Source: Thiothrix unzii
Lineage (GTDB): Bacteria > Pseudomonadota > Gammaproteobacteria > Thiotrichales > Thiotrichaceae
DNA: 64,000 bases
Assembly (NCBI RefSeq): GCF_017901175.1
Contig: NZ_CP072793.1
Location: 2,728,001 to 2,792,000, forward strand
Reading direction: 5' to 3'
The translations under genes and the position numbers were made by a program. Positions 1 through 64,000 of this stretch are shown piece by piece (positions within the stretch are counted from its first letter, which is position 1; every line of letters starts with the position of its first letter). The notes beneath the pieces were generated by a model. That model worked only from the letters and a program-made list of their open reading frames with translations, was not told where the DNA came from and made no database searches.

Positions 1-259
1 AGCGCGGGCCGATGTCAGTAAACAACTTACCAACGATTTCTTTATCACGTAAACGTGAGAAAGCGATACGGCGGTTGTGTACAGAATCTTCTTTAGCACG
101 AGTGATCAGCGGCTCTGCTACACGGCGCAATTCTTTGGCCTTAGGCAGAGTAGTCTTGATCGCTTCATGACGAAGCAGTGAATTTGTCAAAGCTTGCAGC
201 AAGGCTTTACGGGCACTGCTATCGCGGCTTAATTGACGACCAGTATTACGGTGACGCAT
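1..259 (-). CDS. rplQ: 50S ribosomal protein L17 (partial, C-terminus outside window)
   Basis: Large-subunit protein L17. The N-terminus begins [20 protein letters not shown], the family signature, at an ATG complementary to 257-259. The visible part runs through the conserved R-I-A-F-S-R-L-R stretch and leaves the window at base 1, so about 86 residues are seen of a usual 120-130. It is the last gene of the alpha operon, 25 bp after rpoA, as in other gammaproteobacteria. Confidence 0.95.
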
Positions 260-284
260 TTTCTATATCCTTCAAAACCCGTGG

Positions 285-1289
285 TTAAGCCACTTTGCTT
301 TCACGGTGATCAAGACCTGCGGGTGGCCAGTTATCTAACTTGGTTCCCAAAGTCAAACCATGCTGTGCAAGCACATCTTTAATTTCGGTCAGGGACTTCT
401 TGCCCAGATTCGGTGTTTTCAGCAACTCAGTTTCAGTACGCTGCACCAGATCACCAATATAGAACAGGTTCTCTGCTTTCAAACAGTTAGCTGAACGTAC
501 AGTGAGTTCCAAATCATCTACCGGCCGCAATAAAATTGGGTCGATTTCTGGTTGTGACTCTTCACGACGTACAGGCTCTTCAATCCGCAGATCAAAGAAA
601 ACCGCCAACTGCTGTTGCAGAATCTGCGCCGCCATACCGATGGATTCTTCAGCATTCACAGAACCGTTGGTTTGGATTTCCAAAACCAATTTATCCATGT
701 CAGTACGCTGTTCAACACGCGCACTGTCTACGTTATAAGCAACGCGCATGATTGGGCTATAACTAGCATCCAATACTAACGTGCCTAATGGCAGCTCTGG
801 AGAATCCGGGCCGCGACGTACAGAAGCTGGTTGATAGCCACGACCACGGGTAATGGTCAAGCTCATTTCCAGCTCAGTATCGTCTTTGGTAATGTGAGCA
901 ATAACGTGTGAAGGATCAATGATCTCAACATCGTGATCACGTTCAATATCTGCCGCCGTGACTACGCCCTTACCTTTCTTTTTCAAAGTTAAGGTAGCTT
1001 CGTCACGCGCATTCAAACGAATCGCCAACTTTTTGAGATTCAACAGAATCTCAACCACGTCTTCTTGCACACCTTCAATACTGGTGTACTCATGTACCAC
1101 GCCAGCAATTTGTACTTCGGTAATCGCACTGCCCGGAATAGAGGACAGCAGAATACGACGTAACGCATTACCTAACGTGTGACCGAAGCCACGCTCCAAC
1201 GGCTCAAGCGTAATGCGGAAGGTGTTTAAACCTGCCTCTTGCACTTGAACGTTGCGCGGCTTCAGCAATTCTGTTGTTTTCGAGGTCAT
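285..1289 (-). CDS. rpoA: RNA polymerase alpha subunit
   Basis: Alpha subunit of RNA polymerase, 334 residues against about 329 in E. coli. The N-terminal assembly domain (about 1-235) has the [20 protein letters not shown] motif used for dimerisation and beta contact. A short acidic linker leads to the C-terminal domain (about 250-320), with the [12 protein letters not shown] helix that contacts UP elements and activators and the [13 protein letters not shown] helix-hairpin-helix. It lies between rpsD and rplQ in the alpha operon. Nothing is unusual. Confidence 0.98.
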
Positions 1290-1315
1290 ACTGGTCTCTC
1301 GAACCTGATCAGTGA

Positions 1316-1936
1316 TTACTTGGAATACAATTCCACAATCAGTGATTCATTGATTTCGGATGGCAGGTCGCTACGGTCTGGCACAGATTTAAATGTGCCT
1401 TTCAGTGCTTTCCCGTCCACGTCAACCCATGCAGGGAAACCGATCTGTTCTGCAACAGTTACAGCGTCCTGAATGCGGGTTTGCTTCTTGGACTTTTCAC
1501 GGATTTCGACAACATCACCCGCCTTCACTTGGTAAGAAGGGATATTGACGGTTTGACCGTTCACACTGATTGCCTTATGGCTAACCAACTGGCGAGATTC
1601 CGCGCGAGTGGAGCCAAAGCCCATGCGATAAACGACGTTATCCAGACGGCATTCTAACAGTTCCAACAAGTTTTCACCGGTGGAGCCTTTGCGACGTGCC
1701 GCTTCTTTAAAGTAGTTACGGAATTGACGTTCCAGCACACCGTAAATACGACGAACTTTCTGTTTTTCACGTAACTGCACACCGTAGTCAGACAAGCGTG
1801 CTTTATTTTCGCCGTGTTGCCCTGGAACTTTATCCAGTTTGCACTTCTTCTCCAGAGAGACACCACGACTCTTGAGGTAAAGGTCAGTGCCTTCACGTCT
1901 GCTGAGTTTGCAGGTAGGGCCAATATAACGTGCCAT
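1316..1936 (-). CDS. rpsD: 30S ribosomal protein S4
   Basis: Primary 16S rRNA-binding protein S4, 206 residues, the same length as in E. coli. It starts [19 protein letters not shown]. The S4 RNA-binding domain (about 95-155) is seen as [20 protein letters not shown]. In E. coli S4 also represses the alpha operon by binding a pseudoknot over the rpsM start. The equivalent leader here would be in 2734-2862. It is 26 bp upstream of rpoA. Confidence 0.97.
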
Positions 1937-1948
1937 GATTATCTCCCG

Positions 1949-2353
1949 TTACACACGACGTTTCTTAGGTGGACGGCAACCGTTATGCGGGATAGGCGTA
2001 ACGTCCACGATAGTGTTGATCTTGAAACCGACGTTGTTCAACGCGCGGACAGCAGATTCACGACCAGGGCCAGGACCTTTGACTTCAACATCAAGGTTCT
2101 TCAAACCATAATCTTTAGCTGCATTACCAGCACGTTCGGCAGCAACCTGCGCTGCAAACGGGGTACTTTTACGTGAACCACGGAAACCAGAGCCACCGGA
2201 GGTTGCCCATGCCAGTGCATTACCCTGACGGTCAGTGATGGTCACGATAGTGTTATTAAATGATGCATGGATGTGCGCAACACCGTCTGTGACAGTTTTC
2301 TTGACCTTCTTACGAAGGTTAACAGTTGCACCTTTCTTAGGCTGTCTTGCCAT
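1949..2353 (-). CDS. rpsK: 30S ribosomal protein S11
   Basis: Platform protein S11 of the small subunit, 134 residues (129 in E. coli). Family motifs include [20 protein letters not shown] and the C-terminal [17 protein letters not shown]. It contacts the mRNA near the E site. It sits between rpsM and rpsD in the standard alpha-operon order, with gaps of 23 bp and 12 bp. Confidence 0.97.
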
Positions 2354-2376
2354 TACTTACTCTACCTGCGATCTAT

Positions 2377-2733
2377 TTATTTGCGAATCGGACGACGAGG
2401 GCCTTTACGGGTACGCGCATTCGTTTTAGTGCGCTGTCCACGCAGTGGCAAACCACGTCTGTGGCGGATGCCACGGTAGCAACCCATGTCCATCAAACGT
2501 TTGATGCTCATGGAAACTTCACGACGCAGATCGCCTTCAACAATAAATTTGCCTACTTCAAGACGAACGCGCTCAACTTGTTCTTCTGTCAAGTCACGGA
2601 TTTTGGTGCTAGGGACAATGTCCGCAGCTTTGCAAATATCCGCCGCGCGTGGACGACCAATACCATAAATGGCAGTAAGGCCGATTACCACGTGTTTATT
2701 GACAGGAAGATTAATACCCGCAATACGAGCCAT
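2377..2733 (-). CDS. rpsM: 30S ribosomal protein S13
   Basis: Head protein S13, 118 residues, as in E. coli. It starts [19 protein letters not shown], and the basic tail ends [18 protein letters not shown], which reaches toward the P-site tRNA. It is the first gene of the alpha operon. The 129-bp gap upstream (2734-2862) holds the expected S4-responsive leader region and a perfect hairpin (separate entry). Confidence 0.97.
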
Positions 2734-2796
2734 TAAAAACTCTCCAGACTACCGGAAAAGCCAGCGATTATGCCGGAACCTTTCGCTATTATCAAC

Positions 2797-2825
2797 AAAT
2801 AACCTCTGACCAGCAGAGGTTATTT
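2797..2825 (-). terminator. 12-bp hairpin between rpmJ and rpsM (spc terminator or alpha-operon leader)
   Basis: Perfect inverted repeat: arms 2797-2808 and 2814-2825, 5-nt loop. Read on the minus strand it lies after rpmJ and before rpsM, and the 3' arm ends in TTATTT, so it can act as a weak intrinsic terminator at the end of the spc cluster. The alternative is a structural part of the S4-binding alpha leader known from E. coli. The sequence alone does not decide. Confidence 0.55.
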
Positions 2826-2862
2826 CATAAATCCCATCGCACAGCATCGGGACAAAAACTTA

Positions 2863-2976
2863 CTAGCCTTGACGCTGCTTGTGGCGCGGATCAGAGCAAA
2901 TGATACGTACCACGCCATTTCTGCGGATAACCCGGCAGTTACGGCACAATTTTTTAACTGAAGCTCTAACCTTCAT
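2863..2976 (-). CDS. rpmJ: 50S ribosomal protein L36
   Basis: Small zinc-binding protein L36, 37 residues starting [16 protein letters not shown]. Cys11, Cys14, Cys27 and His32 form the zinc site of the classical (C+) type, so this is not the zinc-free paralogue. The ATG is complementary to 2974-2976 and the stop to 2863-2865. It follows secY by 26 bp and closes the spc cluster. Confidence 0.95.
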
Positions 2977-3002
2977 GACAAAAACTCTCCAAGTGATTCA
3001 AA

Positions 3003-4352
3003 TCAGCGCACTGTGCCTGGGCGTGTCTGCGCTTTAAAGTTGGCTTTCTTCATCAAGCCTTCGTACTGGTGTGACATCATATGCGCTTGCAGTTGAGACA
3101 AAAAGTCCATGACTACAACTACGATAATCAACAATGAAGTGCCACCAAAATAGAAAGGCACATTCCAACCTAAGATCAAAAACTCTGGCAGTAAGCAAAC
3201 CAAGGTAATGTAAATGGCACCAACCGCAGTCAAGCGCGTCATTACACCATCAATGTACTTAGAAGTCTGCTCGCCCGGACGAATACCCGGAATAAATGCA
3301 CCTGCCTTCTTCAAATTCTCAGCGGTTTCACGGGAGTTAAACACCAGTGCCGTATAGAAAAAGCAGAAGAAAACGATAGCCATTGCATAGAACATTACGT
3401 ACAGCGGCTGACCAGGTTGCAGCATACTGAAGAAGTTTTTCAACCACTCCATGCCCTCACCTTCACCAAACCACTGGCCTAAAGTCGCTGGAAACAAAAT
3501 AATACTTGAAGCAAAGATAGGCGGAATAACACCAGCCATATTCAACTTCAAAGGCAAGTGACTAGACTGCCCCATCATCATTTTTCTACCTTGCTGGCGA
3601 TTTGCATAGTTAACCGTGATACGACGCTGACCGCGCTCCACAAAGATAACCAACGCGGTCACCAGTAAGACCAAAACCAACAACAAGATAATCAAGAACG
3701 GCGAAAGTTCACCTGTATTAACCAACTCCAAAGTACCGCCAATTGCGGCTGGCAAGCCTGCGACGATACCTGCAAAGATAATCAAGGAAATACCGTTACC
3801 AATACCACGCTCGGTAATCTGCTCACCCAACCACATCAAAAACAATGTGCCAGTCACCAAAGTAACAACAGTGGTAATAATGAAACTCACACCCGGATTC
3901 AATGCAATCGTCTGACCACCACCAATATCTTGACCACCCAAAGCCACGGCAACACCGAAACTTTGAAATAAGGCTAAACCAACAGTGCCGTAACGCGTGT
4001 ATTGCGTAATTTTGCGCCGACCGGATTCACCTTCTTTCTTCAGTTGCTCGAAAAAAGGAACAACGGTAGTCATTAACTGCACAATAATAGAGGCAGAAAT
4101 ATAAGGCATAATGCCCAAGGCGAAGACGCTCAGACGCTCCAACGCACCACCTGAAAACATGTTGAATACGCCGAGAATAGTACCGTTGTTCTGGTCAAAA
4201 AACTGCGTCATTGCCGCAGGATTTACACCAGGAACAGGAATATAAGTACCAATCCGATAAACGATCAACGCCAGCAGTACAAATACTAACCGCTGGCGAA
4301 TTTCGACCATGTTTCCAAAGCCCCCAAGAGAAGCTGTCGGGTTTTTGCGCAT
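3003..4352 (-). CDS. secY: Preprotein translocase channel subunit SecY
   Basis: Channel of the Sec translocon in the inner membrane, 449 residues (443 in E. coli), with ten hydrophobic segments. Recognisable stretches are [20 protein letters not shown] and the cytoplasmic loop [18 protein letters not shown], which binds ribosomes and SecA. Its partner secE is near 29,400. It is co-transcribed with the spc ribosomal genes between rplO and rpmJ, the usual place. Confidence 0.98.
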
Positions 4353-4367
4353 GAGTTTTATTGTCCG

Positions 4368-4802
4368 TTATTCTTCGATCTTGCCGCCCGCTGCTTCGAT
4401 TGCTTCACGTGCACCTTTAGTTACGCCCAGACCTTTTACAGTAACTGCACGATCAACCGCACCAGAAAGAATAATCTTAGCTTGCAGAGCTTGAGCATCA
4501 ATCACATTTGCTGCTTTGAGACTCAACATATCAATCATATCGCCATCAACTTTCGCTAATTCGCTTAAACGAACTTCGGCAGTACGACGACCGATGCGTG
4601 AAGTAAAGCCAAACTTTGGCAAACGACGATGCATAGGCATCTGACCGCCTTCAAAACCACGCTTGTTGAAGCCACTTTTACGAGCGTGCTGACCTTTATG
4701 TCCACGACCAGCCGTTTTGCCTAAACCGGAACCAATACCACGACCGACGCGAGTACGGACAGGACGGCTTCCCAGATCAGGTTGTAGTGTATTCAGTTTC
4801 AT
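4368..4802 (-). CDS. rplO: 50S ribosomal protein L15
   Basis: L15, 144 residues from the start [14 protein letters not shown] longer reading five codons upstream runs into the intergenic ribosome-binding region and is not preferred. The glycine-rich [19 protein letters not shown] segment is the family signature. It lies between rpmD (1-bp gap) and secY (15-bp gap). Confidence 0.96.
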
Positions 4803-4803
4803 C

Positions 4804-4992
4804 TTAAGCTTCCTCAACCTTGAGCATGTAGGAAATTTTGTTGATCATGCCACGGTTTTCTGGGGTGTCGATAACAGTGATAGGATTATGAATCCTACGG
4901 ATACCAAGACCACGGGCACACTGTTGGTGACTTTTCAGACGACCATTCAGGCTGCGCACCAACGTGAGTTTAAGCTGCTTTGCAGAAGTCAT
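4804..4992 (-). CDS. rpmD: 50S ribosomal protein L30
   Basis: L30, 62 residues starting [19 protein letters not shown], with the conserved [20 protein letters not shown] and [11 protein letters not shown]. The ATG at 4990-4992 (complement) is chosen over an in-frame ATG twelve codons upstream because that one would overlap rpsE and the family begins here. L30 is dispensable in some bacteria but present in most gammaproteobacteria. Confidence 0.95.
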
Positions 4993-4996
4993 CTTC

Positions 4997-5506
4997 TTAC
5001 CCCTTAATCTGCTCAACGCTCTTACCACGTTTAGCAGCGATCATTTCAGGATCCTGCATAGAGGCCAGAGCCGCGATAGTAGCACGCACAACATTACCTG
5101 CGTTGCGAGTTCCCATACATTTAGACAATACGTTACGCACGCCTGCAACTTCTAGTACTGCACGCATCGCACCACCTGCGATAACACCCGTACCTTCAGA
5201 TGCTGGTTGTAAGTAAACACGTGCAGCACCCTGCTCATACTTGAGCGGATATTGTAGTGTACCGTCTACCAAAGAAACAGTCACTAAACTACGACGCGCT
5301 TGATCCATAGCTTTCTGGATTGCAGCAGGCACTTCACGCGCTTTGCCATAACCAAAACCTACGCGACCATTACCATCACCCACTACGGTTAACGCAGTGA
5401 AGCTCATGATACGACCACCTTTAACAGTCTTAGCAACACGGTTCACTTGAACCAACTTTTCTTGCAAACCGTCAGATGGTGCTGATGTATTTTCTGCCTT
5501 CGCCAT
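4997..5506 (-). CDS. rpsE: 30S ribosomal protein S5
   Basis: S5, 169 residues (167 in E. coli). The N-terminal double-stranded RNA-binding part has [20 protein letters not shown], where ram and spectinomycin-resistance mutations fall in E. coli. The C-terminal part has [20 protein letters not shown]. It takes part in decoding fidelity. Order rplR, rpsE, rpmD as usual, with short gaps. Confidence 0.97.
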
Positions 5507-5517
5507 TGGATAAATCC

Positions 5518-5871
5518 TTAGAATTTCAGACCGGCTTCACGTGCACTATCTGCCAGTGCCTTGATGCGACCATGATATTTAAAACCAGAGCGATCAAAAG
5601 CAACGGAGTCAATACCTTTTGCCAACGCACGCTCAGCAACCAACTTACCTACCGCAGTTGCAGCAGTGATGTTGCCTGTATACTCCAAACCTGTCCGCAA
5701 GTCTTTATCTAGCGTCGATGCAGAGGCCAAAACCTCAGAACCGTCGGAAGATACTACCTGTGCATAAATATGCAGGGAAGTACGGTGTACGCTCAGACGG
5801 TTGACGCGCAACTCGCGCATTTTCATGCGGGCGCGTTTGCCACGGCGAATACGGGATGTTCTCTTGTCCAT
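5518..5871 (-). CDS. rplR: 50S ribosomal protein L18
   Basis: L18, 117 residues, identical in length to E. coli L18. It binds 5S rRNA with L5 and L25. The basic N-terminus [19 protein letters not shown] and the C-terminal [19 protein letters not shown] are characteristic. It sits between rplF and rpsE with gaps of about 10 bp. Confidence 0.96.
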
Positions 5872-5881
5872 CTATGTCACC

Positions 5882-6421
5882 TTACTTCTTCTTCTTGGTC
5901 TCTTTGCGCAGAATCACTTCATCTGCATACTTAACACCTTTGCCCTTGTAAGGCTCTGGTGGACGGTAAGCACGAATTTCTGCTGCAACTTGACCAACTT
6001 TCTGCTTATCGCTACCACGTACCAAAATTTCTGTTTGGCTTGGGGTTTCGACGGTAATACCTTCCGGCATGTCATGCACGACCGGATGGGAAAAACCAAG
6101 ACTTAAGTTAAGTTTATTGCCTTGGGCTTGGGCACGATAGCCGACACCAACCAGTTGCAATTTCTTTTCAAAACCTTGGCTGACACCCATTACCATGTTA
6201 TTGGTCAAAGCACGTGTTGTGCCAGCCAATGCCCAAGCTTTAGAGTCATTCTCTTGCTTAGCACGGAATTTCAAGGTGTTATCTTCTTGGGAAACCTCGA
6301 CTGCTTCATGAACAGTGAAATCAAAAGCACCTTTACTGCCTTTGATATTGAGGTTTTGACCACTAATGCTGACCTCTACGCCCTTAGGCAGATCCAACAC
6401 TTTCTTTGCAATTCTTGACAT
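5882..6421 (-). CDS. rplF: 50S ribosomal protein L6
   Basis: L6, 179 residues (177 in E. coli), built of two similar domains. The C-terminal signature is [20 protein letters not shown], followed by a lysine-rich end. It binds 23S rRNA near the factor-binding site. It is flanked by rpsH (15-bp gap) and rplR. Confidence 0.97.
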
Positions 6422-6436
6422 GTCAAAGTCCGCCTT

Positions 6437-6832
6437 TTATTCAACCACACAGAGGACTTCGCCACCTTGACCAGCCGCACGGGCAGCGCGATCACTCATG
6501 ACACCTCTGGACGTGGAAATAATAGCAATACCATAACCACCCATTACTTTAGGCAGCTCATCTTTACCACGGAAGATACGCAAACCCGGACGGCTTACAC
6601 GCTTCACGCTACTGATGACTGGTTTGCCCTGGAAATACTTCAGCTTTACTGTGGTTACAGGCTTGCCTTCGGCTTCACCCGCTTCAAAACCCGCAATATA
6701 ACCTTCTTCTTCCAGCACGGCTAAAATAGCCTTTTTCTGCCGCGAGGCAGGGAAAGTAACATTCACCTTATTAGCACGCTGCCCGTTACGAATTCGAGTC
6801 AGCATGTCGGCGATAGGATCACTCATACTCAT
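6437..6832 (-). CDS. rpsH: 30S ribosomal protein S8
   Basis: S8, 131 residues. It starts [20 protein letters not shown] and ends in GGEVLCVVE; the [18 protein letters not shown] segment is the family signature. In E. coli S8 is the translational repressor of the spc operon, acting at the rplE start. I did not attempt to fold the corresponding target here. Confidence 0.97.
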
Positions 6833-6844
6833 ATTATCTCTCCC

Positions 6845-7150
6845 TTACCAACTTGCCTTAGTGAGACCCGGAACGTCACCGCGCATCGCTGCTTCACGCA
6901 ATTTGTTACGGCATAAACCGAACTTACGATAAACAGCGTGTGGACGACCTGTTAATCTGCAACGGGTCATTTGGCGAACTGGACTACTATCGCGTGGTAA
7001 CTTTTGCAGTTTTTCAACAGCTTCCATTACTGACTCATAAGAGCTTTCTGGATTGCTGATGATAGCTTTGAGTGCATCACGCTTGGCTGCATATTTCGCA
7101 ACAGATTCAGTCCGGCGTGTTTCACGAGCGATCATGGATTTCTTAGCCAT
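6845..7150 (-). CDS. rpsN: 30S ribosomal protein S14
   Basis: S14 of the long, zinc-free type, 101 residues as in E. coli. It starts [15 protein letters not shown] and ends [11 protein letters not shown]. The short zinc-ribbon form would be about 61 residues with four cysteines, which this is not. It lies between rplE and rpsH, 12-15 bp from each. Confidence 0.96.
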
Positions 7151-7165
7151 TAGATCTTTATCCTC

Positions 7166-7708
7166 TTACTGCTGTCTGAAAGGGAATTTGAATGCTTCTA
7201 GCAATGCTCTTCCCTCTGCGTCAGTTTTTGCGGTGGTGGCAATCGTAATGTTCATACCACGCAATACGTCAATTTTGTCGTACTCGATCTCTGGAAAGAT
7301 GATCTGCTCTTTGACACCCATGTTGTAGTTACCACGACCATCAAAGGCACGCGGACTAAGACCACGAAAGTCACGGATACGCGGAATGGAAATATTAACC
7401 AAACGATCTAAAAATTCGTACATTTTCTCACTACGCAGAGTGAGCATACAGCCAATCGGCCAACCATCACGAATTTTGAAACCAGCAACAGACTTACGGC
7501 TCAATGTAACCACGGGCTTTTGACCTGCAATTTTTGACATATCACCTGTTGCGTGTTCGATAATCTTCTTATCACCGACAGCTTCACCTAAACCCATGTT
7601 CAGGCTGATTTTCACCAGCTTCGGCACTTCCATCACATTTTTGTACCCGAACTTGTCCGTCAATTCCTTGACGACAGTATCGCGGTAATACTGTTGCAGT
7701 CTCGACAT
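7166..7708 (-). CDS. rplE: 50S ribosomal protein L5
   Basis: L5, 180 residues (179 in E. coli). It carries 5S rRNA and contacts the P-site tRNA across the subunit bridge. Signatures are [20 protein letters not shown] and the C-terminal [20 protein letters not shown]. It follows rplX by 8 bp. Confidence 0.97.
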
Positions 7709-7716
7709 TTTACACC

Positions 7717-8034
7717 TTAAGCGTCTACGCGCTCACCATTGGACTTAAAGACACGGATTTTCTTACCATCGTCCAGGAGCTTGAATCCAACGCGGTCACC
7801 CTTGCCAGTGGCAGGATTGACCAGCATCACATTTGAGGCATCCATTGGCATTTCTTTTTCAATAATGCCACCTTGAACACCTGCATTTGGGTTCGGCTTA
7901 ACGTGTTTCTTAACACGGTTAACACCTTGAACCAAAATTTTACCTTCTTCCAACACCTGCATGATCTTGCCGCGACGGCCTTTATCTTTGCCGGTGATGA
8001 CAACCACTTCGTCACTACTGCGAATCTTACGCAT
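7717..8034 (-). CDS. rplX: 50S ribosomal protein L24
   Basis: L24, 105 residues, an early assembly protein of the large subunit. It starts [20 protein letters not shown], whose last part is the KOW motif. [19 protein letters not shown] follows. It lies between rplN (28-bp gap) and rplE (8-bp gap). Confidence 0.96.
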
Positions 8035-8062
8035 TTTGTCACCTACTTCTGTCGTTGCAGTC

Positions 8063-8431
8063 TTACAGCACTTCAGGTGCTAGAGAAATAATTTTCATGA
8101 ACTTCTCACCGCGCAATTCGCGGGTGACAGGCCCGAAGATACGAGTACCAATCGGATCCAATTTATTGTTCAGCAGAACCGCAGCATTGTTATCAAAGCG
8201 AATCTTAGAGCCGTCGTTACGACGAACACCGTGCGCAGTACGCACGATAACAGCACTATAAACATCGCCTTTTTTCACTTTACCACGCGGGATCGCATCT
8301 TTGATGCTGACTTTGATGATGTCACCAATGCCTGCATAACGACGATGAGAACCGCCCAGAACTTTGATGCACATAACTCGTTTGGCACCACTGTTATCTG
8401 CAACTTGCAGAATAGATTGCATCTGGATCAT
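8063..8431 (-). CDS. rplN: 50S ribosomal protein L14
   Basis: L14, 122 residues (123 in E. coli). It starts [20 protein letters not shown] and ends [11 protein letters not shown], both highly conserved. It forms bridges to the small subunit. It is the first gene of the spc set here but follows rpsQ by only 16 bp, with no hairpin seen, so S10 and spc are probably read together. Confidence 0.97.
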
Positions 8432-8447
8432 TTATGTTCTCCGTCCC

Positions 8448-8717
8448 TTATGCCTGGCCTGGGGCGCGTTCAACAACTTTGATCAAGGTCCAGTGCTTTG
8501 TTTTAGACAAAGGACGGCATTCCTTGAACAGTACGGTATCACCTTCATGACATTCATTATTTTCATCATGAACGTGATATTTTTTAGAACGCTTAATAAA
8601 CTTACCGTACATCTCGTGCTTAACCTGACGTTCCATCAGTACCACGATTGACTTGTCCATTTTGTCGCTAACTACGCGACCCATCAAGCTGCGCTCGACT
8701 TTTGCTTCTTCGCTCAT
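8448..8717 (-). CDS. rpsQ: 30S ribosomal protein S17
   Basis: S17, 89 residues, an OB-fold primary rRNA-binding protein. Motifs are [20 protein letters not shown] and [20 protein letters not shown]. It is 2 bp from rpmC upstream and 16 bp from rplN downstream, consistent with a continuous operon. Confidence 0.96.
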
Positions 8718-8719
8718 CG

Positions 8720-8917
8720 TTACTCACCTGCAACTTGCTTTTGAGCAAGCACTGTCTTGATCCGGGCAATTTGATGACGCACACGCTTCACTTCGGAAGG
8801 ACGCGACAACTGACCAGCGGCTTTTTGCATACGCAGCTTGAACTGCTCTTTCAGATTTTCCAGCAATTCCGCTTTCAGCTCGGCTGCTGTCTTTTGCTTA
8901 AGTTCGGCTGCTTTCAT
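8720..8917 (-). CDS. rpmC: 50S ribosomal protein L29
   Basis: L29, 65 residues from the ATG at 8915-8917 (complement), which overlaps the rplP stop by one base (TGATG). A GTG one codon earlier is possible but less likely. The protein is two long helices, with [20 protein letters not shown] as the recognisable core. It sits beside the exit tunnel in the docking area for SRP and trigger factor. Confidence 0.94.
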
Positions 8918-9330
8918 CACATCACCTGACGAGAAACGAATGTAGTTTTCATCGGTAGTTTGGCAGCAGCAAGACGGAACGCCTCACGTGCAATTTCTTC
9001 TGCCACACCTTCGATTTCATAAAGAACCCTGCCTGGCTGGATTTGTGCAACCCAGTATTCAACGTTCCCTTTACCTTTACCTTGACGAACTTCCAGCGGT
9101 TTTTTGCTGATCGGCTTGTCAGGGAATACACGAATCCAGATTTTACCGCCACGGCGTACATAACGGTTAATTGCACGACGCGCTGATTCAATTTGACGCG
9201 CTGTCAAACGACCACGTTCTGTTGCTTTTAAACCGAATTCACCGAAGCTGACTTTACTTCCCGCCAAAGCAAGACCACGATTACGGCCTTTAAATTGCTT
9301 GCGGAACTTGGTTCTCTTGGGTTGTAACAT
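8917..9330 (-). CDS. rplP: 50S ribosomal protein L16
   Basis: L16, 137 residues (136 in E. coli). It starts [20 protein letters not shown] and carries [20 protein letters not shown]. It helps place the acceptor end of the A-site tRNA. Its stop overlaps the rpmC start by one base, which suggests coupled translation. Confidence 0.97.
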
Positions 9331-9342
9331 CTCAAACCTCTA

Positions 9343-10050
9343 TCACTTCTTCTTTCTGCCTTGACCTTGGCTTTGTTGGCCGTGGCTTTGGCTAGATTGC
9401 TGTTTCTGTTCCAGGTCGAAGACTTCGCCCTTGTAGATCCAAACTTTCACACCGATGATACCATAGGTGGTGAGAGCTTCCGCAGTTGCATAGTCAATGT
9501 CGGCACGTAAAGTATGGAGAGGCACGCGGCCCTCACGGAAGAACTCTGTACGAGCAATTTCCGCACCATTCAAACGTCCTGCAACACAAACTTTGATACC
9601 TAATGCACCCAAGCGCATTGCATTTGCTACGGCACGCTTTGCAGCACGACGGAACATAATGCGACGCTCAAGCTGGCTTGCGATACTTTCTGCAACCAGT
9701 TGAGAATCCAGCTCAGGCTTACGAATTTCTTCAATATTCAACTTAACATTGTTGACATTAAGCTCAAGGATACTAGCAGTTTCAGCACGCAACTTCTCAA
9801 TGTCCGCACCTTGCTTACCAATAACCACACCCGGACGTGCCGTGTGAATGGTAATAAAAGCAGACTTTGCTGGACGCTCAATTTGAATGCGGCTAACAGA
9901 AGCTTCTTTCAACTTCTTCTTCAAGAATGTGCGGATTTCCAAGTCTTTATACAAGAAATTGGCGTAATCTTTACCTTCCGCGTACCACTTGGAGCGCCAG
10001 TCTGCCGCGATACCAAGACGGATGCCGGTTGGATGTACTTTCTGACCCAT
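9343..10050 (-). CDS. rpsC: 30S ribosomal protein S3
   Basis: S3, 235 residues (233 in E. coli). It starts [20 protein letters not shown]. The KH domain shows [13 protein letters not shown], and the C-terminal part has [14 protein letters not shown]-like residues at the mRNA entry helicase. The last 25 residues are rich in glutamine and serine before a KKK end, a low-complexity tail typical of the variable S3 C-terminus. Confidence 0.97.
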
Positions 10051-10059
10051 ACTAAAACC

Positions 10060-10392
10060 TTATTTCTCGCCAACAGCGACGGTAATGTGACTGGTACGCT
10101 TCAGGATGCGATTTGCACGACCTTTAGCACGTGGCATGATGCGTTTCATGGTAGGACCTTGATCAACGAAAACACGAGTAACGTGCAAATCATCAACATC
10201 CGCTCCATCATTATGCTCAGCGTTAGCAATCGCGGATTCCAGAACCTTCTTCAGCATTTCAGCAGCCTTTTTCGGGCTAAACGCTAAAATATTCAAAGCT
10301 TTATCCACCGGCAAGCCACGGATCTGATCAGCAACCAGTCGGCACTTCTGAGGTGAAATACGCGCAAAACGTAAATGTGCTGCAACTTCCAT
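10060..10392 (-). CDS. rplV: 50S ribosomal protein L22
   Basis: L22, 110 residues, as in E. coli. Its extended loop lines the exit tunnel and is where macrolide-resistance changes occur in other species. Recognisable stretches are [20 protein letters not shown] and [20 protein letters not shown]. It lies between rpsS and rpsC. Confidence 0.96.
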
Positions 10393-10401
10393 CTCTACCT
10401 C

Positions 10402-10674
10402 TTACTTCGACTTCTTGTCGGCAACGTGACCACGGTAAGAACGGGTCAGAGCAAACTCACCCAACTTATGGCCTACCATATTTTCATTAACCAGCACCGG
10501 AATATGCTGCTTGCCGTTATGCACCGCTACCGTCAAGCCAATAAATTCTGGCAGGATCATAGAGCGGCGTGACCATGTTTTGATTGGACGACGATCGTTA
10601 GCAGCTTTAGCAGTTTCGATCTTCTTCATCAGGTGATGGTCAACGAAAGGACCTTTTTTGAGTGAACGTGGCAC
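10402..10674 (-). CDS. rpsS: 30S ribosomal protein S19
   Basis: S19, 90 residues, a head protein that pairs with S13. It starts [20 protein letters not shown] and carries the [20 protein letters not shown] signature. Gaps are 12 bp to rplB upstream and 9 bp to rplV downstream. Confidence 0.97.
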
Positions 10675-10686
10675 TGTTTAATCCTC

Positions 10687-11514
10687 TTACTTCTTGTTCC
10701 GGCGACGGACAATCATATTGTCAGTGCGTTTGTTGCTACGAGTCTTGTAACCCTTGGTTGGAACACCCCAAGGAGTAACAGGGTGACGACCACCGGAAGT
10801 ACGACCTTCACCACCACCGTGCGGATGGTCTACCGGGTTCATAACCACACCACGAACCGTTGGGCGAACACCGCGCCAACGTTTTGCGCCAGCCTTACCC
10901 AACTTAATCAATGCGTGCTCAGAGTTACCAACCTCACCAATCGTAGCGCGGCAGTCGATAGGAACTTTACGCATCTCACCTGAACGCAGACGGATAGTCG
11001 CATAAGCACCTTCACGCGCAATTAACTGCACGGAAGCACCAGCACTACGTGCTAATTGCGCACCTTTGCCCGCCTTCATTTCGATACAGTGAATAACCGT
11101 ACCAACAGGGATATTACGCATTGGCAAGCAGTTACCTGTGGCAATCGGCGCATGAACACCGGAAACAACCTCAGCACCTGCACTCAAGCCTTTTGGAGCA
11201 ATAATATAGCGACGTTCACCGTCCGCATACAGCAACAATGCAATATTCGCGCTACGGTTTGGATCGTATTCCAAACGCTCAACACGCGCAGGAACATCAT
11301 CTTTACGACGCTTAAAATCAACAAGACGGTAATGTTGACGATGCCCACCACCCACATGACGTGTAGTAATGCGACCCGTATTATTACGACCACCACTCTT
11401 GCGCTTATTTTCCAATAAACTCTTACAAGGTGCACCTTTGTGCAATTCCTTGTTAACAACCTTAACCTGGAAGCGACGCCCTGGGGAGGTTGGTTTTGCC
11501 TTAACGACTGCCAT
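10687..11514 (-). CDS. rplB: 50S ribosomal protein L2
   Basis: L2, 275 residues (273 in E. coli), needed for subunit joining and peptidyl transfer. The C-terminal [20 protein letters not shown] holds the conserved histidine (His229 in E. coli). [19 protein letters not shown] is the N-terminal signature. Standard S10 order rplW, rplB, rpsS. Confidence 0.98.
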
Positions 11515-11528
11515 GATTCACCCTTGCC

Positions 11529-11822
11529 TTATTCTGCTGCCGCATCCAGAGAGAAACCTTCAGCCAATCTTATGTAAGCTTTCTTCCAGTCGCTGCGCTG
11601 ACCGCTACGACGGCTAAAGTTTTTCTGCTTGCCTTTCACGTTGATAGTACGAACTTTATCAACCTTGACTTCAAATAAAGTCTCGACAGCTTCTTTAATT
11701 TCCTGCTTAGTTGCCGTTTTAGCAACTTTAAACACGTACTGATTTGATTTTTCAGCAGATGCAACAGTCTTCTCTGTTACACGCGGCGCAACCAAAATAT
11801 GATAAAGACGCTCAGCACTCAT
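11529..11822 (-). CDS. rplW: 50S ribosomal protein L23
   Basis: L23, 97 residues starting MSAERLYHILVAPRVTEK. This ATG overlaps the rplD stop as ATGA, the arrangement expected for coupled translation. A start three codons upstream inside rplD is less likely. L23 lies at the tunnel exit and docks trigger factor and SRP. The tail SLDAAAE is an acidic extension. Confidence 0.95.
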   Translation of the reverse strand: MSAERLYHILVAPRVTEKTVASAEKSNQYVFKVAKTATKQEIKEAVETLFEVKVDKVRTINVKGKQKNFSRRSGQRSDWKKAYIRLAEGFSLDAAAE

Positions 11823-12421
11823 GCCAGCCACTCCTGAATTTTCTCGATAGCTGCCGTCGTCACGACGACTTTTTCGTGACCAACCAAGCTAACAGGATTC
11901 AAAGCAGAAACTGTCGCAACTTCACAATAGGGAATGTTACGTGATGACAACAAAACATTGACATCATCAATATCAGAAACCAGCAATGTATCGTTTGAGC
12001 CGTACTCTTTCAACTTGGCTAACATTAACTTGGTCTTAGGCTCAGCAATATCAAAGCCCTCAACCACAACCAGACGCTCTTGGCGAACCAGTTCAGAAAA
12101 AATAGAACGCATTGCTGCGCGATACATTTTCTTATTTAACTTTTGCTCAAAGCTACGTGGACGAGCAGCAAATGTTGTGCCACCAGAACGCCACAAAGGA
12201 CTACGAGTACTACCAGCACGCGCACGACCTGAGCCTTTTTGCTTAAATGGCTTTGCGCCACCACCACTCACGTCAGAGCGGTTTTTTTGAGCCTTAGTAC
12301 CAGAACGACCGCCAGCCAAATAAGCCACTACCGCCTGATGCACTAAACCTTCGTTGAACTCACGCGCAAAAACGACTTCGTTTACTGCGATAGAGCCACC
12401 ATTTGCAACCTGTAATTCCAT
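11819..12421 (-). CDS. rplD: 50S ribosomal protein L4
   Basis: L4, 200 residues from the start MELQVANGGSIAVNEVVFAR. An in-frame reading extends 23 codons upstream into rplC, but those residues do not fit the family. The tunnel loop is seen as GGAKPFKQKGSGRARAGSTR. In E. coli L4 represses its own S10 operon by attenuation in the leader. See the rpsJ/rplC hairpin at 13,119-13,147 for a possible target here. Confidence 0.96.
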   Translation of the reverse strand: MELQVANGGSIAVNEVVFAREFNEGLVHQAVVAYLAGGRSGTKAQKNRSDVSGGGAKPFKQKGSGRARAGSTRSPLWRSGGTTFAARPRSFEQKLNKKMYRAAMRSIFSELVRQERLVVVEGFDIAEPKTKLMLAKLKEYGSNDTLLVSDIDDVNVLLSSRNIPYCEVATVSALNPVSLVGHEKVVVTTAAIEKIQEWLA

Positions 12422-12431
12422 TGCCGTCACC

Positions 12432-13064
12432 TTATGCCTTAACCGACAGCTTGACAACCACATCGCCGTTATTAGCACCTGGAACAGCACCTTTAACTAA
12501 CAACAGATTGCGTTCTGCATCTACACGCACAACTTCCAGGTTTTGCGAAGTGCGTTGTACCGCACCCATGTGACCTGACATTTTCTTACCAGGAAATACG
12601 CGACCCGGCGTTTGGTTTTGACCGATTGAACCCGGCGCACGGTGCGACAAAGAGTTACCGTGGGTGCGATCCTGACCAGCAAAGTGATAACGTTTCAGGA
12701 CACCCTGAAAACCTTTACCTTTGCTTACACCAGTTACGTCAACCTTCTGACCAGCTTCAAACATCGTTACTGCAAGCTCAGAACCCAACTCATAGCCAGC
12801 GACATCATTTGTACGTGACTCACGCACAAACGTACCCGCCGGAACACCGGCCTTGGCGAAATGACCCGCTTCTGACTTAGAAACACGGGAAGATTTTTTC
12901 TCACCTACAGACAACTGAATGGCAGTATAACCATCCGTCTCCGCCGTCTTGACTTGGGAAACGCGGTTTGCAGCAATCTCAAGCACAGTGACGGGGGTTG
13001 AACCTCCATCTTCACCGTATATCCGGGTCATACCTACTTTGCGACCCAGCAGACCGATAGCCAT
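12432..13064 (-). CDS. rplC: 50S ribosomal protein L3
   Basis: L3, 210 residues starting [20 protein letters not shown]. Two in-frame ATGs lie close together; the second, complementary to 13,062-13,064, is 7 nt from an AAGAGG ribosome-binding site and is preferred. [20 protein letters not shown] and [20 protein letters not shown] are the conserved regions. It is separated from rpsJ by 139 bp containing a strong terminator-like hairpin. Confidence 0.97.
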
Positions 13065-13118
13065 TTGCATACCTCTTCAAAATTACTCACGCCGAGCAAC
13101 TTTCATTCTATCTTTTAG

Positions 13119-13147
13119 AAAAACTCGGCTCGACCTAGGTCGAGCCG
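13119..13147 (-). terminator. Intrinsic terminator or attenuator between rpsJ and rplC
   Basis: A perfect 22-nt palindrome at 13,126-13,147 gives a 9-bp GC-rich stem with a CTAG loop. On the minus strand it is followed after two bases by TTTTT (complement of 13,119-13,123). Stem, loop and T-tract match a rho-independent terminator reading in the direction of the ribosomal genes. It would end or attenuate transcription coming from tuf and rpsJ before rplC. Confidence 0.8.
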
Positions 13148-13203
13148 TGGAAAGCCGCGCACTATAGCAGAAATCATTCCGCCGTTAAACTATTTTTTAC
13201 AAA

Positions 13204-13515
13204 TCAGTTAAGTTTGATTTGCACATCAACACCCGCAGCCAAATCCAGCTTCATCAGGGCATCAACGGTCTTGTCAGTCGGATCAATAATATCCATCAGA
13301 CGCTTGTAAGTACGAATCTCATACTGATCACGCGCATCCTTGTCAACGTGCGGTGAAATCAGCACTGTGTAACGCTCTATGCGCGTAGGCAGCGGGATTG
13401 GCCCTTTGACACGCGCACCCGTCCGCTTGGCTGTCTCGACGATCTCAGTCGCAGAACGGTCAATCAGACGATGATCGAATGCTTTCAGGCGAATACGGAT
13501 TCTTTGATCAGACAT
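13204..13515 (-). CDS. rpsJ: 30S ribosomal protein S10
   Basis: S10 (NusE), 103 residues, as in E. coli, with a small-subunit role and a role in NusB-dependent antitermination. It starts [39 protein letters not shown] is the conserved loop. It is 5 bp after tuf copy 1, and a terminator-like hairpin follows it, so it may behave as the last gene of the str operon rather than the first of S10. Confidence 0.97.
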
Positions 13516-13520
13516 AACTA

Positions 13521-14710
<1,190 letters not shown>

Positions 14711-14712
14711 CG

Positions 14713-16818
14713 TTACTCACCTTTTACTTTCTTTATAACCGCCTGAGTAATAGCCGCAGGCGCTTCCGAATACCGTACAAATTCCATGCTGTAAGCAGCA
14801 CGCCCTTGTGTGGCAGAGCGCAGGTCAGTTGCATAACCAAACATCTCACCCAAAGGCACTTCTGCACGCACCACCAAACTGCCGCTTTCCTCATCCATAC
14901 CTTGAATGACACCACGGCGGCGATTTAAATCACCAATAACATCACCCATGTACTCTTCGGGCGTTGTTACTTCAACCTTCATAACAGGCTCCAACAAAGC
15001 GGGAGCCGCTTGCATAACACCCTGACGTAACGCCATAGAGCCTGCAATTTTAAATGCCATTTCACTGGAGTCGACATCATGATAAGAACCATCAAACAAG
15101 GTTACTTTCATATCGACCAGCGGGAATCCGACTAAAACGCCGTTACCCATTTGCTCCTGAACACCCTTATCAACGGCTGGCACGAATTCTTTCGGCACAA
15201 CACCGCCCACCAAGGCGTTTTCAAATTTGTAACCCTCAGCTTCACCCAAAGGCTCCAGACGCAACCACACATGACCGTACTGCCCGCGACCACCCGATTG
15301 ACGAATGAACTTACCCTCAACCTCAACCGACTGACGGATGGTTTCACGATAAGCCACTTGAGGAGCACCCACAGTACAACCCACCTTGAACTCACGCAAC
15401 ATCCGATCAACGATGATCTCTAGGTGCAATTCACCCATCCCAGCGATGATGGTCTGCCCTGTTTCCTCATCAGTGCGAACACGAAACGAAGGATCTTCCT
15501 GCACGAGTTTACTCAGCGCAATTCCCATTCGCTCTTGATCCGCTTGTGATTTCGGTTCAACAGCCACTGCAATAACCGGCTCAGGAAAATCCATCTTTTC
15601 CAAAGTGATGACATGATTCATGTCACACAGCGTTTCACCAGTTGTTACATCTTTAAGTCCGACAGCGGCTGCAATATCACCCGCACGAACCTCATCAATA
15701 TCTTCACGAGAGTTAGAGTGCATCTGCACCAAACGCCCAATGCGTTCACGCTTACCTTTTACTGGGTTATATACCGCACTTTGCGATGTCAAAACCCCGG
15801 AGTAAACGCGAAAAAATGTCAACGTACCAACGAACGGATCCGTTGCAATTTTAAATGCCAACGCTGCAAACGGCTCATCATCACTCGCATGACGCTCAGC
15901 TTGGGTTTCAGCTTTATCATCCAGATGCCCCTTAATAGCAGGAACGTCTATGGGTGATGGCATCAATTCAATGATTTTGTCCAATGCCGCCTGCACGCCT
16001 TTATTTTTAAAGGCTGAACCACAAGTCATTGGCACAATTTCAAGATTAATGGTGCGCTTACGCAAACCCGCAATAATCTCATCAGCAGACAAATCACCTT
16101 CTTCAAGGTATTTATCCATCAACACGTCATCAGCTTCAGCCGCAGCCTCCACCATTTTCTCACGCCATTCCTGACAAGAAGCCACCATATCAGCCGGAAT
16201 CTCGACAGCCTCATAGGTGACACCCTTATCAGCATCGCCCCACATGATCGCTTTCATACGAATCAAGTCGACAACACCAGCGAAATGCTCTTCCGCACCA
16301 ATCGGCAATTGCAACGGCACTGGATTCGCTTTCAGCTTACTCTTCAACTGCTCGTAAACGCGCAGAAAGTTTGCACCAGAGCGATCCATTTTATTAACAA
16401 ACGCCATGCGTGGCACATGGTATTTGTTTGCTTGCCGCCATACAGTTTCCGATTGCGGTTGCACTCCACCTACGGCGCACAACACAAACATCGCACCATC
16501 CAACACCCGCAATGAACGCTCGACTTCAATCGTGAAGTCAACGTGCCCCGGCGTGTCGATAATATTGATCCGATGCTGCGGAAACTGCTTATCCATCCCC
16601 GACCAAAAGCAAGTGGTAGCAGCGGAGGTAATCGTAATACCACGCTCACGCTCCTGCTCCATCCAATCCATGGTCGCCGCACCATCGTGCACTTCACCAA
16701 TCTTATGAGACACACCTGTATAGAACAGAATACGCTCAGTAGCAGTAGTCTTACCAGCATCAATGTGCGCCATGATGCCAATATTACGGTACTGCTCAAT
16801 AGGTGTGCTACGCGCCAC
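14713..16818 (-). CDS. fusA: Elongation factor G
   Basis: Translocation GTPase EF-G, 701 residues (704 in E. coli). GTPase motifs are AHIDAGKTT near residue 17, DTPGHVDFT and NKMD. Domain IV and V stretches such as [31 protein letters not shown] and [20 protein letters not shown] are present. It lies in the str operon, 18 bp after rpsG and 2 bp before tuf copy 1. Confidence 0.98.
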
Positions 16819-16836
16819 TGATGGTCACTCTTATCA

Positions 16837-17310
<474 letters not shown>

Positions 17311-17326
17311 TCATATCACCTGTGAA

Positions 17327-17701
17327 TTACTTTTTAGGACGCTTTGTGCCGTATTTGGAACGCGCCTGTTTACGGTTTTTAACGCCCTGCGTATCCAAAC
17401 TGCCACGAACAGTGTGGTAGCGGACACCTGGCAGGTCTTTTACACGACCGCCACGAATCAGAACAACCGAGTGCTCTTGGAGGTTATGACCTTCACCGCC
17501 GATATAGCTAGTGACTTCAAAACCATTGGTCAAACGCACACGCGCAACCTTACGCATCGCGGAGTTTGGCTTCTTTGGCGTAGTGGTGTACACACGAGTG
17601 CAAACACCACGGCGTTGTGGACAAGCTTCCAACGCCGGAACCTTGCTCTTCTCTACTTTGCTCTGGCGCGGCTTACGCACCAACTGGTTAACTGTTGCCA
17701 T
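17327..17701 (-). CDS. rpsL: 30S ribosomal protein S12
   Basis: S12, 124 residues, as in E. coli, the decoding-centre protein. It starts [20 protein letters not shown]; the [20 protein letters not shown] loop keeps the lysine that determines streptomycin sensitivity in E. coli. It is the first gene of the str operon, 175 bp after rpoC. That gap holds a hairpin and probably the str promoter, though I saw no clear -35/-10 pair. Confidence 0.98.
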
Positions 17702-17766
17702 AAATCTAAAATGTCTCCTAACCTGCCACGAGGAACTTGCCTGGCCTGCCTAGTCCCCATAAAGAC

Positions 17767-17789
17767 AACAGACCGAAAATCGGTCTGTT
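17767..17789 (-). terminator. Hairpin after rpoC (possible rpoBC terminator or rpsL leader)
   Basis: Perfect 10-bp inverted repeat, arms 17,767-17,776 and 17,780-17,789 with a 3-nt loop, in the rpoC-rpsL gap. Its minus-strand 3' side is followed by GTCTTTATG, a poor U-tract. It lies only 66 bp upstream of rpsL and 88 bp before the rpoC start-of-search region in plus coordinates, so a role in the str leader is also possible. Confidence 0.4.
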
Positions 17790-17876
17790 TGAGGACGACA
17801 GATTTTAGGGGTCGGAAAACCTCATGTCAAGAAAGTTTTCCGTACCAATCACTTAAACCCGACGATGACCGGATAC

Positions 17877-20800
17877 TTAATCGGAATCCATGTCCATCGG
17901 CTCACCGAAACTGATCGTTTCAGTGGGCGCGGGGCGTTCATAAGCAAACTCATTACGCTGACTGCGACGATCATCGTGATACGCCAAACCGGTTCCTGCC
18001 GGAATCAGACGACCCACGATAACGTTTTCTTTCAAGCCACGTAATTCGTCACGCGCTCCACGTACTGCTGCTTCTGTCAGTACACGGGTTGTTTCTTGGA
18101 ACGAGGCAGCGGATACGAAGGAATCCGTCACCAACGAGGCTTTGGTAATACCCATGAGCAAACGCTCAAACGTAATACGCAATTTGCCTTCTTTGTCCAA
18201 ACGTTTATTTTCTTCCACTACGCGCCAGAAATCGCTCTGTTCGCCGCGCAAGAAGTTGCTATCACCCGGATCAATGACTTCCACTTTACGCATCATCTGA
18301 CGGGCGATAACTTCAATGTGCTTGTCATTGATCTTAACGCCTTGCAGACGGTAAACGTCTTGGATTTCCTTGACTTGGTATTCTGCAAGCGCACGCGCAC
18401 CCAGCAAGCGTAAAATATCGTGCGGATTAGGCTCACCGTCAGCAATGGTTTCACCACGGTTGACTTTTTCACCTTCAAACACGTCCAGATTACGCCATTT
18501 CGGAATCAGCTCTTCGTACTGCTCACCGTCTTCACTGGTAATGATGACGCGCTGCTTACCTTTAGTTTCCTTACCAAAGGAGATTGTGCCGGTTTTTTCC
18601 GCCAGAATCGCACCGTCTTTCGGTTTACGCGCTTCAAACAAGTCGGCTACCCGTGGTAAACCACCCGTGATGTCACGTGTCTTAGAGGACGCTTGCGGCA
18701 AACGTGCGATAACTTCGCCGACTTGCACGCTTGCACCATTCGTCGAGCTAACAATCGCCCCGGCTGGCAGTGGGTACTGCACCGGAATTTTTGTGCCTTC
18801 AAAGAATACGCTGTCGCCATTCAAGTCAAGCAAACGCACAGTTGGACGCAATTCGCGGCCTGCCGCAGGACGGTTGCGCGGGTCAATGATTTCAATGGAG
18901 GCCAAACCGGTCATTTCGTCGACTTTGGTTTGTACTGTCACGTTATCAATGAAGTCGCTGAAATCCACACGCCCCGTTACCTCGGAAATAATCGGGTGGG
19001 TATGCGGATCCCATGTCGCCACTTCCTGACCGGCTTGCACTTGCGCGTATTGGTCAACCGACAAAATCGCACCGTAAGTCAGCTTGTAACGTTCTTTATC
19101 ACGCCCGTCAGCATCGACAACGCCCAATTCACCGGAGCGGGATACCACCACCAGTTTGTTTTCTTTGTTGCGAACTGTCTTGACGTTAATCAGGTGCGCC
19201 TGACCGGAAGATTTAACGCAAATACTGTTTTCCGCTGCTGACCGGCTCGCTGCCCCCCCGATGTGGAAGGTACGCATGGTCAACTGAGTACCCGGTTCAC
19301 CGATGGACTGCGCTGCAATAACACCGACGGCCTCACCCTTGTTAACCAAATGCCCACGTGCCAAATCACGACCGTAGCAGTGTTTACACACGCCATAACG
19401 GGTTTCACAGGTAATCGCGGAACGCACGGTGATTTCATCAATCGCCATTGCATCAATCTGCTTGACCCAGCCTTCGTCGAGGAAGGTTCCTGCGGGGATC
19501 AATACTTCGTCACCTTTGGTTACATCCTGCGCAACCACACGGCCTAACACGCGCTCAGCGAGAGCTTCGACCACATCACCACCTTCGATGATAGGACGCA
19601 TCAGGATACCGCTGGTCGTGCCACAGTCATCAATAGTAACAACCATGTCTTGCGCCACATCGACCAAACGACGCGTCAAGTAACCGGAGTTCGCGGTTTT
19701 CAGTGCCGTATCCGCCAAACCTTTCCGCGCACCATGCGTCGAGATAAAGTATTGCAATACGCTCAAACCTTCGCGGAAGTTGGAGGTAATCGGTGTTTCA
19801 ATGATGGAACCATCCGGTTTCGCCATCAAACCCCGCATCCCTGCCAACTGACGAATCTGGGCTGCGGAACCCCGCGCCCCGGAATCCGCCATCATGTAGA
19901 TGGAGTTGAAAGATTCTTGGTAAACCGTTTTACCTTCAGCATCGACAACTTCTTGCTTACCAATTTTTTCCATCATCGCTTTCGCGACTTTTTCATTGGT
20001 ACTCGCCCAGATGTCAACGACCTTGTTGTAACGTTCGCCCTGAGTCACTAAACCGCTGGCAAACTGGTTTTGAATTTCCAATACCGCTGCATCAGCTTCC
20101 GCCAACAATTCGACTTTCTTTTCAGGGATCATCATATCGTCGGAACAGAAAGAAACGCCGGAGCGCGTCGCGTAGCGATACCCGGTGTACATCAGTTGGT
20201 CAGCGAAGATAACCGCTGATTTCAAACCCACCCGACGGTACGATTCATTAATCAGTTTAGAAATCGCTTTTTTCTTCAATACGGTATTGAAGAGTTCAAA
20301 AGGCAAACCTTCCGGCATAATACTGGTCAGCAATGAGCGTCCAACCGTGGTATCAATCAAACGGGTACGCTTGATCAATTCACCGTCTTCGTCTTTGATG
20401 CTGTCAGTAATGCGTACTTTTACTTTGGCGTGTAAAGAGGCATTGCCAGTTTCATAAGCACGTTGCGCTTCCATCGGATCCGCAAACACCATGCCCTCGC
20501 CTTTCGCATTGATGGCATCGCGGGTCATGTAATACAAGCCCAAAACGATGTCTTGCGACGGCACAATAATCGGCTCGCCGTTCGCTGGTGACAGGACGTT
20601 ATTAGTCGCCATCATCAGAGTACGTGCTTCCAACTGCGCTTCCAGTGACAATGGTACGTGTACCGCCATCTGGTCGCCGTCGAAGTCCGCGTTGAACGCT
20701 GAACACACCAATGGATGCAACTGAATCGCTTTACCTTCGATCAGGGTCGGCTCGAACGCCTGAATCCCCAAACGGTGCAAGGTAGGTGCGCGGTTGAGCA

Positions 20801-22064
20801 TGACTGGATGTTCGCGGATAACTTCCGCGAGAATATCCCAAACTTCTGCCGTTTCGCGTTCAACCAGCTTTTTGGCGGCTTTGATCGTTGTCGCCAAGCC
20901 ACGACGCTGTAATTTACCGAAAATAAACGGCTTAAACAGTTCCAACGCCATTTTCTTTGGCAAACCGCACTGATGTAAACGCAGCGTAGGCCCGACCACG
21001 ATAACCGAACGACCAGAGTAGTCGACACGTTTACCCAACAAGTTTTGACGGAAACGACCTTGCTTACCTTTGATCATATCTGACAAAGATTTCAGCGGAC
21101 GCTTGTTAGAACCGGTAATGGCACGACCACGACGACCGTTATCCAGTAACGCATCCACAGACTCTTGCAGCATACGCTTTTCGTTGCGCACGATAATGTC
21201 CGGGGCGTTTAGCTCTAACAAACGCTTCAAACGGTTGTTACGGTTAATAACGCGGCGATACAGGTCATTCAAGTCAGATGTGGCGAAACGCCCACCGTCC
21301 AACGGAACCAAAGGACGCAGATCCGGCGGCAACACAGGCAGCACGGTCATGATCATCCATTCAGGTTTATTGCCAGAACTGAGGAAAGATTCCATCAACT
21401 TCAGACGCTTGCCCAAACGCTTCAACTTGGTTTCGGAACCAGTCTCAGCGATTTCCTCGCGCATCTTAGCGACTTCATCTTTGAGGTCGATAGAACCTAA
21501 CAGTGCGTAAACCGCTTCAGCACCCATACTGGCTTCAAATTCGTCACCGAATTCTTCTACCGCTTCCAGATAAGCCTCATCGCTCAATAACTGGTTGCGC
21601 TCCAGCGTGGTCATGCCCGGCTCGGTGACAACGAAGGTCTCAAAATACAAGATGCGCTCAATGTCACGCAGCGTCATATCCAGCATCAAACCGATACGGG
21701 AAGGCAATGACTTCAAGAACCAAATGTGCGCTACCGGACTTGCCAGCTCAATGTGACCCATGCGTTCACGACGCACTTTGGTCTGGGTTACTTCAACGCC
21801 GCACTTTTCGCACACTACGCCACGGTGCTTCAAACGCTTGTACTTACCGCACAAGCATTCATAGTCCTTAACCGGGCCAAAAATTTTGGCGCAGAACAAA
21901 CCATCACGTTCCGGTTTGAAAGTACGGTAGTTAATGGTTTCCGGTTTTTTCACTTCACCAAACGACCACGAACGGATCACTTCAGGCGAAGCCAAACCAA
22001 CTTTAATCGCGTCGAAATCTTGCGTTTCTTGCTCTTTCTTATGGAAGTTCAATAAATCTTTCAT
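17877..22064 (-). CDS. rpoC: RNA polymerase beta' subunit
   Basis: Beta' subunit, 1395 residues (1407 in E. coli). The N-terminal zinc ribbon is seen as [20 protein letters not shown]; the catalytic magnesium motif is [12 protein letters not shown] in the middle; the second zinc site includes [15 protein letters not shown]; the trigger loop region contains [20 protein letters not shown]. The start [20 protein letters not shown] fits the family. It follows rpoB by 6 bp. Confidence 0.99.
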
Positions 22065-22070
22065 GGCTGA

Positions 22071-25000
22071 TTAATCCCGTTCCAGTTCGATATTCAGACC
22101 CAGCGAGCGGATTTCCTTCATCAACACGTTGAAGGACTCAGGCATACTGGCTTCCATGTAGTGATCGCCGTCAACGATGTTTTTATACATCTTGTTACGT
22201 CCGTTCACGTCATCCGACTTAACCGTGAGCATTTCCTGCAAGGTATAAGCCGCACCGTAAGCTTCCAGTGCCCAGACTTCCATCTCCCCGAAACGCTGAC
22301 CACCGAATTGTGCTTTACCGCCCAATGGCTGCTGCGTAACGAGACTGTATGGCCCGGTTGAACGTGCGTGCATTTTGTCATCAACCAAGTGGTTGAGTTT
22401 GAGCATATGCATGTAACCTACGGTTACTTTACGCTCAAATGCATCACCAGTACGCCCGTCGTGCAGCAAGGTTTGACCGCTTTCCGGCAAATCTGCCAAG
22501 CGCAACATGGCTTTAATTTCAGATTCCGCCGCACCGTCAAACACCTGCGTTGCCATCGGCACGCCTTTGCGTAAATTGGCAGACAGCGCAATCACTTCAT
22601 CATCCGTCATTTCTTCAATGACGTGATCTTGGTTAGGATTACCGCCGGTAGCGTAAACTTCGCTGATAAATTGGCGCAACTCGTCAATGCGTGCTTTCGC
22701 ATCAATCATGCGTCCGATTTTCTCGCCCAAGCCTTTAGCTGCCCAACCTAAGTGGGTTTCCAAAACCTGACCGACGTTCATCCGTGACGGAACGCCCAGT
22801 GGATTCAGCACGATGTCAACGGTTTGACCATTTTCCAGATACGGCATGTCTTCTACCGGAACAATGCGTGAAACCACACCCTTGTTACCGTGACGACCCG
22901 CCATTTTGTCACCCGGCTGCATCCGGCGTTTAACCGCAATGTAAACCTTGACCATTTTCAGCACACCTGGAGCGAGATCATCACCCGCCATCAGTTTGTC
23001 ACGCTGCTTTTGTAAGCGCGTTTCATAGTGCTTTTTCTTCTCGTCAACCTGCTGACTCAACGCTTCTAACTGCACATTGATGTCTTCATCTTGCATACGA
23101 ATCGCGAACCAATCCTTATGCTCCAGATTATCCAGATACATCTGGGTAATCACTGTGCCGGAAGTTAAACGGTTGGGGCCGCCCACGGCTTCTTTACCAA
23201 CCACCAGTTTCGCAAAACGGTCGAAGATGTCAGCTTCGTAAATACGCAATTCATCGCGTAAGTCTTTACGGACTTTCTTTAAATCTTCTTCCTGAATCGC
23301 TAAGGCACGCGCATCACGCTCAACGCCATCACGGGTAAATACGCGCACGTCGATAACCGTACCCGCCATGCCTGTTGGCACGCGCAATGAGGTATCTTTT
23401 ACGTCAGAAGCTTTCTCACCGAAAATTGCACGCAACAATTTTTCTTCCGGTGTCAGTTGGCTCTCACCCTTAGGTGTTACCTTGCCAACCAGAATGTCGT
23501 TCGGCTTCACTTCCGCACCAACGTGGATAATTCCGCAGGCATCCAACTTCGCCAGCAAACTTTCGCTAACGTTAGGAATATCCGCCGTAATTTCTTCCGG
23601 CCCCAACTTAGTGTCACGCGCCAAACACGCCATTTCTTCGATGTGAATCGAAGTATAACGATCTTCATCAACCACGCGCTCAGACAGCAAAATCGAGTCT
23701 TCGTAGTTGTAGCCATTCCAAGGCATGAACGCGATGAACATATTCTGTCCTAACGCCAGTTCACCCAAGTCAGTGGAAGAACCATCAGCCAGCACATCGC
23801 CACGCGCTACCAGATCACCCACGCGCACAATCGGACGTTGGTTAATGCAGGTATTTTGGTTGGAACGGGTGTATTTGATCAGGCTGTAAATGTCGACCCC
23901 GCCTTTTTCATTGGCTTCATCGTCATTAACCCGCACTACCACACGACTCGCATCCACAGAGTCGATTACCCCGCCACGACGCGCGGTAACGGCTGAACCG
24001 GAATCCTGCGCAACCGCACGTTCCATTCCTGTGCCACACAACGGTTTATCCGCACGCAAACAAGGTACGGCCTGACGTTGCATGTTGGAACCCATCAATG
24101 CGCGGTTCGCGTCATCGTGTTCCAAGAACGGGATCAGCGAGGCAGCCACAGAAACAATCTGTTTTGGCGAAACGTCCATGTACTGAACTTTATCCGCAGG
24201 CATCAAGGTAAATTCATTACGATGACGACAAGAGACGAACTCATCAGACAAGGAGCCGCTTTCATCCAGTTCCGCACTCGCCTGAGCGATAACGTAATTG
24301 GATTCTTCAATCGCTGACAGATAATCAATCTGCATGGTCGGCTTACCGTCAATAACTTTGCGGTAAGGCGTTTCCAAGAAACCGTAGTCATTGGTACGCG
24401 CGTACACCGCCAAGGAATTGATCAAGCCGATGTTCGGACCTTCCGGCGTTTCGATTGGGCAAACACGACCATAGTGGGTTGGATGTACGTCACGTACCTC
24501 AAAGCCCGCACGCTCACGGGTCAAACCGCCCGGCCCCAATGCAGAAATACGACGTTTGTGAGTCACTTCTGACAACGGGTTGTTTTGGTCCATAAACTGT
24601 GACAACTGGCTGGAACCAAAGAATTCTTTGATTGCCGCTGAAACCGGTTTGGAATTCACCAACTCTTGTGGCATTAAGCCTTCGCTTTCAGCCATTGTCA
24701 GGCGTTCTTTGACCGCACGCTCAACGCGCACCAAGCCAACCCGGAAAGCATTTTCCGCCATCTCACCAACGCTACGTACACGACGGTTGCCGAGGTGGTC
24801 AATGTCGTCCACGTCATCACGACCATCACGGATGTCGATCAGCTTTTTCAGCACCGCCAGAATATCGCCCTGATCCAACACGCCCGCACCAGTCGCTTCT
24901 TCGCGCCCTAAACGGCGGTTGAATTTCATACGACCTACTGCCGACAAATCATAACGGTCGTCAGTGAAGAACAAGTTATTGAACAGATTTTCAGCCGATT

Positions 25001-26153
25001 CTTTGGTCGGCGGTTCACCAGGACGCATCATCCGGTAAATTTCAATTTGCGCTTCCAATGCACTGCTTGAACTATCAATGTTCAAGGTGTTGGACATAAA
25101 CGGGCCGCGATCCAACTCATTGGTGTACAGCACGCTGAAGCTTTTCACGCTATTGTCACGTAACTTTTCCAACAGGGCATCAGTCACTTCATCGTTAGCC
25201 TTAGCCAACAATTCGCCCGTGCTGGAATCAATAATGTTGTGCGCTAAAATCTTGCCGCCCATATAGTCCTGCGGCACAACCAGCCGCGCCAGACCTGACT
25301 TTTCCAGTTGACGGATGTGTTTCGCAGTAATGCGACGACCGGTTTCCACCAACACTGCGCCATCCAGCATAATATCGAATGATGCCAATTCACCGCGCAA
25401 ACGCTCAGGAACGAGTTCCATCTCAATGGCACTATCACTCAGATGAATAGCAATTTTATCGAAGAAATAATCAAGGATTCCTTCGTTTTGCATTCCCAAC
25501 GCACGCAGCAAGATAGTCGCAGGCAATTTACGGCGACGGTCGATACGCACAAAAATGGAATCTTTCGGGTCAAATTCAAAGTCTAACCACGAGCCACGGT
25601 AAGGAATAACCCGCGCACTGTGCAGCAGCTTACCGGCTGAGTTAGATTTGCCTTTGTCGTGTTCAAAGAACACACCGGGAGAGCGATGCAACTGGGAAAC
25701 AATGACGCGCTCAGTCCCGTTAATAATGAAGGTGCCTTTATCTGTCATTAAGGGCAACTCACCAAGGTAAACATCTTGTTCCTTGATGGATTTAATAACT
25801 TTGGCATCCGCAGGGGCATCTTTATCGTAAATGACCAAACGTAATTTCACCCGCAGCGACGTAGCAAACGTCAAGCCACGCAATTGGCACTCCTGCACAT
25901 CAAACACAGGCTCTGCCAAACGGTAATCAGCATACTCTAACGCAACATAGTTGTTGTAACTGACGATTGGAAAAACAGAGGAAAAGGCCGCATGAAGACC
26001 AACACTGCGACGATCATCAACCAGCTTGTCCAACTGCAAAAATTGCCGATAGGACTCCAACTGAATCGTGAGCAGGTCGGGTACTTCCAGAATTTGTGGT
26101 CGCTTCCCAAAATCTTTGCGGATTCGTTTTTTTTCGGTATAACTCAGTCCCAT
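22071..26153 (-). CDS. rpoB: RNA polymerase beta subunit
   Basis: Beta subunit, 1360 residues (1342 in E. coli). It starts [20 protein letters not shown]. The rifampicin region is seen as [20 protein letters not shown] followed by [20 protein letters not shown], with wild-type-like residues. [20 protein letters not shown] and [20 protein letters not shown] lie in the C-terminal half. It is preceded by a hairpin in the rplL-rpoB gap. Confidence 0.99.
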
Positions 26154-26224
26154 CGTCTTTCCTCTTCTGGAATCAGAACTCCGGCCAACTCATGCCGGTT
26201 CTTTAGGCAAGCTTAATAAGCGAG

Positions 26225-26258
26225 AAAAGGCCGACAATGCAAAACGCCTTGTCAGCCT
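26225..26258 (-). terminator. Attenuator-like hairpin between rplL and rpoB
   Basis: Arms 26,228-26,237 and 26,249-26,258 pair over ten positions on the minus strand, one of them a G-U, with an 11-nt loop. TTTT follows (complement of 26,225-26,228). It lies after rplL and before rpoB. E. coli has a partial terminator at this same place that lowers rpoBC expression relative to the L7/L12 gene, and this element is the likely counterpart. Confidence 0.65.
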
Positions 26259-26299
26259 GTAGCGAGTAGCAGAACTAATCGCAGAGCAACGTACAAACC

Positions 26300-26674
26300 T
26301 TACTTCAGTTCGACAGTTGCGCCTGCATCTTCCAGTTCTTTCTTCAACTTAGCAGCATCATCCTTGCTTGCAGCTTCCTTCACAACGGAAGGAACGCCTT
26401 CAACCATGTCTTTCGCTTCTTTCAAGCCCAGACCAGTTGCGCCACGGACAACCTTGATAACGTTGATTTTGTTAGCACCAAAGCTAGTCATAACAACGTT
26501 GAATTCAGTTTGTTCTTCAACTACCGCAGCCGCTTCAGAAGCAGCAGGGCCAGCAGCAACAGCAACAGCAGCCGTTACGCCAAACTTTTCTTCGATTGCT
26601 GAAATCAGGTCAACGATTTCAGTTACAGTCATGTTGGCAAACGTTTCCAACATATCTTCTTTAGTACAAGCCAT
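26300..26674 (-). CDS. rplL: 50S ribosomal protein L7/L12
   Basis: Stalk protein L7/L12, 124 residues (121 in E. coli). The N-terminal dimerisation part is [20 protein letters not shown], then an alanine-rich hinge (about 36-55), then the factor-binding C-terminal domain with [20 protein letters not shown] and [15 protein letters not shown]. It starts [10 protein letters not shown]. The gene is 28 bp after rplJ. Confidence 0.97.
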
Positions 26675-26702
26675 TTTGTTTCTCCAAAACCTAAATCAGT
26701 AA

Positions 26703-27221
26703 TCAATCTAAGCTAATGCCAGCGGCTTCAGCTTTTTGGTCACGCAATGCAGCAAGAGTGCGAGCGAATTTATCCAACGGTGCACGCAGGACAGCAGCCA
26801 AGGTGGCCAGTGCCTGATCGCGGGTTGGCAATTTCGCCAGACGATCCAATTCAGAAGCTGGGAGCATAGCACCGTCGATAGCGACGAACTTTACTTCCAT
26901 CTTGTCATGGGCTTTGTCTTTCTTGAAGTCTTTAATCAGACGTGCCGCTGAGCCTGGGTCTTCCTGAGAAAACGCCAATACCAACGGACCAACCAAACCG
27001 TCTTGGATACACTCGAAAGCAGTACCTTTAACAGCGATTCGCGCCAGATTATTCTTCACAACACGCAGGTACACCCCATTCTTACGTGCGTTTTGACGCA
27101 ACGTAGTGAGTTGAGCTACGGTCAATCCACGGTACTCAGCAGCTACCGCAGAATAAGCACTTGCAGCAACTGCGGCCACTTCAGAGACAATCTCTTTTTT
27201 CTCTTGCAGTGTTAATGCCAC
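26703..27221 (-). CDS. rplJ: 50S ribosomal protein L10
   Basis: Stalk base protein L10, 172 residues (165 in E. coli), which anchors the L7/L12 dimers. It starts MALTLQEKKEIVSEVAAVAA; AVAAEYRGLTVAQLTTLR is the signature. Autoregulation by the L10-L12 complex binding the mRNA leader is known in bacteria and would act on the 269-bp leader upstream. Confidence 0.97.
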   Translation of the reverse strand: MALTLQEKKEIVSEVAAVAASAYSAVAAEYRGLTVAQLTTLRQNARKNGVYLRVVKNNLARIAVKGTAFECIQDGLVGPLVLAFSQEDPGSAARLIKDFKKDKAHDKMEVKFVAIDGAMLPASELDRLAKLPTRDQALATLAAVLRAPLDKFARTLAALRDQKAEAAGISLD

Positions 27222-27490
27222 GTTATCTACTCCTGGTTTGGCGGATAATCCACCATTTATCGATCACTTGCCGGAAATCCGGCTTGCGAAGGAAACAGCG
27301 TCCCAAACCATCTTACTGACTCGGGGAACGCCATCTGCGCAGGTTCTCTACAGATTATGCAGAACCATTAAGCTTAAGGCTTTAAGCACCTGCGGTCTTT
27401 GACGACATACATCCTGTATATCTTTTTGCCTTGCGGCAGTCCCCATCCTTGGGAACGGGAGAAAGGGACAGGTTAACCGTCCCAATTCTG
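27222..27490 (-). promoter_or_regulatory. rplJ leader region (probable L10 autoregulatory leader)
   Basis: A 269-bp gene-free stretch between rplA and rplJ. Immediately after rplA, an imperfect inverted repeat (27,465-27,483, central GGTTAACC) is followed on the minus strand by TTTCT and could be a terminator. Further hairpins are a stem with a GCAA tetraloop at 27,427-27,438 and a 6-bp stem at 27,270-27,283 near the rplJ ribosome-binding site. Position and structure suit the L10 leader known from E. coli. I could not confirm the protein-binding core by eye. Confidence 0.5.
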
Positions 27491-28186
27491 TTAGTAAGAC
27501 AGTGATGCGTTATCGACTGTCAAACCTGTACCCATCGTTGTGGATACAGAAACTTTCTTCAGATAAACACCCTTGGAAGTGGATGGCTTCATCTTCATTA
27601 AGTCGGATACCAATGCATTGATGTTGCCGACCAACTTGTCAGTATCAAAATCAACATTGCCAACAGAGCAATGGATGATACCGGCTTTATCAGTACGGTA
27701 ACGTACCTGACCCGATTTTGCGTTACGCACTGCACCTGCAACGTCTGGCGTTACTGTGCCAACTTTAGGGTTAGGCATCAAACCACGCGGACCGAGGATT
27801 TGACCCAACTGACCTACGACGCGCATTGCATCTGGGCTGGCGATAACCACATCAAAGTCCATCTTACCGGCTTTGATTTCAGCAGCTAAATCATCGAAAC
27901 CTACGATGTCAGCACCAGCAGCCGTCGCTGCTTCAGCATTTGCACCTTGTGCGAATACTGCAACGCGCACAGTTTTACCGTTGCCGTTTGGCAGTACCGT
28001 AGAACCACGCACAACTTGGTCAGATTTACGCGGGTCAACACCCAAGTTAACACTGACATCAACGCTTTCTAAAAACTTTGCACGTGGCAGCGATTTCAGG
28101 GTATCAAGCGCATCAGCTACAACATAAGACTTGGTGCGGTCGATTTTTTCTGCGATTGCTTTTTGGCGTTTGGTTAATTTTGCCAT
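27491..28186 (-). CDS. rplA: 50S ribosomal protein L1
   Basis: L1, 231 residues from the start [20 protein letters not shown]; an in-frame ATG seven codons earlier overlaps rplK and is not used. The [20 protein letters not shown] segment is the signature. L1 forms the mobile stalk by the E site and in E. coli represses the rplKA operon. It is 1 bp after rplK. Confidence 0.97.
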
Positions 28187-28187
28187 C

Positions 28188-28619
28188 TTACACACCCTCC
28201 ACTTCAAGACCCATACTACGGGCTGTGCCTGCGATAGTACGTACCGCAGCTTCTAAACTAGCCGCAGTCAAATCAGGGGTTTTAGCTTTAGCAATGTCTT
28301 CCAACTGCGCCAGCGTGACTTTACCTACTTTATTGCTGTTAGGTTTGGCACTACCGGACTGGATGCCAGCGGCCTTTTTCAACAATACAGAAGCAGGTGT
28401 TGTTTTCATTACAAACGTAAAGCTTTTATCGCTGTATGCTGTAATTACAACAGGTGTTGGCAAACCAACTTCGAGACCCTGCGTAGCGGCATTGAACGCT
28501 TTGCAGAATTCCATAATATTCAAACCACGTTGACCCAGTGCAGGACCGATTGGTGGACTTGGGTTTGCTTTACCAGCCGGAACTTGCAGCTTGATGAAAG
28601 CAATGACTTTCTTTGCCAT
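28188..28619 (-). CDS. rplK: 50S ribosomal protein L11
   Basis: L11, 143 residues (142 in E. coli). It starts [40 protein letters not shown] is the thiostrepton-loop signature, and the C-terminal domain binds the GTPase-associated rRNA. It also supports RelA activation in other bacteria. It follows nusG by 54 bp. Confidence 0.97.
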
Positions 28620-28673
28620 GATGTTTTCCTATAAATGGGTAATAACGCCTTACGGCTCCCCGTGACTACCGAG

Positions 28674-29207
28674 TCAGGCTTTCTCGACCTGATAGAACTC
28701 AAGCTCAACGGGCGTTGAGCGACCAAAAATTTGCACTGCCACTAACAGACGACTTTTTTCGTAATTTGCTTCTTCGACCACGCCGTTGAAGTCTTTAAAT
28801 GGCCCGTCAGTTACACGCACCACTTCGCCAGCATCGAAGAGAACCTTCGGACGTGGCTTTTCCGCGCCTTCTTCAACGCGACGCATAATATTATCGACTT
28901 CTTTTTGCGTAATTGGAGCTGGCTTGTCTGCTTTACCGCCGATGAAACCCAAAACTTTTGGTGTTTCCTTTACCATATGCCAAGTTTCGTCATTCATTTC
29001 CATTTCGACTAATACATAGCCCGGAAAGAACTTACGCTCACTTCTGCGTTTTTGACCATCGCGCATCTCAACCACTTCTTCAGTGGGAACCAACGCCTGA
29101 CCAAAAGCATCTTGCAATCCAAAACGTATAACACGCTCTTCAAGCGAACGTTTTACCTGATTCTCAAACCCGGAATAGGCTTGAACAACATACCAACGCA
29201 TCGCCAT
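28674..29207 (-). CDS. nusG: Transcription termination/antitermination factor NusG
   Basis: NusG, 177 residues (181 in E. coli). The NGN domain starts [19 protein letters not shown], with [20 protein letters not shown] and [10 protein letters not shown]. The KOW domain begins [17 protein letters not shown]. The start ATG overlaps the secE stop by one base (TAATG) and has GGAGG 7 nt upstream, which decides between two close ATGs. Confidence 0.97.
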
Positions 29208-29599
29208 TAGGAACCTCCACCGAGCAGGCTTTTAACACTCCAACCAAGCAGAGAGTCAACACCCCAGAGAAAAATCGCCAAAACTAGCACAATCACCATT
29301 ACCATTAGGGTTGTCTGGAGCGTTTCAGCACGGGTAGGCCAGACCATTTTACGGACTTCCAAACGGGAGTCTTTCATAAAGCCTAACAACCGCTTACCAC
29401 TCAATGTACTCAATGCTGTAAATACAGCAGCACCTACGATAGCAAGCAAACCTAATACGCGGAGAAGCAACGATACCGCCTCACCCTGCCAAGTCTCAAA
29501 ATAGTAAAACCCCGCAATACCTGTGATTAGCAGGGCGAGGGAAACAATGAGCTTTACCGTATCAAGTGAGGAGCCCTGTTCTTCGGTATTTACTGACAT
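29207..29599 (-). CDS. secE: Preprotein translocase subunit SecE
   Basis: SecE clamp of the SecYEG channel, 130 residues from the start [20 protein letters not shown]. It is the three-helix type found in gammaproteobacteria. Two hydrophobic helices come first, then the amphipathic [20 protein letters not shown] segment and the essential third helix. The longer in-frame reading upstream would enter the tRNA-Trp spacer and is not used. Confidence 0.95.
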
Positions 29600-29693
29600 A
29601 TTCTTATCCAAAAACCTGAAGCCGTATGACTTTGGGCAGTCCACTGCAAAAACGTTAACTTACAATCCACTATCCAAAGCCATCTATTAAAGA

Positions 29694-29769
29694 TGGCAGG
29701 GCAAGAGGGAATCGAACCCCCAACCTGCGGTTTTGGAGACCGCCGCTCTGCCAATTGAGCTATTGCCCT
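29694..29769 (-). tRNA. tRNA-Trp (anticodon CCA)
   Basis: A 76-nt cloverleaf with encoded CCA. Acceptor AGGGCAA pairs with TTGCCCT, discriminator G; anticodon stem GCGGT/ACCGC with loop CTCCAAA gives CCA; T-loop GGTTCGATTCC. It lies between tuf copy 2 and secE, as in E. coli. Confidence 0.98.
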
Positions 29770-29828
29770 GTAAGGGAAAGAAAGAGCAGGGAGACTACTC
29801 CCTACTCTTTCAAAACACAAGATGCTAT

Positions 29829-31019
29829 TTACGCAATGATCTTAGAAACAACGCCAGCACCAACGGTACGACCACCTTCGCGGATAGCGAAACGCAGACC
29901 GTCTTCCATCGCGATTGGGTTAATCAGCGTAACAACCAATTTAACGTTGTCACCCGGCATAACCATTTCAACGCCTTCTGGCAGTTCGCAAGCACCGGTC
30001 ACGTCCGTAGTACGGAAGTAGAACTGCGGGCGATAGCCTTTGAAGAATGGCGTATGGCGACCACCTTCATCTTTAGACAGAACATAAACTTCTGCTTCAA
30101 ACGTAGTGTGCGGCTTGATTGAACCCGGCTTACACAGAACCTGACCACGCTCAACGTCTTCACGCTTAGTACCACGCAGCAACAAACCAACATTGTCACC
30201 CGCCATACCTTGATCCAACAACTTACGGAACATTTCAACGCCCGTAACAGTAGTCGCTTTAGTTTCGCGGATACCAACGATTTCGATGGTCTCACCAACT
30301 TTAACCAAACCACGCTCGATACGACCAGTAACTACTGTACCACGACCTGAGATGGAGAATACGTCTTCAACTGGCATCAGGAATGTGCCGTCAACTGCAC
30401 GCACTGGATCTGGAATAAAGGTATCGATTGCTTCGATCAAACGTGCGATAGATGGCACACCGATTTCTGACGTATCACCTTCCAAAGCCAGACGCGCTGA
30501 ACCTTGAACGATTGGCGTATCATCACCAGGGAAGTCATAACTGCTCAGCAGCTCACGCAGCTCCATTTCAACCAGCTCTAACAGCTCTGCGTCATCAACC
30601 AAGTCACATTTATTCATGTAAACCAGAACGTAAGGAACGCCAACCTGACGAGACAGCAAGATATGCTCACGTGTCTGTGGCATTGGACCGTCAGCAGCAG
30701 AACAAACCAGAATCGCGCCGTCCATCTGAGCCGCACCCGTGATCATGTTTTTAACATAGTCAGCATGGCCTGGGCAGTCTACGTGTGCGTAGTGGCGTGT
30801 TGCAGATTCATATTCTACGTGCGCTGTGGAGATAGTGATACCACGCGCTCTTTCTTCAGGAGCAGCATCGATTTGATCGTAAGCCTTAGATTCACCACCA
30901 TACAGCTTAGCCTGAACAACCGTCAGTGCCGCCGTCAGCGTGGTTTTGCCGTGGTCAACGTGACCAATCGTGCCGACGTTTACGTGCGTTTTATTACGCT
31001 CAAATTTACCTTTTGCCAT
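29829..31019 (-). CDS. tuf: Elongation factor Tu, copy 2 (intact)
   Basis: Complete EF-Tu, 396 residues. It starts [19 protein letters not shown] at the ATG complementary to 31,017-31,019; upstream in-frame codons run into tRNA-Thr and are excluded. G motifs: GHVDHGKT (19-26), DCPGHADYV (81-89), NKCD (about 136-139). It is the tufB-type locus, flanked by tRNA-Thr and tRNA-Trp. Because copy 1 is frameshifted, this may be the only working EF-Tu gene in the window. Confidence 0.98.
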
Positions 31020-31052
31020 GACCGATAACTTCCCGTTACATTTCTGAATAAT

Positions 31053-31128
<76 letters not shown>

Positions 31129-31155
31129 AAAACCATTTAACGACTCAGCCAGTAG

Positions 31156-31229
<74 letters not shown>

Positions 31230-31294
31230 CTGAAGCCGTCTACTCACGCCGGATCACGGAATGAATCAAGCTGGACGTGTAAACCAATAAAATA

Positions 31295-31379
<85 letters not shown>

Positions 31380-31395
31380 GACTGGAAAGGACGAC

Positions 31396-31424
31396 ATTCT
31401 GAGTGAATCACCCGCCAATGTCAA
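31396..31424 (-). promoter_or_regulatory. Sigma70-type promoter of the tRNA-Tyr/Gly/Thr-tuf-tRNA-Trp-secE-nusG operon
   Basis: On the minus strand there is a perfect -35 TTGACA (31,419-31,424), a 17-bp spacer and a -10 CAGAAT (31,396-31,401). The 5' end of tRNA-Tyr is 16 bp further on. No other promoter of similar quality is seen before nusG, so the tRNAs, tuf and secE-nusG are probably one transcript that is processed. Confidence 0.75.
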
Positions 31425-31585
31425 CCTTGAGAAAGCAGAATTTTGTGATTAATTTGGAGCAGCTAAACGGTATTACTGACTGCCTTGCACCATCACAATG
31501 GAACGCGGCAATCATAATCGCTGTACGCCTCAAAAATCCAGCCCTGACTGCATAAAAAACTCACCCAACCCCACAAAACTCATGA

Positions 31586-34500
31586 TTAACGGCCAAGCGG
31601 GCCTTTATTGGTGTCAATTTTGTAAATCAAATCGACACTCTGATGAATGCCCGACTTCACTTCCACCTGCAATCGCTTATTCACCTGATACGTCAAGGCC
31701 ACGCGCTGCAACGAATCAAACAAGCTCACAATGTAGCGCACGTACAAACGCGGTCCCAAGCGTTTGCCCAAAGACAGCTCGCTTTGGCTAATATCACCGC
31801 TTTTACTGTTCAAGCCCACATCGTCCAAACCCAGACTGCCGCCGAGTTGCTGCACTAAACTTTCACCACCAGCCACGCCAAGTTGCGTCACCGCATCCAC
31901 CAACAAGGAAGATTGATCACCACTGAGACCTGACATCGCACGCCCAGTCAACAAGTAACTCAAGGTATCACTCTGGGTTTGTTGCGGGCTGGAAAATAGC
32001 GTCGATTCCGGTTTGCGCACCGTACCCGCCAAGGCCATGCCGACTTTAATATCGCCACCATCGACTTCGCGCACCGCACGCACGTCTAAGCCGGGATTAT
32101 CCAACGCACCGTTGAACAGTAAACGTCCGCGCTCAATCGCAAGGTTTTGCCCATAAGCTTTGTACACGCCATCAACCACGCTTAACACGCCCTCTGCCAC
32201 AATGTCCTGACGGGTGCGCAAGACCCGTAACTTGCCTTCCAAACGTGCATCTAGGCCAAAACCGTTGAATTTCACCTTATCGCCCAAGGTAATACTGACA
32301 TTCGGTTGAATATCCAGCGGCGCATCTTTCACCAATACACCTGTGGGTCGAGGAGCCGCACGCCGCCCGACGATAATCACGTCACTGGAACGCACACTTG
32401 CTGACGGTGGAATTTCACGCAAATTCACTGTTGCCTGCGGAATAACCACATCACCCGTCACTGCCACACTGCCCGGACTTACCTGAAACTGTAAACGTGG
32501 CGAAAACCATGCTTGTACTTCATGGGTATCCATCAGTTTCAGATTATCGCCTTGCAAGCTCACGTCTGCCCGCCAACGCGCTAAATCGGCTAATGACAGC
32601 GTGCCATTGGCATTCAGCACTCCCTGCCCTGCACGCAGCGAACCGGTCAATGTCGCACGGTCACTGCCGCTGGCTTGCATCACCGCATTAATCGCCTCTA
32701 ACGTTACCCCGGCTTCGGGCAAATGCACCTGCCCGTTGGCTAAACGCACCGTACCTGCCACATTGGGCTTGCTGAGCGCACCTGTTATTTGCAAATCCGC
32801 CGTGATATTGCCTTGTAACTGCTCAATTTGCGACGAGAAGCGTTCCAACCAAGCAATATCCGGCAAAGTCGCAGCCAAACGCGCATTGATACGATGATTA
32901 CCGTCTTGCGGCGACAAGGTTAACCCGCCATCGGCTCGCAGCGTGCCATAACCGCTGAGATCGGCCTGCGCTTTACCTTCCAATTGCCGATCGTTCAAGG
33001 TTAAATCGGCACGGGCATTGCTGTAACGCACGGTTTCAGGCTTACCTTTTTCGCCACGCAAGGTGATGCTGCCATCGGATAAACGCACGTTAGCGTTCGC
33101 CACTGGCTTACCGCCGCGCTGTTCAAAATGGTAATCAGCACTGACCGACCCGTCAGGATTCAAACCTTCCGGCAACCAAGGGCGCAACATCAGTAGCGGG
33201 ATTTGCTGCACCTTACCCGTCAAGGTCACACCCTGCTGAGGCGACCACGTAGGCTTGCCGCACGCGCGTGACCCACGACTCACTAGACAAATTTCAGAGC
33301 TATTAAACGCTGTTGCGGATGCTTCGAGCTTGACCGCGCTTGCCATTGTCCAATCGCCTGCGGCGGTATTGCGCAATGCTAAATTTTGCACCGTGCCGCG
33401 CCATTGTTGATTTTGCCAAGCACCGGTTGCGGCAAATTCGGCTTTGCCTTCGGCGTGAACCAATTGCGCACTGACGGTGTGATTTTCCAGCGTACCTTTG
33501 CCGTCGAGCTTGAGGGTTTTCAACAGCGTGTCGCCACTGCGGAAATCTTGCGCATCCGCTTTGAGAGTATACACGTCGCCGCTTTGACTGATTTGCGCAT
33601 CCACCGCCCCCAGACGGTAATCTTGGTAGCGTAATTTATTGCCTTTTAAATCGGCTTGCAGTTGCGGTTTTGCCAGCGTGCCTTGCAATGTGCCCGCGCC
33701 TTTGAGACTGCCTTCCAGCCCTTTCCACGCATTCGCGAGGTTGTTTGCGTCGATTTTCCAGCGTAAATCCAGCACCTCGCCCACACCGCCTTCGGCTTGT
33801 AATTGGTTATTGCCCACTTGCGCGGTGACTTTTTCCAATTGCAGTTGCTTGCCATCCCACGCGGCTTTGCCTTTGGCTTCTACCGGGTATTCGCGCAAAC
33901 GGCCTTGTAGCTGGGTTACGTCTAAGGTGAGTTGCGGCTTGCCTGCTGCCCACTGGCCTTGTGAGGTCAACGCCACATTGAGGCTGCCGGGCATATCTTT
34001 ACTAAAAATTTCCGGGTTGAGTTTGGTGCCGGTAAGAGTTGCATCCCAACGTAACGCGTCTTTCCAGTCCAGCGCACCGGAAACGGTGACATCCCCGGCT
34101 TTGCCATTGAGTTGTAGCCGCGCTACTTGCAACGCACTGAGCGTGCCGTCGCCCTGTAAACTGCCCTGATAACGCGGGTAATGTGCGTATTGCCAATCAG
34201 CATTAGCATTGACGGTGTAATGTTGCCAATCGCCAACCAGTTGCAGGGTGCTGGTTCCCGTGCCCCACGCTTTGCTGGCGGAATCCACCGCCAGTTTCAA
34301 ATCCAGCGCGTGCGGTTTACGCAACTCCAAATCGCCTTGCACCGTCAGATCTGTCTTGCCGTTAGCGTCGTGGAATTGCGCTTGCAAGGTGTCCAGATGC
34401 AATGCGCCAGCGCGGGTAGTACCTTTCAAGTGCACATCGCGAAAAGCCAACGGCACATCGCCCTGCCAGATTTCGAGGGTTTTAACACTGACGTTTTCAG

Positions 34501-34906
34501 CATTGATATTGAAAGGTAACGACACCGTTGGCGGGGCAAATACGGACGAGGTGGCGGAAGGAGTTGCGGGTGATAAGTGAATCACTAGCTTATCCACCTG
34601 CATACTCACGATGCGTAAGGTTAAGCGTGAACCTAAATCCATTTCGTGTTGCAGGGCGACACCTTGCATCTCGATTTGCGAACCTGCGTCGTGCCATTGC
34701 GCCCGTTGTACATTGAGGTGATTGATTAATGCGCCATCCACGCCTTCCAATACCAAATCCGGCACAACCCGCTGCAAGGTACTGACTAACAAGCGCGTAC
34801 CGCCCCCAGAAACTGCCAGCAATGCCGCGCCCACCAACGTAAATAGCAACAACAGCAGTATCACCGCCAAGGGGTGAATCAACAGATAGTGCAACCAACG
34901 CTTCAC
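31586..34906 (-). CDS. tamB: Translocation and assembly module protein TamB (DUF490 family)
   Basis: Large periplasmic protein of 1106 residues (1259 in E. coli). An N-terminal membrane anchor (residues 10-33, LAVILLLLLFTLVGAALLAV) is followed by a long run of beta repeats and the DUF490 domain at the C-terminus (about 760-1106). It bridges the two membranes, works with TamA in outer-membrane assembly, and the family is also linked to lipid transport. The start is a GTG overlapping the tamA stop (GTGA). The order tamA-tamB and the overlap support the call. Confidence 0.92.
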   Translation of the reverse strand: MKRWLHYLLIHPLAVILLLLLFTLVGAALLAVSGGGTRLLVSTLQRVVPDLVLEGVDGALINHLNVQRAQWHDAGSQIEMQGVALQHEMDLGSRLTLRIVSMQVDKLVIHLSPATPSATSSVFAPPTVSLPFNINAENVSVKTLEIWQGDVPLAFRDVHLKGTTRAGALHLDTLQAQFHDANGKTDLTVQGDLELRKPHALDLKLAVDSASKAWGTGTSTLQLVGDWQHYTVNANADWQYAHYPRYQGSLQGDGTLSALQVARLQLNGKAGDVTVSGALDWKDALRWDATLTGTKLNPEIFSKDMPGSLNVALTSQGQWAAGKPQLTLDVTQLQGRLREYPVEAKGKAAWDGKQLQLEKVTAQVGNNQLQAEGGVGEVLDLRWKIDANNLANAWKGLEGSLKGAGTLQGTLAKPQLQADLKGNKLRYQDYRLGAVDAQISQSGDVYTLKADAQDFRSGDTLLKTLKLDGKGTLENHTVSAQLVHAEGKAEFAATGAWQNQQWRGTVQNLALRNTAAGDWTMASAVKLEASATAFNSSEICLVSRGSRACGKPTWSPQQGVTLTGKVQQIPLLMLRPWLPEGLNPDGSVSADYHFEQRGGKPVANANVRLSDGSITLRGEKGKPETVRYSNARADLTLNDRQLEGKAQADLSGYGTLRADGGLTLSPQDGNHRINARLAATLPDIAWLERFSSQIEQLQGNITADLQITGALSKPNVAGTVRLANGQVHLPEAGVTLEAINAVMQASGSDRATLTGSLRAGQGVLNANGTLSLADLARWRADVSLQGDNLKLMDTHEVQAWFSPRLQFQVSPGSVAVTGDVVIPQATVNLREIPPSASVRSSDVIIVGRRAAPRPTGVLVKDAPLDIQPNVSITLGDKVKFNGFGLDARLEGKLRVLRTRQDIVAEGVLSVVDGVYKAYGQNLAIERGRLLFNGALDNPGLDVRAVREVDGGDIKVGMALAGTVRKPESTLFSSPQQTQSDTLSYLLTGRAMSGLSGDQSSLLVDAVTQLGVAGGESLVQQLGGSLGLDDVGLNSKSGDISQSELSLGKRLGPRLYVRYIVSLFDSLQRVALTYQVNKRLQVEVKSGIHQSVDLIYKIDTNKGPLGR

Positions 34907-36678
34907 AAATCAGGCCCTAAACTGAAGTAAAAATGCACGTCACTGGTGTCGTCTTTCGGCACGGCAAGGTCAGCGCGAACCGGCCCCAACGGTGATTTCC
35001 AACGCACCCCAAAACCCGCCCCCACTTTCATGGTCAGTTTACTGGTATCGTCAAACGCATTCCCCGCATCCACGAAAGCGGCAGCACTCCACTTATCGAC
35101 CAGCGGATGTTCGTATTCCACGCTGCTGGTGAGCAAATGCTTACCGCCAATAACCTCACCATCGGCATTTTTTTCACCCAAAGACTCGAACCCATAACCG
35201 CGCACCGAATTAGCTCCGCCCGCGAAAAAACGTAACGACTTTGGCACTTCATTCAAATCATCGGTCAAGGTCGTGCCGAGATTGGCTTGCACAATCACTT
35301 TGCCGTTATTGCTCAGGGTTTGCAAGCGTTTGCCTTGTAACTTGGCTTGCAGCAGGCTTTGATCGCTCAACACGCCTTGTTGCGCCCCCTGTAGTTCTGC
35401 CCCCAGCGTCCAGCCATTGCGGGCAAACGGGGTGTCATCCACTTTGGTTTTCTTGACTCGTGCACCGACCAAGGTTAATTGCGCATTGGTCGCGGCTTCG
35501 CCTTTTACTTGGGTGGTTTCGTTGAGGTAATTGATGAAAACGGTTTGCTGCCAATCGCTTTTATTACGGCGGTTGTAATCCAATCCCACTTTGGTAGCAC
35601 GGCTTTCAATATCACCGCTGTCGCTTTTCCTCCAACCGACCGCAAGGCTGGTGTATTCGTGTTCCGGGTTCCACAGCGGTACTTTGTAAGTGGCCTCCAC
35701 CGACTGTTCGGTTTGACCAATGCTACCGCGTGTATTGAGTTTATGCCCCTTGGCGTTGACCCAGTGAATATCCATGCCTGCTTCGGTGTGCGCTCCGCTG
35801 TCGGTGGCGTAACCTACTTTTCCGGTGTAACTGTAACGCTTGCGGCGTTTGGCCTCGATCTTGATCGGCACTTCGCCGTTAACTGCTTTTTCGTAATCAC
35901 TGCTAACCAGCACTTCCGAGTAATAATTACCGCCTTCCAGCAATTGTTGTTGTTTACGAATCGCCTCTACATCGTAAGTATCGCCTTGACGCACCCGCAT
36001 AAAACGCTGCAAATGCTTGCCATCCAGCACGTCTTGTTGCACCGCCACCTTACCAACGCGGTAACGCTTGCCCGTATCAAAATGGATGCGCACCTGTGCC
36101 TGACGGGTATCGGGGTTCACTTCAATAGTGCGAGTAACATATTCGGCATCGAAAAAGCCCAAGCTATTCGCGGTGCGATTCAGGCTGGTTTTAAAATCTT
36201 CGTATTTTTGGTGAATCAATATATCGCCCACCTGATACGGCGGCGCGGCAGCTAACTCGCGAAACTGGGGTAAATCTCTACCCACACCGCTGATTTGCAC
36301 CTTAACATCGGTCACTTTCACCGGCTCACCGGGCACGACCGCGACATTTAACACCAAACATTGCGCCTGCCGCACCGGAGTTACGTTAAAACGCGCATCG
36401 TAATACCCCATTGCCTCGGCCGCTTCCTGCAACTTTTCATCGGAGGCTTCAATAAAACGCGCTACCCGATCAGTCGGGGAGTCGCATTTCAGGGCGCGTA
36501 ATGACGGCAATAACGCCCGCAGATTTTCCGCCAAAGCCTCATCCGCGCCTTGTACGTTAACTTTTACCGGCGATTCAGTTTTGGCTTCGGCTTGTTCATC
36601 CGCTTTTTGTTGAAAAAACGCCGCAGAAACCGGCGCGGCTACCCCCATCAAACACAAGCCCCACACTATTTTTTTCAT
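34903..36678 (-). CDS. tamA: Translocation and assembly module protein TamA (Omp85 family)
   Basis: Outer-membrane protein of 591 residues (577 in E. coli). A signal peptide (about 1-20, ending VSA-AF) is followed by three POTRA domains (about 35-265) and a 16-strand barrel. Barrel landmarks are RFFAGGANSVRGYGFESLG near residue 485 and the terminal HFYFSLGPDL. FAGGxxSVRGY is the Omp85 loop-6 motif that separates it from other porins. It starts MKKIVWGLCLMG. Confidence 0.93.
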   Translation of the reverse strand: MKKIVWGLCLMGVAAPVSAAFFQQKADEQAEAKTESPVKVNVQGADEALAENLRALLPSLRALKCDSPTDRVARFIEASDEKLQEAAEAMGYYDARFNVTPVRQAQCLVLNVAVVPGEPVKVTDVKVQISGVGRDLPQFRELAAAPPYQVGDILIHQKYEDFKTSLNRTANSLGFFDAEYVTRTIEVNPDTRQAQVRIHFDTGKRYRVGKVAVQQDVLDGKHLQRFMRVRQGDTYDVEAIRKQQQLLEGGNYYSEVLVSSDYEKAVNGEVPIKIEAKRRKRYSYTGKVGYATDSGAHTEAGMDIHWVNAKGHKLNTRGSIGQTEQSVEATYKVPLWNPEHEYTSLAVGWRKSDSGDIESRATKVGLDYNRRNKSDWQQTVFINYLNETTQVKGEAATNAQLTLVGARVKKTKVDDTPFARNGWTLGAELQGAQQGVLSDQSLLQAKLQGKRLQTLSNNGKVIVQANLGTTLTDDLNEVPKSLRFFAGGANSVRGYGFESLGEKNADGEVIGGKHLLTSSVEYEHPLVDKWSAAAFVDAGNAFDDTSKLTMKVGAGFGVRWKSPLGPVRADLAVPKDDTSDVHFYFSLGPDL

Positions 36679-36705
36679 TGGGCGGCTCCATTGTCCTCAT
36701 GATGT

Positions 36706-38187
36706 TTATTGCTCAAATGCCCACTTTAACAGCGCATCTTGTAAACCATGCCCTGCTTCTGAGCCGTTGTGTACTAGGGCAATTACCAGACGCTTACCAG
36801 AACGGGTCAACATATAACCCGCAATCGCGCTGCTGTCTTTGAGCGTGCCGGTTTTCATGTGGCTGCGCCCGCGCAATTCCGTACCGTCAAAACGTTGAGC
36901 CAACGTACCATCTTCACCCAGCAGCGGCATCGAAGCCATAAACTCCGGCATGTACGGGTCACGCCACGCGGCTTCCAATAACTGCCCCAACTGACGGGTG
37001 CTAATGCGTTCTTGACGCGACAATCCTGAGCCGTTTTCAACCACCATGCCATCAAGATTGATTCCAGCCTGCTCTAATACGCCGCTCATCGCGACACGCG
37101 CCTTCTCAAGCGTAGCAGGTTCTCCGCCGCTACGCGCACCCGTCGTTAAGAATAAATGCCGCGCCATCACGTTATTGCTCCATTTATTCACAAAACGGAT
37201 TTGTTCGCCGAGAGTGCGTGACTCGTGGGTATGAAAGCGCACATCAGTTTGCTGCACAGCACCTGTTTGCAACTGCCCGTTAAATACCCCGCCTTGCGAA
37301 TGCCACACGTCCCGAAAAGCGTGAAACACGTTTTCCTCCGGCGACGACAATACCCGCAAAATAAAATTCTGCCCGCAACCTGTGGCGTAAGAACCCACCA
37401 GTTTCACCACATTGCCTTCGCGGCGCACGCCCGGTTTGTAATGCGCTTTATTGCAGCCACCCACCGACAATTTCAGTTGATTATCCACCTGTAAACCGGG
37501 AATCGTTGGAAACGGTGTGACCTTGACACGTTTATTCAGCGCGTCCGGCTCTAACAAAAAACGTACTGCCTGAAAGTTATACATCAACGCAGAAGGCGGC
37601 GCGTTATACACCTTGGACGGCTCACCATCAAAAGCAGCGGGGTCTTGCGGGGGTAAATTAAAGTAGCTGTTATCCACCACCAAGTTACCGCGAATCTCCT
37701 TCAAGCCTTTCAGTTGTAAATCGTGCAGCATTTCGCGGAACGCTTCATCGGTCAAAAACGGATCGCCGTAACCCTTGAGAATCAAATCGCCGGTTAATAC
37801 CCCGTCGTTGAGTTCACCGCGCAACCAGCTCTCGGTTTTCCAAGTATACGCAGGCCCCAGCAATTTTAACGCTGCCCAAGTGGTGACTAATTTCATGGTC
37901 GATGCGGGATTGCGCGGCACGCTATCGTTATGCGCCAACAGCGGGCCATTAGCGTTCAAATCGCGGATATACGCGCTCAAATTCGCCTCTGGAATAGCGT
38001 TTTGCTGCATCCATTCACGAATTTCATCAGGCAAGCCGGTGGTGTGTTGCTGACGAATCAGGGTCAATTCTGCCGGTTGTGGCGGCGCAGTTACCGGAAT
38101 CGGCAACACCACGGGCGCGTCAGCCGCGAACACAGCGGAGCAAGTAAACAAAGACAGTAGCCCAGACAAAAAAACAGTTTTTAGCAT
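36706..38187 (-). CDS. dacB: D-alanyl-D-alanine carboxypeptidase/endopeptidase (PBP4, peptidase S13)
   Basis: Penicillin-binding protein 4 type, 493 residues from MLKTVFLSGLLSLFTCSAVF, with a signal peptide cleaved after VFA-AD. The active-site motifs are SxxK as STMK in PASTMKLV, SxN as SNN in NKWSNNVMAR, and KTG as HMKTGTLKDSS. It acts in the periplasm, trimming or cleaving peptidoglycan cross-links. A longer in-frame N-terminus would destroy the signal peptide and is not used. tamA lies 27 bp downstream. Confidence 0.93.
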   Translation of the reverse strand: MLKTVFLSGLLSLFTCSAVFAADAPVVLPIPVTAPPQPAELTLIRQQHTTGLPDEIREWMQQNAIPEANLSAYIRDLNANGPLLAHNDSVPRNPASTMKLVTTWAALKLLGPAYTWKTESWLRGELNDGVLTGDLILKGYGDPFLTDEAFREMLHDLQLKGLKEIRGNLVVDNSYFNLPPQDPAAFDGEPSKVYNAPPSALMYNFQAVRFLLEPDALNKRVKVTPFPTIPGLQVDNQLKLSVGGCNKAHYKPGVRREGNVVKLVGSYATGCGQNFILRVLSSPEENVFHAFRDVWHSQGGVFNGQLQTGAVQQTDVRFHTHESRTLGEQIRFVNKWSNNVMARHLFLTTGARSGGEPATLEKARVAMSGVLEQAGINLDGMVVENGSGLSRQERISTRQLGQLLEAAWRDPYMPEFMASMPLLGEDGTLAQRFDGTELRGRSHMKTGTLKDSSAIAGYMLTRSGKRLVIALVHNGSEAGHGLQDALLKWAFEQ

Positions 38188-38200
38188 AAATCGAATTGTA

Positions 38201-38938
38201 TTAGTTGGAGGATAATTCCAGCACTTCAATACCCGCTGGGGTGTAATGCCAACGCAGGTCGAAGTCGTACAAGCGCATCGCATACACCCGCCCTTGCGGT
38301 TGCCCCTGTTGGTAAGAAGGCCGGGGATCTTGACTTAAAATTTGCTCGACTAAACGGCGCATATTGGTTTGCCAACGGGCTTGCTGCTGCTCACATTGCG
38401 CACTCGCCAACGCGCTAAAACTCACCGCTTGCATTGCTGGCGGTGTCTCTTGCGCAAAACCTGCGCTGGCTTGCGAAAGCGCGTCAGCATACGGCAAGTA
38501 CGGTTTAATATCCAATACCGGCGTACCATCCAGCAAATCCGCCCCTGTCAACACCAAGCTGATAGTACGCCCCTGCACCTGAATGGCGGATAACTTCGCC
38601 ACCGACAACCCCAATGGATTCGGGCGAAAAGTCGAGCGCGTCGCAAACACCCCCAGCCGCGCATTACCCCCCAAACGCGGCGGACGCACTGTCGGTTTCC
38701 AACCCTGATCGTGGGTAGCGTGGAACACAAAAATCACCCAAACGTGCGAAAACTGCTCCAAACCGCGCACCGTTTCTGGCTGATTATAGGGCGGCAATAG
38801 GGTGAGTGTGGCTTGCGCTTCGGTGACTAAACCCGGCTGACGGGGGATACCGAATTTTTCTTTGTAGGGGGAGGAAATGATGCCGATGGGATTAAATATT
38901 AAATCGCTGTAGGTAATTTCGGGTTTGGGTTCCAACAT
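38201..38938 (-). CDS. trmO: tRNA m6t6A37 methyltransferase TrmO (TsaA/UPF0066 family)
   Basis: 245 residues. The N-terminal beta-barrel domain starts FNPIGIISSPYKEKFGIPRQ, with GLEQFSHVWVIFVFHAT, STFRPNPLGLSVAKL and GADLLDGTPVLDIKPYLPYA. In E. coli TrmO adds the methyl group of m6t6A37 on tRNA-Thr. An ATG at 38,936-38,938 (complement) is 7 nt from GGAGG and is preferred to a GTG two codons earlier. It is 13 bp upstream of dacB. Confidence 0.92.
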   Translation of the reverse strand: MLEPKPEITYSDLIFNPIGIISSPYKEKFGIPRQPGLVTEAQATLTLLPPYNQPETVRGLEQFSHVWVIFVFHATHDQGWKPTVRPPRLGGNARLGVFATRSTFRPNPLGLSVAKLSAIQVQGRTISLVLTGADLLDGTPVLDIKPYLPYADALSQASAGFAQETPPAMQAVSFSALASAQCEQQQARWQTNMRRLVEQILSQDPRPSYQQGQPQGRVYAMRLYDFDLRWHYTPAGIEVLELSSN

Positions 38939-38994
38939 CAGCACACCTCCATAAGTAGTGCTGATTGTAACGGAGCAGGGCGGAAAAATCGCGC

Positions 38995-39375
38995 TTAGGC
39001 AGCGTTTCCGTGGTGTAACCCAAATTGCACCCGAAAATCAGTCGCCTTCACCGTGGGTATGAGTTTACCTGACTGTTTACGCAGCTCCACCACCCCGTAA
39101 CGCTCCAATGTTTTCAAGGTGCGCGAAAGATTGGGTTTTTTGCGGTGTGCGAGCTGTTCCAACTCAGTAAGCGAAGCTGGCTTGTGACGGATAATGACAT
39201 CTAACAATACTTGATTTTCGTCACTCAGCACTTGCGCCATTGACTTCAATGACTCAAACCAAATTTTAGGTTCATCGGGTGAGGGTATATATTCGCCTTT
39301 GGCAATCGCGATGGTACGACGCACATAATCCTGCCGTGACATAACGCCGACATTTAAAACTTTAGCTACCATCAT
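38995..39375 (-). CDS. TumA-type antitoxin, winged-helix DNA-binding protein
   Basis: 126 residues. From about 55 to 115 the protein is a MarR-like winged helix: PASLTELEQLAHRKKPNLSR then TLKTLERYGVVELRKQSGK, ending in a beta hairpin. Such proteins often carry the label HVO_A0114 family and are the antitoxin of TumE toxins. The start overlaps the upstream tumE stop as ATGA, so the two are translated together. The product is expected to neutralise TumE and repress the pair. Confidence 0.8.
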   Translation of the reverse strand: MMVAKVLNVGVMSRQDYVRRTIAIAKGEYIPSPDEPKIWFESLKSMAQVLSDENQVLLDVIIRHKPASLTELEQLAHRKKPNLSRTLKTLERYGVVELRKQSGKLIPTVKATDFRVQFGLHHGNAA

Positions 39376-39734
39376 TCTTCTCCCATCATCTCACTGACAT
39401 CTTGCCAGAAATCCTCCAAAAGCTGCGCCGCACTTTCAAACTCATAAGGCTCAACGATTTTACGCTGGTGCTTATGATCCCAAGTTTGACGTTTAGCACC
39501 GTATTTTTTGCGCTGAGGTTTTATTCCATGCGCATTGTCATAGCCCAATATTCTGACATTATGACGGTCATGCAAGGTGAGTGAATAACGGATACCGTGT
39601 GGCATATGCTCATTGGGAACTACTTGCCAAGCTTCTATTTTTGTCCACCAACCGTTATCCATAGGAAATATTTCATCATGCAATAACAGTAAGGTTTCCA
39701 AACCACTATTAGCATCTCCCGACTCACTCACCAC
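39372..39734 (-). CDS. TumE family toxin (type II toxin-antitoxin)
   Basis: 120 residues, starting at a GTG with GGGAG upstream. Conserved features are GWWTKIEAWQVVPNEHMPHG, GIRYSLTLHDRHNVRILGYD, and a histidine-rich WDHKHQRK before YEFESAAQLLEDFW. These match the TumE (formerly DUF6516) family of small toxins. I cannot infer the molecular target from the sequence. The gene is first, the antitoxin second, in one overlapping operon. Confidence 0.78.
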   Translation of the reverse strand: MVSESGDANSGLETLLLLHDEIFPMDNGWWTKIEAWQVVPNEHMPHGIRYSLTLHDRHNVRILGYDNAHGIKPQRKKYGAKRQTWDHKHQRKIVEPYEFESAAQLLEDFWQDVSEMMGEE

Positions 39735-39751
39735 CTACTCCCGTCATTGTC

Positions 39752-39770
39752 GTTATGATTAGATGATAAC
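39752..39770 (-). promoter_or_regulatory. Near-palindrome upstream of tumE, candidate TumA operator
   Basis: Arms of 8 bp (39,752-39,759 and 39,763-39,770) with one mismatch and a 3-bp centre. It lies 18 bp upstream of the tumE start codon, where a repressor would block transcription. AT-rich hexamers here could serve as a -10 but none is clear. Confidence 0.45.
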
Positions 39771-39824
39771 AAGAAAAGTTCTGCGATGCACTCCCAAAAA
39801 ATTACCGTCCGTCCCACAAAACCA

Positions 39825-40262
39825 TCAACGCTGCAAACCCGGCAATTTACGCAGTTTCATTTTGCGACCCTTAGCGTCATACGCGCTCCAAACACCCTGA
39901 GTTGGACAATGCGCTAATTTCGCCAAATTGATAAATGTGCCGTTAGGCTGCTTGGCGTAAACATAAGCCAAATCCACGCCCCCCCCATTGATCTGGAGTT
40001 CCCAGTAATCCTGATCCAACCCCGTGGTACTGGCAGGCAACGCATTCACCACAGAACTCGCCGCAGCCACACTGTCTTTTGCCGGAAACAAGGTATCACC
40101 GCACGGCTCACAAAAATTCACGAACGCCTTACCAGCGGGCAAATACGCAGCGGCTGCCTGCGCCTGCTTTTGGGTAACGTAAGCGCACTGATCCGCCAAT
40201 GCGGCGACCGGGCTAAACAATAAAGCCACGACACCTGCGGTTAACAATATTGGTTTCATCAC
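39825..40262 (-). CDS. Secreted protein with a CxxC motif, unknown function
   Basis: 145 residues. A signal peptide (about 1-23, ending ALA-DQ) leads to a mature protein with four cysteines: one near the N-terminus (DQCAYV), a CEPC motif near residue 52 and one in AHCPTQG. The visible body has YWELQINGGGVDLAYVYAK and ends GRKMKLRKLPGLQR, a basic tail. I do not recognise the family. It is alone between the TA pair and ydcF-hugZ, with an expected periplasmic location. Confidence 0.6.
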   Translation of the reverse strand: MMKPILLTAGVVALLFSPVAALADQCAYVTQKQAQAAAAYLPAGKAFVNFCEPCGDTLFPAKDSVAAASSVVNALPASTTGLDQDYWELQINGGGVDLAYVYAKQPNGTFINLAKLAHCPTQGVWSAYDAKGRKMKLRKLPGLQR

Positions 40263-40345
40263 ACTATTCTCCTTCGTTTCAACACCTTCAGATTACGCCG
40301 AAGAGCGGCAACACAATAGGAAAAAAGTCACACAACCCTTGCGAA

Positions 40346-41107
40346 TTATTGCCCACGCAACCGCCCCCATAACATGCCCAATTCCTCATGGACGACTCGC
40401 TGTGCCTCCAAAAAACCTTTGTGTGAAGGGAACACGTCAGTGGGACTAAATCCGGTATTGTCTTGCGCCAAATAATGTGTAGGCGCGGGCAATACCCCAA
40501 CCCCCGCACGCTCGAACAAACCTATCGAACGCGGCATGTGTGATGCTGATGTCACTAATACTACCCGTTCATTACCCACCATTGTCCGAATCAGCTTTGC
40601 CTGCGTTTCGGTGTCCGGTGATTCCATATCCAGTACAATATCCGCTGGATTCACCCCCAATCCAATCGCCAATGCCTGCATTGCATCAGCATCGGAACCG
40701 TAACCAAACACACTACCGCCCGATACCAATAACTTTGCCCCCGGCATTTGCCGATAGAGCCGCACCCCTTCCACCAATCGCGCCAAGGATGCATCCGACA
40801 AGCGCGTCGCCAGCGGTAACGCAGCATCCGATGACGTGCCACCACCCAAAACCACTACCCACTTTAACCCTGCCAAATTACTGGCATCCACGACCGGTGG
40901 ATATTCGCGCTCTAAAGTCTTAAGTGCCGGAGAAAATCCCCAGCCATAACCTAACGCCAGCAACAACATAACACCCATTGTCACCAACGCTTTACCCAAG
41001 AGCTGCCGCCGTGAAAACCACAGCAATAACAGCCCAACAACCAACAGCAGCACCGTCAAACTTAATGGCATCAGACTGTTTGTTAACAACTTTTTAAAAA
41101 GAAACAT
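40346..41107 (-). CDS. YdcF/SanA-type DUF218 membrane protein
   Basis: 253 residues. Two N-terminal membrane helices (about 14-32 and 40-58) are followed by the DUF218 domain, with WVVVLGGGTSSDA, LLVSGGSV, DMESPDTETQAKLIRTM and VTSASHMPRSIGLFERAGV. The family (ElyC, SanA, YdcF) is linked to envelope integrity and a nucleotide-like binding fold, but substrates are not firmly known. The start overlaps the hugZ stop (TAATG), so translation is coupled. Confidence 0.85.
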   Translation of the reverse strand: MFLFKKLLTNSLMPLSLTVLLLVVGLLLLWFSRRQLLGKALVTMGVMLLLALGYGWGFSPALKTLEREYPPVVDASNLAGLKWVVVLGGGTSSDAALPLATRLSDASLARLVEGVRLYRQMPGAKLLVSGGSVFGYGSDADAMQALAIGLGVNPADIVLDMESPDTETQAKLIRTMVGNERVVLVTSASHMPRSIGLFERAGVGVLPAPTHYLAQDNTGFSPTDVFPSHKGFLEAQRVVHEELGMLWGRLRGQ

Positions 41108-41598
41108 TACAAACTTCCCGCGCCAATAGGCTGTAACTCGCGCAAATCTTCGCCACCCAGCACAAACGCTTGTCCAAAGCCCATCACGAAGCGTCCCACC
41201 TGCGGTTGCAAACGAAACAACACGAAATCTCCCAAGCCGCGCAATACCCCGACCACTTCGCCGAAACGCGCCTGTAACGCATCTAGCAGTGTCGGAAATT
41301 CCGTCGCATCACGCGCAATGACGCTGGCGTGACAACTGTAGGAAACGCGGGTTCGGGCAAAAATTTGGCGGGTCGCTTGCTCATCTGCAATCAGCAGCAC
41401 GGCAGCGGTAGGATGACGCAGCAAATCGTGGGTATGAGTCGCCAAACCGCTGATGAAAATCACGAAACCACCCGTTTCATCCTGCACAAACGGGGCGTAA
41501 CTGATACTTGGCTCGCCCTCGGCATTTAACGTAGCCAATTGCAGGCTTTGGGTGTGCGTCAACAAGTGGCTTAACACCTGCTGTGGGGATTTGTCCAT
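41107..41598 (-). CDS. HugZ/HutZ family heme-degradation-like protein (PNPOx fold)
   Basis: 163 residues. The split-barrel fold shows LATLNAEGEPSISYAPFVQD near the start, FVIFISGLATHTHDLLRHPT and VLLIADEQATRQIFARTRV; the last third ends in a variable region. Related HugZ and HutZ proteins bind and degrade heme in other bacteria, but their C-terminal heme-binding histidine segment is not obvious here, so heme activity is only an inference. It forms a two-gene operon with the DUF218 protein. Confidence 0.75.
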   Translation of the reverse strand: MDKSPQQVLSHLLTHTQSLQLATLNAEGEPSISYAPFVQDETGGFVIFISGLATHTHDLLRHPTAAVLLIADEQATRQIFARTRVSYSCHASVIARDATEFPTLLDALQARFGEVVGVLRGLGDFVLFRLQPQVGRFVMGFGQAFVLGGEDLRELQPIGAGSL

Positions 41599-41739
41599 GA
41601 TGTTGTCCTCTTATCGAATCGCCGCGCAGTTTATCTGCTTTATTTTGCATCCCGTCAGCAAACCGCTGATGATTGAATGCAAACTTTCCGCTGTTTTACC
41701 ACTCTATAAAGCATAACAACAAATCGGAGGAGATGAGTG

Positions 41740-42201
41740 ATGGTAAAGAATTTTCTAACTTCATTGGTCGGGCAATTACTGCTGGTCTTATTAGGCTTGG
41801 CGGTGATTTCCGCGTGCAGCCTTGAAGCCAACACCAAACCGCACGCCACCTTAAATTTGAACGGCACACAATGGCAGTTAAAAACCCTTAACGGAGCAAC
41901 GATCAATGCCGAACGCCCGCTTTCCATCAGTTTTGACGGCAATCGTATGAACGGTTACGCAGGCTGCAATAGTTTCTTTGGCAGTTACAACGCCAGCCGC
42001 GACGGGGTGTTTGGTACAGGAGCCATCGGCGCGACTAAAATGGCGTGCATGGGTGAGCGCGATCAACTGGAACGCGATTACTTGGAGCGTTTAGCGCAAG
42101 CCAAATCTTATGCGGTTAACCGTGATCAACTGCAATTACTGGACGCACAACGTAAAGTCTTGCTGTCATTTATCAGCGCACCAGCGACTAAACGCCTATG
42201 A
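41740..42201 (+). CDS. META (HslJ-like) domain lipoprotein
   Basis: 153 residues from an ATG 9 nt after GGAGG; the GTG one codon earlier is less well placed. An N-terminal lipoprotein signal ends in the lipobox ISAC before SLEAN. The META domain shows NGTQWQLKTLNGATINAERP, SISFDGNRMNGYAGCNSFFG and GAIGATKMACMGERDQLERD. HslJ relatives are induced by heat or novobiocin in E. coli. It is convergent with the ferredoxin gene, with a shared terminator between. Confidence 0.88.
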   Translation: MVKNFLTSLVGQLLLVLLGLAVISACSLEANTKPHATLNLNGTQWQLKTLNGATINAERPLSISFDGNRMNGYAGCNSFFGSYNASRDGVFGTGAIGATKMACMGERDQLERDYLERLAQAKSYAVNRDQLQLLDAQRKVLLSFISAPATKRL

Positions 42202-42338
42202 AATCAGTGCGTCTCTTGCCAGTCTTGTTGCTGAGTTTTTCGGTGTTACTCACCACCGGCAACAACCACGCAAACCCCAACGCACCAACAAAAACGCCTG
42301 CACACAGGGCAGGCGTTTTGCAGAACGTGTCGGCTTGA
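42198..42338 (+). CDS. Possible 46-residue secreted peptide after the META gene
   Basis: A small reading frame starts at an ATG overlapping the META stop (ATGA) and begins MKSVRLLPVLLLSFSVLLTT, a signal-like stretch. Its last third is the intergenic terminator sequence (42,291-42,319), so the C-terminus may not be a selected protein. I have no homologue in mind. Confidence 0.3.
   Translation: MKSVRLLPVLLLSFSVLLTTGNNHANPNAPTKTPAHRAGVLQNVSA
42291..42319. terminator. Bidirectional intrinsic terminator
   Basis: Perfect 11-bp stem: AAAACGCCTGC (42,291-42,301) and its complement (42,309-42,319) with a 7-nt loop. The A-tract on one side and T-tract on the other make it work for both strands. It lies between the convergent META (+) and ferredoxin (-) genes. 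Confidence 0.85.
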
Positions 42339-42342
42339 TGGC

Positions 42343-42606
<264 letters not shown>

Positions 42607-42670
42607 TCAAATCTTATTCCGCGTGATTCTATCAGGCTGATTGGGAGCATAACATTAACTTCTATCAATA

Positions 42671-43267
<597 letters not shown>

Positions 43268-43290
43268 CTAGCCATTAATTTGTAACACTT

Positions 43291-43309
43291 TATTGTGCGA
43301 TGCACAATA
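43291..43309. promoter_or_regulatory. Palindrome with 8-bp arms upstream of coaD
   Basis: Arms TATTGTGC (43,291-43,298) and GCACAATA (43,302-43,309) with a 3-bp centre, in the 128-bp gap between the znuB stop and the coaD start. It has no T-tract, so it looks more like an operator than a terminator. The regulator is unknown. Confidence 0.4.
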
Positions 43310-43329
43310 TCCTATCCGCAGTAAATCAC

Positions 43330-44118
43330 TTAGGTATCGCGGCGTGGTACAAGCTGCACCAACACAAACAACGCGCTGGCAACCACCACAATGCTAGGGC
43401 CGGTTGGCGTATCCCATTGCAGCGAGGTTCCCACGCCACCCAAGAGTGCTAATGCTCCCAACACCACGGCAAATATCGCCATTTGTTCCGGGGTTCGGGC
43501 AAATCGCCGCGCCGCTGCCGCCGGAATAATCAACAATGCCGTCAACAATAATACGCCCACCACTTTCATTGCCACCGCTACCATTAACGCGACTAACACC
43601 ATATAAGCCGCGCTAACCCACCACACGCGCACCCCTTCGACCTGCGCCAATTCCGCGTGTACTGCAATTGCCAGCAATGGTCGCCACAAAAACACCATAG
43701 CAACAACGACTAGCAAAGCCATGCCCCACGTTAACCCAATATCAGTGCGGGTCACGGCTAAAATATCGCCGAATAAATACCCCATTAAATCCACCCGCAC
43801 ATCCGGTAAAAACGTCAATGCCACCGTTCCCAGTGCCAACGCGCTGTGCCCGATAATACTCAACACCGTATCGCTGCCGAGTGCCGGGGTGTGTTGCACA
43901 TACAGCATTAATAACGCCGCCAACACGCACACCGCCACAATCCAAGCGTTGACATTCATCCCCGTCATTAAGCCCAAGGCCACGCCCAGCAAAGCCGAAT
44001 GCGCCAACGTGTCACCAAAATACGCCATGCGCCGCCACAGCAAGAATACCCCCAGCACCCCGCCCATCAGCACCACCGCGAAACCTGCTAATAACGCCCG
44101 TACAATAAAATCATCCAT
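43330..44118 (-). CDS. znuB: Zinc ABC transporter permease ZnuB
   Basis: 262 residues, starting MDDFIVRALLAGFAVVLMGG. It is a multi-spanning inner-membrane permease of the ABC-3 family, with RRMAYFGDTLAHSALLGVAL and DVRVDLMGYLFGDILAVT as signatures. The ATG lies inside the last codons of znuC (8-bp overlap), so upstream in-frame codons are not used. It pairs with ZnuC and ZnuA for high-affinity Zn2+ uptake. Confidence 0.93.
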   Translation of the reverse strand: MDDFIVRALLAGFAVVLMGGVLGVFLLWRRMAYFGDTLAHSALLGVALGLMTGMNVNAWIVAVCVLAALLMLYVQHTPALGSDTVLSIIGHSALALGTVALTFLPDVRVDLMGYLFGDILAVTRTDIGLTWGMALLVVVAMVFLWRPLLAIAVHAELAQVEGVRVWWVSAAYMVLVALMVAVAMKVVGVLLLTALLIIPAAAARRFARTPEQMAIFAVVLGALALLGGVGTSLQWDTPTGPSIVVVASALFVLVQLVPRRDT

Positions 44119-44881
44119 GCTTGCACCCTTGCTCATGCAGCGGTAACACGCAACCGTGCATATCGTGTTGGTGATCGTGATGGTGGGTGTAAATGCCCAA
44201 ACCTGCCGCTGGTAAACCGCCAAACAAACGTAAATATTCCGGGTGACGCGACACCGATTCGGGCTTACCAGAGCAACAAATATGGCGGTTCAAACACAAC
44301 ACCTGATCGCTTGCCGCCATGACCAAATGCAAATCGTGCGACACCATTAACACCCCGTAGTTATGGGTTTGTTTCAAACGATTCACCAATTGGTAAAGCT
44401 CGCTTAAACCGCTCACATCCACACCCTGCCCCGGCTCGTCCAGCACCAACATTTGCGGCTGGTTGAGCAACGCCCGCGCCAGCAATACCCGCTGCCATTC
44501 GCCCCCAGACAACGATTGCACCGCCTGCCCCAATAACGGCGATACCCCCACTTCTTCCGCGCATTGCTCAATAGCAGCGCGACTAGCTTGCTGCGGGGTT
44601 AAGCTCAAAAAGCGGGCGACGGTTAACGGTAATAAGGGGTCAACTTGAAACTTTTGCGGCACATAACCAATGCGTAACCCCGGCATTCGCCAGACTGTGC
44701 CTTGCGCGGGTTTTTGCAAACCCAGCAATACCCGCAATAAGCTGGATTTCCCTGCGCCGTTAGGGCCAATCACCGTAATGACCTGTTGTGGGTACACTTC
44801 GAGGCTGACATCATGCAAAATCACACGCTGCCCGAAACTCAAGCCAATATGCGCCAGTTTTGCCAGTATTGTGGTAGACAT
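44111..44881 (-). CDS. znuC: Zinc ABC transporter ATPase ZnuC with histidine-rich tail
   Basis: 256 residues. Walker A GPNGAGKSS, signature LSGGEWQRVLLARAL, Walker B MLVLDEPGQGVD, H-loop SHDLH. The last 27 residues are unusual: YTHHHDHQHDMHGC followed by LHEQGC, with eight histidines and two cysteines that could hold zinc. The start is 29 bp from the divergent znuA start, so the two promoters must sit partly inside coding sequence. No clear Zur box was found there. Confidence 0.93.
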   Translation of the reverse strand: MSTTILAKLAHIGLSFGQRVILHDVSLEVYPQQVITVIGPNGAGKSSLLRVLLGLQKPAQGTVWRMPGLRIGYVPQKFQVDPLLPLTVARFLSLTPQQASRAAIEQCAEEVGVSPLLGQAVQSLSGGEWQRVLLARALLNQPQMLVLDEPGQGVDVSGLSELYQLVNRLKQTHNYGVLMVSHDLHLVMAASDQVLCLNRHICCSGKPESVSRHPEYLRLFGGLPAAGLGIYTHHHDHQHDMHGCVLPLHEQGCKHG

Positions 44882-44910
44882 AGCCTGCTAATGTTTTAAA
44901 GAGTGAAAAA

Positions 44911-45837
44911 ATGCTGCGTATTCTAACGGTATTCCTGTTGTTGTGTGTTCCTGTTTTGCAATCGTGCCAACGAGAAACAGCCAGCAAACCCCTAGTCGTC
45001 AGCACTATCAAGCCGGTACAAGCACTGGTTTACGCCGTCGCCGGAGGGGATCAGGGAGCGATTGCGTTACACCAATTATTACCCGATGGCGCATCGCCGC
45101 ACCATTACGCCCTTAAACCATCAGATCGCCGCCTGCTTGAACAGGCCAGCGCGGTTTTTTACGTGGGCGAGGGTTTGGAAAATTTCTTAAGTAAATCGTT
45201 AAGCAATTTAGCACCTGACACCCAGCGGGTCGCGTTAGCTCAAGCACAAGGCATCCAGCACTTACACGCCCGCCGCAAAGCAGAAACCGCGCACGATGAT
45301 GGACACGAAACCCATAAAGATGGGGAAGATTGGCATGTGTGGCTTAACCCGGTTAATGCCATTGCCATGACGCACCAGATTGCACAGACGTTAAGCGAAA
45401 TTGACCCGCCCAATCGTGAACTTTACCAGCGTAATGCGGCATTGTTAGTACAGCAGATTAACGCCACCGACGAACGCATTAAAGCGCAATTAGCAGCGGT
45501 AAAAACACGGCCTTACCTCGCTTTTCACGACGCATGGCAACATTTTGATACCCACTATGAACTGAAATTTGCCGGAGCGGTAACACTGGATGTATCGCGC
45601 CTGCCCGGTGCGCGGCATGTGCAAGACATTCGCAACCTCATCACTGAACGTCAGGCGGTGTGCCTGTTTCAAGAACCGCAATTCCCCCCCGCTTTGGTAA
45701 AAACCTTGGCGGAAGGTACGGATTTGCGGATTGGGGAACTCGACCCACTGGGCATGAAAATTCCGCTAAACGCAGACACTTACCCCGCTTTATTGCAAAG
45801 CGCGGCTGACAGTTTCACCCAATGCTTGAGTCAATAA
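44911..45837 (+). CDS. znuA: Zinc ABC transporter substrate-binding lipoprotein ZnuA
   Basis: 308 residues with a lipoprotein signal (LLLCVPVLQSC, Cys19). The cluster A-1 binding protein shows the metal ligands PHHYALKPSD, a short His/Asp-rich loop (HDDGHETHKDGEDWHVWLNP), YLAFHDAWQHF and the C-terminal glutamate/aspartate ligand in GELDPLG. It is divergent from znuCB. Its last 48 bp overlap the end of the broken ATPase gene on the other strand. Confidence 0.92.
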   Translation: MLRILTVFLLLCVPVLQSCQRETASKPLVVSTIKPVQALVYAVAGGDQGAIALHQLLPDGASPHHYALKPSDRRLLEQASAVFYVGEGLENFLSKSLSNLAPDTQRVALAQAQGIQHLHARRKAETAHDDGHETHKDGEDWHVWLNPVNAIAMTHQIAQTLSEIDPPNRELYQRNAALLVQQINATDERIKAQLAAVKTRPYLAFHDAWQHFDTHYELKFAGAVTLDVSRLPGARHVQDIRNLITERQAVCLFQEPQFPPALVKTLAEGTDLRIGELDPLGMKIPLNADTYPALLQSAADSFTQCLSQ

Positions 45838-46983
45838 TTCGGCGTGCATCCCATTAAAAATTCGCACCTGATTAACTTGATATGACTGTTCGCCGTTATA
45901 CAGCACCAGTGCATCCGGCAGACAGTCAGGTGAAGCTGCCCGAAAGTTTTCAATGCCTTTGAGGAAGTCGGTGGAAAAAGTTGCAGAGGATTTGATTTCA
46001 ACGGGTAGTAAACCACCCCGCTGACGAATGAGTAAATCCACTTCATTTCCTTGAGAGTCACGGTAAAAATACAATTCGGGGCGCAATCCTCGATTCAAAT
46101 GGGCTTTAAGGATTTCGATAATCATCAGATTTTCGTATAAATTGCCGCGTAACGGGTCACGCGCCACCTGTTCAGCGGATTGAATACCGAGAAGGAAAGT
46201 AGCCAATCCCGTATCAGTAAAATACAGCTTGGGTGATTTGACCACACGTTTACGGATATTGGCGAAAAAAGGCGGCAACTCAAACAGAATATAAGAAGCT
46301 TTCAGCACGCTAATCCACTGCTGGATCGTGGTAGCAGAAACCCCCACATCATTAGCAAGTGCCGCGTAATTCACCACTTGCCCAACACGCCCCGCCAGCA
46401 ACACTAAAAACTGCTGGAAACGGCTGAGGTCTTTGACGTTTAAAATAGCTCGTACATCGCGCTCTACGTAGGTTTGCAAGTAGCCGTTAAAAAAGCGATT
46501 AGGCTGCAATTGTTGGCTATGCAAACGCGGAAAAGCTCCTTGGTAAATGAGATCAAAAGCATTCCAAACGGTTTTAATCTATTGTAACTCTTCCCGCGCC
46601 AGCGGTAATAGCGTTAATAACGCAGTGCGCCCTGCCAGTGACTGGCTAACCGCCATGTGCAAATCCGGTTGATGGCTACCTGTCAGGATGAACATACCGG
46701 GTTGCTGGGTTTTATCGACGATACCTTGGATGTAGGATAACAACAGTGGCAAACGCTGAATTTCGTCCAGAATCGCACCGTTTGGCATTTGCCCAAGGAA
46801 CCCACGCGGATCAGTTTCTGCGGCTAGGCGCGTATCAGGATCTTCCAGTAGGTAATAAGGCTTATCCGGGAAACACTGTTGAGTCAGCACGGTTTTACCG
46901 GATTGGCGTGGCCCGAATACGGTGACAACCGGATACTCCCTACTGCTTTCCAGCAACTCAGGAACGATACTGCGCTTTATCAT
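45790..46983 (-). pseudogene. AAA ATPase with DUF4143 domain, interrupted by an amber codon
   Basis: The frame from 46,983 starts MIKRSIVPELLESSREYPVV, with the P-loop GPRQSGKT, then LLEDPDTRLAAETDPRGFLG, Walker B ILDEIQRLP and LTGSHQPDL. It stops at TAG (46,579-46,581). The same frame continues without another stop through IKTVWNAFDLIYQGAFPRLH to the DUF4143 part (YLQTYVERDVRAIL, PKLYFTDTGLATFLLG, YFYRDSQGNEVDLLI). A single substitution would join them into about 397 residues. The ATPase part and the C-terminal part could also be two short proteins, but the join fits the family exactly. Confidence 0.8.
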
Positions 46984-47030
46984 GGGACAGTTTTCAACTA
47001 ATTAACTTGTAGAATCACAAGCTTAGACAA

Positions 47031-47073
47031 TGCCATTGCAAATCACAAGTTCAACCTTGGATTTGCAATGGCA
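47031..47073. repeat. Perfect 14-bp inverted repeat downstream of the FecR gene
   Basis: Arms 47,031-47,044 and 47,060-47,073 are exact reverse complements with a 15-nt loop. It sits 4 bp after the fecR-like stop and before the broken ATPase. Only TTGTCT follows on the minus strand, so as a terminator it is poor; it could also be a short mobile or REP-like repeat. Confidence 0.6.
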
Positions 47074-47077
47074 CACC

Positions 47078-47404
47078 CTAACCCGTGATACCCAAACCGC
47101 TTAACACCGAGTCGCGGCGGCTTTCACGCAAAACCCCACTGATGTATTCATAACGCAGACTGCTCGCCGCGTAGTGCGGGCGGTACATATTCACGCGAAA
47201 GCTACTGCCACCGCGTAGCATCACCACATTACGGTCGCGCATTTTTAATTGCGCATTGGCTCCGCGTACCGTGTACACCACGTCATCGGCGTACACTGGA
47301 TCGCCGCGTTTGAGAATCCGTGCTTCTTCATCAGCACCTTTAGCCGTTACTTTTCCACGCTTGGAAAGTACAACGCCCGCCTGCTCACGTCCTGTTGCTG
47401 GCAT
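47078..47404 (-). CDS. Small FecR-domain protein
   Basis: 108 residues. The body has SKRGKVTAKGADEEARILKR, GDPVYADDVVYTVRGANAQL and MRDRNVVMLRGGSSFRVNMY, then SLRYEYISGVLRESRRDS. The GDxVxxxDxxxT...DG-like stretch matches the FecR domain found in sensory and sugar-binding proteins. No signal peptide or membrane helix is seen, and the protein is shorter than usual FecR proteins, so it may be truncated or a stand-alone domain. It is divergent from the crp-family gene. Confidence 0.65.
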   Translation of the reverse strand: MPATGREQAGVVLSKRGKVTAKGADEEARILKRGDPVYADDVVYTVRGANAQLKMRDRNVVMLRGGSSFRVNMYRPHYAASSLRYEYISGVLRESRRDSVLSGLGITG

Positions 47405-47580
47405 AAATCAACTCCCTTTAGATTTAGATCACCGTGCAATACCCTGTATTAAGCATAGTTCACCTTGCAGCTTCTGCGCGAAATCCCCCTGCGCAGCAGA
47501 TCAACTGCGTAAACGTCCCGTCGAATGGCATATTTTGGAATTCATGCCATACTCTGTGCTATCAAATTGGAGAAGGCATT

Positions 47581-48225
47581 ATGTTTTCAGACATCCCGCT
47601 CTTTGAAAAACTTACCCCAGCACAAATTGAACACCTGCTGACGCTGACCCACGACTTCCACTACGCCAAAAACAGCGTGATTCTTACCCAAGGCGAGCGC
47701 AGCAATTCGCTTTATCTGATTATAGAAGGCCGCCTAAAAGTGTATGCCACCGATGCCGACGGTCGCCAAACCCTGTTGGCATTTCTCAATGCCGGGGACT
47801 TTTTCGGAGAACTCAGTCTGCTGGATGACGAACCGCGTTCCGCCTCGGTAATGACTGTCGCCAAAAGCCACTTATTGTGTTTGACCCAAGATGCTTTTAA
47901 GCGTTTTGTGGAAGCGTACCCCGAACAATTGCTGCCGATGTTGCGGGTATTGGCGCGACGCTTACGCGCACTGGATGACACCATTCGCTCCTTATCGACG
48001 CTGGATGTTTACGGGCGCGTGGCGCGGGTATTGCTCAGCGAAGCCGAGTCCCACGAGCAGCAACACCAAACCACGCCGCGTTTAACCCATCAAGACATTG
48101 CAGAAATGGTGGGTTCGTCACGCGAAATGGTTAGCCGGATTTTGAGCGATTTACGCAAAGGCGGTTACATTCGCATTGAAAACAAACAAATTAAAATCGA
48201 AAAAAAGCTGCCTCCACGTTGGTAA
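47581..48225 (+). CDS. Crp/Fnr family transcription regulator
   Basis: 214 residues, starting MFSDIPLFEKLTPAQIEHLL with GGAGAAGG upstream. The cyclic-nucleotide domain (about 10-125) keeps GEL and RSA in FFGELSLLDDEPRSASVMT, the phosphate-binding cassette that in Crp binds cAMP. The HTH (about 160-210) is RLTHQDIAEMVGSSREMVSR. There is no Fnr-type cysteine cluster. It is followed 73 bp later by an adenylate cyclase, which suggests that cAMP is its ligand. Confidence 0.88.
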   Translation: MFSDIPLFEKLTPAQIEHLLTLTHDFHYAKNSVILTQGERSNSLYLIIEGRLKVYATDADGRQTLLAFLNAGDFFGELSLLDDEPRSASVMTVAKSHLLCLTQDAFKRFVEAYPEQLLPMLRVLARRLRALDDTIRSLSTLDVYGRVARVLLSEAESHEQQHQTTPRLTHQDIAEMVGSSREMVSRILSDLRKGGYIRIENKQIKIEKKLPPRW

Positions 48226-48298
48226 TCGCACTCCACCCGGCGATTGCGTAAAGTTTCGCGTCGCCGTTTTCACAAATCTGTGCCACATTTAAAGCGTG

Positions 48299-50488
48299 AT
48301 GTGGCAGAAATACCGAGAACATACCCCCGAAATCCTCATCGGCTTGCTGTTTAGTATTGTGTTAATCGTGGCATTGGCAACCCCACCCAACCCGATTGCA
48401 CACGTACTGGAACGCGCCGAAATGGCACTTTACGACCTGCGCTTGCGGCTGGGTGAAGGCTTCGTGGCTGAACCAAACACCCCGATTGTCATTATCGACA
48501 TTGACGAATTAAGCCAAAAACAAGAAGGCCGCTGGCCTTGGACTCGCGATCGGGTCGTCACCTTAATTGAACGCATCGGCGCCAAAGAACCCGCCGTGAT
48601 TGTGCTCGACGTGCTCTTTGGCTTAACCGAACCGCAGCCCGTGGAAACAGCCCCCAGCAGTCAATGCACAGCGGATTACTGCCCAATCACCTCACGCATT
48701 ACCGACGAAGATCGCCAACTAGCCGCCACATTTGCCAAATACGATGTTGTGTCCGGCTTTTTGTTTCATTCGGGAAAATTCGTCACAGGCGCATTGCCCG
48801 CCACAGCCAAACCCCAGCCAGATGACGTGTTGAACTTTCAAGAACCCACGGGTTACGCCACGAACCCACCACTGCTTCAGCAAGCCAGCAAAGCGGAAGG
48901 TTTCATCAACACCTATTTAGGTGACGATGGCATGGCGCGACGTTTACCGCTTTTCCAAGCTTACGACGATTTTTTGTATCCATCCTTGGCTTTAGCGGCG
49001 GCACAACGCTTTTTGATGGAAAAAGACTGGCAACTGCACACCGCCAGCATGGCTGGTCAAACCTTTTACGCGGGTATTAGCGTCGGCAACAAAAACATTC
49101 CAACGGATCAGGCGGGTAATATTTTAATCCCGTTTAACGCGGGTAAAGCACCCTTTTCGGTCATTTCAGCGACCAATATTATGCGCAACACTGACAATAC
49201 CCTCGACAGTCTCGAAGGGGCTATTGTCATCGTGGGGGCATCTGCCATCTTGCTGGGCGACTTGAAAACAACGCCGATACAAACTGAAATGCCGGGAACG
49301 TTTATTCACGCCTATGCCATCAACGGTTTGCTCAACCCCGGTATGCTGTTGCACGAACCAGCGTGGGGGCTTACTGCTGAATTGCTGCTGTTAGGCGCGA
49401 TCGCTTTATTGACCTTATTGATGTATCCGCAATGTGGCCCGCGTCAATTGCTCATTGGCGGCACGTTTTTCGCACTGATCATCACCGTAGCTAATGTATG
49501 GGTATGGCGCGAACAACAGATTCGCTTGGATTTATTACCCAGCTTAGTGTTGATTGTATTTTTGACCGGCTTATTTGTTATTTACGATCTGTTGCGCGAA
49601 AACCGCACACGCCACCAGTTACAATACCTATTCGGGCAATACGTGCCGCCTGCACACATCAGCCGTATTCTGGAGCAACCGCAGGCCATTACCTTCGCCG
49701 GGGAAAAACGCGAAATGAGCGTGCTGTTTGCTGACTTGCACGAATTCACTTCAATTGCGGAACGCCTTGATACCCAAACGCTGAAACATTTACTCAACAG
49801 CTATCTGAATGCCGCCACCGAAGTTATTTTCCACAATAGCGGCACAATTGATAAATACATCGGCGATATGGTCATGGCGTTTTGGAACGCACCGTTACGC
49901 GAACCGCATCATGCCCGCCAAGCGGTATTATGTGCGATGGGTTTACGCAAAATGCTCACCGACAAAGCCGACGAATTCCGCCAGTTCGGGATTACCCCGC
50001 TACAACTCGGCATCGGCATTAATACCGGGGAAATGAACGTCGGTGACATGGGATCCGACCACCGCCGCGCTTATACAGTGCTGGGCGATGCGGTCAATTT
50101 AGCGGCACGGATTGAATCCCTCACGCGCTTTTACGCGGTGGATATTCTGGTCAGTGAACACACCGCCGCGCAATGCCAAGGCATCACCTTCCGCACCATT
50201 GACCGGGTACGGGTTAAAGGCAAACGCGAAACCGTGCTACTGTATCAACCGCTGGGCTTAATTGCTGAACTTTCCCCGGCATTGCAACGCCTGCACGAAT
50301 TACACGAGCGTGCGATGCGCTGTTACTGGTGTCGCGACTGGGAACACGCCTCGAAACTGTTTGCACGCATTTTGATTGAATCGCCCGATGAACATATCGC
50401 GGGGATGTATTTACAACGGATTGCCGCACTTATTCCGCAAAGCTTGCCGGATTCGTGGGATGGGGTTTATGAGCATCGGCGGAAGTAG
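48299..50488 (+). CDS. CHASE2-domain class III adenylate cyclase
   Basis: 729 residues from the ATG at 48,299 (a GTG one codon earlier is possible). A membrane helix (about 13-33) is followed by an extracytoplasmic CHASE2 domain (about 45-355), three membrane helices (about 358-445) and the cyclase domain (about 470-650). The cyclase part shows the metal site VLFADLHEFTSIAE, DKYIGDMVMAFWNAP and LGIGINTGEMNVGDMG, ending DAVNLAARIE. DKYIGD holds the Lys and DAVNLAA the Asp that favour ATP over GTP. It probably converts an envelope signal into cAMP for the Crp-family protein next to it. Confidence 0.85.
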   Translation: MWQKYREHTPEILIGLLFSIVLIVALATPPNPIAHVLERAEMALYDLRLRLGEGFVAEPNTPIVIIDIDELSQKQEGRWPWTRDRVVTLIERIGAKEPAVIVLDVLFGLTEPQPVETAPSSQCTADYCPITSRITDEDRQLAATFAKYDVVSGFLFHSGKFVTGALPATAKPQPDDVLNFQEPTGYATNPPLLQQASKAEGFINTYLGDDGMARRLPLFQAYDDFLYPSLALAAAQRFLMEKDWQLHTASMAGQTFYAGISVGNKNIPTDQAGNILIPFNAGKAPFSVISATNIMRNTDNTLDSLEGAIVIVGASAILLGDLKTTPIQTEMPGTFIHAYAINGLLNPGMLLHEPAWGLTAELLLLGAIALLTLLMYPQCGPRQLLIGGTFFALIITVANVWVWREQQIRLDLLPSLVLIVFLTGLFVIYDLLRENRTRHQLQYLFGQYVPPAHISRILEQPQAITFAGEKREMSVLFADLHEFTSIAERLDTQTLKHLLNSYLNAATEVIFHNSGTIDKYIGDMVMAFWNAPLREPHHARQAVLCAMGLRKMLTDKADEFRQFGITPLQLGIGINTGEMNVGDMGSDHRRAYTVLGDAVNLAARIESLTRFYAVDILVSEHTAAQCQGITFRTIDRVRVKGKRETVLLYQPLGLIAELSPALQRLHELHERAMRCYWCRDWEHASKLFARILIESPDEHIAGMYLQRIAALIPQSLPDSWDGVYEHRRK

Positions 50489-50562
50489 TTGCTGTCTTGC
50501 TTGGCGGCTATGCATTCCAAGGCGTGCAAATAGCAATAAATTTAGACTTCTTTTCAAGGATG

Positions 50563-51024
50563 TTAAGAACTTGGGGCGTAACGTGCCTGATCTTCGTGAA
50601 TCGTATTCCCCTGCAATGCATAAGGGCTGATCAGCCTCACACCGGGAATACCATTGAAATCATCAACATTGGTAGTCAGGATGCTATAACCCTGCACCAA
50701 CGCCGTCGCCGCAATTTGCAGGTCATGCACATTCAAATTACTACGCAGCTGTTGCCCCAAGGCTTGCGCATACAACTCAGCGTAGGTGCGTGCCACTTCG
50801 GTATCAAAATCCAGCACCGGAATGGTGTTAAGGATGCTTTCGGCATAGGTATGCCGGTGCATGTATTCCTCCGGGGTTTTGGCAAGCTTAACCCCAGCAA
50901 GCAGTTCTGATACCGTGATCGCCGCAATAAACACTGGTTCGGTTTGCAATACCGGGATTGCCCCCAATTCCAGCCGTCCGTTTTCAGCATCAATGAAAAC
51001 GTTGGTGTCGATGATTAATCCCAT
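50563..51024 (-). CDS. PIN-domain RNase toxin (VapC-like)
   Basis: 153 residues. The PIN acidic residues are seen at Asp6 (IIDTNVFID), Glu40 (VSELLAGV), Asp101 (NVHDLQIAATAL) and Asp122 (LTTNVDDFNGI). These place it among type II toxin RNases that cut tRNA or rRNA. It overlaps the upstream antitoxin by 10 bp. It converges on the cyclase gene; the 74-bp gap between them holds no terminator I can see. Confidence 0.88.
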   Translation of the reverse strand: MGLIIDTNVFIDAENGRLELGAIPVLQTEPVFIAAITVSELLAGVKLAKTPEEYMHRHTYAESILNTIPVLDFDTEVARTYAELYAQALGQQLRSNLNVHDLQIAATALVQGYSILTTNVDDFNGIPGVRLISPYALQGNTIHEDQARYAPSS

Positions 51025-51296
51025 GCTGATGTCGGCAATGTTGCCGCCTCACGGATGGTGCGCAGGTCTTGGCTGAAGGCGCGTTTTTCTTCCTGACTGA
51101 GACTATGGCGTTTTAATAACCTATCCAAGTCTGCCAAGGTTGCGCCATTGCTAATCACGGGAACAAGCTGGGCAACGTCTTGATTGCCGCGCGTAATGAT
51201 CAGGCGGGAGCGGGATACGCGCACCTGATCAATGGCGGAAGCGAGATTCCGCGCCAGTTCGGTGGCGGAAATCCGGGGGGTGAGCAAATTTGCCAT
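51015..51296 (-). CDS. Phd/YefM-type antitoxin
   Basis: 93 residues. The N-terminal DNA-binding part reads RISATELARNLASAIDQVRV with LIITRGNQDVAQLVPVI, the Phd/YefM fold. The C-terminal acidic tail contains SQEEKRAFSQDLRTIREAAT, which would wrap the toxin. It is first in the operon, and the PIN toxin start lies within its end. A -35/-10 pair (51,325-51,354) lies upstream. Confidence 0.8.
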   Translation of the reverse strand: MANLLTPRISATELARNLASAIDQVRVSRSRLIITRGNQDVAQLVPVISNGATLADLDRLLKRHSLSQEEKRAFSQDLRTIREAATLPTSAWD

Positions 51297-51324
51297 CGCA
51301 TTACCTCAAATACTGATTATTTGT

Positions 51325-51354
51325 ATAATACATAAAGTATATATTTCATATCAA
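51325..51354 (-). promoter_or_regulatory. Promoter of the Phd/PIN operon
   Basis: On the minus strand: -35 TTGATA (51,349-51,354), 18-bp spacer, -10 TATTAT (51,325-51,330), 29 bp before the ATG. The -10 lies in a GTATAATAC palindrome (51,323-51,331), a likely place for antitoxin binding. Confidence 0.6.
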
Positions 51355-51394
51355 GCACTCGCCAATGACAGAGCTTGATCACTCGTATCAAAAC

Positions 51395-51443
51395 ACACCC
51401 CTAAAATCATGGTGACCACATGAAAAGACACCCCTAAAATCAT
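51395..51443. repeat. 16-bp direct repeat upstream of the intact DUF4143 ATPase
   Basis: The same 16 bases, starting ACACCCCTAAAATCAT, occur at 51,395-51,410 and 51,428-51,443, spaced 33 bp. A TATAGT element (51,463-51,468) follows, and the ATPase starts at 51,502. The second copy overlaps the expected -35 zone, so the pair may be a binding site, or a short duplicated target. Confidence 0.6.
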
Positions 51444-51501
51444 ACTAACTGTGGATTTGTGCTATAGTGATGACCTCATCACCTGACTGAGGCAAGCCTT
51501 T

Positions 51502-52893
51502 ATGCAACGCCAACAGCTACAATTCCTGACCCGCTGGTTACACAATAAAAACCGCAAACCGTTGATTATTCGGGGAGCACGACAAGTCGGAAAATCCACT
51601 TTGGTGCAATTATTCGCCGCGCAGCAAGACATGACCTTGATGACCGCCAATCTGGAACGCTACCCAACCTTGGCAAGCACGTTTGCCAGCAATGACCCGG
51701 AACAAATCCTGCAACAAATCGAAGCCTTACCGCGTATGCCCGCCGTCAATGAATCGGCATTGCTATTTCTGGACGAGCTTCAGGCTGTACCGGAAGCCAT
51801 CCCTGCCCTGCGTTACTTCTACGAAGACCACCCGCAATTGCCACTCGTGTGTGCAGGTTCACTGCTGGAATTTGTATTGGCTGCACACCAGTTTTCGATG
51901 CCAGTAGGCAGGGTGCAATACCTACACATGGGGCCGATGACCTTTTCCGAGTTCTTGCTGGCATTGGGTGAAGACAAGCTGTATCAAGTGGTGACGGAAT
52001 ACCAACCGAGCGACGAGATCGGTGAAGTAGCACATCAACGGCTGTTGCAACTGTTGCGCAGCTACTATTTCGTGGGCGGAATGCCGGAAGCGGTCGCCGC
52101 ATTTGCGGAAACACGCAGCTACCAATCAGTGAGTGACGTTCATAACTCGATTATTGAAACCTACCGTGACGATTTCCCCAAGTACGGCAAAAACCGTGAC
52201 CAGAACCGGATGCTGGATGTTTTTAACTTCGCCGCTCGTAACGTGGGTGTAAAAGTTAAATACAGCAATATCTCGCGGGAAGATCAGAGTGCTGTCCTCA
52301 AAAAAGATCTGGAATTGTTGTGCATGGCGCGGGTCATCAGCAAGGTCGTTCACAGCCATTGTTCAGGATTGCCGCTACAAGCCAGCCTTGAAGAAAAGGT
52401 TTACAAACTGCTGTTTTTGGATGTTGGTTTGATGAATGCCATTTGCGGCCTCAATTGGCGCACGCTGTCCCAATTCGATGACCTCAAGCTGGTCAACGAA
52501 GGGGCGATTGCCGAACAGTTCGTCGGTCAACACTTGCAGGCATTGCTGGCGGAATCACCCAATCGGGAATTGACTTACTGGCTGCGGGAAGGCCGCTCTG
52601 CCAATGCCGAACTGGATTTTGTGGTGGCACTAGAGGGGCAAATTATCCCGGTTGAAGTCAAGGCGGGCGCAAGTGGCAGCATGAAATCACTGCACCAGTT
52701 TATGGCGGAGAAACAAGCACCGTTTGCCGTGCGGTTTGATGCGGGTTTGCCTGCGGTCAGTACCGTCAATGCGGTGGTGAACAGCGATAATCAGCGCAAG
52801 GATGTTAGTTACAAGCTGGTGTCGTTGCCCTTGTATTTGGTGGAACGCCTAGGTGTCGTGAGCAGTGCATCCGCATTCAGCCCAAGCCATTAA
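51502..52893 (+). CDS. AAA ATPase with DUF4143 domain (intact)
   Basis: 463 residues, starting MQRQQLQFLTRWLHNKNRKP. The P-loop is GARQVGKST (25-33) and Walker B is LLFLDELQAVPEA. The DUF4143 domain begins near 195. WLREGRSANAELDFVVALEG, then EVKAGASGSMKSLHQF near 395-420, is a restriction-endonuclease-like core (E...D...EVK). The family is widespread and often mobile, with no settled function. This copy is full-length, unlike the amber-broken relative at 45,790-46,983. No partner gene is seen nearby. Confidence 0.82.
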   Translation: MQRQQLQFLTRWLHNKNRKPLIIRGARQVGKSTLVQLFAAQQDMTLMTANLERYPTLASTFASNDPEQILQQIEALPRMPAVNESALLFLDELQAVPEAIPALRYFYEDHPQLPLVCAGSLLEFVLAAHQFSMPVGRVQYLHMGPMTFSEFLLALGEDKLYQVVTEYQPSDEIGEVAHQRLLQLLRSYYFVGGMPEAVAAFAETRSYQSVSDVHNSIIETYRDDFPKYGKNRDQNRMLDVFNFAARNVGVKVKYSNISREDQSAVLKKDLELLCMARVISKVVHSHCSGLPLQASLEEKVYKLLFLDVGLMNAICGLNWRTLSQFDDLKLVNEGAIAEQFVGQHLQALLAESPNRELTYWLREGRSANAELDFVVALEGQIIPVEVKAGASGSMKSLHQFMAEKQAPFAVRFDAGLPAVSTVNAVVNSDNQRKDVSYKLVSLPLYLVERLGVVSSASAFSPSH

Positions 52894-52976
52894 CGGTCAT
52901 GATGAACCCCGCACCATTAAAGTGCTGACACTATTTACGAAAAACCCCAAAAAACCGCATTATTTCCCATGTGCGC

Positions 52977-53005
52977 TTGCAACATTGTCGACATTTATTG
53001 ATAAT
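52977..53005 (+). promoter_or_regulatory. Promoter of the nqr operon
   Basis: -35 TTGCAA (52,977-52,982), 17-bp spacer, -10 GATAAT (53,000-53,005), about 65 bp before nqrA. Both elements and the spacing match sigma70. The preceding gap (52,894-52,976) shows no further structure. Confidence 0.65.
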
Positions 53006-53069
53006 CCACCACTTCTAGCGTCTGCTTAGGGTGCGGGCGCATTTCCCCTCAAGAGCGTTGTTGCAGCAC

Positions 53070-54410
53070 ATGAAAATCACAAAAGGTCTGGATTTGCCCA
53101 TTACGGGTAAGCCGGAACAAGCGGTTTATGCACACCCTGCCCCCCAGACGGTTGCCGTGTTGGGGCGTGACTTCCACGACTTGCGCCCTGCTTTGCAAGT
53201 TCAGGAAGGGGATCGGGTAAAACGTGGACAAGTTCTGTTCACTGACCGCAAGAGTCCGGGCGTTAATTTCACTTCACCGGGCGGCGGTGTCATCAAAGCG
53301 ATTAACCGTGGGGCGAAGCGGGTGCTGAACTCGGTCGTCATTCAGTTGGATGCGCAGGAAGAGGCGGTCAGTTTCCCCGCTTATTCCCCTGAGCAATTGT
53401 CGACACTGGATGCGGATACCATCCGCCAACAATTGCTGGATTCCGGGCAGTGGATTGCGTTCCGTACCCGGCCTTACAGCAAAGTCCCTAAAGCGGACAG
53501 CATTCCCTCCTCTATTTTCGTGACCGCGATTGATACCTACGCGATGGCAGCCGCCCCCTTGATCGTGATTAACGAACAGGCAGAAGCGTTTCGCAGTGGT
53601 TTGCAAGTCATTGCCAAACTCGCGCCGCAAGTGTTTGTTAATCATGCGGAAGGGGCGACGATACCGCGTGTTGAAGCCAACCACATCCGTTACAACGGTT
53701 GGTCGGGGCCGCACCCGGCGGGTTTACCCGGTACGCACATCCACTTCCTTGATCCGGTCAGCGAACACAAAACCGTGTGGCACATCGGCTATCAGGATGT
53801 GATTGCGATTGGCAAGCTCTTCACCACCGGCACGCTGTATGTGGAACGCATTATTTCGCTGGCAGGCCCGACGGTATTAAAGCCGCGCTTGCTGCGTACC
53901 CGTTTGGGCGCAAGCACCGATGACATTGTGGAAGGGCAACTCGATTGCCAGCAATGCCGCGTGATTGCCGGTTCGTTGCTGGCAGGTTTCCGCGCAGCGG
54001 GTTGGAGTGCGTATCTGGGGCGTTACACCGTGCAAGTCGCGGTGATTGCCGAAGGGCAGCCGCGTTTGTTCCTGCATTGGTTGAACCCGTTGCTCAAGCA
54101 GTTTTCCATCCTCAATGTGTTTTTGCGCCCGGATGTGCGGCACGCCAGTTTTGCGATGACAACCACGCAACACGGCAGTCACCGCGCGATGGTGCCGATT
54201 GGCAATTACGAGGCAATCATGCCGCTGGATATTTTGCCGACGCAATTGCTGCGTTCCTTGCTGGTACGCGACACGGTAATGGCGCAACAACTCGGCGCGT
54301 TGGAACTCGATGAAGATGACCTCGCCCTGTGTACTTTCGTGTGTCACAGCAAATACGAATACGGCCCCGCGTTACGCGACTGCCTGCGAATGCTGGAAAA
54401 GGGGGAATAA
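53070..54410 (+). CDS. nqrA: Na+-translocating NADH:quinone reductase subunit A
   Basis: 446 residues, starting [20 protein letters not shown], the family N-terminus; thirteen upstream in-frame codons are rejected. It contains [20 protein letters not shown] and the [20 protein letters not shown] biotinyl-like domain. NqrA is a cytoplasmic subunit that contributes to quinone binding. nqrB follows 3 bp later. Confidence 0.95.
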
Positions 54411-54413
54411 GCG

Positions 54414-55634
54414 ATGACGGATAAATTACGCCGCCTGCTCGACAAGGTTGAGCCGAAATTTGCCAAAGGCGGCAAATATCACAAGTATTACGGCCTGTTT
54501 GAAATGGTCGATACGCTGCTGTACAGCCCACCCAACCGCACCATCGGCGCACCGCATGTGCGCGACGCGCTCGATCTGAAGCGGGTCATGGGCTATGTGT
54601 GGCTGGCAACCTTCCCCGTGATGTTCATGGCGTGTTTCAACACCGGCTATCAGGCGAATCTGGCGATGCAAGGCATGGGGCTGGAACACGCGGAAGGCTG
54701 GCGCGGCACGATCATGGACATGATTGGCTACGACCCGAAAAGCTTTTTCGATAACTTTTTCCACGGCTTGCTGTATTTCCTACCCGTTTACATGACCACG
54801 TTTATTGTGGGTGGGATTGCGGAAGTGGTGTTCGCGCTGGTGCGTGGGCATGAAGTCAACGAAGGTTTCTTTGTCACCTCCATCTTGTATTCACTGGTAA
54901 TGCCGCCGGATATTCCGTTGTGGATGGTGGGCTTGGGCATTTTGTTCGGGGTGATTATTGGCAAGGAAGTGTTTGGCGGTACGGGTAAAAACTTCATCAA
55001 CCCGGCACTGGCGGGGCGGGCGTTCCTGTTCTTTGCGTACCCCGCGTTTATGTCCGGCGATGCGGTGTGGGTAGCGGTTGACGGTTATTCCGGCGCAACC
55101 ACGTTGTCTGCGGCAGCGGCGGGTGGAATGCAGGCGGTAACAGTGAGCTGGTGGGATGCGTTTATCGGGCTGGAACCCGGTTCTTTGGGCGAAACCTCAA
55201 CGCTGGCAATCCTGATTGGCGGGGCATTTTTGCTGTTCACCAAGATTGCGAGCTGGCGCATTGTGTCGGGTGTGATGTTCGGCATGGTCATGATGACGAT
55301 TTTGCTGAATACCATTGGTAGCGATACCAACCCGATGTTTGCGATGCCTTGGTATTGGCATTTGGTCACGGGTGGCTTTGCGTTCGGGATGATTTTCATG
55401 GCGACTGATCCGGTAACAGCGGCGCATACCGACACCGGGCGGTGGTGGTACGGCGTGCTGATTGGGGTGATGGTCATCCTGATTCGGGTGGTGAATCCGG
55501 CGTTCCCCGAAGGCATGATGCTGGCGATTTTGTTTGCGAATATGTTCGCGCCGCTGATGGATTACGGGGTGATGAAAGCCAACATCAAACGCCGCCTGAA
55601 GCGTCAAGCAGCCAATGCGGGGGCTAAATCATGA
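54414..55634 (+). CDS. nqrB: Na+-translocating NADH:quinone reductase subunit B
   Basis: 406 residues, an inner-membrane subunit with about ten helices. The covalent FMN site is the Thr in [13 protein letters not shown]. Other marks are the [16 protein letters not shown] helix and the [21 protein letters not shown]-terminus. It carries the FMN from NqrC and the riboflavin that sit at the Na+ translocation step. The nqrC start overlaps its stop (ATGA). Confidence 0.95.
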
Positions 55635-56443
55635 AACTCGTGCGTCAATTTTTAGATTTACCCAACGACAGCAAAGTGAAAACCTACGGGGTAGCGTTGC
55701 TGTTGTGTCTGGTGTGTTCGGTCGCCGTTTCCGCCGCAGCCGTGGCCTTAAAGCCGGTGCAGGACGAAAACAAGTTGCTGGACAAGAAAAAGAACATTCT
55801 GCAAATCGCCGGGCTGGATCAACCCGGTAAATCCGTCGATGAAGCTTTCAAACAAATCGAAGCCAAAGTGGTGGATTTGCAAACCGGCGACTACGTATCC
55901 GGCATTGACCCCAATACCTTCGATGCACGTGCCGCCTCGGTTGACCCCAAGCAAAACCTGGTACTGACCAAAGAACAGGACATTGCCTCGATCAAACGCC
56001 GCGCCAAATACGCCACGGTGTATCTGGTGAAAGACCCGCAAGGCAAGGTGGAAAAACTGATTTTGCCGATTCACGGCTACGGTTTGTGGTCGACCTTATA
56101 CGGTTTCCTTGCCCTCAAAGGCGATGCGAACACTGTGGTGGGCATGGGTTTCTACGAACATGCTGAAACGCCCGGTTTGGGTGGCGAAGTCGACAACCCC
56201 GCCTGGAAAGCTTTGTGGAAAGACAAGCAAGTGTTCAACAGCGATGGTCAAGTTGCCTTGCGCGTCATGAAAGGTGCAGCCCCGGCGGGCGACCCGAAAG
56301 CGGTGCATGAAATCGACGCATTGTCCGGCGCAACCCTAACCAGCCGGGGCGTGGATAACCTTGTGCATTTCTGGATGGGTGAAAACGGCTTTGGTTCTTA
56401 CCTGCAAAAATTCCGTACCAACTCTCAGGGAGGTGGCGTATGA
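55631..56443 (+). CDS. nqrC: Na+-translocating NADH:quinone reductase subunit C
   Basis: 270 residues. One N-terminal helix (about 18-38) anchors a periplasmic domain. The covalent FMN attaches to the second Thr of SGATLTS ([13 protein letters not shown] near residue 233). Attachment needs a flavin transferase (ApbE), which is not encoded next to this operon. The nqrD start overlaps its stop. Confidence 0.95.
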
Positions 56444-57102
56444 GCCCCGAAGCCCGCAAAGTATTAACCAGTCCGCTGATCGGCAATAACCCGATTACGC
56501 TGCAAATTCTGGGTATCTGTTCCGCCTTGGCAGTGACCAGCTCCATGAAAACCGCGCTGCTGATGGCCGTCGGTTTGACCACGGTAACAGCGTTTTCCAA
56601 TGCCTTTATCAGTGCGGTGCGTAATCACACGCCCGGTAGCATTCGCATTATTGTGCAAATGACCATCATCGCTTCCTTGGTTATCGTGGTCGATCAGTTA
56701 ATGAAAGCCTATGCGTTCAGTACCGCAAAACAGCTTTCGGTGTTCGTCGGTTTGATCATTACCAACTGTATCGTGATGGGGCGGGCGGAAGCCTATGCCA
56801 TGCAAAATCCGCCGGGAATCAGTTTCCTTGACGGGATAGGCAATGGCTTGGGCTACAGCATTATCTTGGTAGGTGTGGCATTTGTGCGTGAATTGTTTGG
56901 CGCAGGTTCGTTGTTCGGTTACGAAATACTGACACTAACCAAACACGATGGTTGGTATACGCCCAACAGTTTGCTGCTATTGCCGCCGAGTGCGTTCTTC
57001 CTGATTGGGCTGCTGATCTGGATGATCCGCACCAAATACCCGGAACAGCAGGAAGTCCACGACTTCAAGATTCATGAGAAACACGGCTTGGGGAATCGCT
57101 GA
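56440..57102 (+). CDS. nqrD: Na+-translocating NADH:quinone reductase subunit D
   Basis: 220 residues with six membrane helices. It starts [40 protein letters not shown] and [20 protein letters not shown] are the signatures. NqrD and NqrE share a fold with inverted topology and hold the 2Fe-2S cluster between them. nqrE starts one base after its stop. Confidence 0.95.
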
Positions 57103-57103
57103 T

Positions 57104-57700
57104 ATGGAAGCCTTATTAAGTCTTTTCGTTAAGTCTGTTTTCATTGAAAACATGGCACTGACGTTCTTTTTGGGGATGTGTACGTTTATCGCCATTTCCA
57201 AAAAGATCGAAACGGCAGTGGGTTTGGGAATTGCAGTGGTGATTGTTCAAGCGATTACCATGCCTGCCAATAACCTGATTTTGAACGTATTCCTCAAGGA
57301 AAATGCCTTGCTGCAAGGTGTGGATCTGCGTTTTCTGGGCTTGATCAGCTACATCGCCATCATTGCGGCGATTGTGCAGGTGCTGGAAATGGCGATGGAT
57401 AAATTCGTGCCATCGTTGTATCAGGCACTGGGGATTTACTTGCCACTGATTACGGTCAACTGCGCGATTCTGGGCGGTACGCTGTTCATGGTCGAGCGGG
57501 ATTATACTTTCACCGAAAGCGTGGTCTACGGTTTCGGCAGCGGTTTTAGCTGGATGCTGGCCATTGTAGTGCTGGCGGGTGTACGCGAACGCCTGAAATA
57601 CAGCGATGTCCCCGCCGGTTTACAAGGGTTGGGGATAATTTTTATTACAGTCGGGCTGATGTCGTTGGGCTTTATGTCCTTCTCCGGCATTCAGTTATAA
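57104..57700 (+). CDS. nqrE: Na+-translocating NADH:quinone reductase subunit E
   Basis: 198 residues with six membrane helices, starting [20 protein letters not shown]. It includes [20 protein letters not shown], whose cysteine takes part in the NqrD/E iron-sulfur centre. The in-frame codons upstream lie within nqrD and are not used. Confidence 0.95.
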
Positions 57701-57713
57701 GGGGTAACACGCA

Positions 57714-58934
57714 ATGACAACCGTTATGTTGGGCGTAGCCCTGTTTACCCTGATGATTATTGGCTTGGTATACGGCATTTTGTTTGCGCGTTCCAAACTG
57801 GTGGCAACGGGCGATATTCGCATTCTGGTAAATGGCGAAAAAGAACTGATCGTGAAACCCGGCACGAAATTGCTGGGCGCATTAGCGGAAAAAGGCTTGT
57901 TCGTGTCGTCTGCCTGTGGCGGCGGTGGTACGTGTGCTCAATGCCGCGTAAAAGTGCTGGAAGGCGGCGGTACGTTACTGGCGACTGAGGAAGGCCACAT
58001 TAACCGCCGTCAAGCAGCCGAAGGTGAACGTTTAGCCTGCCAGGTTGCCGTCAAGCAGGACATGAAAATCGAAGTGCCTGAAGACGTATTCGGCGTGAAA
58101 AAGTGGGAATGCACAGTGCGTTCCAATGACAATAAAGCCACCTTCATCAAGGAATTGGTGGTGGAATTGCCAAAGGGCGAAAAAATCGACTTCCGTGCCG
58201 GGGGTTATATTCAGATCGAATGCCCGCCGCACGATTTGAAGTATTCCAGCTTTGATATTCCACCCAAGTTCCGCGACGATTGGGACAAATACAAGCTGTG
58301 GGATATTGAATCGCATGTCGAAGAACCGGTATTGCGTGCTTATTCAATGGCAAGTTACCCCGAAGAAGACGACATTGTGATGCTCAATGTGCGCATTGCG
58401 ACCCCGCCACCGGGTAAGAATGATCTGCCACCGGGCAAAATGTCGTCGTTCATTTTCAACCTCAAACCGGGTGATAAAGTCACGGTTTCAGGGCCTTACG
58501 GTGAATTCTTTGCACGCAAGACGGATAATGAAATGGTGTTTATCGGCGGTGGCGCGGGCATGGCTCCGATGCGTTCGCACATTTACGACCAGCTACGCCG
58601 CTTGAAAAGTAAGCGCAAAATGTCATTCTGGTACGGTGCACGGAGTTTGCGGGAAGCGTTTTACGTGGATGAATTTGATACGTTAGCGGCAGAAAATCCA
58701 AACTTTACTTGGCACATGGGTTTATCAGAACCGCAGCCTGAAGATAATTGGACGGGATACGTCGGATTTATTCACGATGTACTTTATAAAAATTATTTAA
58801 AGGATCACTCCGCACCGGAAGAGTGCGAATATTATTTATGTGGGCCGCCAATGATGAATGCCGCAGTCGTAAGGATGCTATTGGATATTGGCGTGGAAAA
58901 AGAAAATATTTTGCTGGATGATTTTGGCGGTTAG
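57714..58934 (+). CDS. nqrF: Na+-translocating NADH:quinone reductase subunit F
   Basis: 406 residues, the NADH-oxidising subunit. An N-terminal helix (about 3-25) leads to a 2Fe-2S domain with [16 protein letters not shown] near 70 and a distal Cys in LACQVAV. The FAD motif RAYSMASYP near 210 and the NAD part [17 protein letters not shown] near 278 follow, ending ILLDDFGG. It takes electrons from NADH to the cluster, then to the NqrD/E cluster. Confidence 0.96.
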
Positions 58935-59124
58935 CACTTTTTTAGTGCAAATAATTGATTCTTATCGGAAAGAGCGGGGTGGAAAGCCCACCCCGAACCG
59001 CTAGGAGGAAATGGGCTAGTTGCCTAACCCGTGCTAATACTAACGCAAAATTCGCAAACGTGAAATGTTTTTGCAGTGCAGCATGATAATATTCCAAATT
59101 ACTAAGATTAACGGTTAAATACCC
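58935..59124 (+). other. Structured nqrF-nqrM spacer
   Basis: A 190-bp gap with no gene. It has a small 5-bp hairpin directly after nqrF (58,934-58,948) with a T-rich loop, and a stronger 8-bp GC stem at 58,975-58,995. A further paired stretch (GGGCTAG with CTAACCC) follows, then AT-rich sequence to nqrM. No U-tract follows the strong stem, so this may be a leader of nqrM rather than a terminator. Confidence 0.4.
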
Positions 59125-59337
59125 ATGAAAGTTTTTCTATTAACATTTCTTATCTTTGGGTTGGCAATCATTGGACTTGCGATTGGCTGGCTGCTCAATA
59201 ATCGTAGCTTAAAAGGAAGCTGTGGCGGTTTATCTGGCATTCCGGGCATAGAAAAAAGCGATTGTTCCTGTTCTAATCCTTGTGAGAAGCGTCAACGCCA
59301 ACTTGCACAACAACAAGCCTCACGTAAGCAGGCATAA
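59125..59337 (+). CDS. nqrM: Na+-NQR maturation protein NqrM
   Basis: 70 residues. One membrane helix (about 5-24) is followed by cysteine-rich SCGGLSGIPGIEKSDCSCSN and PCEKR. It matches NqrM (DUF539), needed for insertion of the iron centre in the Nqr complex of other bacteria. It is separated from nqrF by a 190-bp spacer, where many genomes have apbE instead. Confidence 0.92.
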   Translation: MKVFLLTFLIFGLAIIGLAIGWLLNNRSLKGSCGGLSGIPGIEKSDCSCSNPCEKRQRQLAQQQASRKQA

Positions 59338-59370
59338 AAGACCCGAAAACACTGGCAGGAGGAGCCAACC

Positions 59371-59787
59371 ATGTCGAAGATTTCTTTATCAGTACGCCAT
59401 TACATGTCCAACCGACTGGCGACCTTGCACGAAAACCAAGACATCCGCGAAGTCGTCACCATTTTTACCGAACGCAACCTGTTTGGTGGTGCGGTAGTCG
59501 ATAACCTCGGCAATCTGGTGGGCATTCTATCTGTCACCGACTGCATTGATGCCGCGTTACGCGCAGGCTATCACTCCGGCTGGCGTGGCACTGTGGGTGA
59601 ACGTATGTCGCGGGATATTCGCACCGTGGATGCGGAAGATAATATTCTCGACGTGGCAAAAATGTTCATGGACGACCATTACCGCCGATACCCCGTGCTG
59701 GATGATAACCGCGTGGTAGGTGTGGTTACGCGCTTAGACGTGCTCAAAGCCCTGTGTAAAATCCGTGAGTCCGGTTTTGCTGTCTAA
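59371..59787 (+). CDS. CBS-domain pair protein
   Basis: 138 residues: two CBS motifs, one from about 10 to 60 (VRHYMSNRLATLHENQDIRE) and one from about 78 to 132 (MSRDIRTVDAEDNILDVAKM). They make a Bateman module, which usually binds adenosine nucleotides. No catalytic domain is attached, so its job cannot be named. GGAGGAG lies 8 bp before the ATG. Confidence 0.85.
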   Translation: MSKISLSVRHYMSNRLATLHENQDIREVVTIFTERNLFGGAVVDNLGNLVGILSVTDCIDAALRAGYHSGWRGTVGERMSRDIRTVDAEDNILDVAKMFMDDHYRRYPVLDDNRVVGVVTRLDVLKALCKIRESGFAV

Positions 59788-59856
59788 TTTCGCTTACAGC
59801 ATCACACCGCAAAACGTGACATAATCCGGCGTTTTCAGCTTAACCCTGTAACGTCT

Positions 59857-60870
59857 GTGAGAGAAGCACCTACCCTGACCCACGCCGCGCCGTTTTCCAT
59901 CACGATGTTGGCGGAAAAAAATTCAGCCCAGCTCCACGAGGGGCTGCACCTGTTAGCTGCGGTTGGCTTTGCGGATAAAGCGGCAACGCTGGATGCTAAC
60001 CGCCCGATTTTCAACATCGGTTTACCGCTGTTAAACGCCGTTGCTTGTACTGAGCAATGGTTAAGCCCTACCCCAGTGCGCTACGGCAAACACGCCAGTA
60101 TTACCTATAGTGAAAATGATCAGGTGCTATTCGGGCATTTACTGTTGGAAGAAGCGGATTTCAGCGATTTTCGCCAAGCCAGCCGGGATGCTTACCAGCA
60201 AGTGTTTGAACTGCTGCAACAGCGCGGCTACCCGTATTTATTGCGGATGTGGAACTACTTCCCAGCGATTACCGCGCAACAAAGTGAACTCAATCGTTAC
60301 CAAGTGTTTTGCTTAGGGCGGCAAGATGCACTCGACGCACACGGTAATTTCGCCTATTCCCCACCCGCAGCCACCGCGATTGGCACGCAACAAGCAGGGT
60401 TACAACTGTACTTTATTGCCGCGCAAGCCGCCGGAATGCAGTTGGAAAACCCGCGTCAAACCAGCGCGTTTTTGTACCCACGGCAATACGGCCCGGTTAG
60501 CCCCGCGTTTTCACGCGCTACGGTTAAAGCGTGGGGGAAAACCCAACACCTGTACATTTCCGGCACGACTAGCATTGTCGGGCATGAAACCTTGCACACG
60601 GGTGATCCGCTCGCACAGCTTCACGAAACCTTGCGCAATCTGGAAGCGTTGCTCGAACACGGCGATGATACTTTGGGTTTACCAGTGCGCGGCGTTGGCG
60701 CATTAACCCAGCTCAAAGTGTATGTGCATGACCGCGCTACCCTGCCCTTGCTACAAGCCGCGTTAGACAGCTATTTAGCCCAGCAGCCGCACGCACCGAC
60801 CGTGTTGTATTTGCAAGGCGATGTATGCCGCGCTGATTTAATGGTGGAAATGGAAGGAATTTATGCCTGA
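59857..60870 (+). CDS. Chorismatase of the XanB2/FkbO/Hyg5 type
   Basis: 337 residues, starting at a GTG. Marks are VRYGKHASITYSENDQVLFG, YPYLLRMWNYFPAITA, LNRYQVFCLGRQDAL and SGTTSIVGHETLHTGDPLAQ. The second half has the YjgF/Rid-like fold of this group. Relatives hydrolyse chorismate; XanB2 gives 3- and 4-hydroxybenzoate, the latter feeding ubiquinone in Xanthomonas. No ubiC is seen nearby, so a role in quinone supply is plausible but not shown. It overlaps mutM by 8 bp. Confidence 0.72.
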   Translation: MREAPTLTHAAPFSITMLAEKNSAQLHEGLHLLAAVGFADKAATLDANRPIFNIGLPLLNAVACTEQWLSPTPVRYGKHASITYSENDQVLFGHLLLEEADFSDFRQASRDAYQQVFELLQQRGYPYLLRMWNYFPAITAQQSELNRYQVFCLGRQDALDAHGNFAYSPPAATAIGTQQAGLQLYFIAAQAAGMQLENPRQTSAFLYPRQYGPVSPAFSRATVKAWGKTQHLYISGTTSIVGHETLHTGDPLAQLHETLRNLEALLEHGDDTLGLPVRGVGALTQLKVYVHDRATLPLLQAALDSYLAQQPHAPTVLYLQGDVCRADLMVEMEGIYA

Positions 60871-61675
60871 ATTACCCGAAGTCGAAACCACCCGATGTGG
60901 CATTGAGCCGTATCTGTTGGGGCAAACCATCACCGGGGTAACAGTGCGCCAACCGCGCTTGCGCTGGGAAGTTCCCGACAGCATTCAAAGCCTCGTCGGG
61001 CAAACTGTGCAGCAATTAACCCGGCGCGGCAAATACATCCTGCTGCACACACCTGCTGGGGTAGCGTTAATCCATTTGGGAATGTCGGGCAGTTTACGCA
61101 TTGTCGATGCGACGCTATTGCCGCGTAAACACGACCATTTCGATCTATTGCTTGCCAGCGGTAACATCGTGCGTTACCACGATCCGCGTCGTTTTGGCGC
61201 ATTGTTATGGACGGCAGACCCCGTGCAGCAACACCCGTTGCTGCGTGAATTGGGGCCTGAACCGTTAGAGGCAGGATTTGATGGGGATTACCTGTTCACC
61301 CAATCGCGCTCACGCACAGTGAATGTGAAGGCGTTCATTATGAATGCTCACATCGTTGTCGGCGTGGGCAATATTTACGCTTGCGAAGCGTTGTTCCTCG
61401 CCGGGATAGACCCACGCCGTGTAGCAGGACGCATATCCCGTGAACGTTACCTCAAGCTGGCGAATAGTATCCGCGAGATTTTGACCTACGCCATTGAACG
61501 CGGGGGAACAACCCTGCGCGATTTTGTACGTGAAGATGGGTCGCCGGGGTATTTTCAACTGGAGCTGAAGGTTTACGGACGGGCGGATGAACCCTGTCGC
61601 GTTTGCCAAACCCCTATCCGTCACCTCACCCAAGGCCAACGTTCCACTTGGTTCTGCCCTGTTTGTCAGCATTGA
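60863..61675 (+). CDS. mutM: Formamidopyrimidine-DNA glycosylase
   Basis: 270 residues (269 in E. coli). PELPEVETTRCGIEPYLLGQ gives the catalytic Pro2 and Glu3, the beta-lobe lysine lies in TRRGKYILLHTP, and the zinc finger CRVCQTPIRHLTQGQRS... ends FCPVCQH. It removes 8-oxoguanine and other oxidised purines. It overlaps the chorismatase gene and probably shares its transcript. Confidence 0.97.
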   Translation: MPELPEVETTRCGIEPYLLGQTITGVTVRQPRLRWEVPDSIQSLVGQTVQQLTRRGKYILLHTPAGVALIHLGMSGSLRIVDATLLPRKHDHFDLLLASGNIVRYHDPRRFGALLWTADPVQQHPLLRELGPEPLEAGFDGDYLFTQSRSRTVNVKAFIMNAHIVVGVGNIYACEALFLAGIDPRRVAGRISRERYLKLANSIREILTYAIERGGTTLRDFVREDGSPGYFQLELKVYGRADEPCRVCQTPIRHLTQGQRSTWFCPVCQH

Positions 61676-61759
61676 CCCGCGCTCATCTGGCGGAGTCGGT
61701 GTGCCACTCTCTTGGTTGCTGAGCGTAGCCGAAGCATCGCCTTGCGGCTTACGGCTGAG

Positions 61760-61951
61760 TCAGTGACGTGTGCCTCGAATGCTCATGTCTGCTTCTTCGA
61801 GAATGCCGTTCGCCATCAGTTCACGCACCAATTGACGACGCACGCCTTTATCAACGCCGACTTGCATCCCCAAACGGTAAAAAACGAAGGCGGGAACACC
61901 AATAATAGCGAGACCCAGTAGGAAATTAATCATAGTATCCATGTCCAGCAT
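61760..61951 (-). CDS. Small membrane protein, 63 residues, unknown function
   Basis: It starts MLDMDTMINFLLGLAIIGVP. One helix (about 7-27) is followed by a charged tail, GMQVGVDKGVRRQLVRELMA then NGILEEADMSIRGTRH. No domain is recognised. It lies between mutM and dusA on the opposite strand. The 84 bp after mutM show GC-rich inverted stretches but no clear terminator. Confidence 0.5.
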   Translation of the reverse strand: MLDMDTMINFLLGLAIIGVPAFVFYRLGMQVGVDKGVRRQLVRELMANGILEEADMSIRGTRH

Positions 61952-62009
61952 AAGATTATCCTCTTAACATCTTGTGTTGTTGTCGAAAGCCCATACCGCA
62001 AAATAGTAT

Positions 62010-62978
62010 ATGAAGAAGCTTAACCGAAAATTTACCGTAGCCCCAATGTTGGACTGGACTGACCGGCATTGCCGTTTTTTTCATAGATTGCTTACAAAAG
62101 AAGCGATTTTATACACAGAAATGGTGACAACTGGCGCGATTTTATACGGCGATCCTGCGCGGCAATTGCGCTTTAATTCGCAAGAACACCCCGTCGCATT
62201 ACAACTCGGTGGCAGTGAACCGCAGGAATTAGCCCAGTGCGCCCGTATTGCACAAGATTACGGCTACGATGAAATCAATCTGAATGTCGGCTGCCCCAGC
62301 GAGCGCGTGCAAAAAGGTGCATTCGGCGCGTGTTTAATGGCTGAACCACAACTCATTGCGGAATGCGTGAGTGCAATGCAAGCCGCTGTTGCTATTCCCA
62401 TCACAGTAAAAAACCGCATTGGCATTGACGACCAAGAAGATTACACCGATTTACACCACTTCATTGACACGGTGTCACAAGCAGGCTGCCAGACATTTAT
62501 TATCCACGCCCGTAAAGCATGGCTGAAAGGTTTAAGCCCCAAAGAAAACCGCGAAATTCCACCGCTGCGTTACGATCTGGTGTACCAAATCAAGCAAGCC
62601 TTCCCCACGCTCGAAATCATTATTAACGGTGGCATTACCACGCTGGAACAATGCCAGCAGCATTTACAGCACGTCGATGGTGTCATGGTCGGGCGTGAGG
62701 CTTACCATAATCCTTGGCTGCTGGCGCAGGTTGACCCGCTGCTTTACGGCACACCTGCCCCGCTGGAATCGCGTCAGGCGGCGTTACTGGCAATGTTACC
62801 CTATGTGCAGGCGCAACTTGATGCGGGCGTACCACTGGGGCATATCAGCCGCCACTTGCTAGGATTATTTCAAGGAATGCCGGGGGCGCGTGCGTTTCGG
62901 CGGCTCATCAGCGAGAACGCACACAAGCCGGATGCTGGTGTGAAATTATTACGCGATGCTTTAGCAAAAATTACTTGA
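62010..62978 (+). CDS. dusA: tRNA-dihydrouridine(20/20a) synthase
   Basis: 322 residues, starting MKKLNRKFTVAPMLDWTDRH. The FMN TIM barrel shows VAPMLDWTD, LNVGCPSERVQKGAFGACLM (catalytic Cys in GCPSE) and TVKNRIGIDDQEDYTDLHHF; IINGGITTLEQC closes it. It reduces U20 and U20a in tRNA. It starts 30 bp after a -10-like TATAGT region, though no -35 is clear. Confidence 0.96.
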   Translation: MKKLNRKFTVAPMLDWTDRHCRFFHRLLTKEAILYTEMVTTGAILYGDPARQLRFNSQEHPVALQLGGSEPQELAQCARIAQDYGYDEINLNVGCPSERVQKGAFGACLMAEPQLIAECVSAMQAAVAIPITVKNRIGIDDQEDYTDLHHFIDTVSQAGCQTFIIHARKAWLKGLSPKENREIPPLRYDLVYQIKQAFPTLEIIINGGITTLEQCQQHLQHVDGVMVGREAYHNPWLLAQVDPLLYGTPAPLESRQAALLAMLPYVQAQLDAGVPLGHISRHLLGLFQGMPGARAFRRLISENAHKPDAGVKLLRDALAKIT

Positions 62979-63023
62979 CGTAATCTCAACTCTTAAATAA
63001 TATACGCGCCTCAAACCGACAGT

Positions 63024-63099
63024 TCCTCGATAGCTCAGTCGGTAGAGCAACGGACTGTTAATCCGTGGGTCACTGGTTCGAGTCCAGTTCGAGGAGCCA
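63024..63099 (+). tRNA. tRNA-Asn (anticodon GTT)
   Basis: A 76-nt cloverleaf with encoded CCA. Acceptor TCCTCGA/TCGAGGA, anticodon stem CGGAC/GTCCG with loop TGTTAAT, T-loop GGTTCGAGTCC. Its 3' end is where the integrase-bearing region begins, and tRNA-Asn genes are common integration sites. Confidence 0.98.
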
Positions 63100-63107
63100 A
63101 CAAATAC

Positions 63108-63142
63108 AAAGGGTTGCAACATTTAAGCTGCAACCCTTTTTT
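63108..63142 (+). terminator. Terminator after tRNA-Asn
   Basis: Perfect 11-bp stem, arms 63,108-63,118 and 63,129-63,139, loop 10 nt. The last Ts of the stem and those after it make TTTTTT (63,137-63,142). It is a good rho-independent terminator for tRNA-Asn. Confidence 0.85.
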
Positions 63143-63150
63143 GTTTCTGC

Positions 63151-63191
63151 ACCGTTTACGGTGTACTTCACGGTGTACTTTTACCGTTTTT
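63151..63191. repeat. ACGGTGTACTT repeats with flanking ACCGT
   Basis: ACGGTGTACTT occurs twice, at 63,158-63,168 and 63,170-63,180, one base apart. ACCGT lies before it (63,151) and again after it. The 12-bp period (about one helical turn) with inverted flanks looks like a protein-binding site, possibly integrase or excisionase. Confidence 0.5.
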
Positions 63192-63289
63192 TATCGTTCA
63201 AAACCCCGCTTTTTAGCCTGCCGATGTGACCGCCAACACTCACCAAAGCCAAGAGCAAGCAGGCATAATTCGACGCATTTACCCTAAAC

Positions 63290-63394
63290 TTCCTACACGA
63301 AAAAAATCACTCGTAACTATTTGATTTTAACTATTCAACTTGTTGATTCTATTCATGTAGGAAAGCGTTCCTACAAATTCCTACATTTCCTACA
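63290..63394. repeat. TTCCTACA octamer cluster
   Basis: TTCCTACA is found at 63,290-63,297, 63,368-63,375, 63,378-63,385 and 63,387-63,394, and inverted at 63,356-63,363. Another inverted copy lies at 63,813-63,820 inside the integrase gene. The last three direct copies start 10 and 9 bp apart. Such phased direct repeats are typical of integrase arm sites or iterons. The remaining gap sequence up to 63,451 has a 9-bp hairpin (63,418-63,448) after the small ORF. Confidence 0.65.
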
Positions 63395-63451
63395 CAAACT
63401 CAGCAAGACCCACATAGCCGATAAAGACGGAATGAAATGCTTTATCGGGAC

Positions 63452-63799
63452 TTATGGAACCGTCACCCGATTAGCCAGCTTCGCTGGCCTCCCCCCGCGT
63501 TGCTTGGCTGCGTGTATATTCCAGTTGCCGCGCAAATGGTTTTCCCATGCAGGCCATTTCCCCAGAACCGAAGCAAGTGCCCGACAGGTGCGCCAGTAAT
63601 CATAACGGCTGGCATGGGACATCCCCGCCGTTTGTACTTCCAAAAACCAACGCAGATGTTTGGCTTGCCATTGGTGGGGGGTACTGATTTGGTAACGTTG
63701 TTGAATAGCGGTGGCTATCCTTTCCCCCCGTTGGACGTGGTTATGAATAGTGGATTTTGAGCCGGGGATTGCGGCTGCGATGAGCAAGGTAATATTCAT
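63452..63799 (-). CDS. 115-residue protein coupled to the integrase, resembling a core-binding domain
   Basis: It starts MNITLLIAAAIPGSKSTIHN at an ATG overlapping the integrase stop (ATGA). The middle reads TPHQWQAKHLRWFLEVQTAG, then SHASRYDYWRTCRALASVLG, which looks like the helical core-binding (SAM-like) domain found at the N-terminus of tyrosine recombinases. No catalytic residues are seen. It ends RPAKLANRVTVP. No homologue was checked. It could be a DNA-binding partner of the integrase. Confidence 0.55.
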   Translation of the reverse strand: MNITLLIAAAIPGSKSTIHNHVQRGERIATAIQQRYQISTPHQWQAKHLRWFLEVQTAGMSHASRYDYWRTCRALASVLGKWPAWENHLRGNWNIHAAKQRGGRPAKLANRVTVP

Positions 63800-64000
63800 T
63801 TGCGTCCACCAATGTAGGAAGCCACCACGTCTACCCGCCCGTGCCCTAGCTCTTGGGTGAGTGTTTCACGCGCAGCTAGGTCGGTTTCCCGATCAGCCGT
63901 CATGATGCCCTCGGTTAACACGGGTGCTGCGTGTCCAGTGAGTTGTTCATAACGCTCACAGGCATAAGCGGCGCGTAAATCATGGTATTTCGCGATACCG
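63796..64000 (-). CDS. Tyrosine recombinase/integrase, C-terminal part (partial)
   Basis: The last 67 residues are visible; the rest lies beyond base 64,000. They hold the catalytic box II: HDLRAAYACERYEQLTG (His and Arg), LGHGR (second His) and, nine residues later, the nucleophile Tyr in VASYIGGRK. The pattern fits the Integrase_1 type found in genomic islands. It reads toward tRNA-Asn, which fits an element integrated at that tRNA. The downstream 115-residue gene is translationally coupled. Confidence 0.8.
   Translation of the reverse strand, partial: GIAKYHDLRAAYACERYEQLTGHAAPVLTEGIMTADRETDLAARETLTQELGHGRVDVVASYIGGRK

Follow-up and report, generated by a model that had tools for sequence, protein, structure and literature searches.

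A conserved promoter and promoter-proximal hairpin between rpsJ and rplC in Thiotrichaceae suggest an S10 operon control point one gene further along than in Escherichia coli

Feedback control in ribosome synthesis has one of its textbook examples in the S10 operon. Its E. coli leader is about 172 nt long (PMC7186457), and the leader stems D and E are treated in the same paper, PMC8299109 and PMC10578931. A 2024 review (PMC10931766) places L4 control in enterics, Haemophilus and Vibrio and states that Pseudomonas has not conserved an L4 site like that of E. coli. The same review reports that a 23S fragment competes for L4, and PMC7186457 assigns this fragment to domain I. For the rimP leader, PMC2965389 proposes NusA as the factor. 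In PMC7247131 the single mention of rplC is as an archaeal L4 candidate, and PMC11109978 describes an rpsJ motif in Peptostreptococcaceae. No title among the literature matches listed dealt with a promoter or terminator in the rpsJ-rplC spacer, and no earlier description of a GGCCCG-based promoter plus 5' hairpin leader was found among them; subscription literature lay mostly outside the scope of the search, and absence from print is not claimed.

The window (the whole stretch of Thiothrix unzii DNA that was analysed, 64,000 nt) contains the following features around the rpsJ-rplC spacer.

12432..13070, minus strand: rplC (L3, PF00297), first gene of the downstream operon, with rplD (L4, PF00573) next
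13079..13103, minus strand: H2, the second hairpin of the leader, immediately before the ribosome-binding site
13119..13123, minus strand: U-tract TTTTT of the terminator-like element
13126..13147, minus strand: hairpin H1 (9 bp), starting 13 nt past the -10 box, at about +6 to +8 of the predicted transcript
13161..13188, minus strand: sigma70-type promoter of the rplC (S10') operon, TTAACG-16 nt-TATAGT, with TG before the -10 box and GCGCGG after it
13204..13515, minus strand: rpsJ (S10), last gene of the str cluster
13521..14710, minus strand: tuf copy adjoining rpsJ, in two overlapping frames (frameshift)
17767..17830, minus strand: str (rpsL) promoter TTGACA-17-TAAAAT and promoter-proximal hairpin AACAGACCGA-TTT-TCGGTCTGTT with a T-rich tail

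Pfam searches confirmed rpsJ, rplC, rplD, fusA and both pieces of tuf. An earlier reading of the window made from the sequence only had described rpsJ as joined to tuf across a 5-bp gap; this is borne out, with that tuf read in two frames. The two-frame state at 13521-14710 (minus strand) may be a sequencing error in the window copy. A second tuf frame is found at 29829-31097. Among the 16 loci of the genus, a tuf match at the rpsJ-adjacent place is missing in four (L005, L007, L009, L010).

The terminator-like hairpin that the sequence-only reading placed between rpsJ and rplC is present as described. On the minus strand of the spacer the stem CGGCTCGAC-CTAG-GTCGAGCCG occupies 13147..13126 and is followed by AG and then TTTTT. 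The stem consists of nine perfect pairs, seven of them G-C. The GC-rich stem, short loop and U-tract expected of an intrinsic terminator are all found, the U-tract at an offset of 2 nt. The 44-nt H1 RNA folds at -18 kcal/mol, a value equalled by none of 200 shuffles. A scan for T-run hairpins whose stems have 9 bp or more, including 7 or more G-C pairs, gave two sites in 64 kb (H1 and 29811-29780), compared with a mean of 0.5 in 20 dinucleotide shuffles of the window. Within 19 kb (window 9-28 kb) 26 terminator-like sites were found vs. 21.0 expected, and H1 was the richest of them in G-C pairs. Taken by itself, without conservation, H1 is only moderately unlikely by chance; the main evidence for it, which is strong, is its conservation in 16/16 genomes of the genus. 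In its own genome the element is single-copy, the next matches having E-values of 0.22 (the same palindrome on the opposite strand) and 0.45. A search of the window and 38 loci against Rfam release 15 returned only tRNAs above the gathering score; this is weak evidence, as the E. coli S10 locus (L288) was equally matchless. Another terminator-like repeat in the window (CCTCTG/CAGAGG) lies in the intergenic region 2734-3002 (minus strand), before the gene at 2377-2733, and is followed by a CATAAT box and GGCTTTTCCGG, a GGCTTT-type start.

Directly upstream of H1 there is a promoter-like sequence which the sequence-only reading had passed over. Its -10 box (13166..13161) ends 13 nt before the H1 stem. 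By count the promoter is unremarkable: it scores 9 of 12 consensus matches, and 17 such matches were found in 19 kb compared with 19.1 expected. Its conservation is clearer. Four of the six -10 columns are invariant across 41 aligned family sequences, and in the genus the box is TATAAT or TATAGT in 16/16 genomes, followed immediately by GCGCGGCTTTC in 15 of them. At this promoter the genus of the window mostly has TATAATGCGCGGCTTT, against TATAATGCGCGGGCTT in the S10 promoter region of E. coli. The element resembles a promoter with a GC-rich discriminator, with a predicted transcription start near 13155. A boxA-like reading of the first transcribed bases (L118 and L122: CGCTCTTTAC) was set aside, since the predicted start would exclude it. 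Folding of the predicted leader RNA gives H1, then a small stem, then H2 next to the ribosome-binding site. No antiterminator pairing with the upstream spacer was seen when that region was folded. Differences between genera in the H2 stem look compensatory, as judged by eye and uncounted.

Conservation was followed through Thiotrichaceae in 57 genomes with rpsJ (57 of the 63 in the order search). All 16 genomes of the genus possess promoter, hairpin and T-run, and the loop is variable. At least five T are present in the eight bases past the stem in 15 of the 16, and L017 has four. The sequence-only reading had proposed comparing this spacer among relatives, and with the hairpin kept throughout the genus an objection from non-conservation fails. 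In the family as a whole a clear hairpin was detected in 52/57 loci (51 by script; L132 by eye, its -10 box lying outside the pattern), with at least five T in 46 of these 52 and four T in the other six. The hairpin of L112 is imperfect, and L122, L124, L127 and L129 lack a clear one; at L122, L127 and L129 both stem and T-run are missing. Among clear-hairpin loci the stem begins 10-14 nt past the -10 box in seven genera; in the eighth (g6) this gap is 4 nt. The spacer of genome G056 (locus L131) is identical to that of a Cocleimonas MAG (L018), Cocleimonas being a member of Thiotrichaceae.

Covariation in the stem was measured on hairpin-bearing loci, in an alignment (A1) of 41 of the 57. Four loci identical over 85 nt were left out, as were those without a clear hairpin (L122, L124, L127, L129), those with very long loops (L123, L125, L133) and near-duplicates (L005, L007, L008, L016, L100). 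Both sides changed in 8 of 11 pairs, and 31 cells showed two-sided change vs. 9.9 in shuffles. Paired cells made up 92.9% of the total, compared with at most 45% in slid alignments. Four of the five covariation measures exceeded 500/500 shuffles, the fifth was reached by 4/500, and all lay above the slid controls; the misaligned rows L136-L138 count against covariation. At one pair U-G replaces U-A in 14/41 sequences, which points to RNA rather than DNA as the conserved form. A palindrome in the DNA bound by a transcription factor is accordingly very improbable: the window copy is a perfect 22-bp palindrome, but in the family the loops range from 3 to 31 nt and the U-G pairs break DNA symmetry while keeping RNA pairing.

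As anatomy, a control region after rpsJ is well supported. The reading preferred here, held with confidence just past even, is an internal S10' promoter with a promoter-proximal attenuator before rplC. A separate promoter in the spacer would drive rplC-rplD and the genes after them, and in Thiotrichaceae the 5'-terminal hairpin with its U-tract would act as a promoter-proximal intrinsic terminator. Polymerase arriving from tuf-rpsJ would halt at H1, and rpsJ is therefore proposed to be part of the str transcript. Transcription begun at the local promoter would produce about 40 nt of leader before either terminating or escaping into rplC, as at an attenuator. As only a few bases separate the start from H1, leaving no room for an antiterminator, escape is proposed to be set by a factor that engages either the newly made hairpin or the paused polymerase; NusA is one candidate, a ribosomal protein another. 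The sequence-only reading had the hairpin splitting rpsJ from rplC, the S10 control point possibly moved and rpsJ possibly transferred to the str operon. The tight packing of rpsJ against str genes and the conserved, control-like spacer before rplC agree with the latter two, and suggest that the control point of the classic S10 operon lies one gene further along than in E. coli. As a divider the hairpin was described incompletely, for it also stands at the probable 5' end of the rplC-operon RNA, directly behind a promoter.

Several observations weigh against an attenuator. In the window AG intervenes between the stem and a U-tract of only five residues. Placed right behind the promoter of essential genes, a strong constitutive terminator would be counterproductive unless it leaks or is regulated. 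L122, L124, L127 and L129 manage without a clear hairpin, and L112 with an imperfect one. The promoter match is unremarkable by count, and no L4-type signal was found in the family.

Outside the family, 109 gammaproteobacterial loci with rpsJ and rplC were surveyed (rpsJ was found in at least 173 of 187 genomes; 28 new loci came from that search, and 80 regions, mostly one per family, were retrieved). L147 and L148 entered through the hairpin model; L149 and L231 were excluded. Of the 109 spacers, 44 measure at most 50 nt and 65 are longer. A hairpin with a GGCCCG/CGGGCC base or a close variant, 8-14 nt past a -10 box, was detected in 22/109 loci (20/107 without the model-derived L147 and L148); the search pattern fixes part of the 5' arm, and counts for pairs 1-7 are thus partly by construction. 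By this motif test 43 of the 65 long spacers show neither promoter nor 5' hairpin. A motif-free scan of the class recovered 25 promoter-proximal hairpins, 19 of them with the motif in the 5' arm. At E 0.001 the model R1 matched 5 of 274 genomes (the window's own, one of its family, two rpsJ-rplC spacers in other families and one site elsewhere). In L149, R1 matched a promoter-proximal hairpin followed by TTTT; the next gene, judging from its translation, is presumably rpsU (S21). In L039, L043, L093 and L183 the spacer carries hairpins like CTCCGATAGGGAG, which are similar to a leader hairpin that precedes rpsJ in Shewanella and Colwellia loci.

Promoter and 5' hairpin are thus spread more widely across the class than the terminator form, since a U-run follows only 6 of the 22 related hairpins and is absent from 16. 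Termination therefore looks like a family-level elaboration, and the ancestral role need not have been termination, which tells against the attenuator and qualifies the earlier description of the hairpin as a terminator. The same counts, together with the motif-free scan, favour a structure serving at the 5' end of the RNA, where the hairpin would shield the rplC-operon mRNA from decay or bind a translation-repressing ribosomal protein, the T-run being secondary. The stem base is also more constant in sequence than pairing needs. This explanation is nevertheless considered unlikely for the family, where the T-run is kept with the hairpin nearly everywhere, the three stemless loci lack the T-run too, and the rpsL leader has the same T-rich tail behind an unrelated stem.

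That rpsL leader was examined at 30 loci (51 genomes had a match), 29 of them readable. Its plan in the family is a promoter, 11-15 nt, a hairpin whose stem is unrelated to H1, and a T-rich tail. Stems of at least 7 bp were called in 24 loci (the call at L287 is spurious), with at least five T in 22 of these. Upstream of rpsL, the frame at 17877-22064, which from its size and place is probably rpoC, has its stop about 47 nt before the -35 box. That two ribosomal operons follow one plan speaks for a use common to the rplC and rpsL leaders. The common plan cuts both ways, as each hairpin lies just past the end of the upstream gene and both could be plain operon ends. H1 might then be the constitutive terminator of str-rpsJ and overlap the promoter that follows, a constant share of local transcripts reading through it. 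Among terminator-like sites in the 9-28 kb region H1 has the most G-C pairs, and no other such site was seen between rpsJ and rplC. A terminator for rpsJ only would be expected upstream of the promoter, however, and H1 is downstream of it (by 10-14 nt in seven genera, by 4 nt in g6), which makes this explanation less probable still than the 5'-end structure.

Signals of the L4 type were sought in the family and in 189 rpsJ-rplC spacers (80 named loci, the best rplC matches and an uneven sample, plus the 109 class loci). In the E. coli S10 leader the core CAATCGTAAT lies in the final hairpin, which from its place is probably the attenuator stem E. For the comparison with the family the core CAATCGNAAT was taken from E. 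coli and Providencia leaders, and none of the 57 family spacers contains it. Both the search pattern CAATC[GA]NA[AG]T and the 23S threshold were chosen after seeing sequences. The pattern is present in 19/189 rpsJ-rplC spacers, where well under one chance match is expected (an estimate from per-position probability), and in 4/189 of the regions upstream of rpsJ, searched to at most 330 nt and less at contig ends. In the rpsJ-rplC spacers of L188, L189, L198, L204, L209, L212, L214, L220, L233, L236, L240 and others, CAATCGNA(A/G)T stands in a hairpin-like stretch. When whole leaders of six class loci were compared to E. coli, the number of shuffles (of 300) reaching the score was 2 for L212, 3 for L236, 21 for L188, 56 for L214, 58 for L233 and 196 for L220. 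Most of them fail this comparison, so that it is the short core which carries the likeness to E. coli in other lineages.

A stretch resembling 23S domain I was found in 22/189 rpsJ-rplC spacers and in 0/189 regions upstream of rpsJ. In 11 Pseudomonadales-type spacers the best match always covers nt 288-313 of the species' own 23S, which we take to be the L4-binding stretch; 0/100 shuffles were as good in ten of them and 3/100 in L064. The other 19 spacers compared, ten of them from the window family, were at shuffle level. Near-copies of domain I occur in L030, L037, L056, L062, L065, L069, L070, L085, L090, L095 and others, and in Marinomonas (L069) the match extends over about 60 nt. The near-copy is a candidate relocated L4 feedback site. 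An E. coli core or a 23S mimic between rpsJ and rplC supports a control point after rpsJ in those other lineages.

In the window family itself these signals are absent from all 57 spacers: neither the E. coli core CAATCGTAAT nor a stem-D-like core (CCGATNNGG or CCCAATCGGGG) was found, and the best score against 23S domain I was 17, the threshold being 26. Mimicry of 23S was rejected for the family, the window species' own 23S having no GGCCCG and one lone GGCTCG. A wider likeness to the E. coli S10 leader, outside the promoter, was also rejected, as none of four family leaders compared was convincing and L134 matched in the -10 region only.

Searching the rpsJ-rplC spacer instead of the region before rpsJ thus reveals conserved leader elements in many lineages, among them the 23S domain I near-copy in relatives of Pseudomonas, and this makes the balancing of L3/L4 synthesis in non-enteric gammaproteobacteria directly testable. 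A broader view is offered tentatively, and as a whole it is held to be somewhat improbable: the gammaproteobacterial S10-operon control region would be a mobile module, often placed between rpsJ and rplC, one form of which would be a promoter with a GGCCCG-based 5' hairpin. In Thiotrichaceae this form would have become an antiterminator-free, promoter-proximal attenuator under a protein factor acting on the ~40-nt transcript.

Among described systems, the E. coli S10 leader shares with the window element its place at the head of an L3/L4 operon, an attenuator hairpin (a proposed one in the window) and a similar promoter. It differs in lying upstream of rpsJ, whereas the window promoter and hairpin follow an rpsJ that is 5 bp from tuf. 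The window hairpin is also only a few bases from its predicted start, compared with a leader of about 172 nt in E. coli (PMC7186457). The rpsL leader attenuators, predicted premature terminators described in PMC2965389, have a similar ribosomal-operon position, and the window family has a terminator-like rpsL hairpin too. Potential antiterminators are noted for them in the same paper, whereas the local transcript of the window has no room for one. The rimP leader of Naville and Gautheret 2010 (PMC2965389) likewise combines a 5' terminator and a conserved stem base with no antiterminator. The gene and the stem motif (GGGc/gCCC in rimP) are different in the window, where the hairpin adjoins the promoter, and the related forms elsewhere, unlike the rimP leader, mostly lack a U-run. 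If the preferred reading is true, the window element represents attenuation by a terminator only a few bases from the start site.
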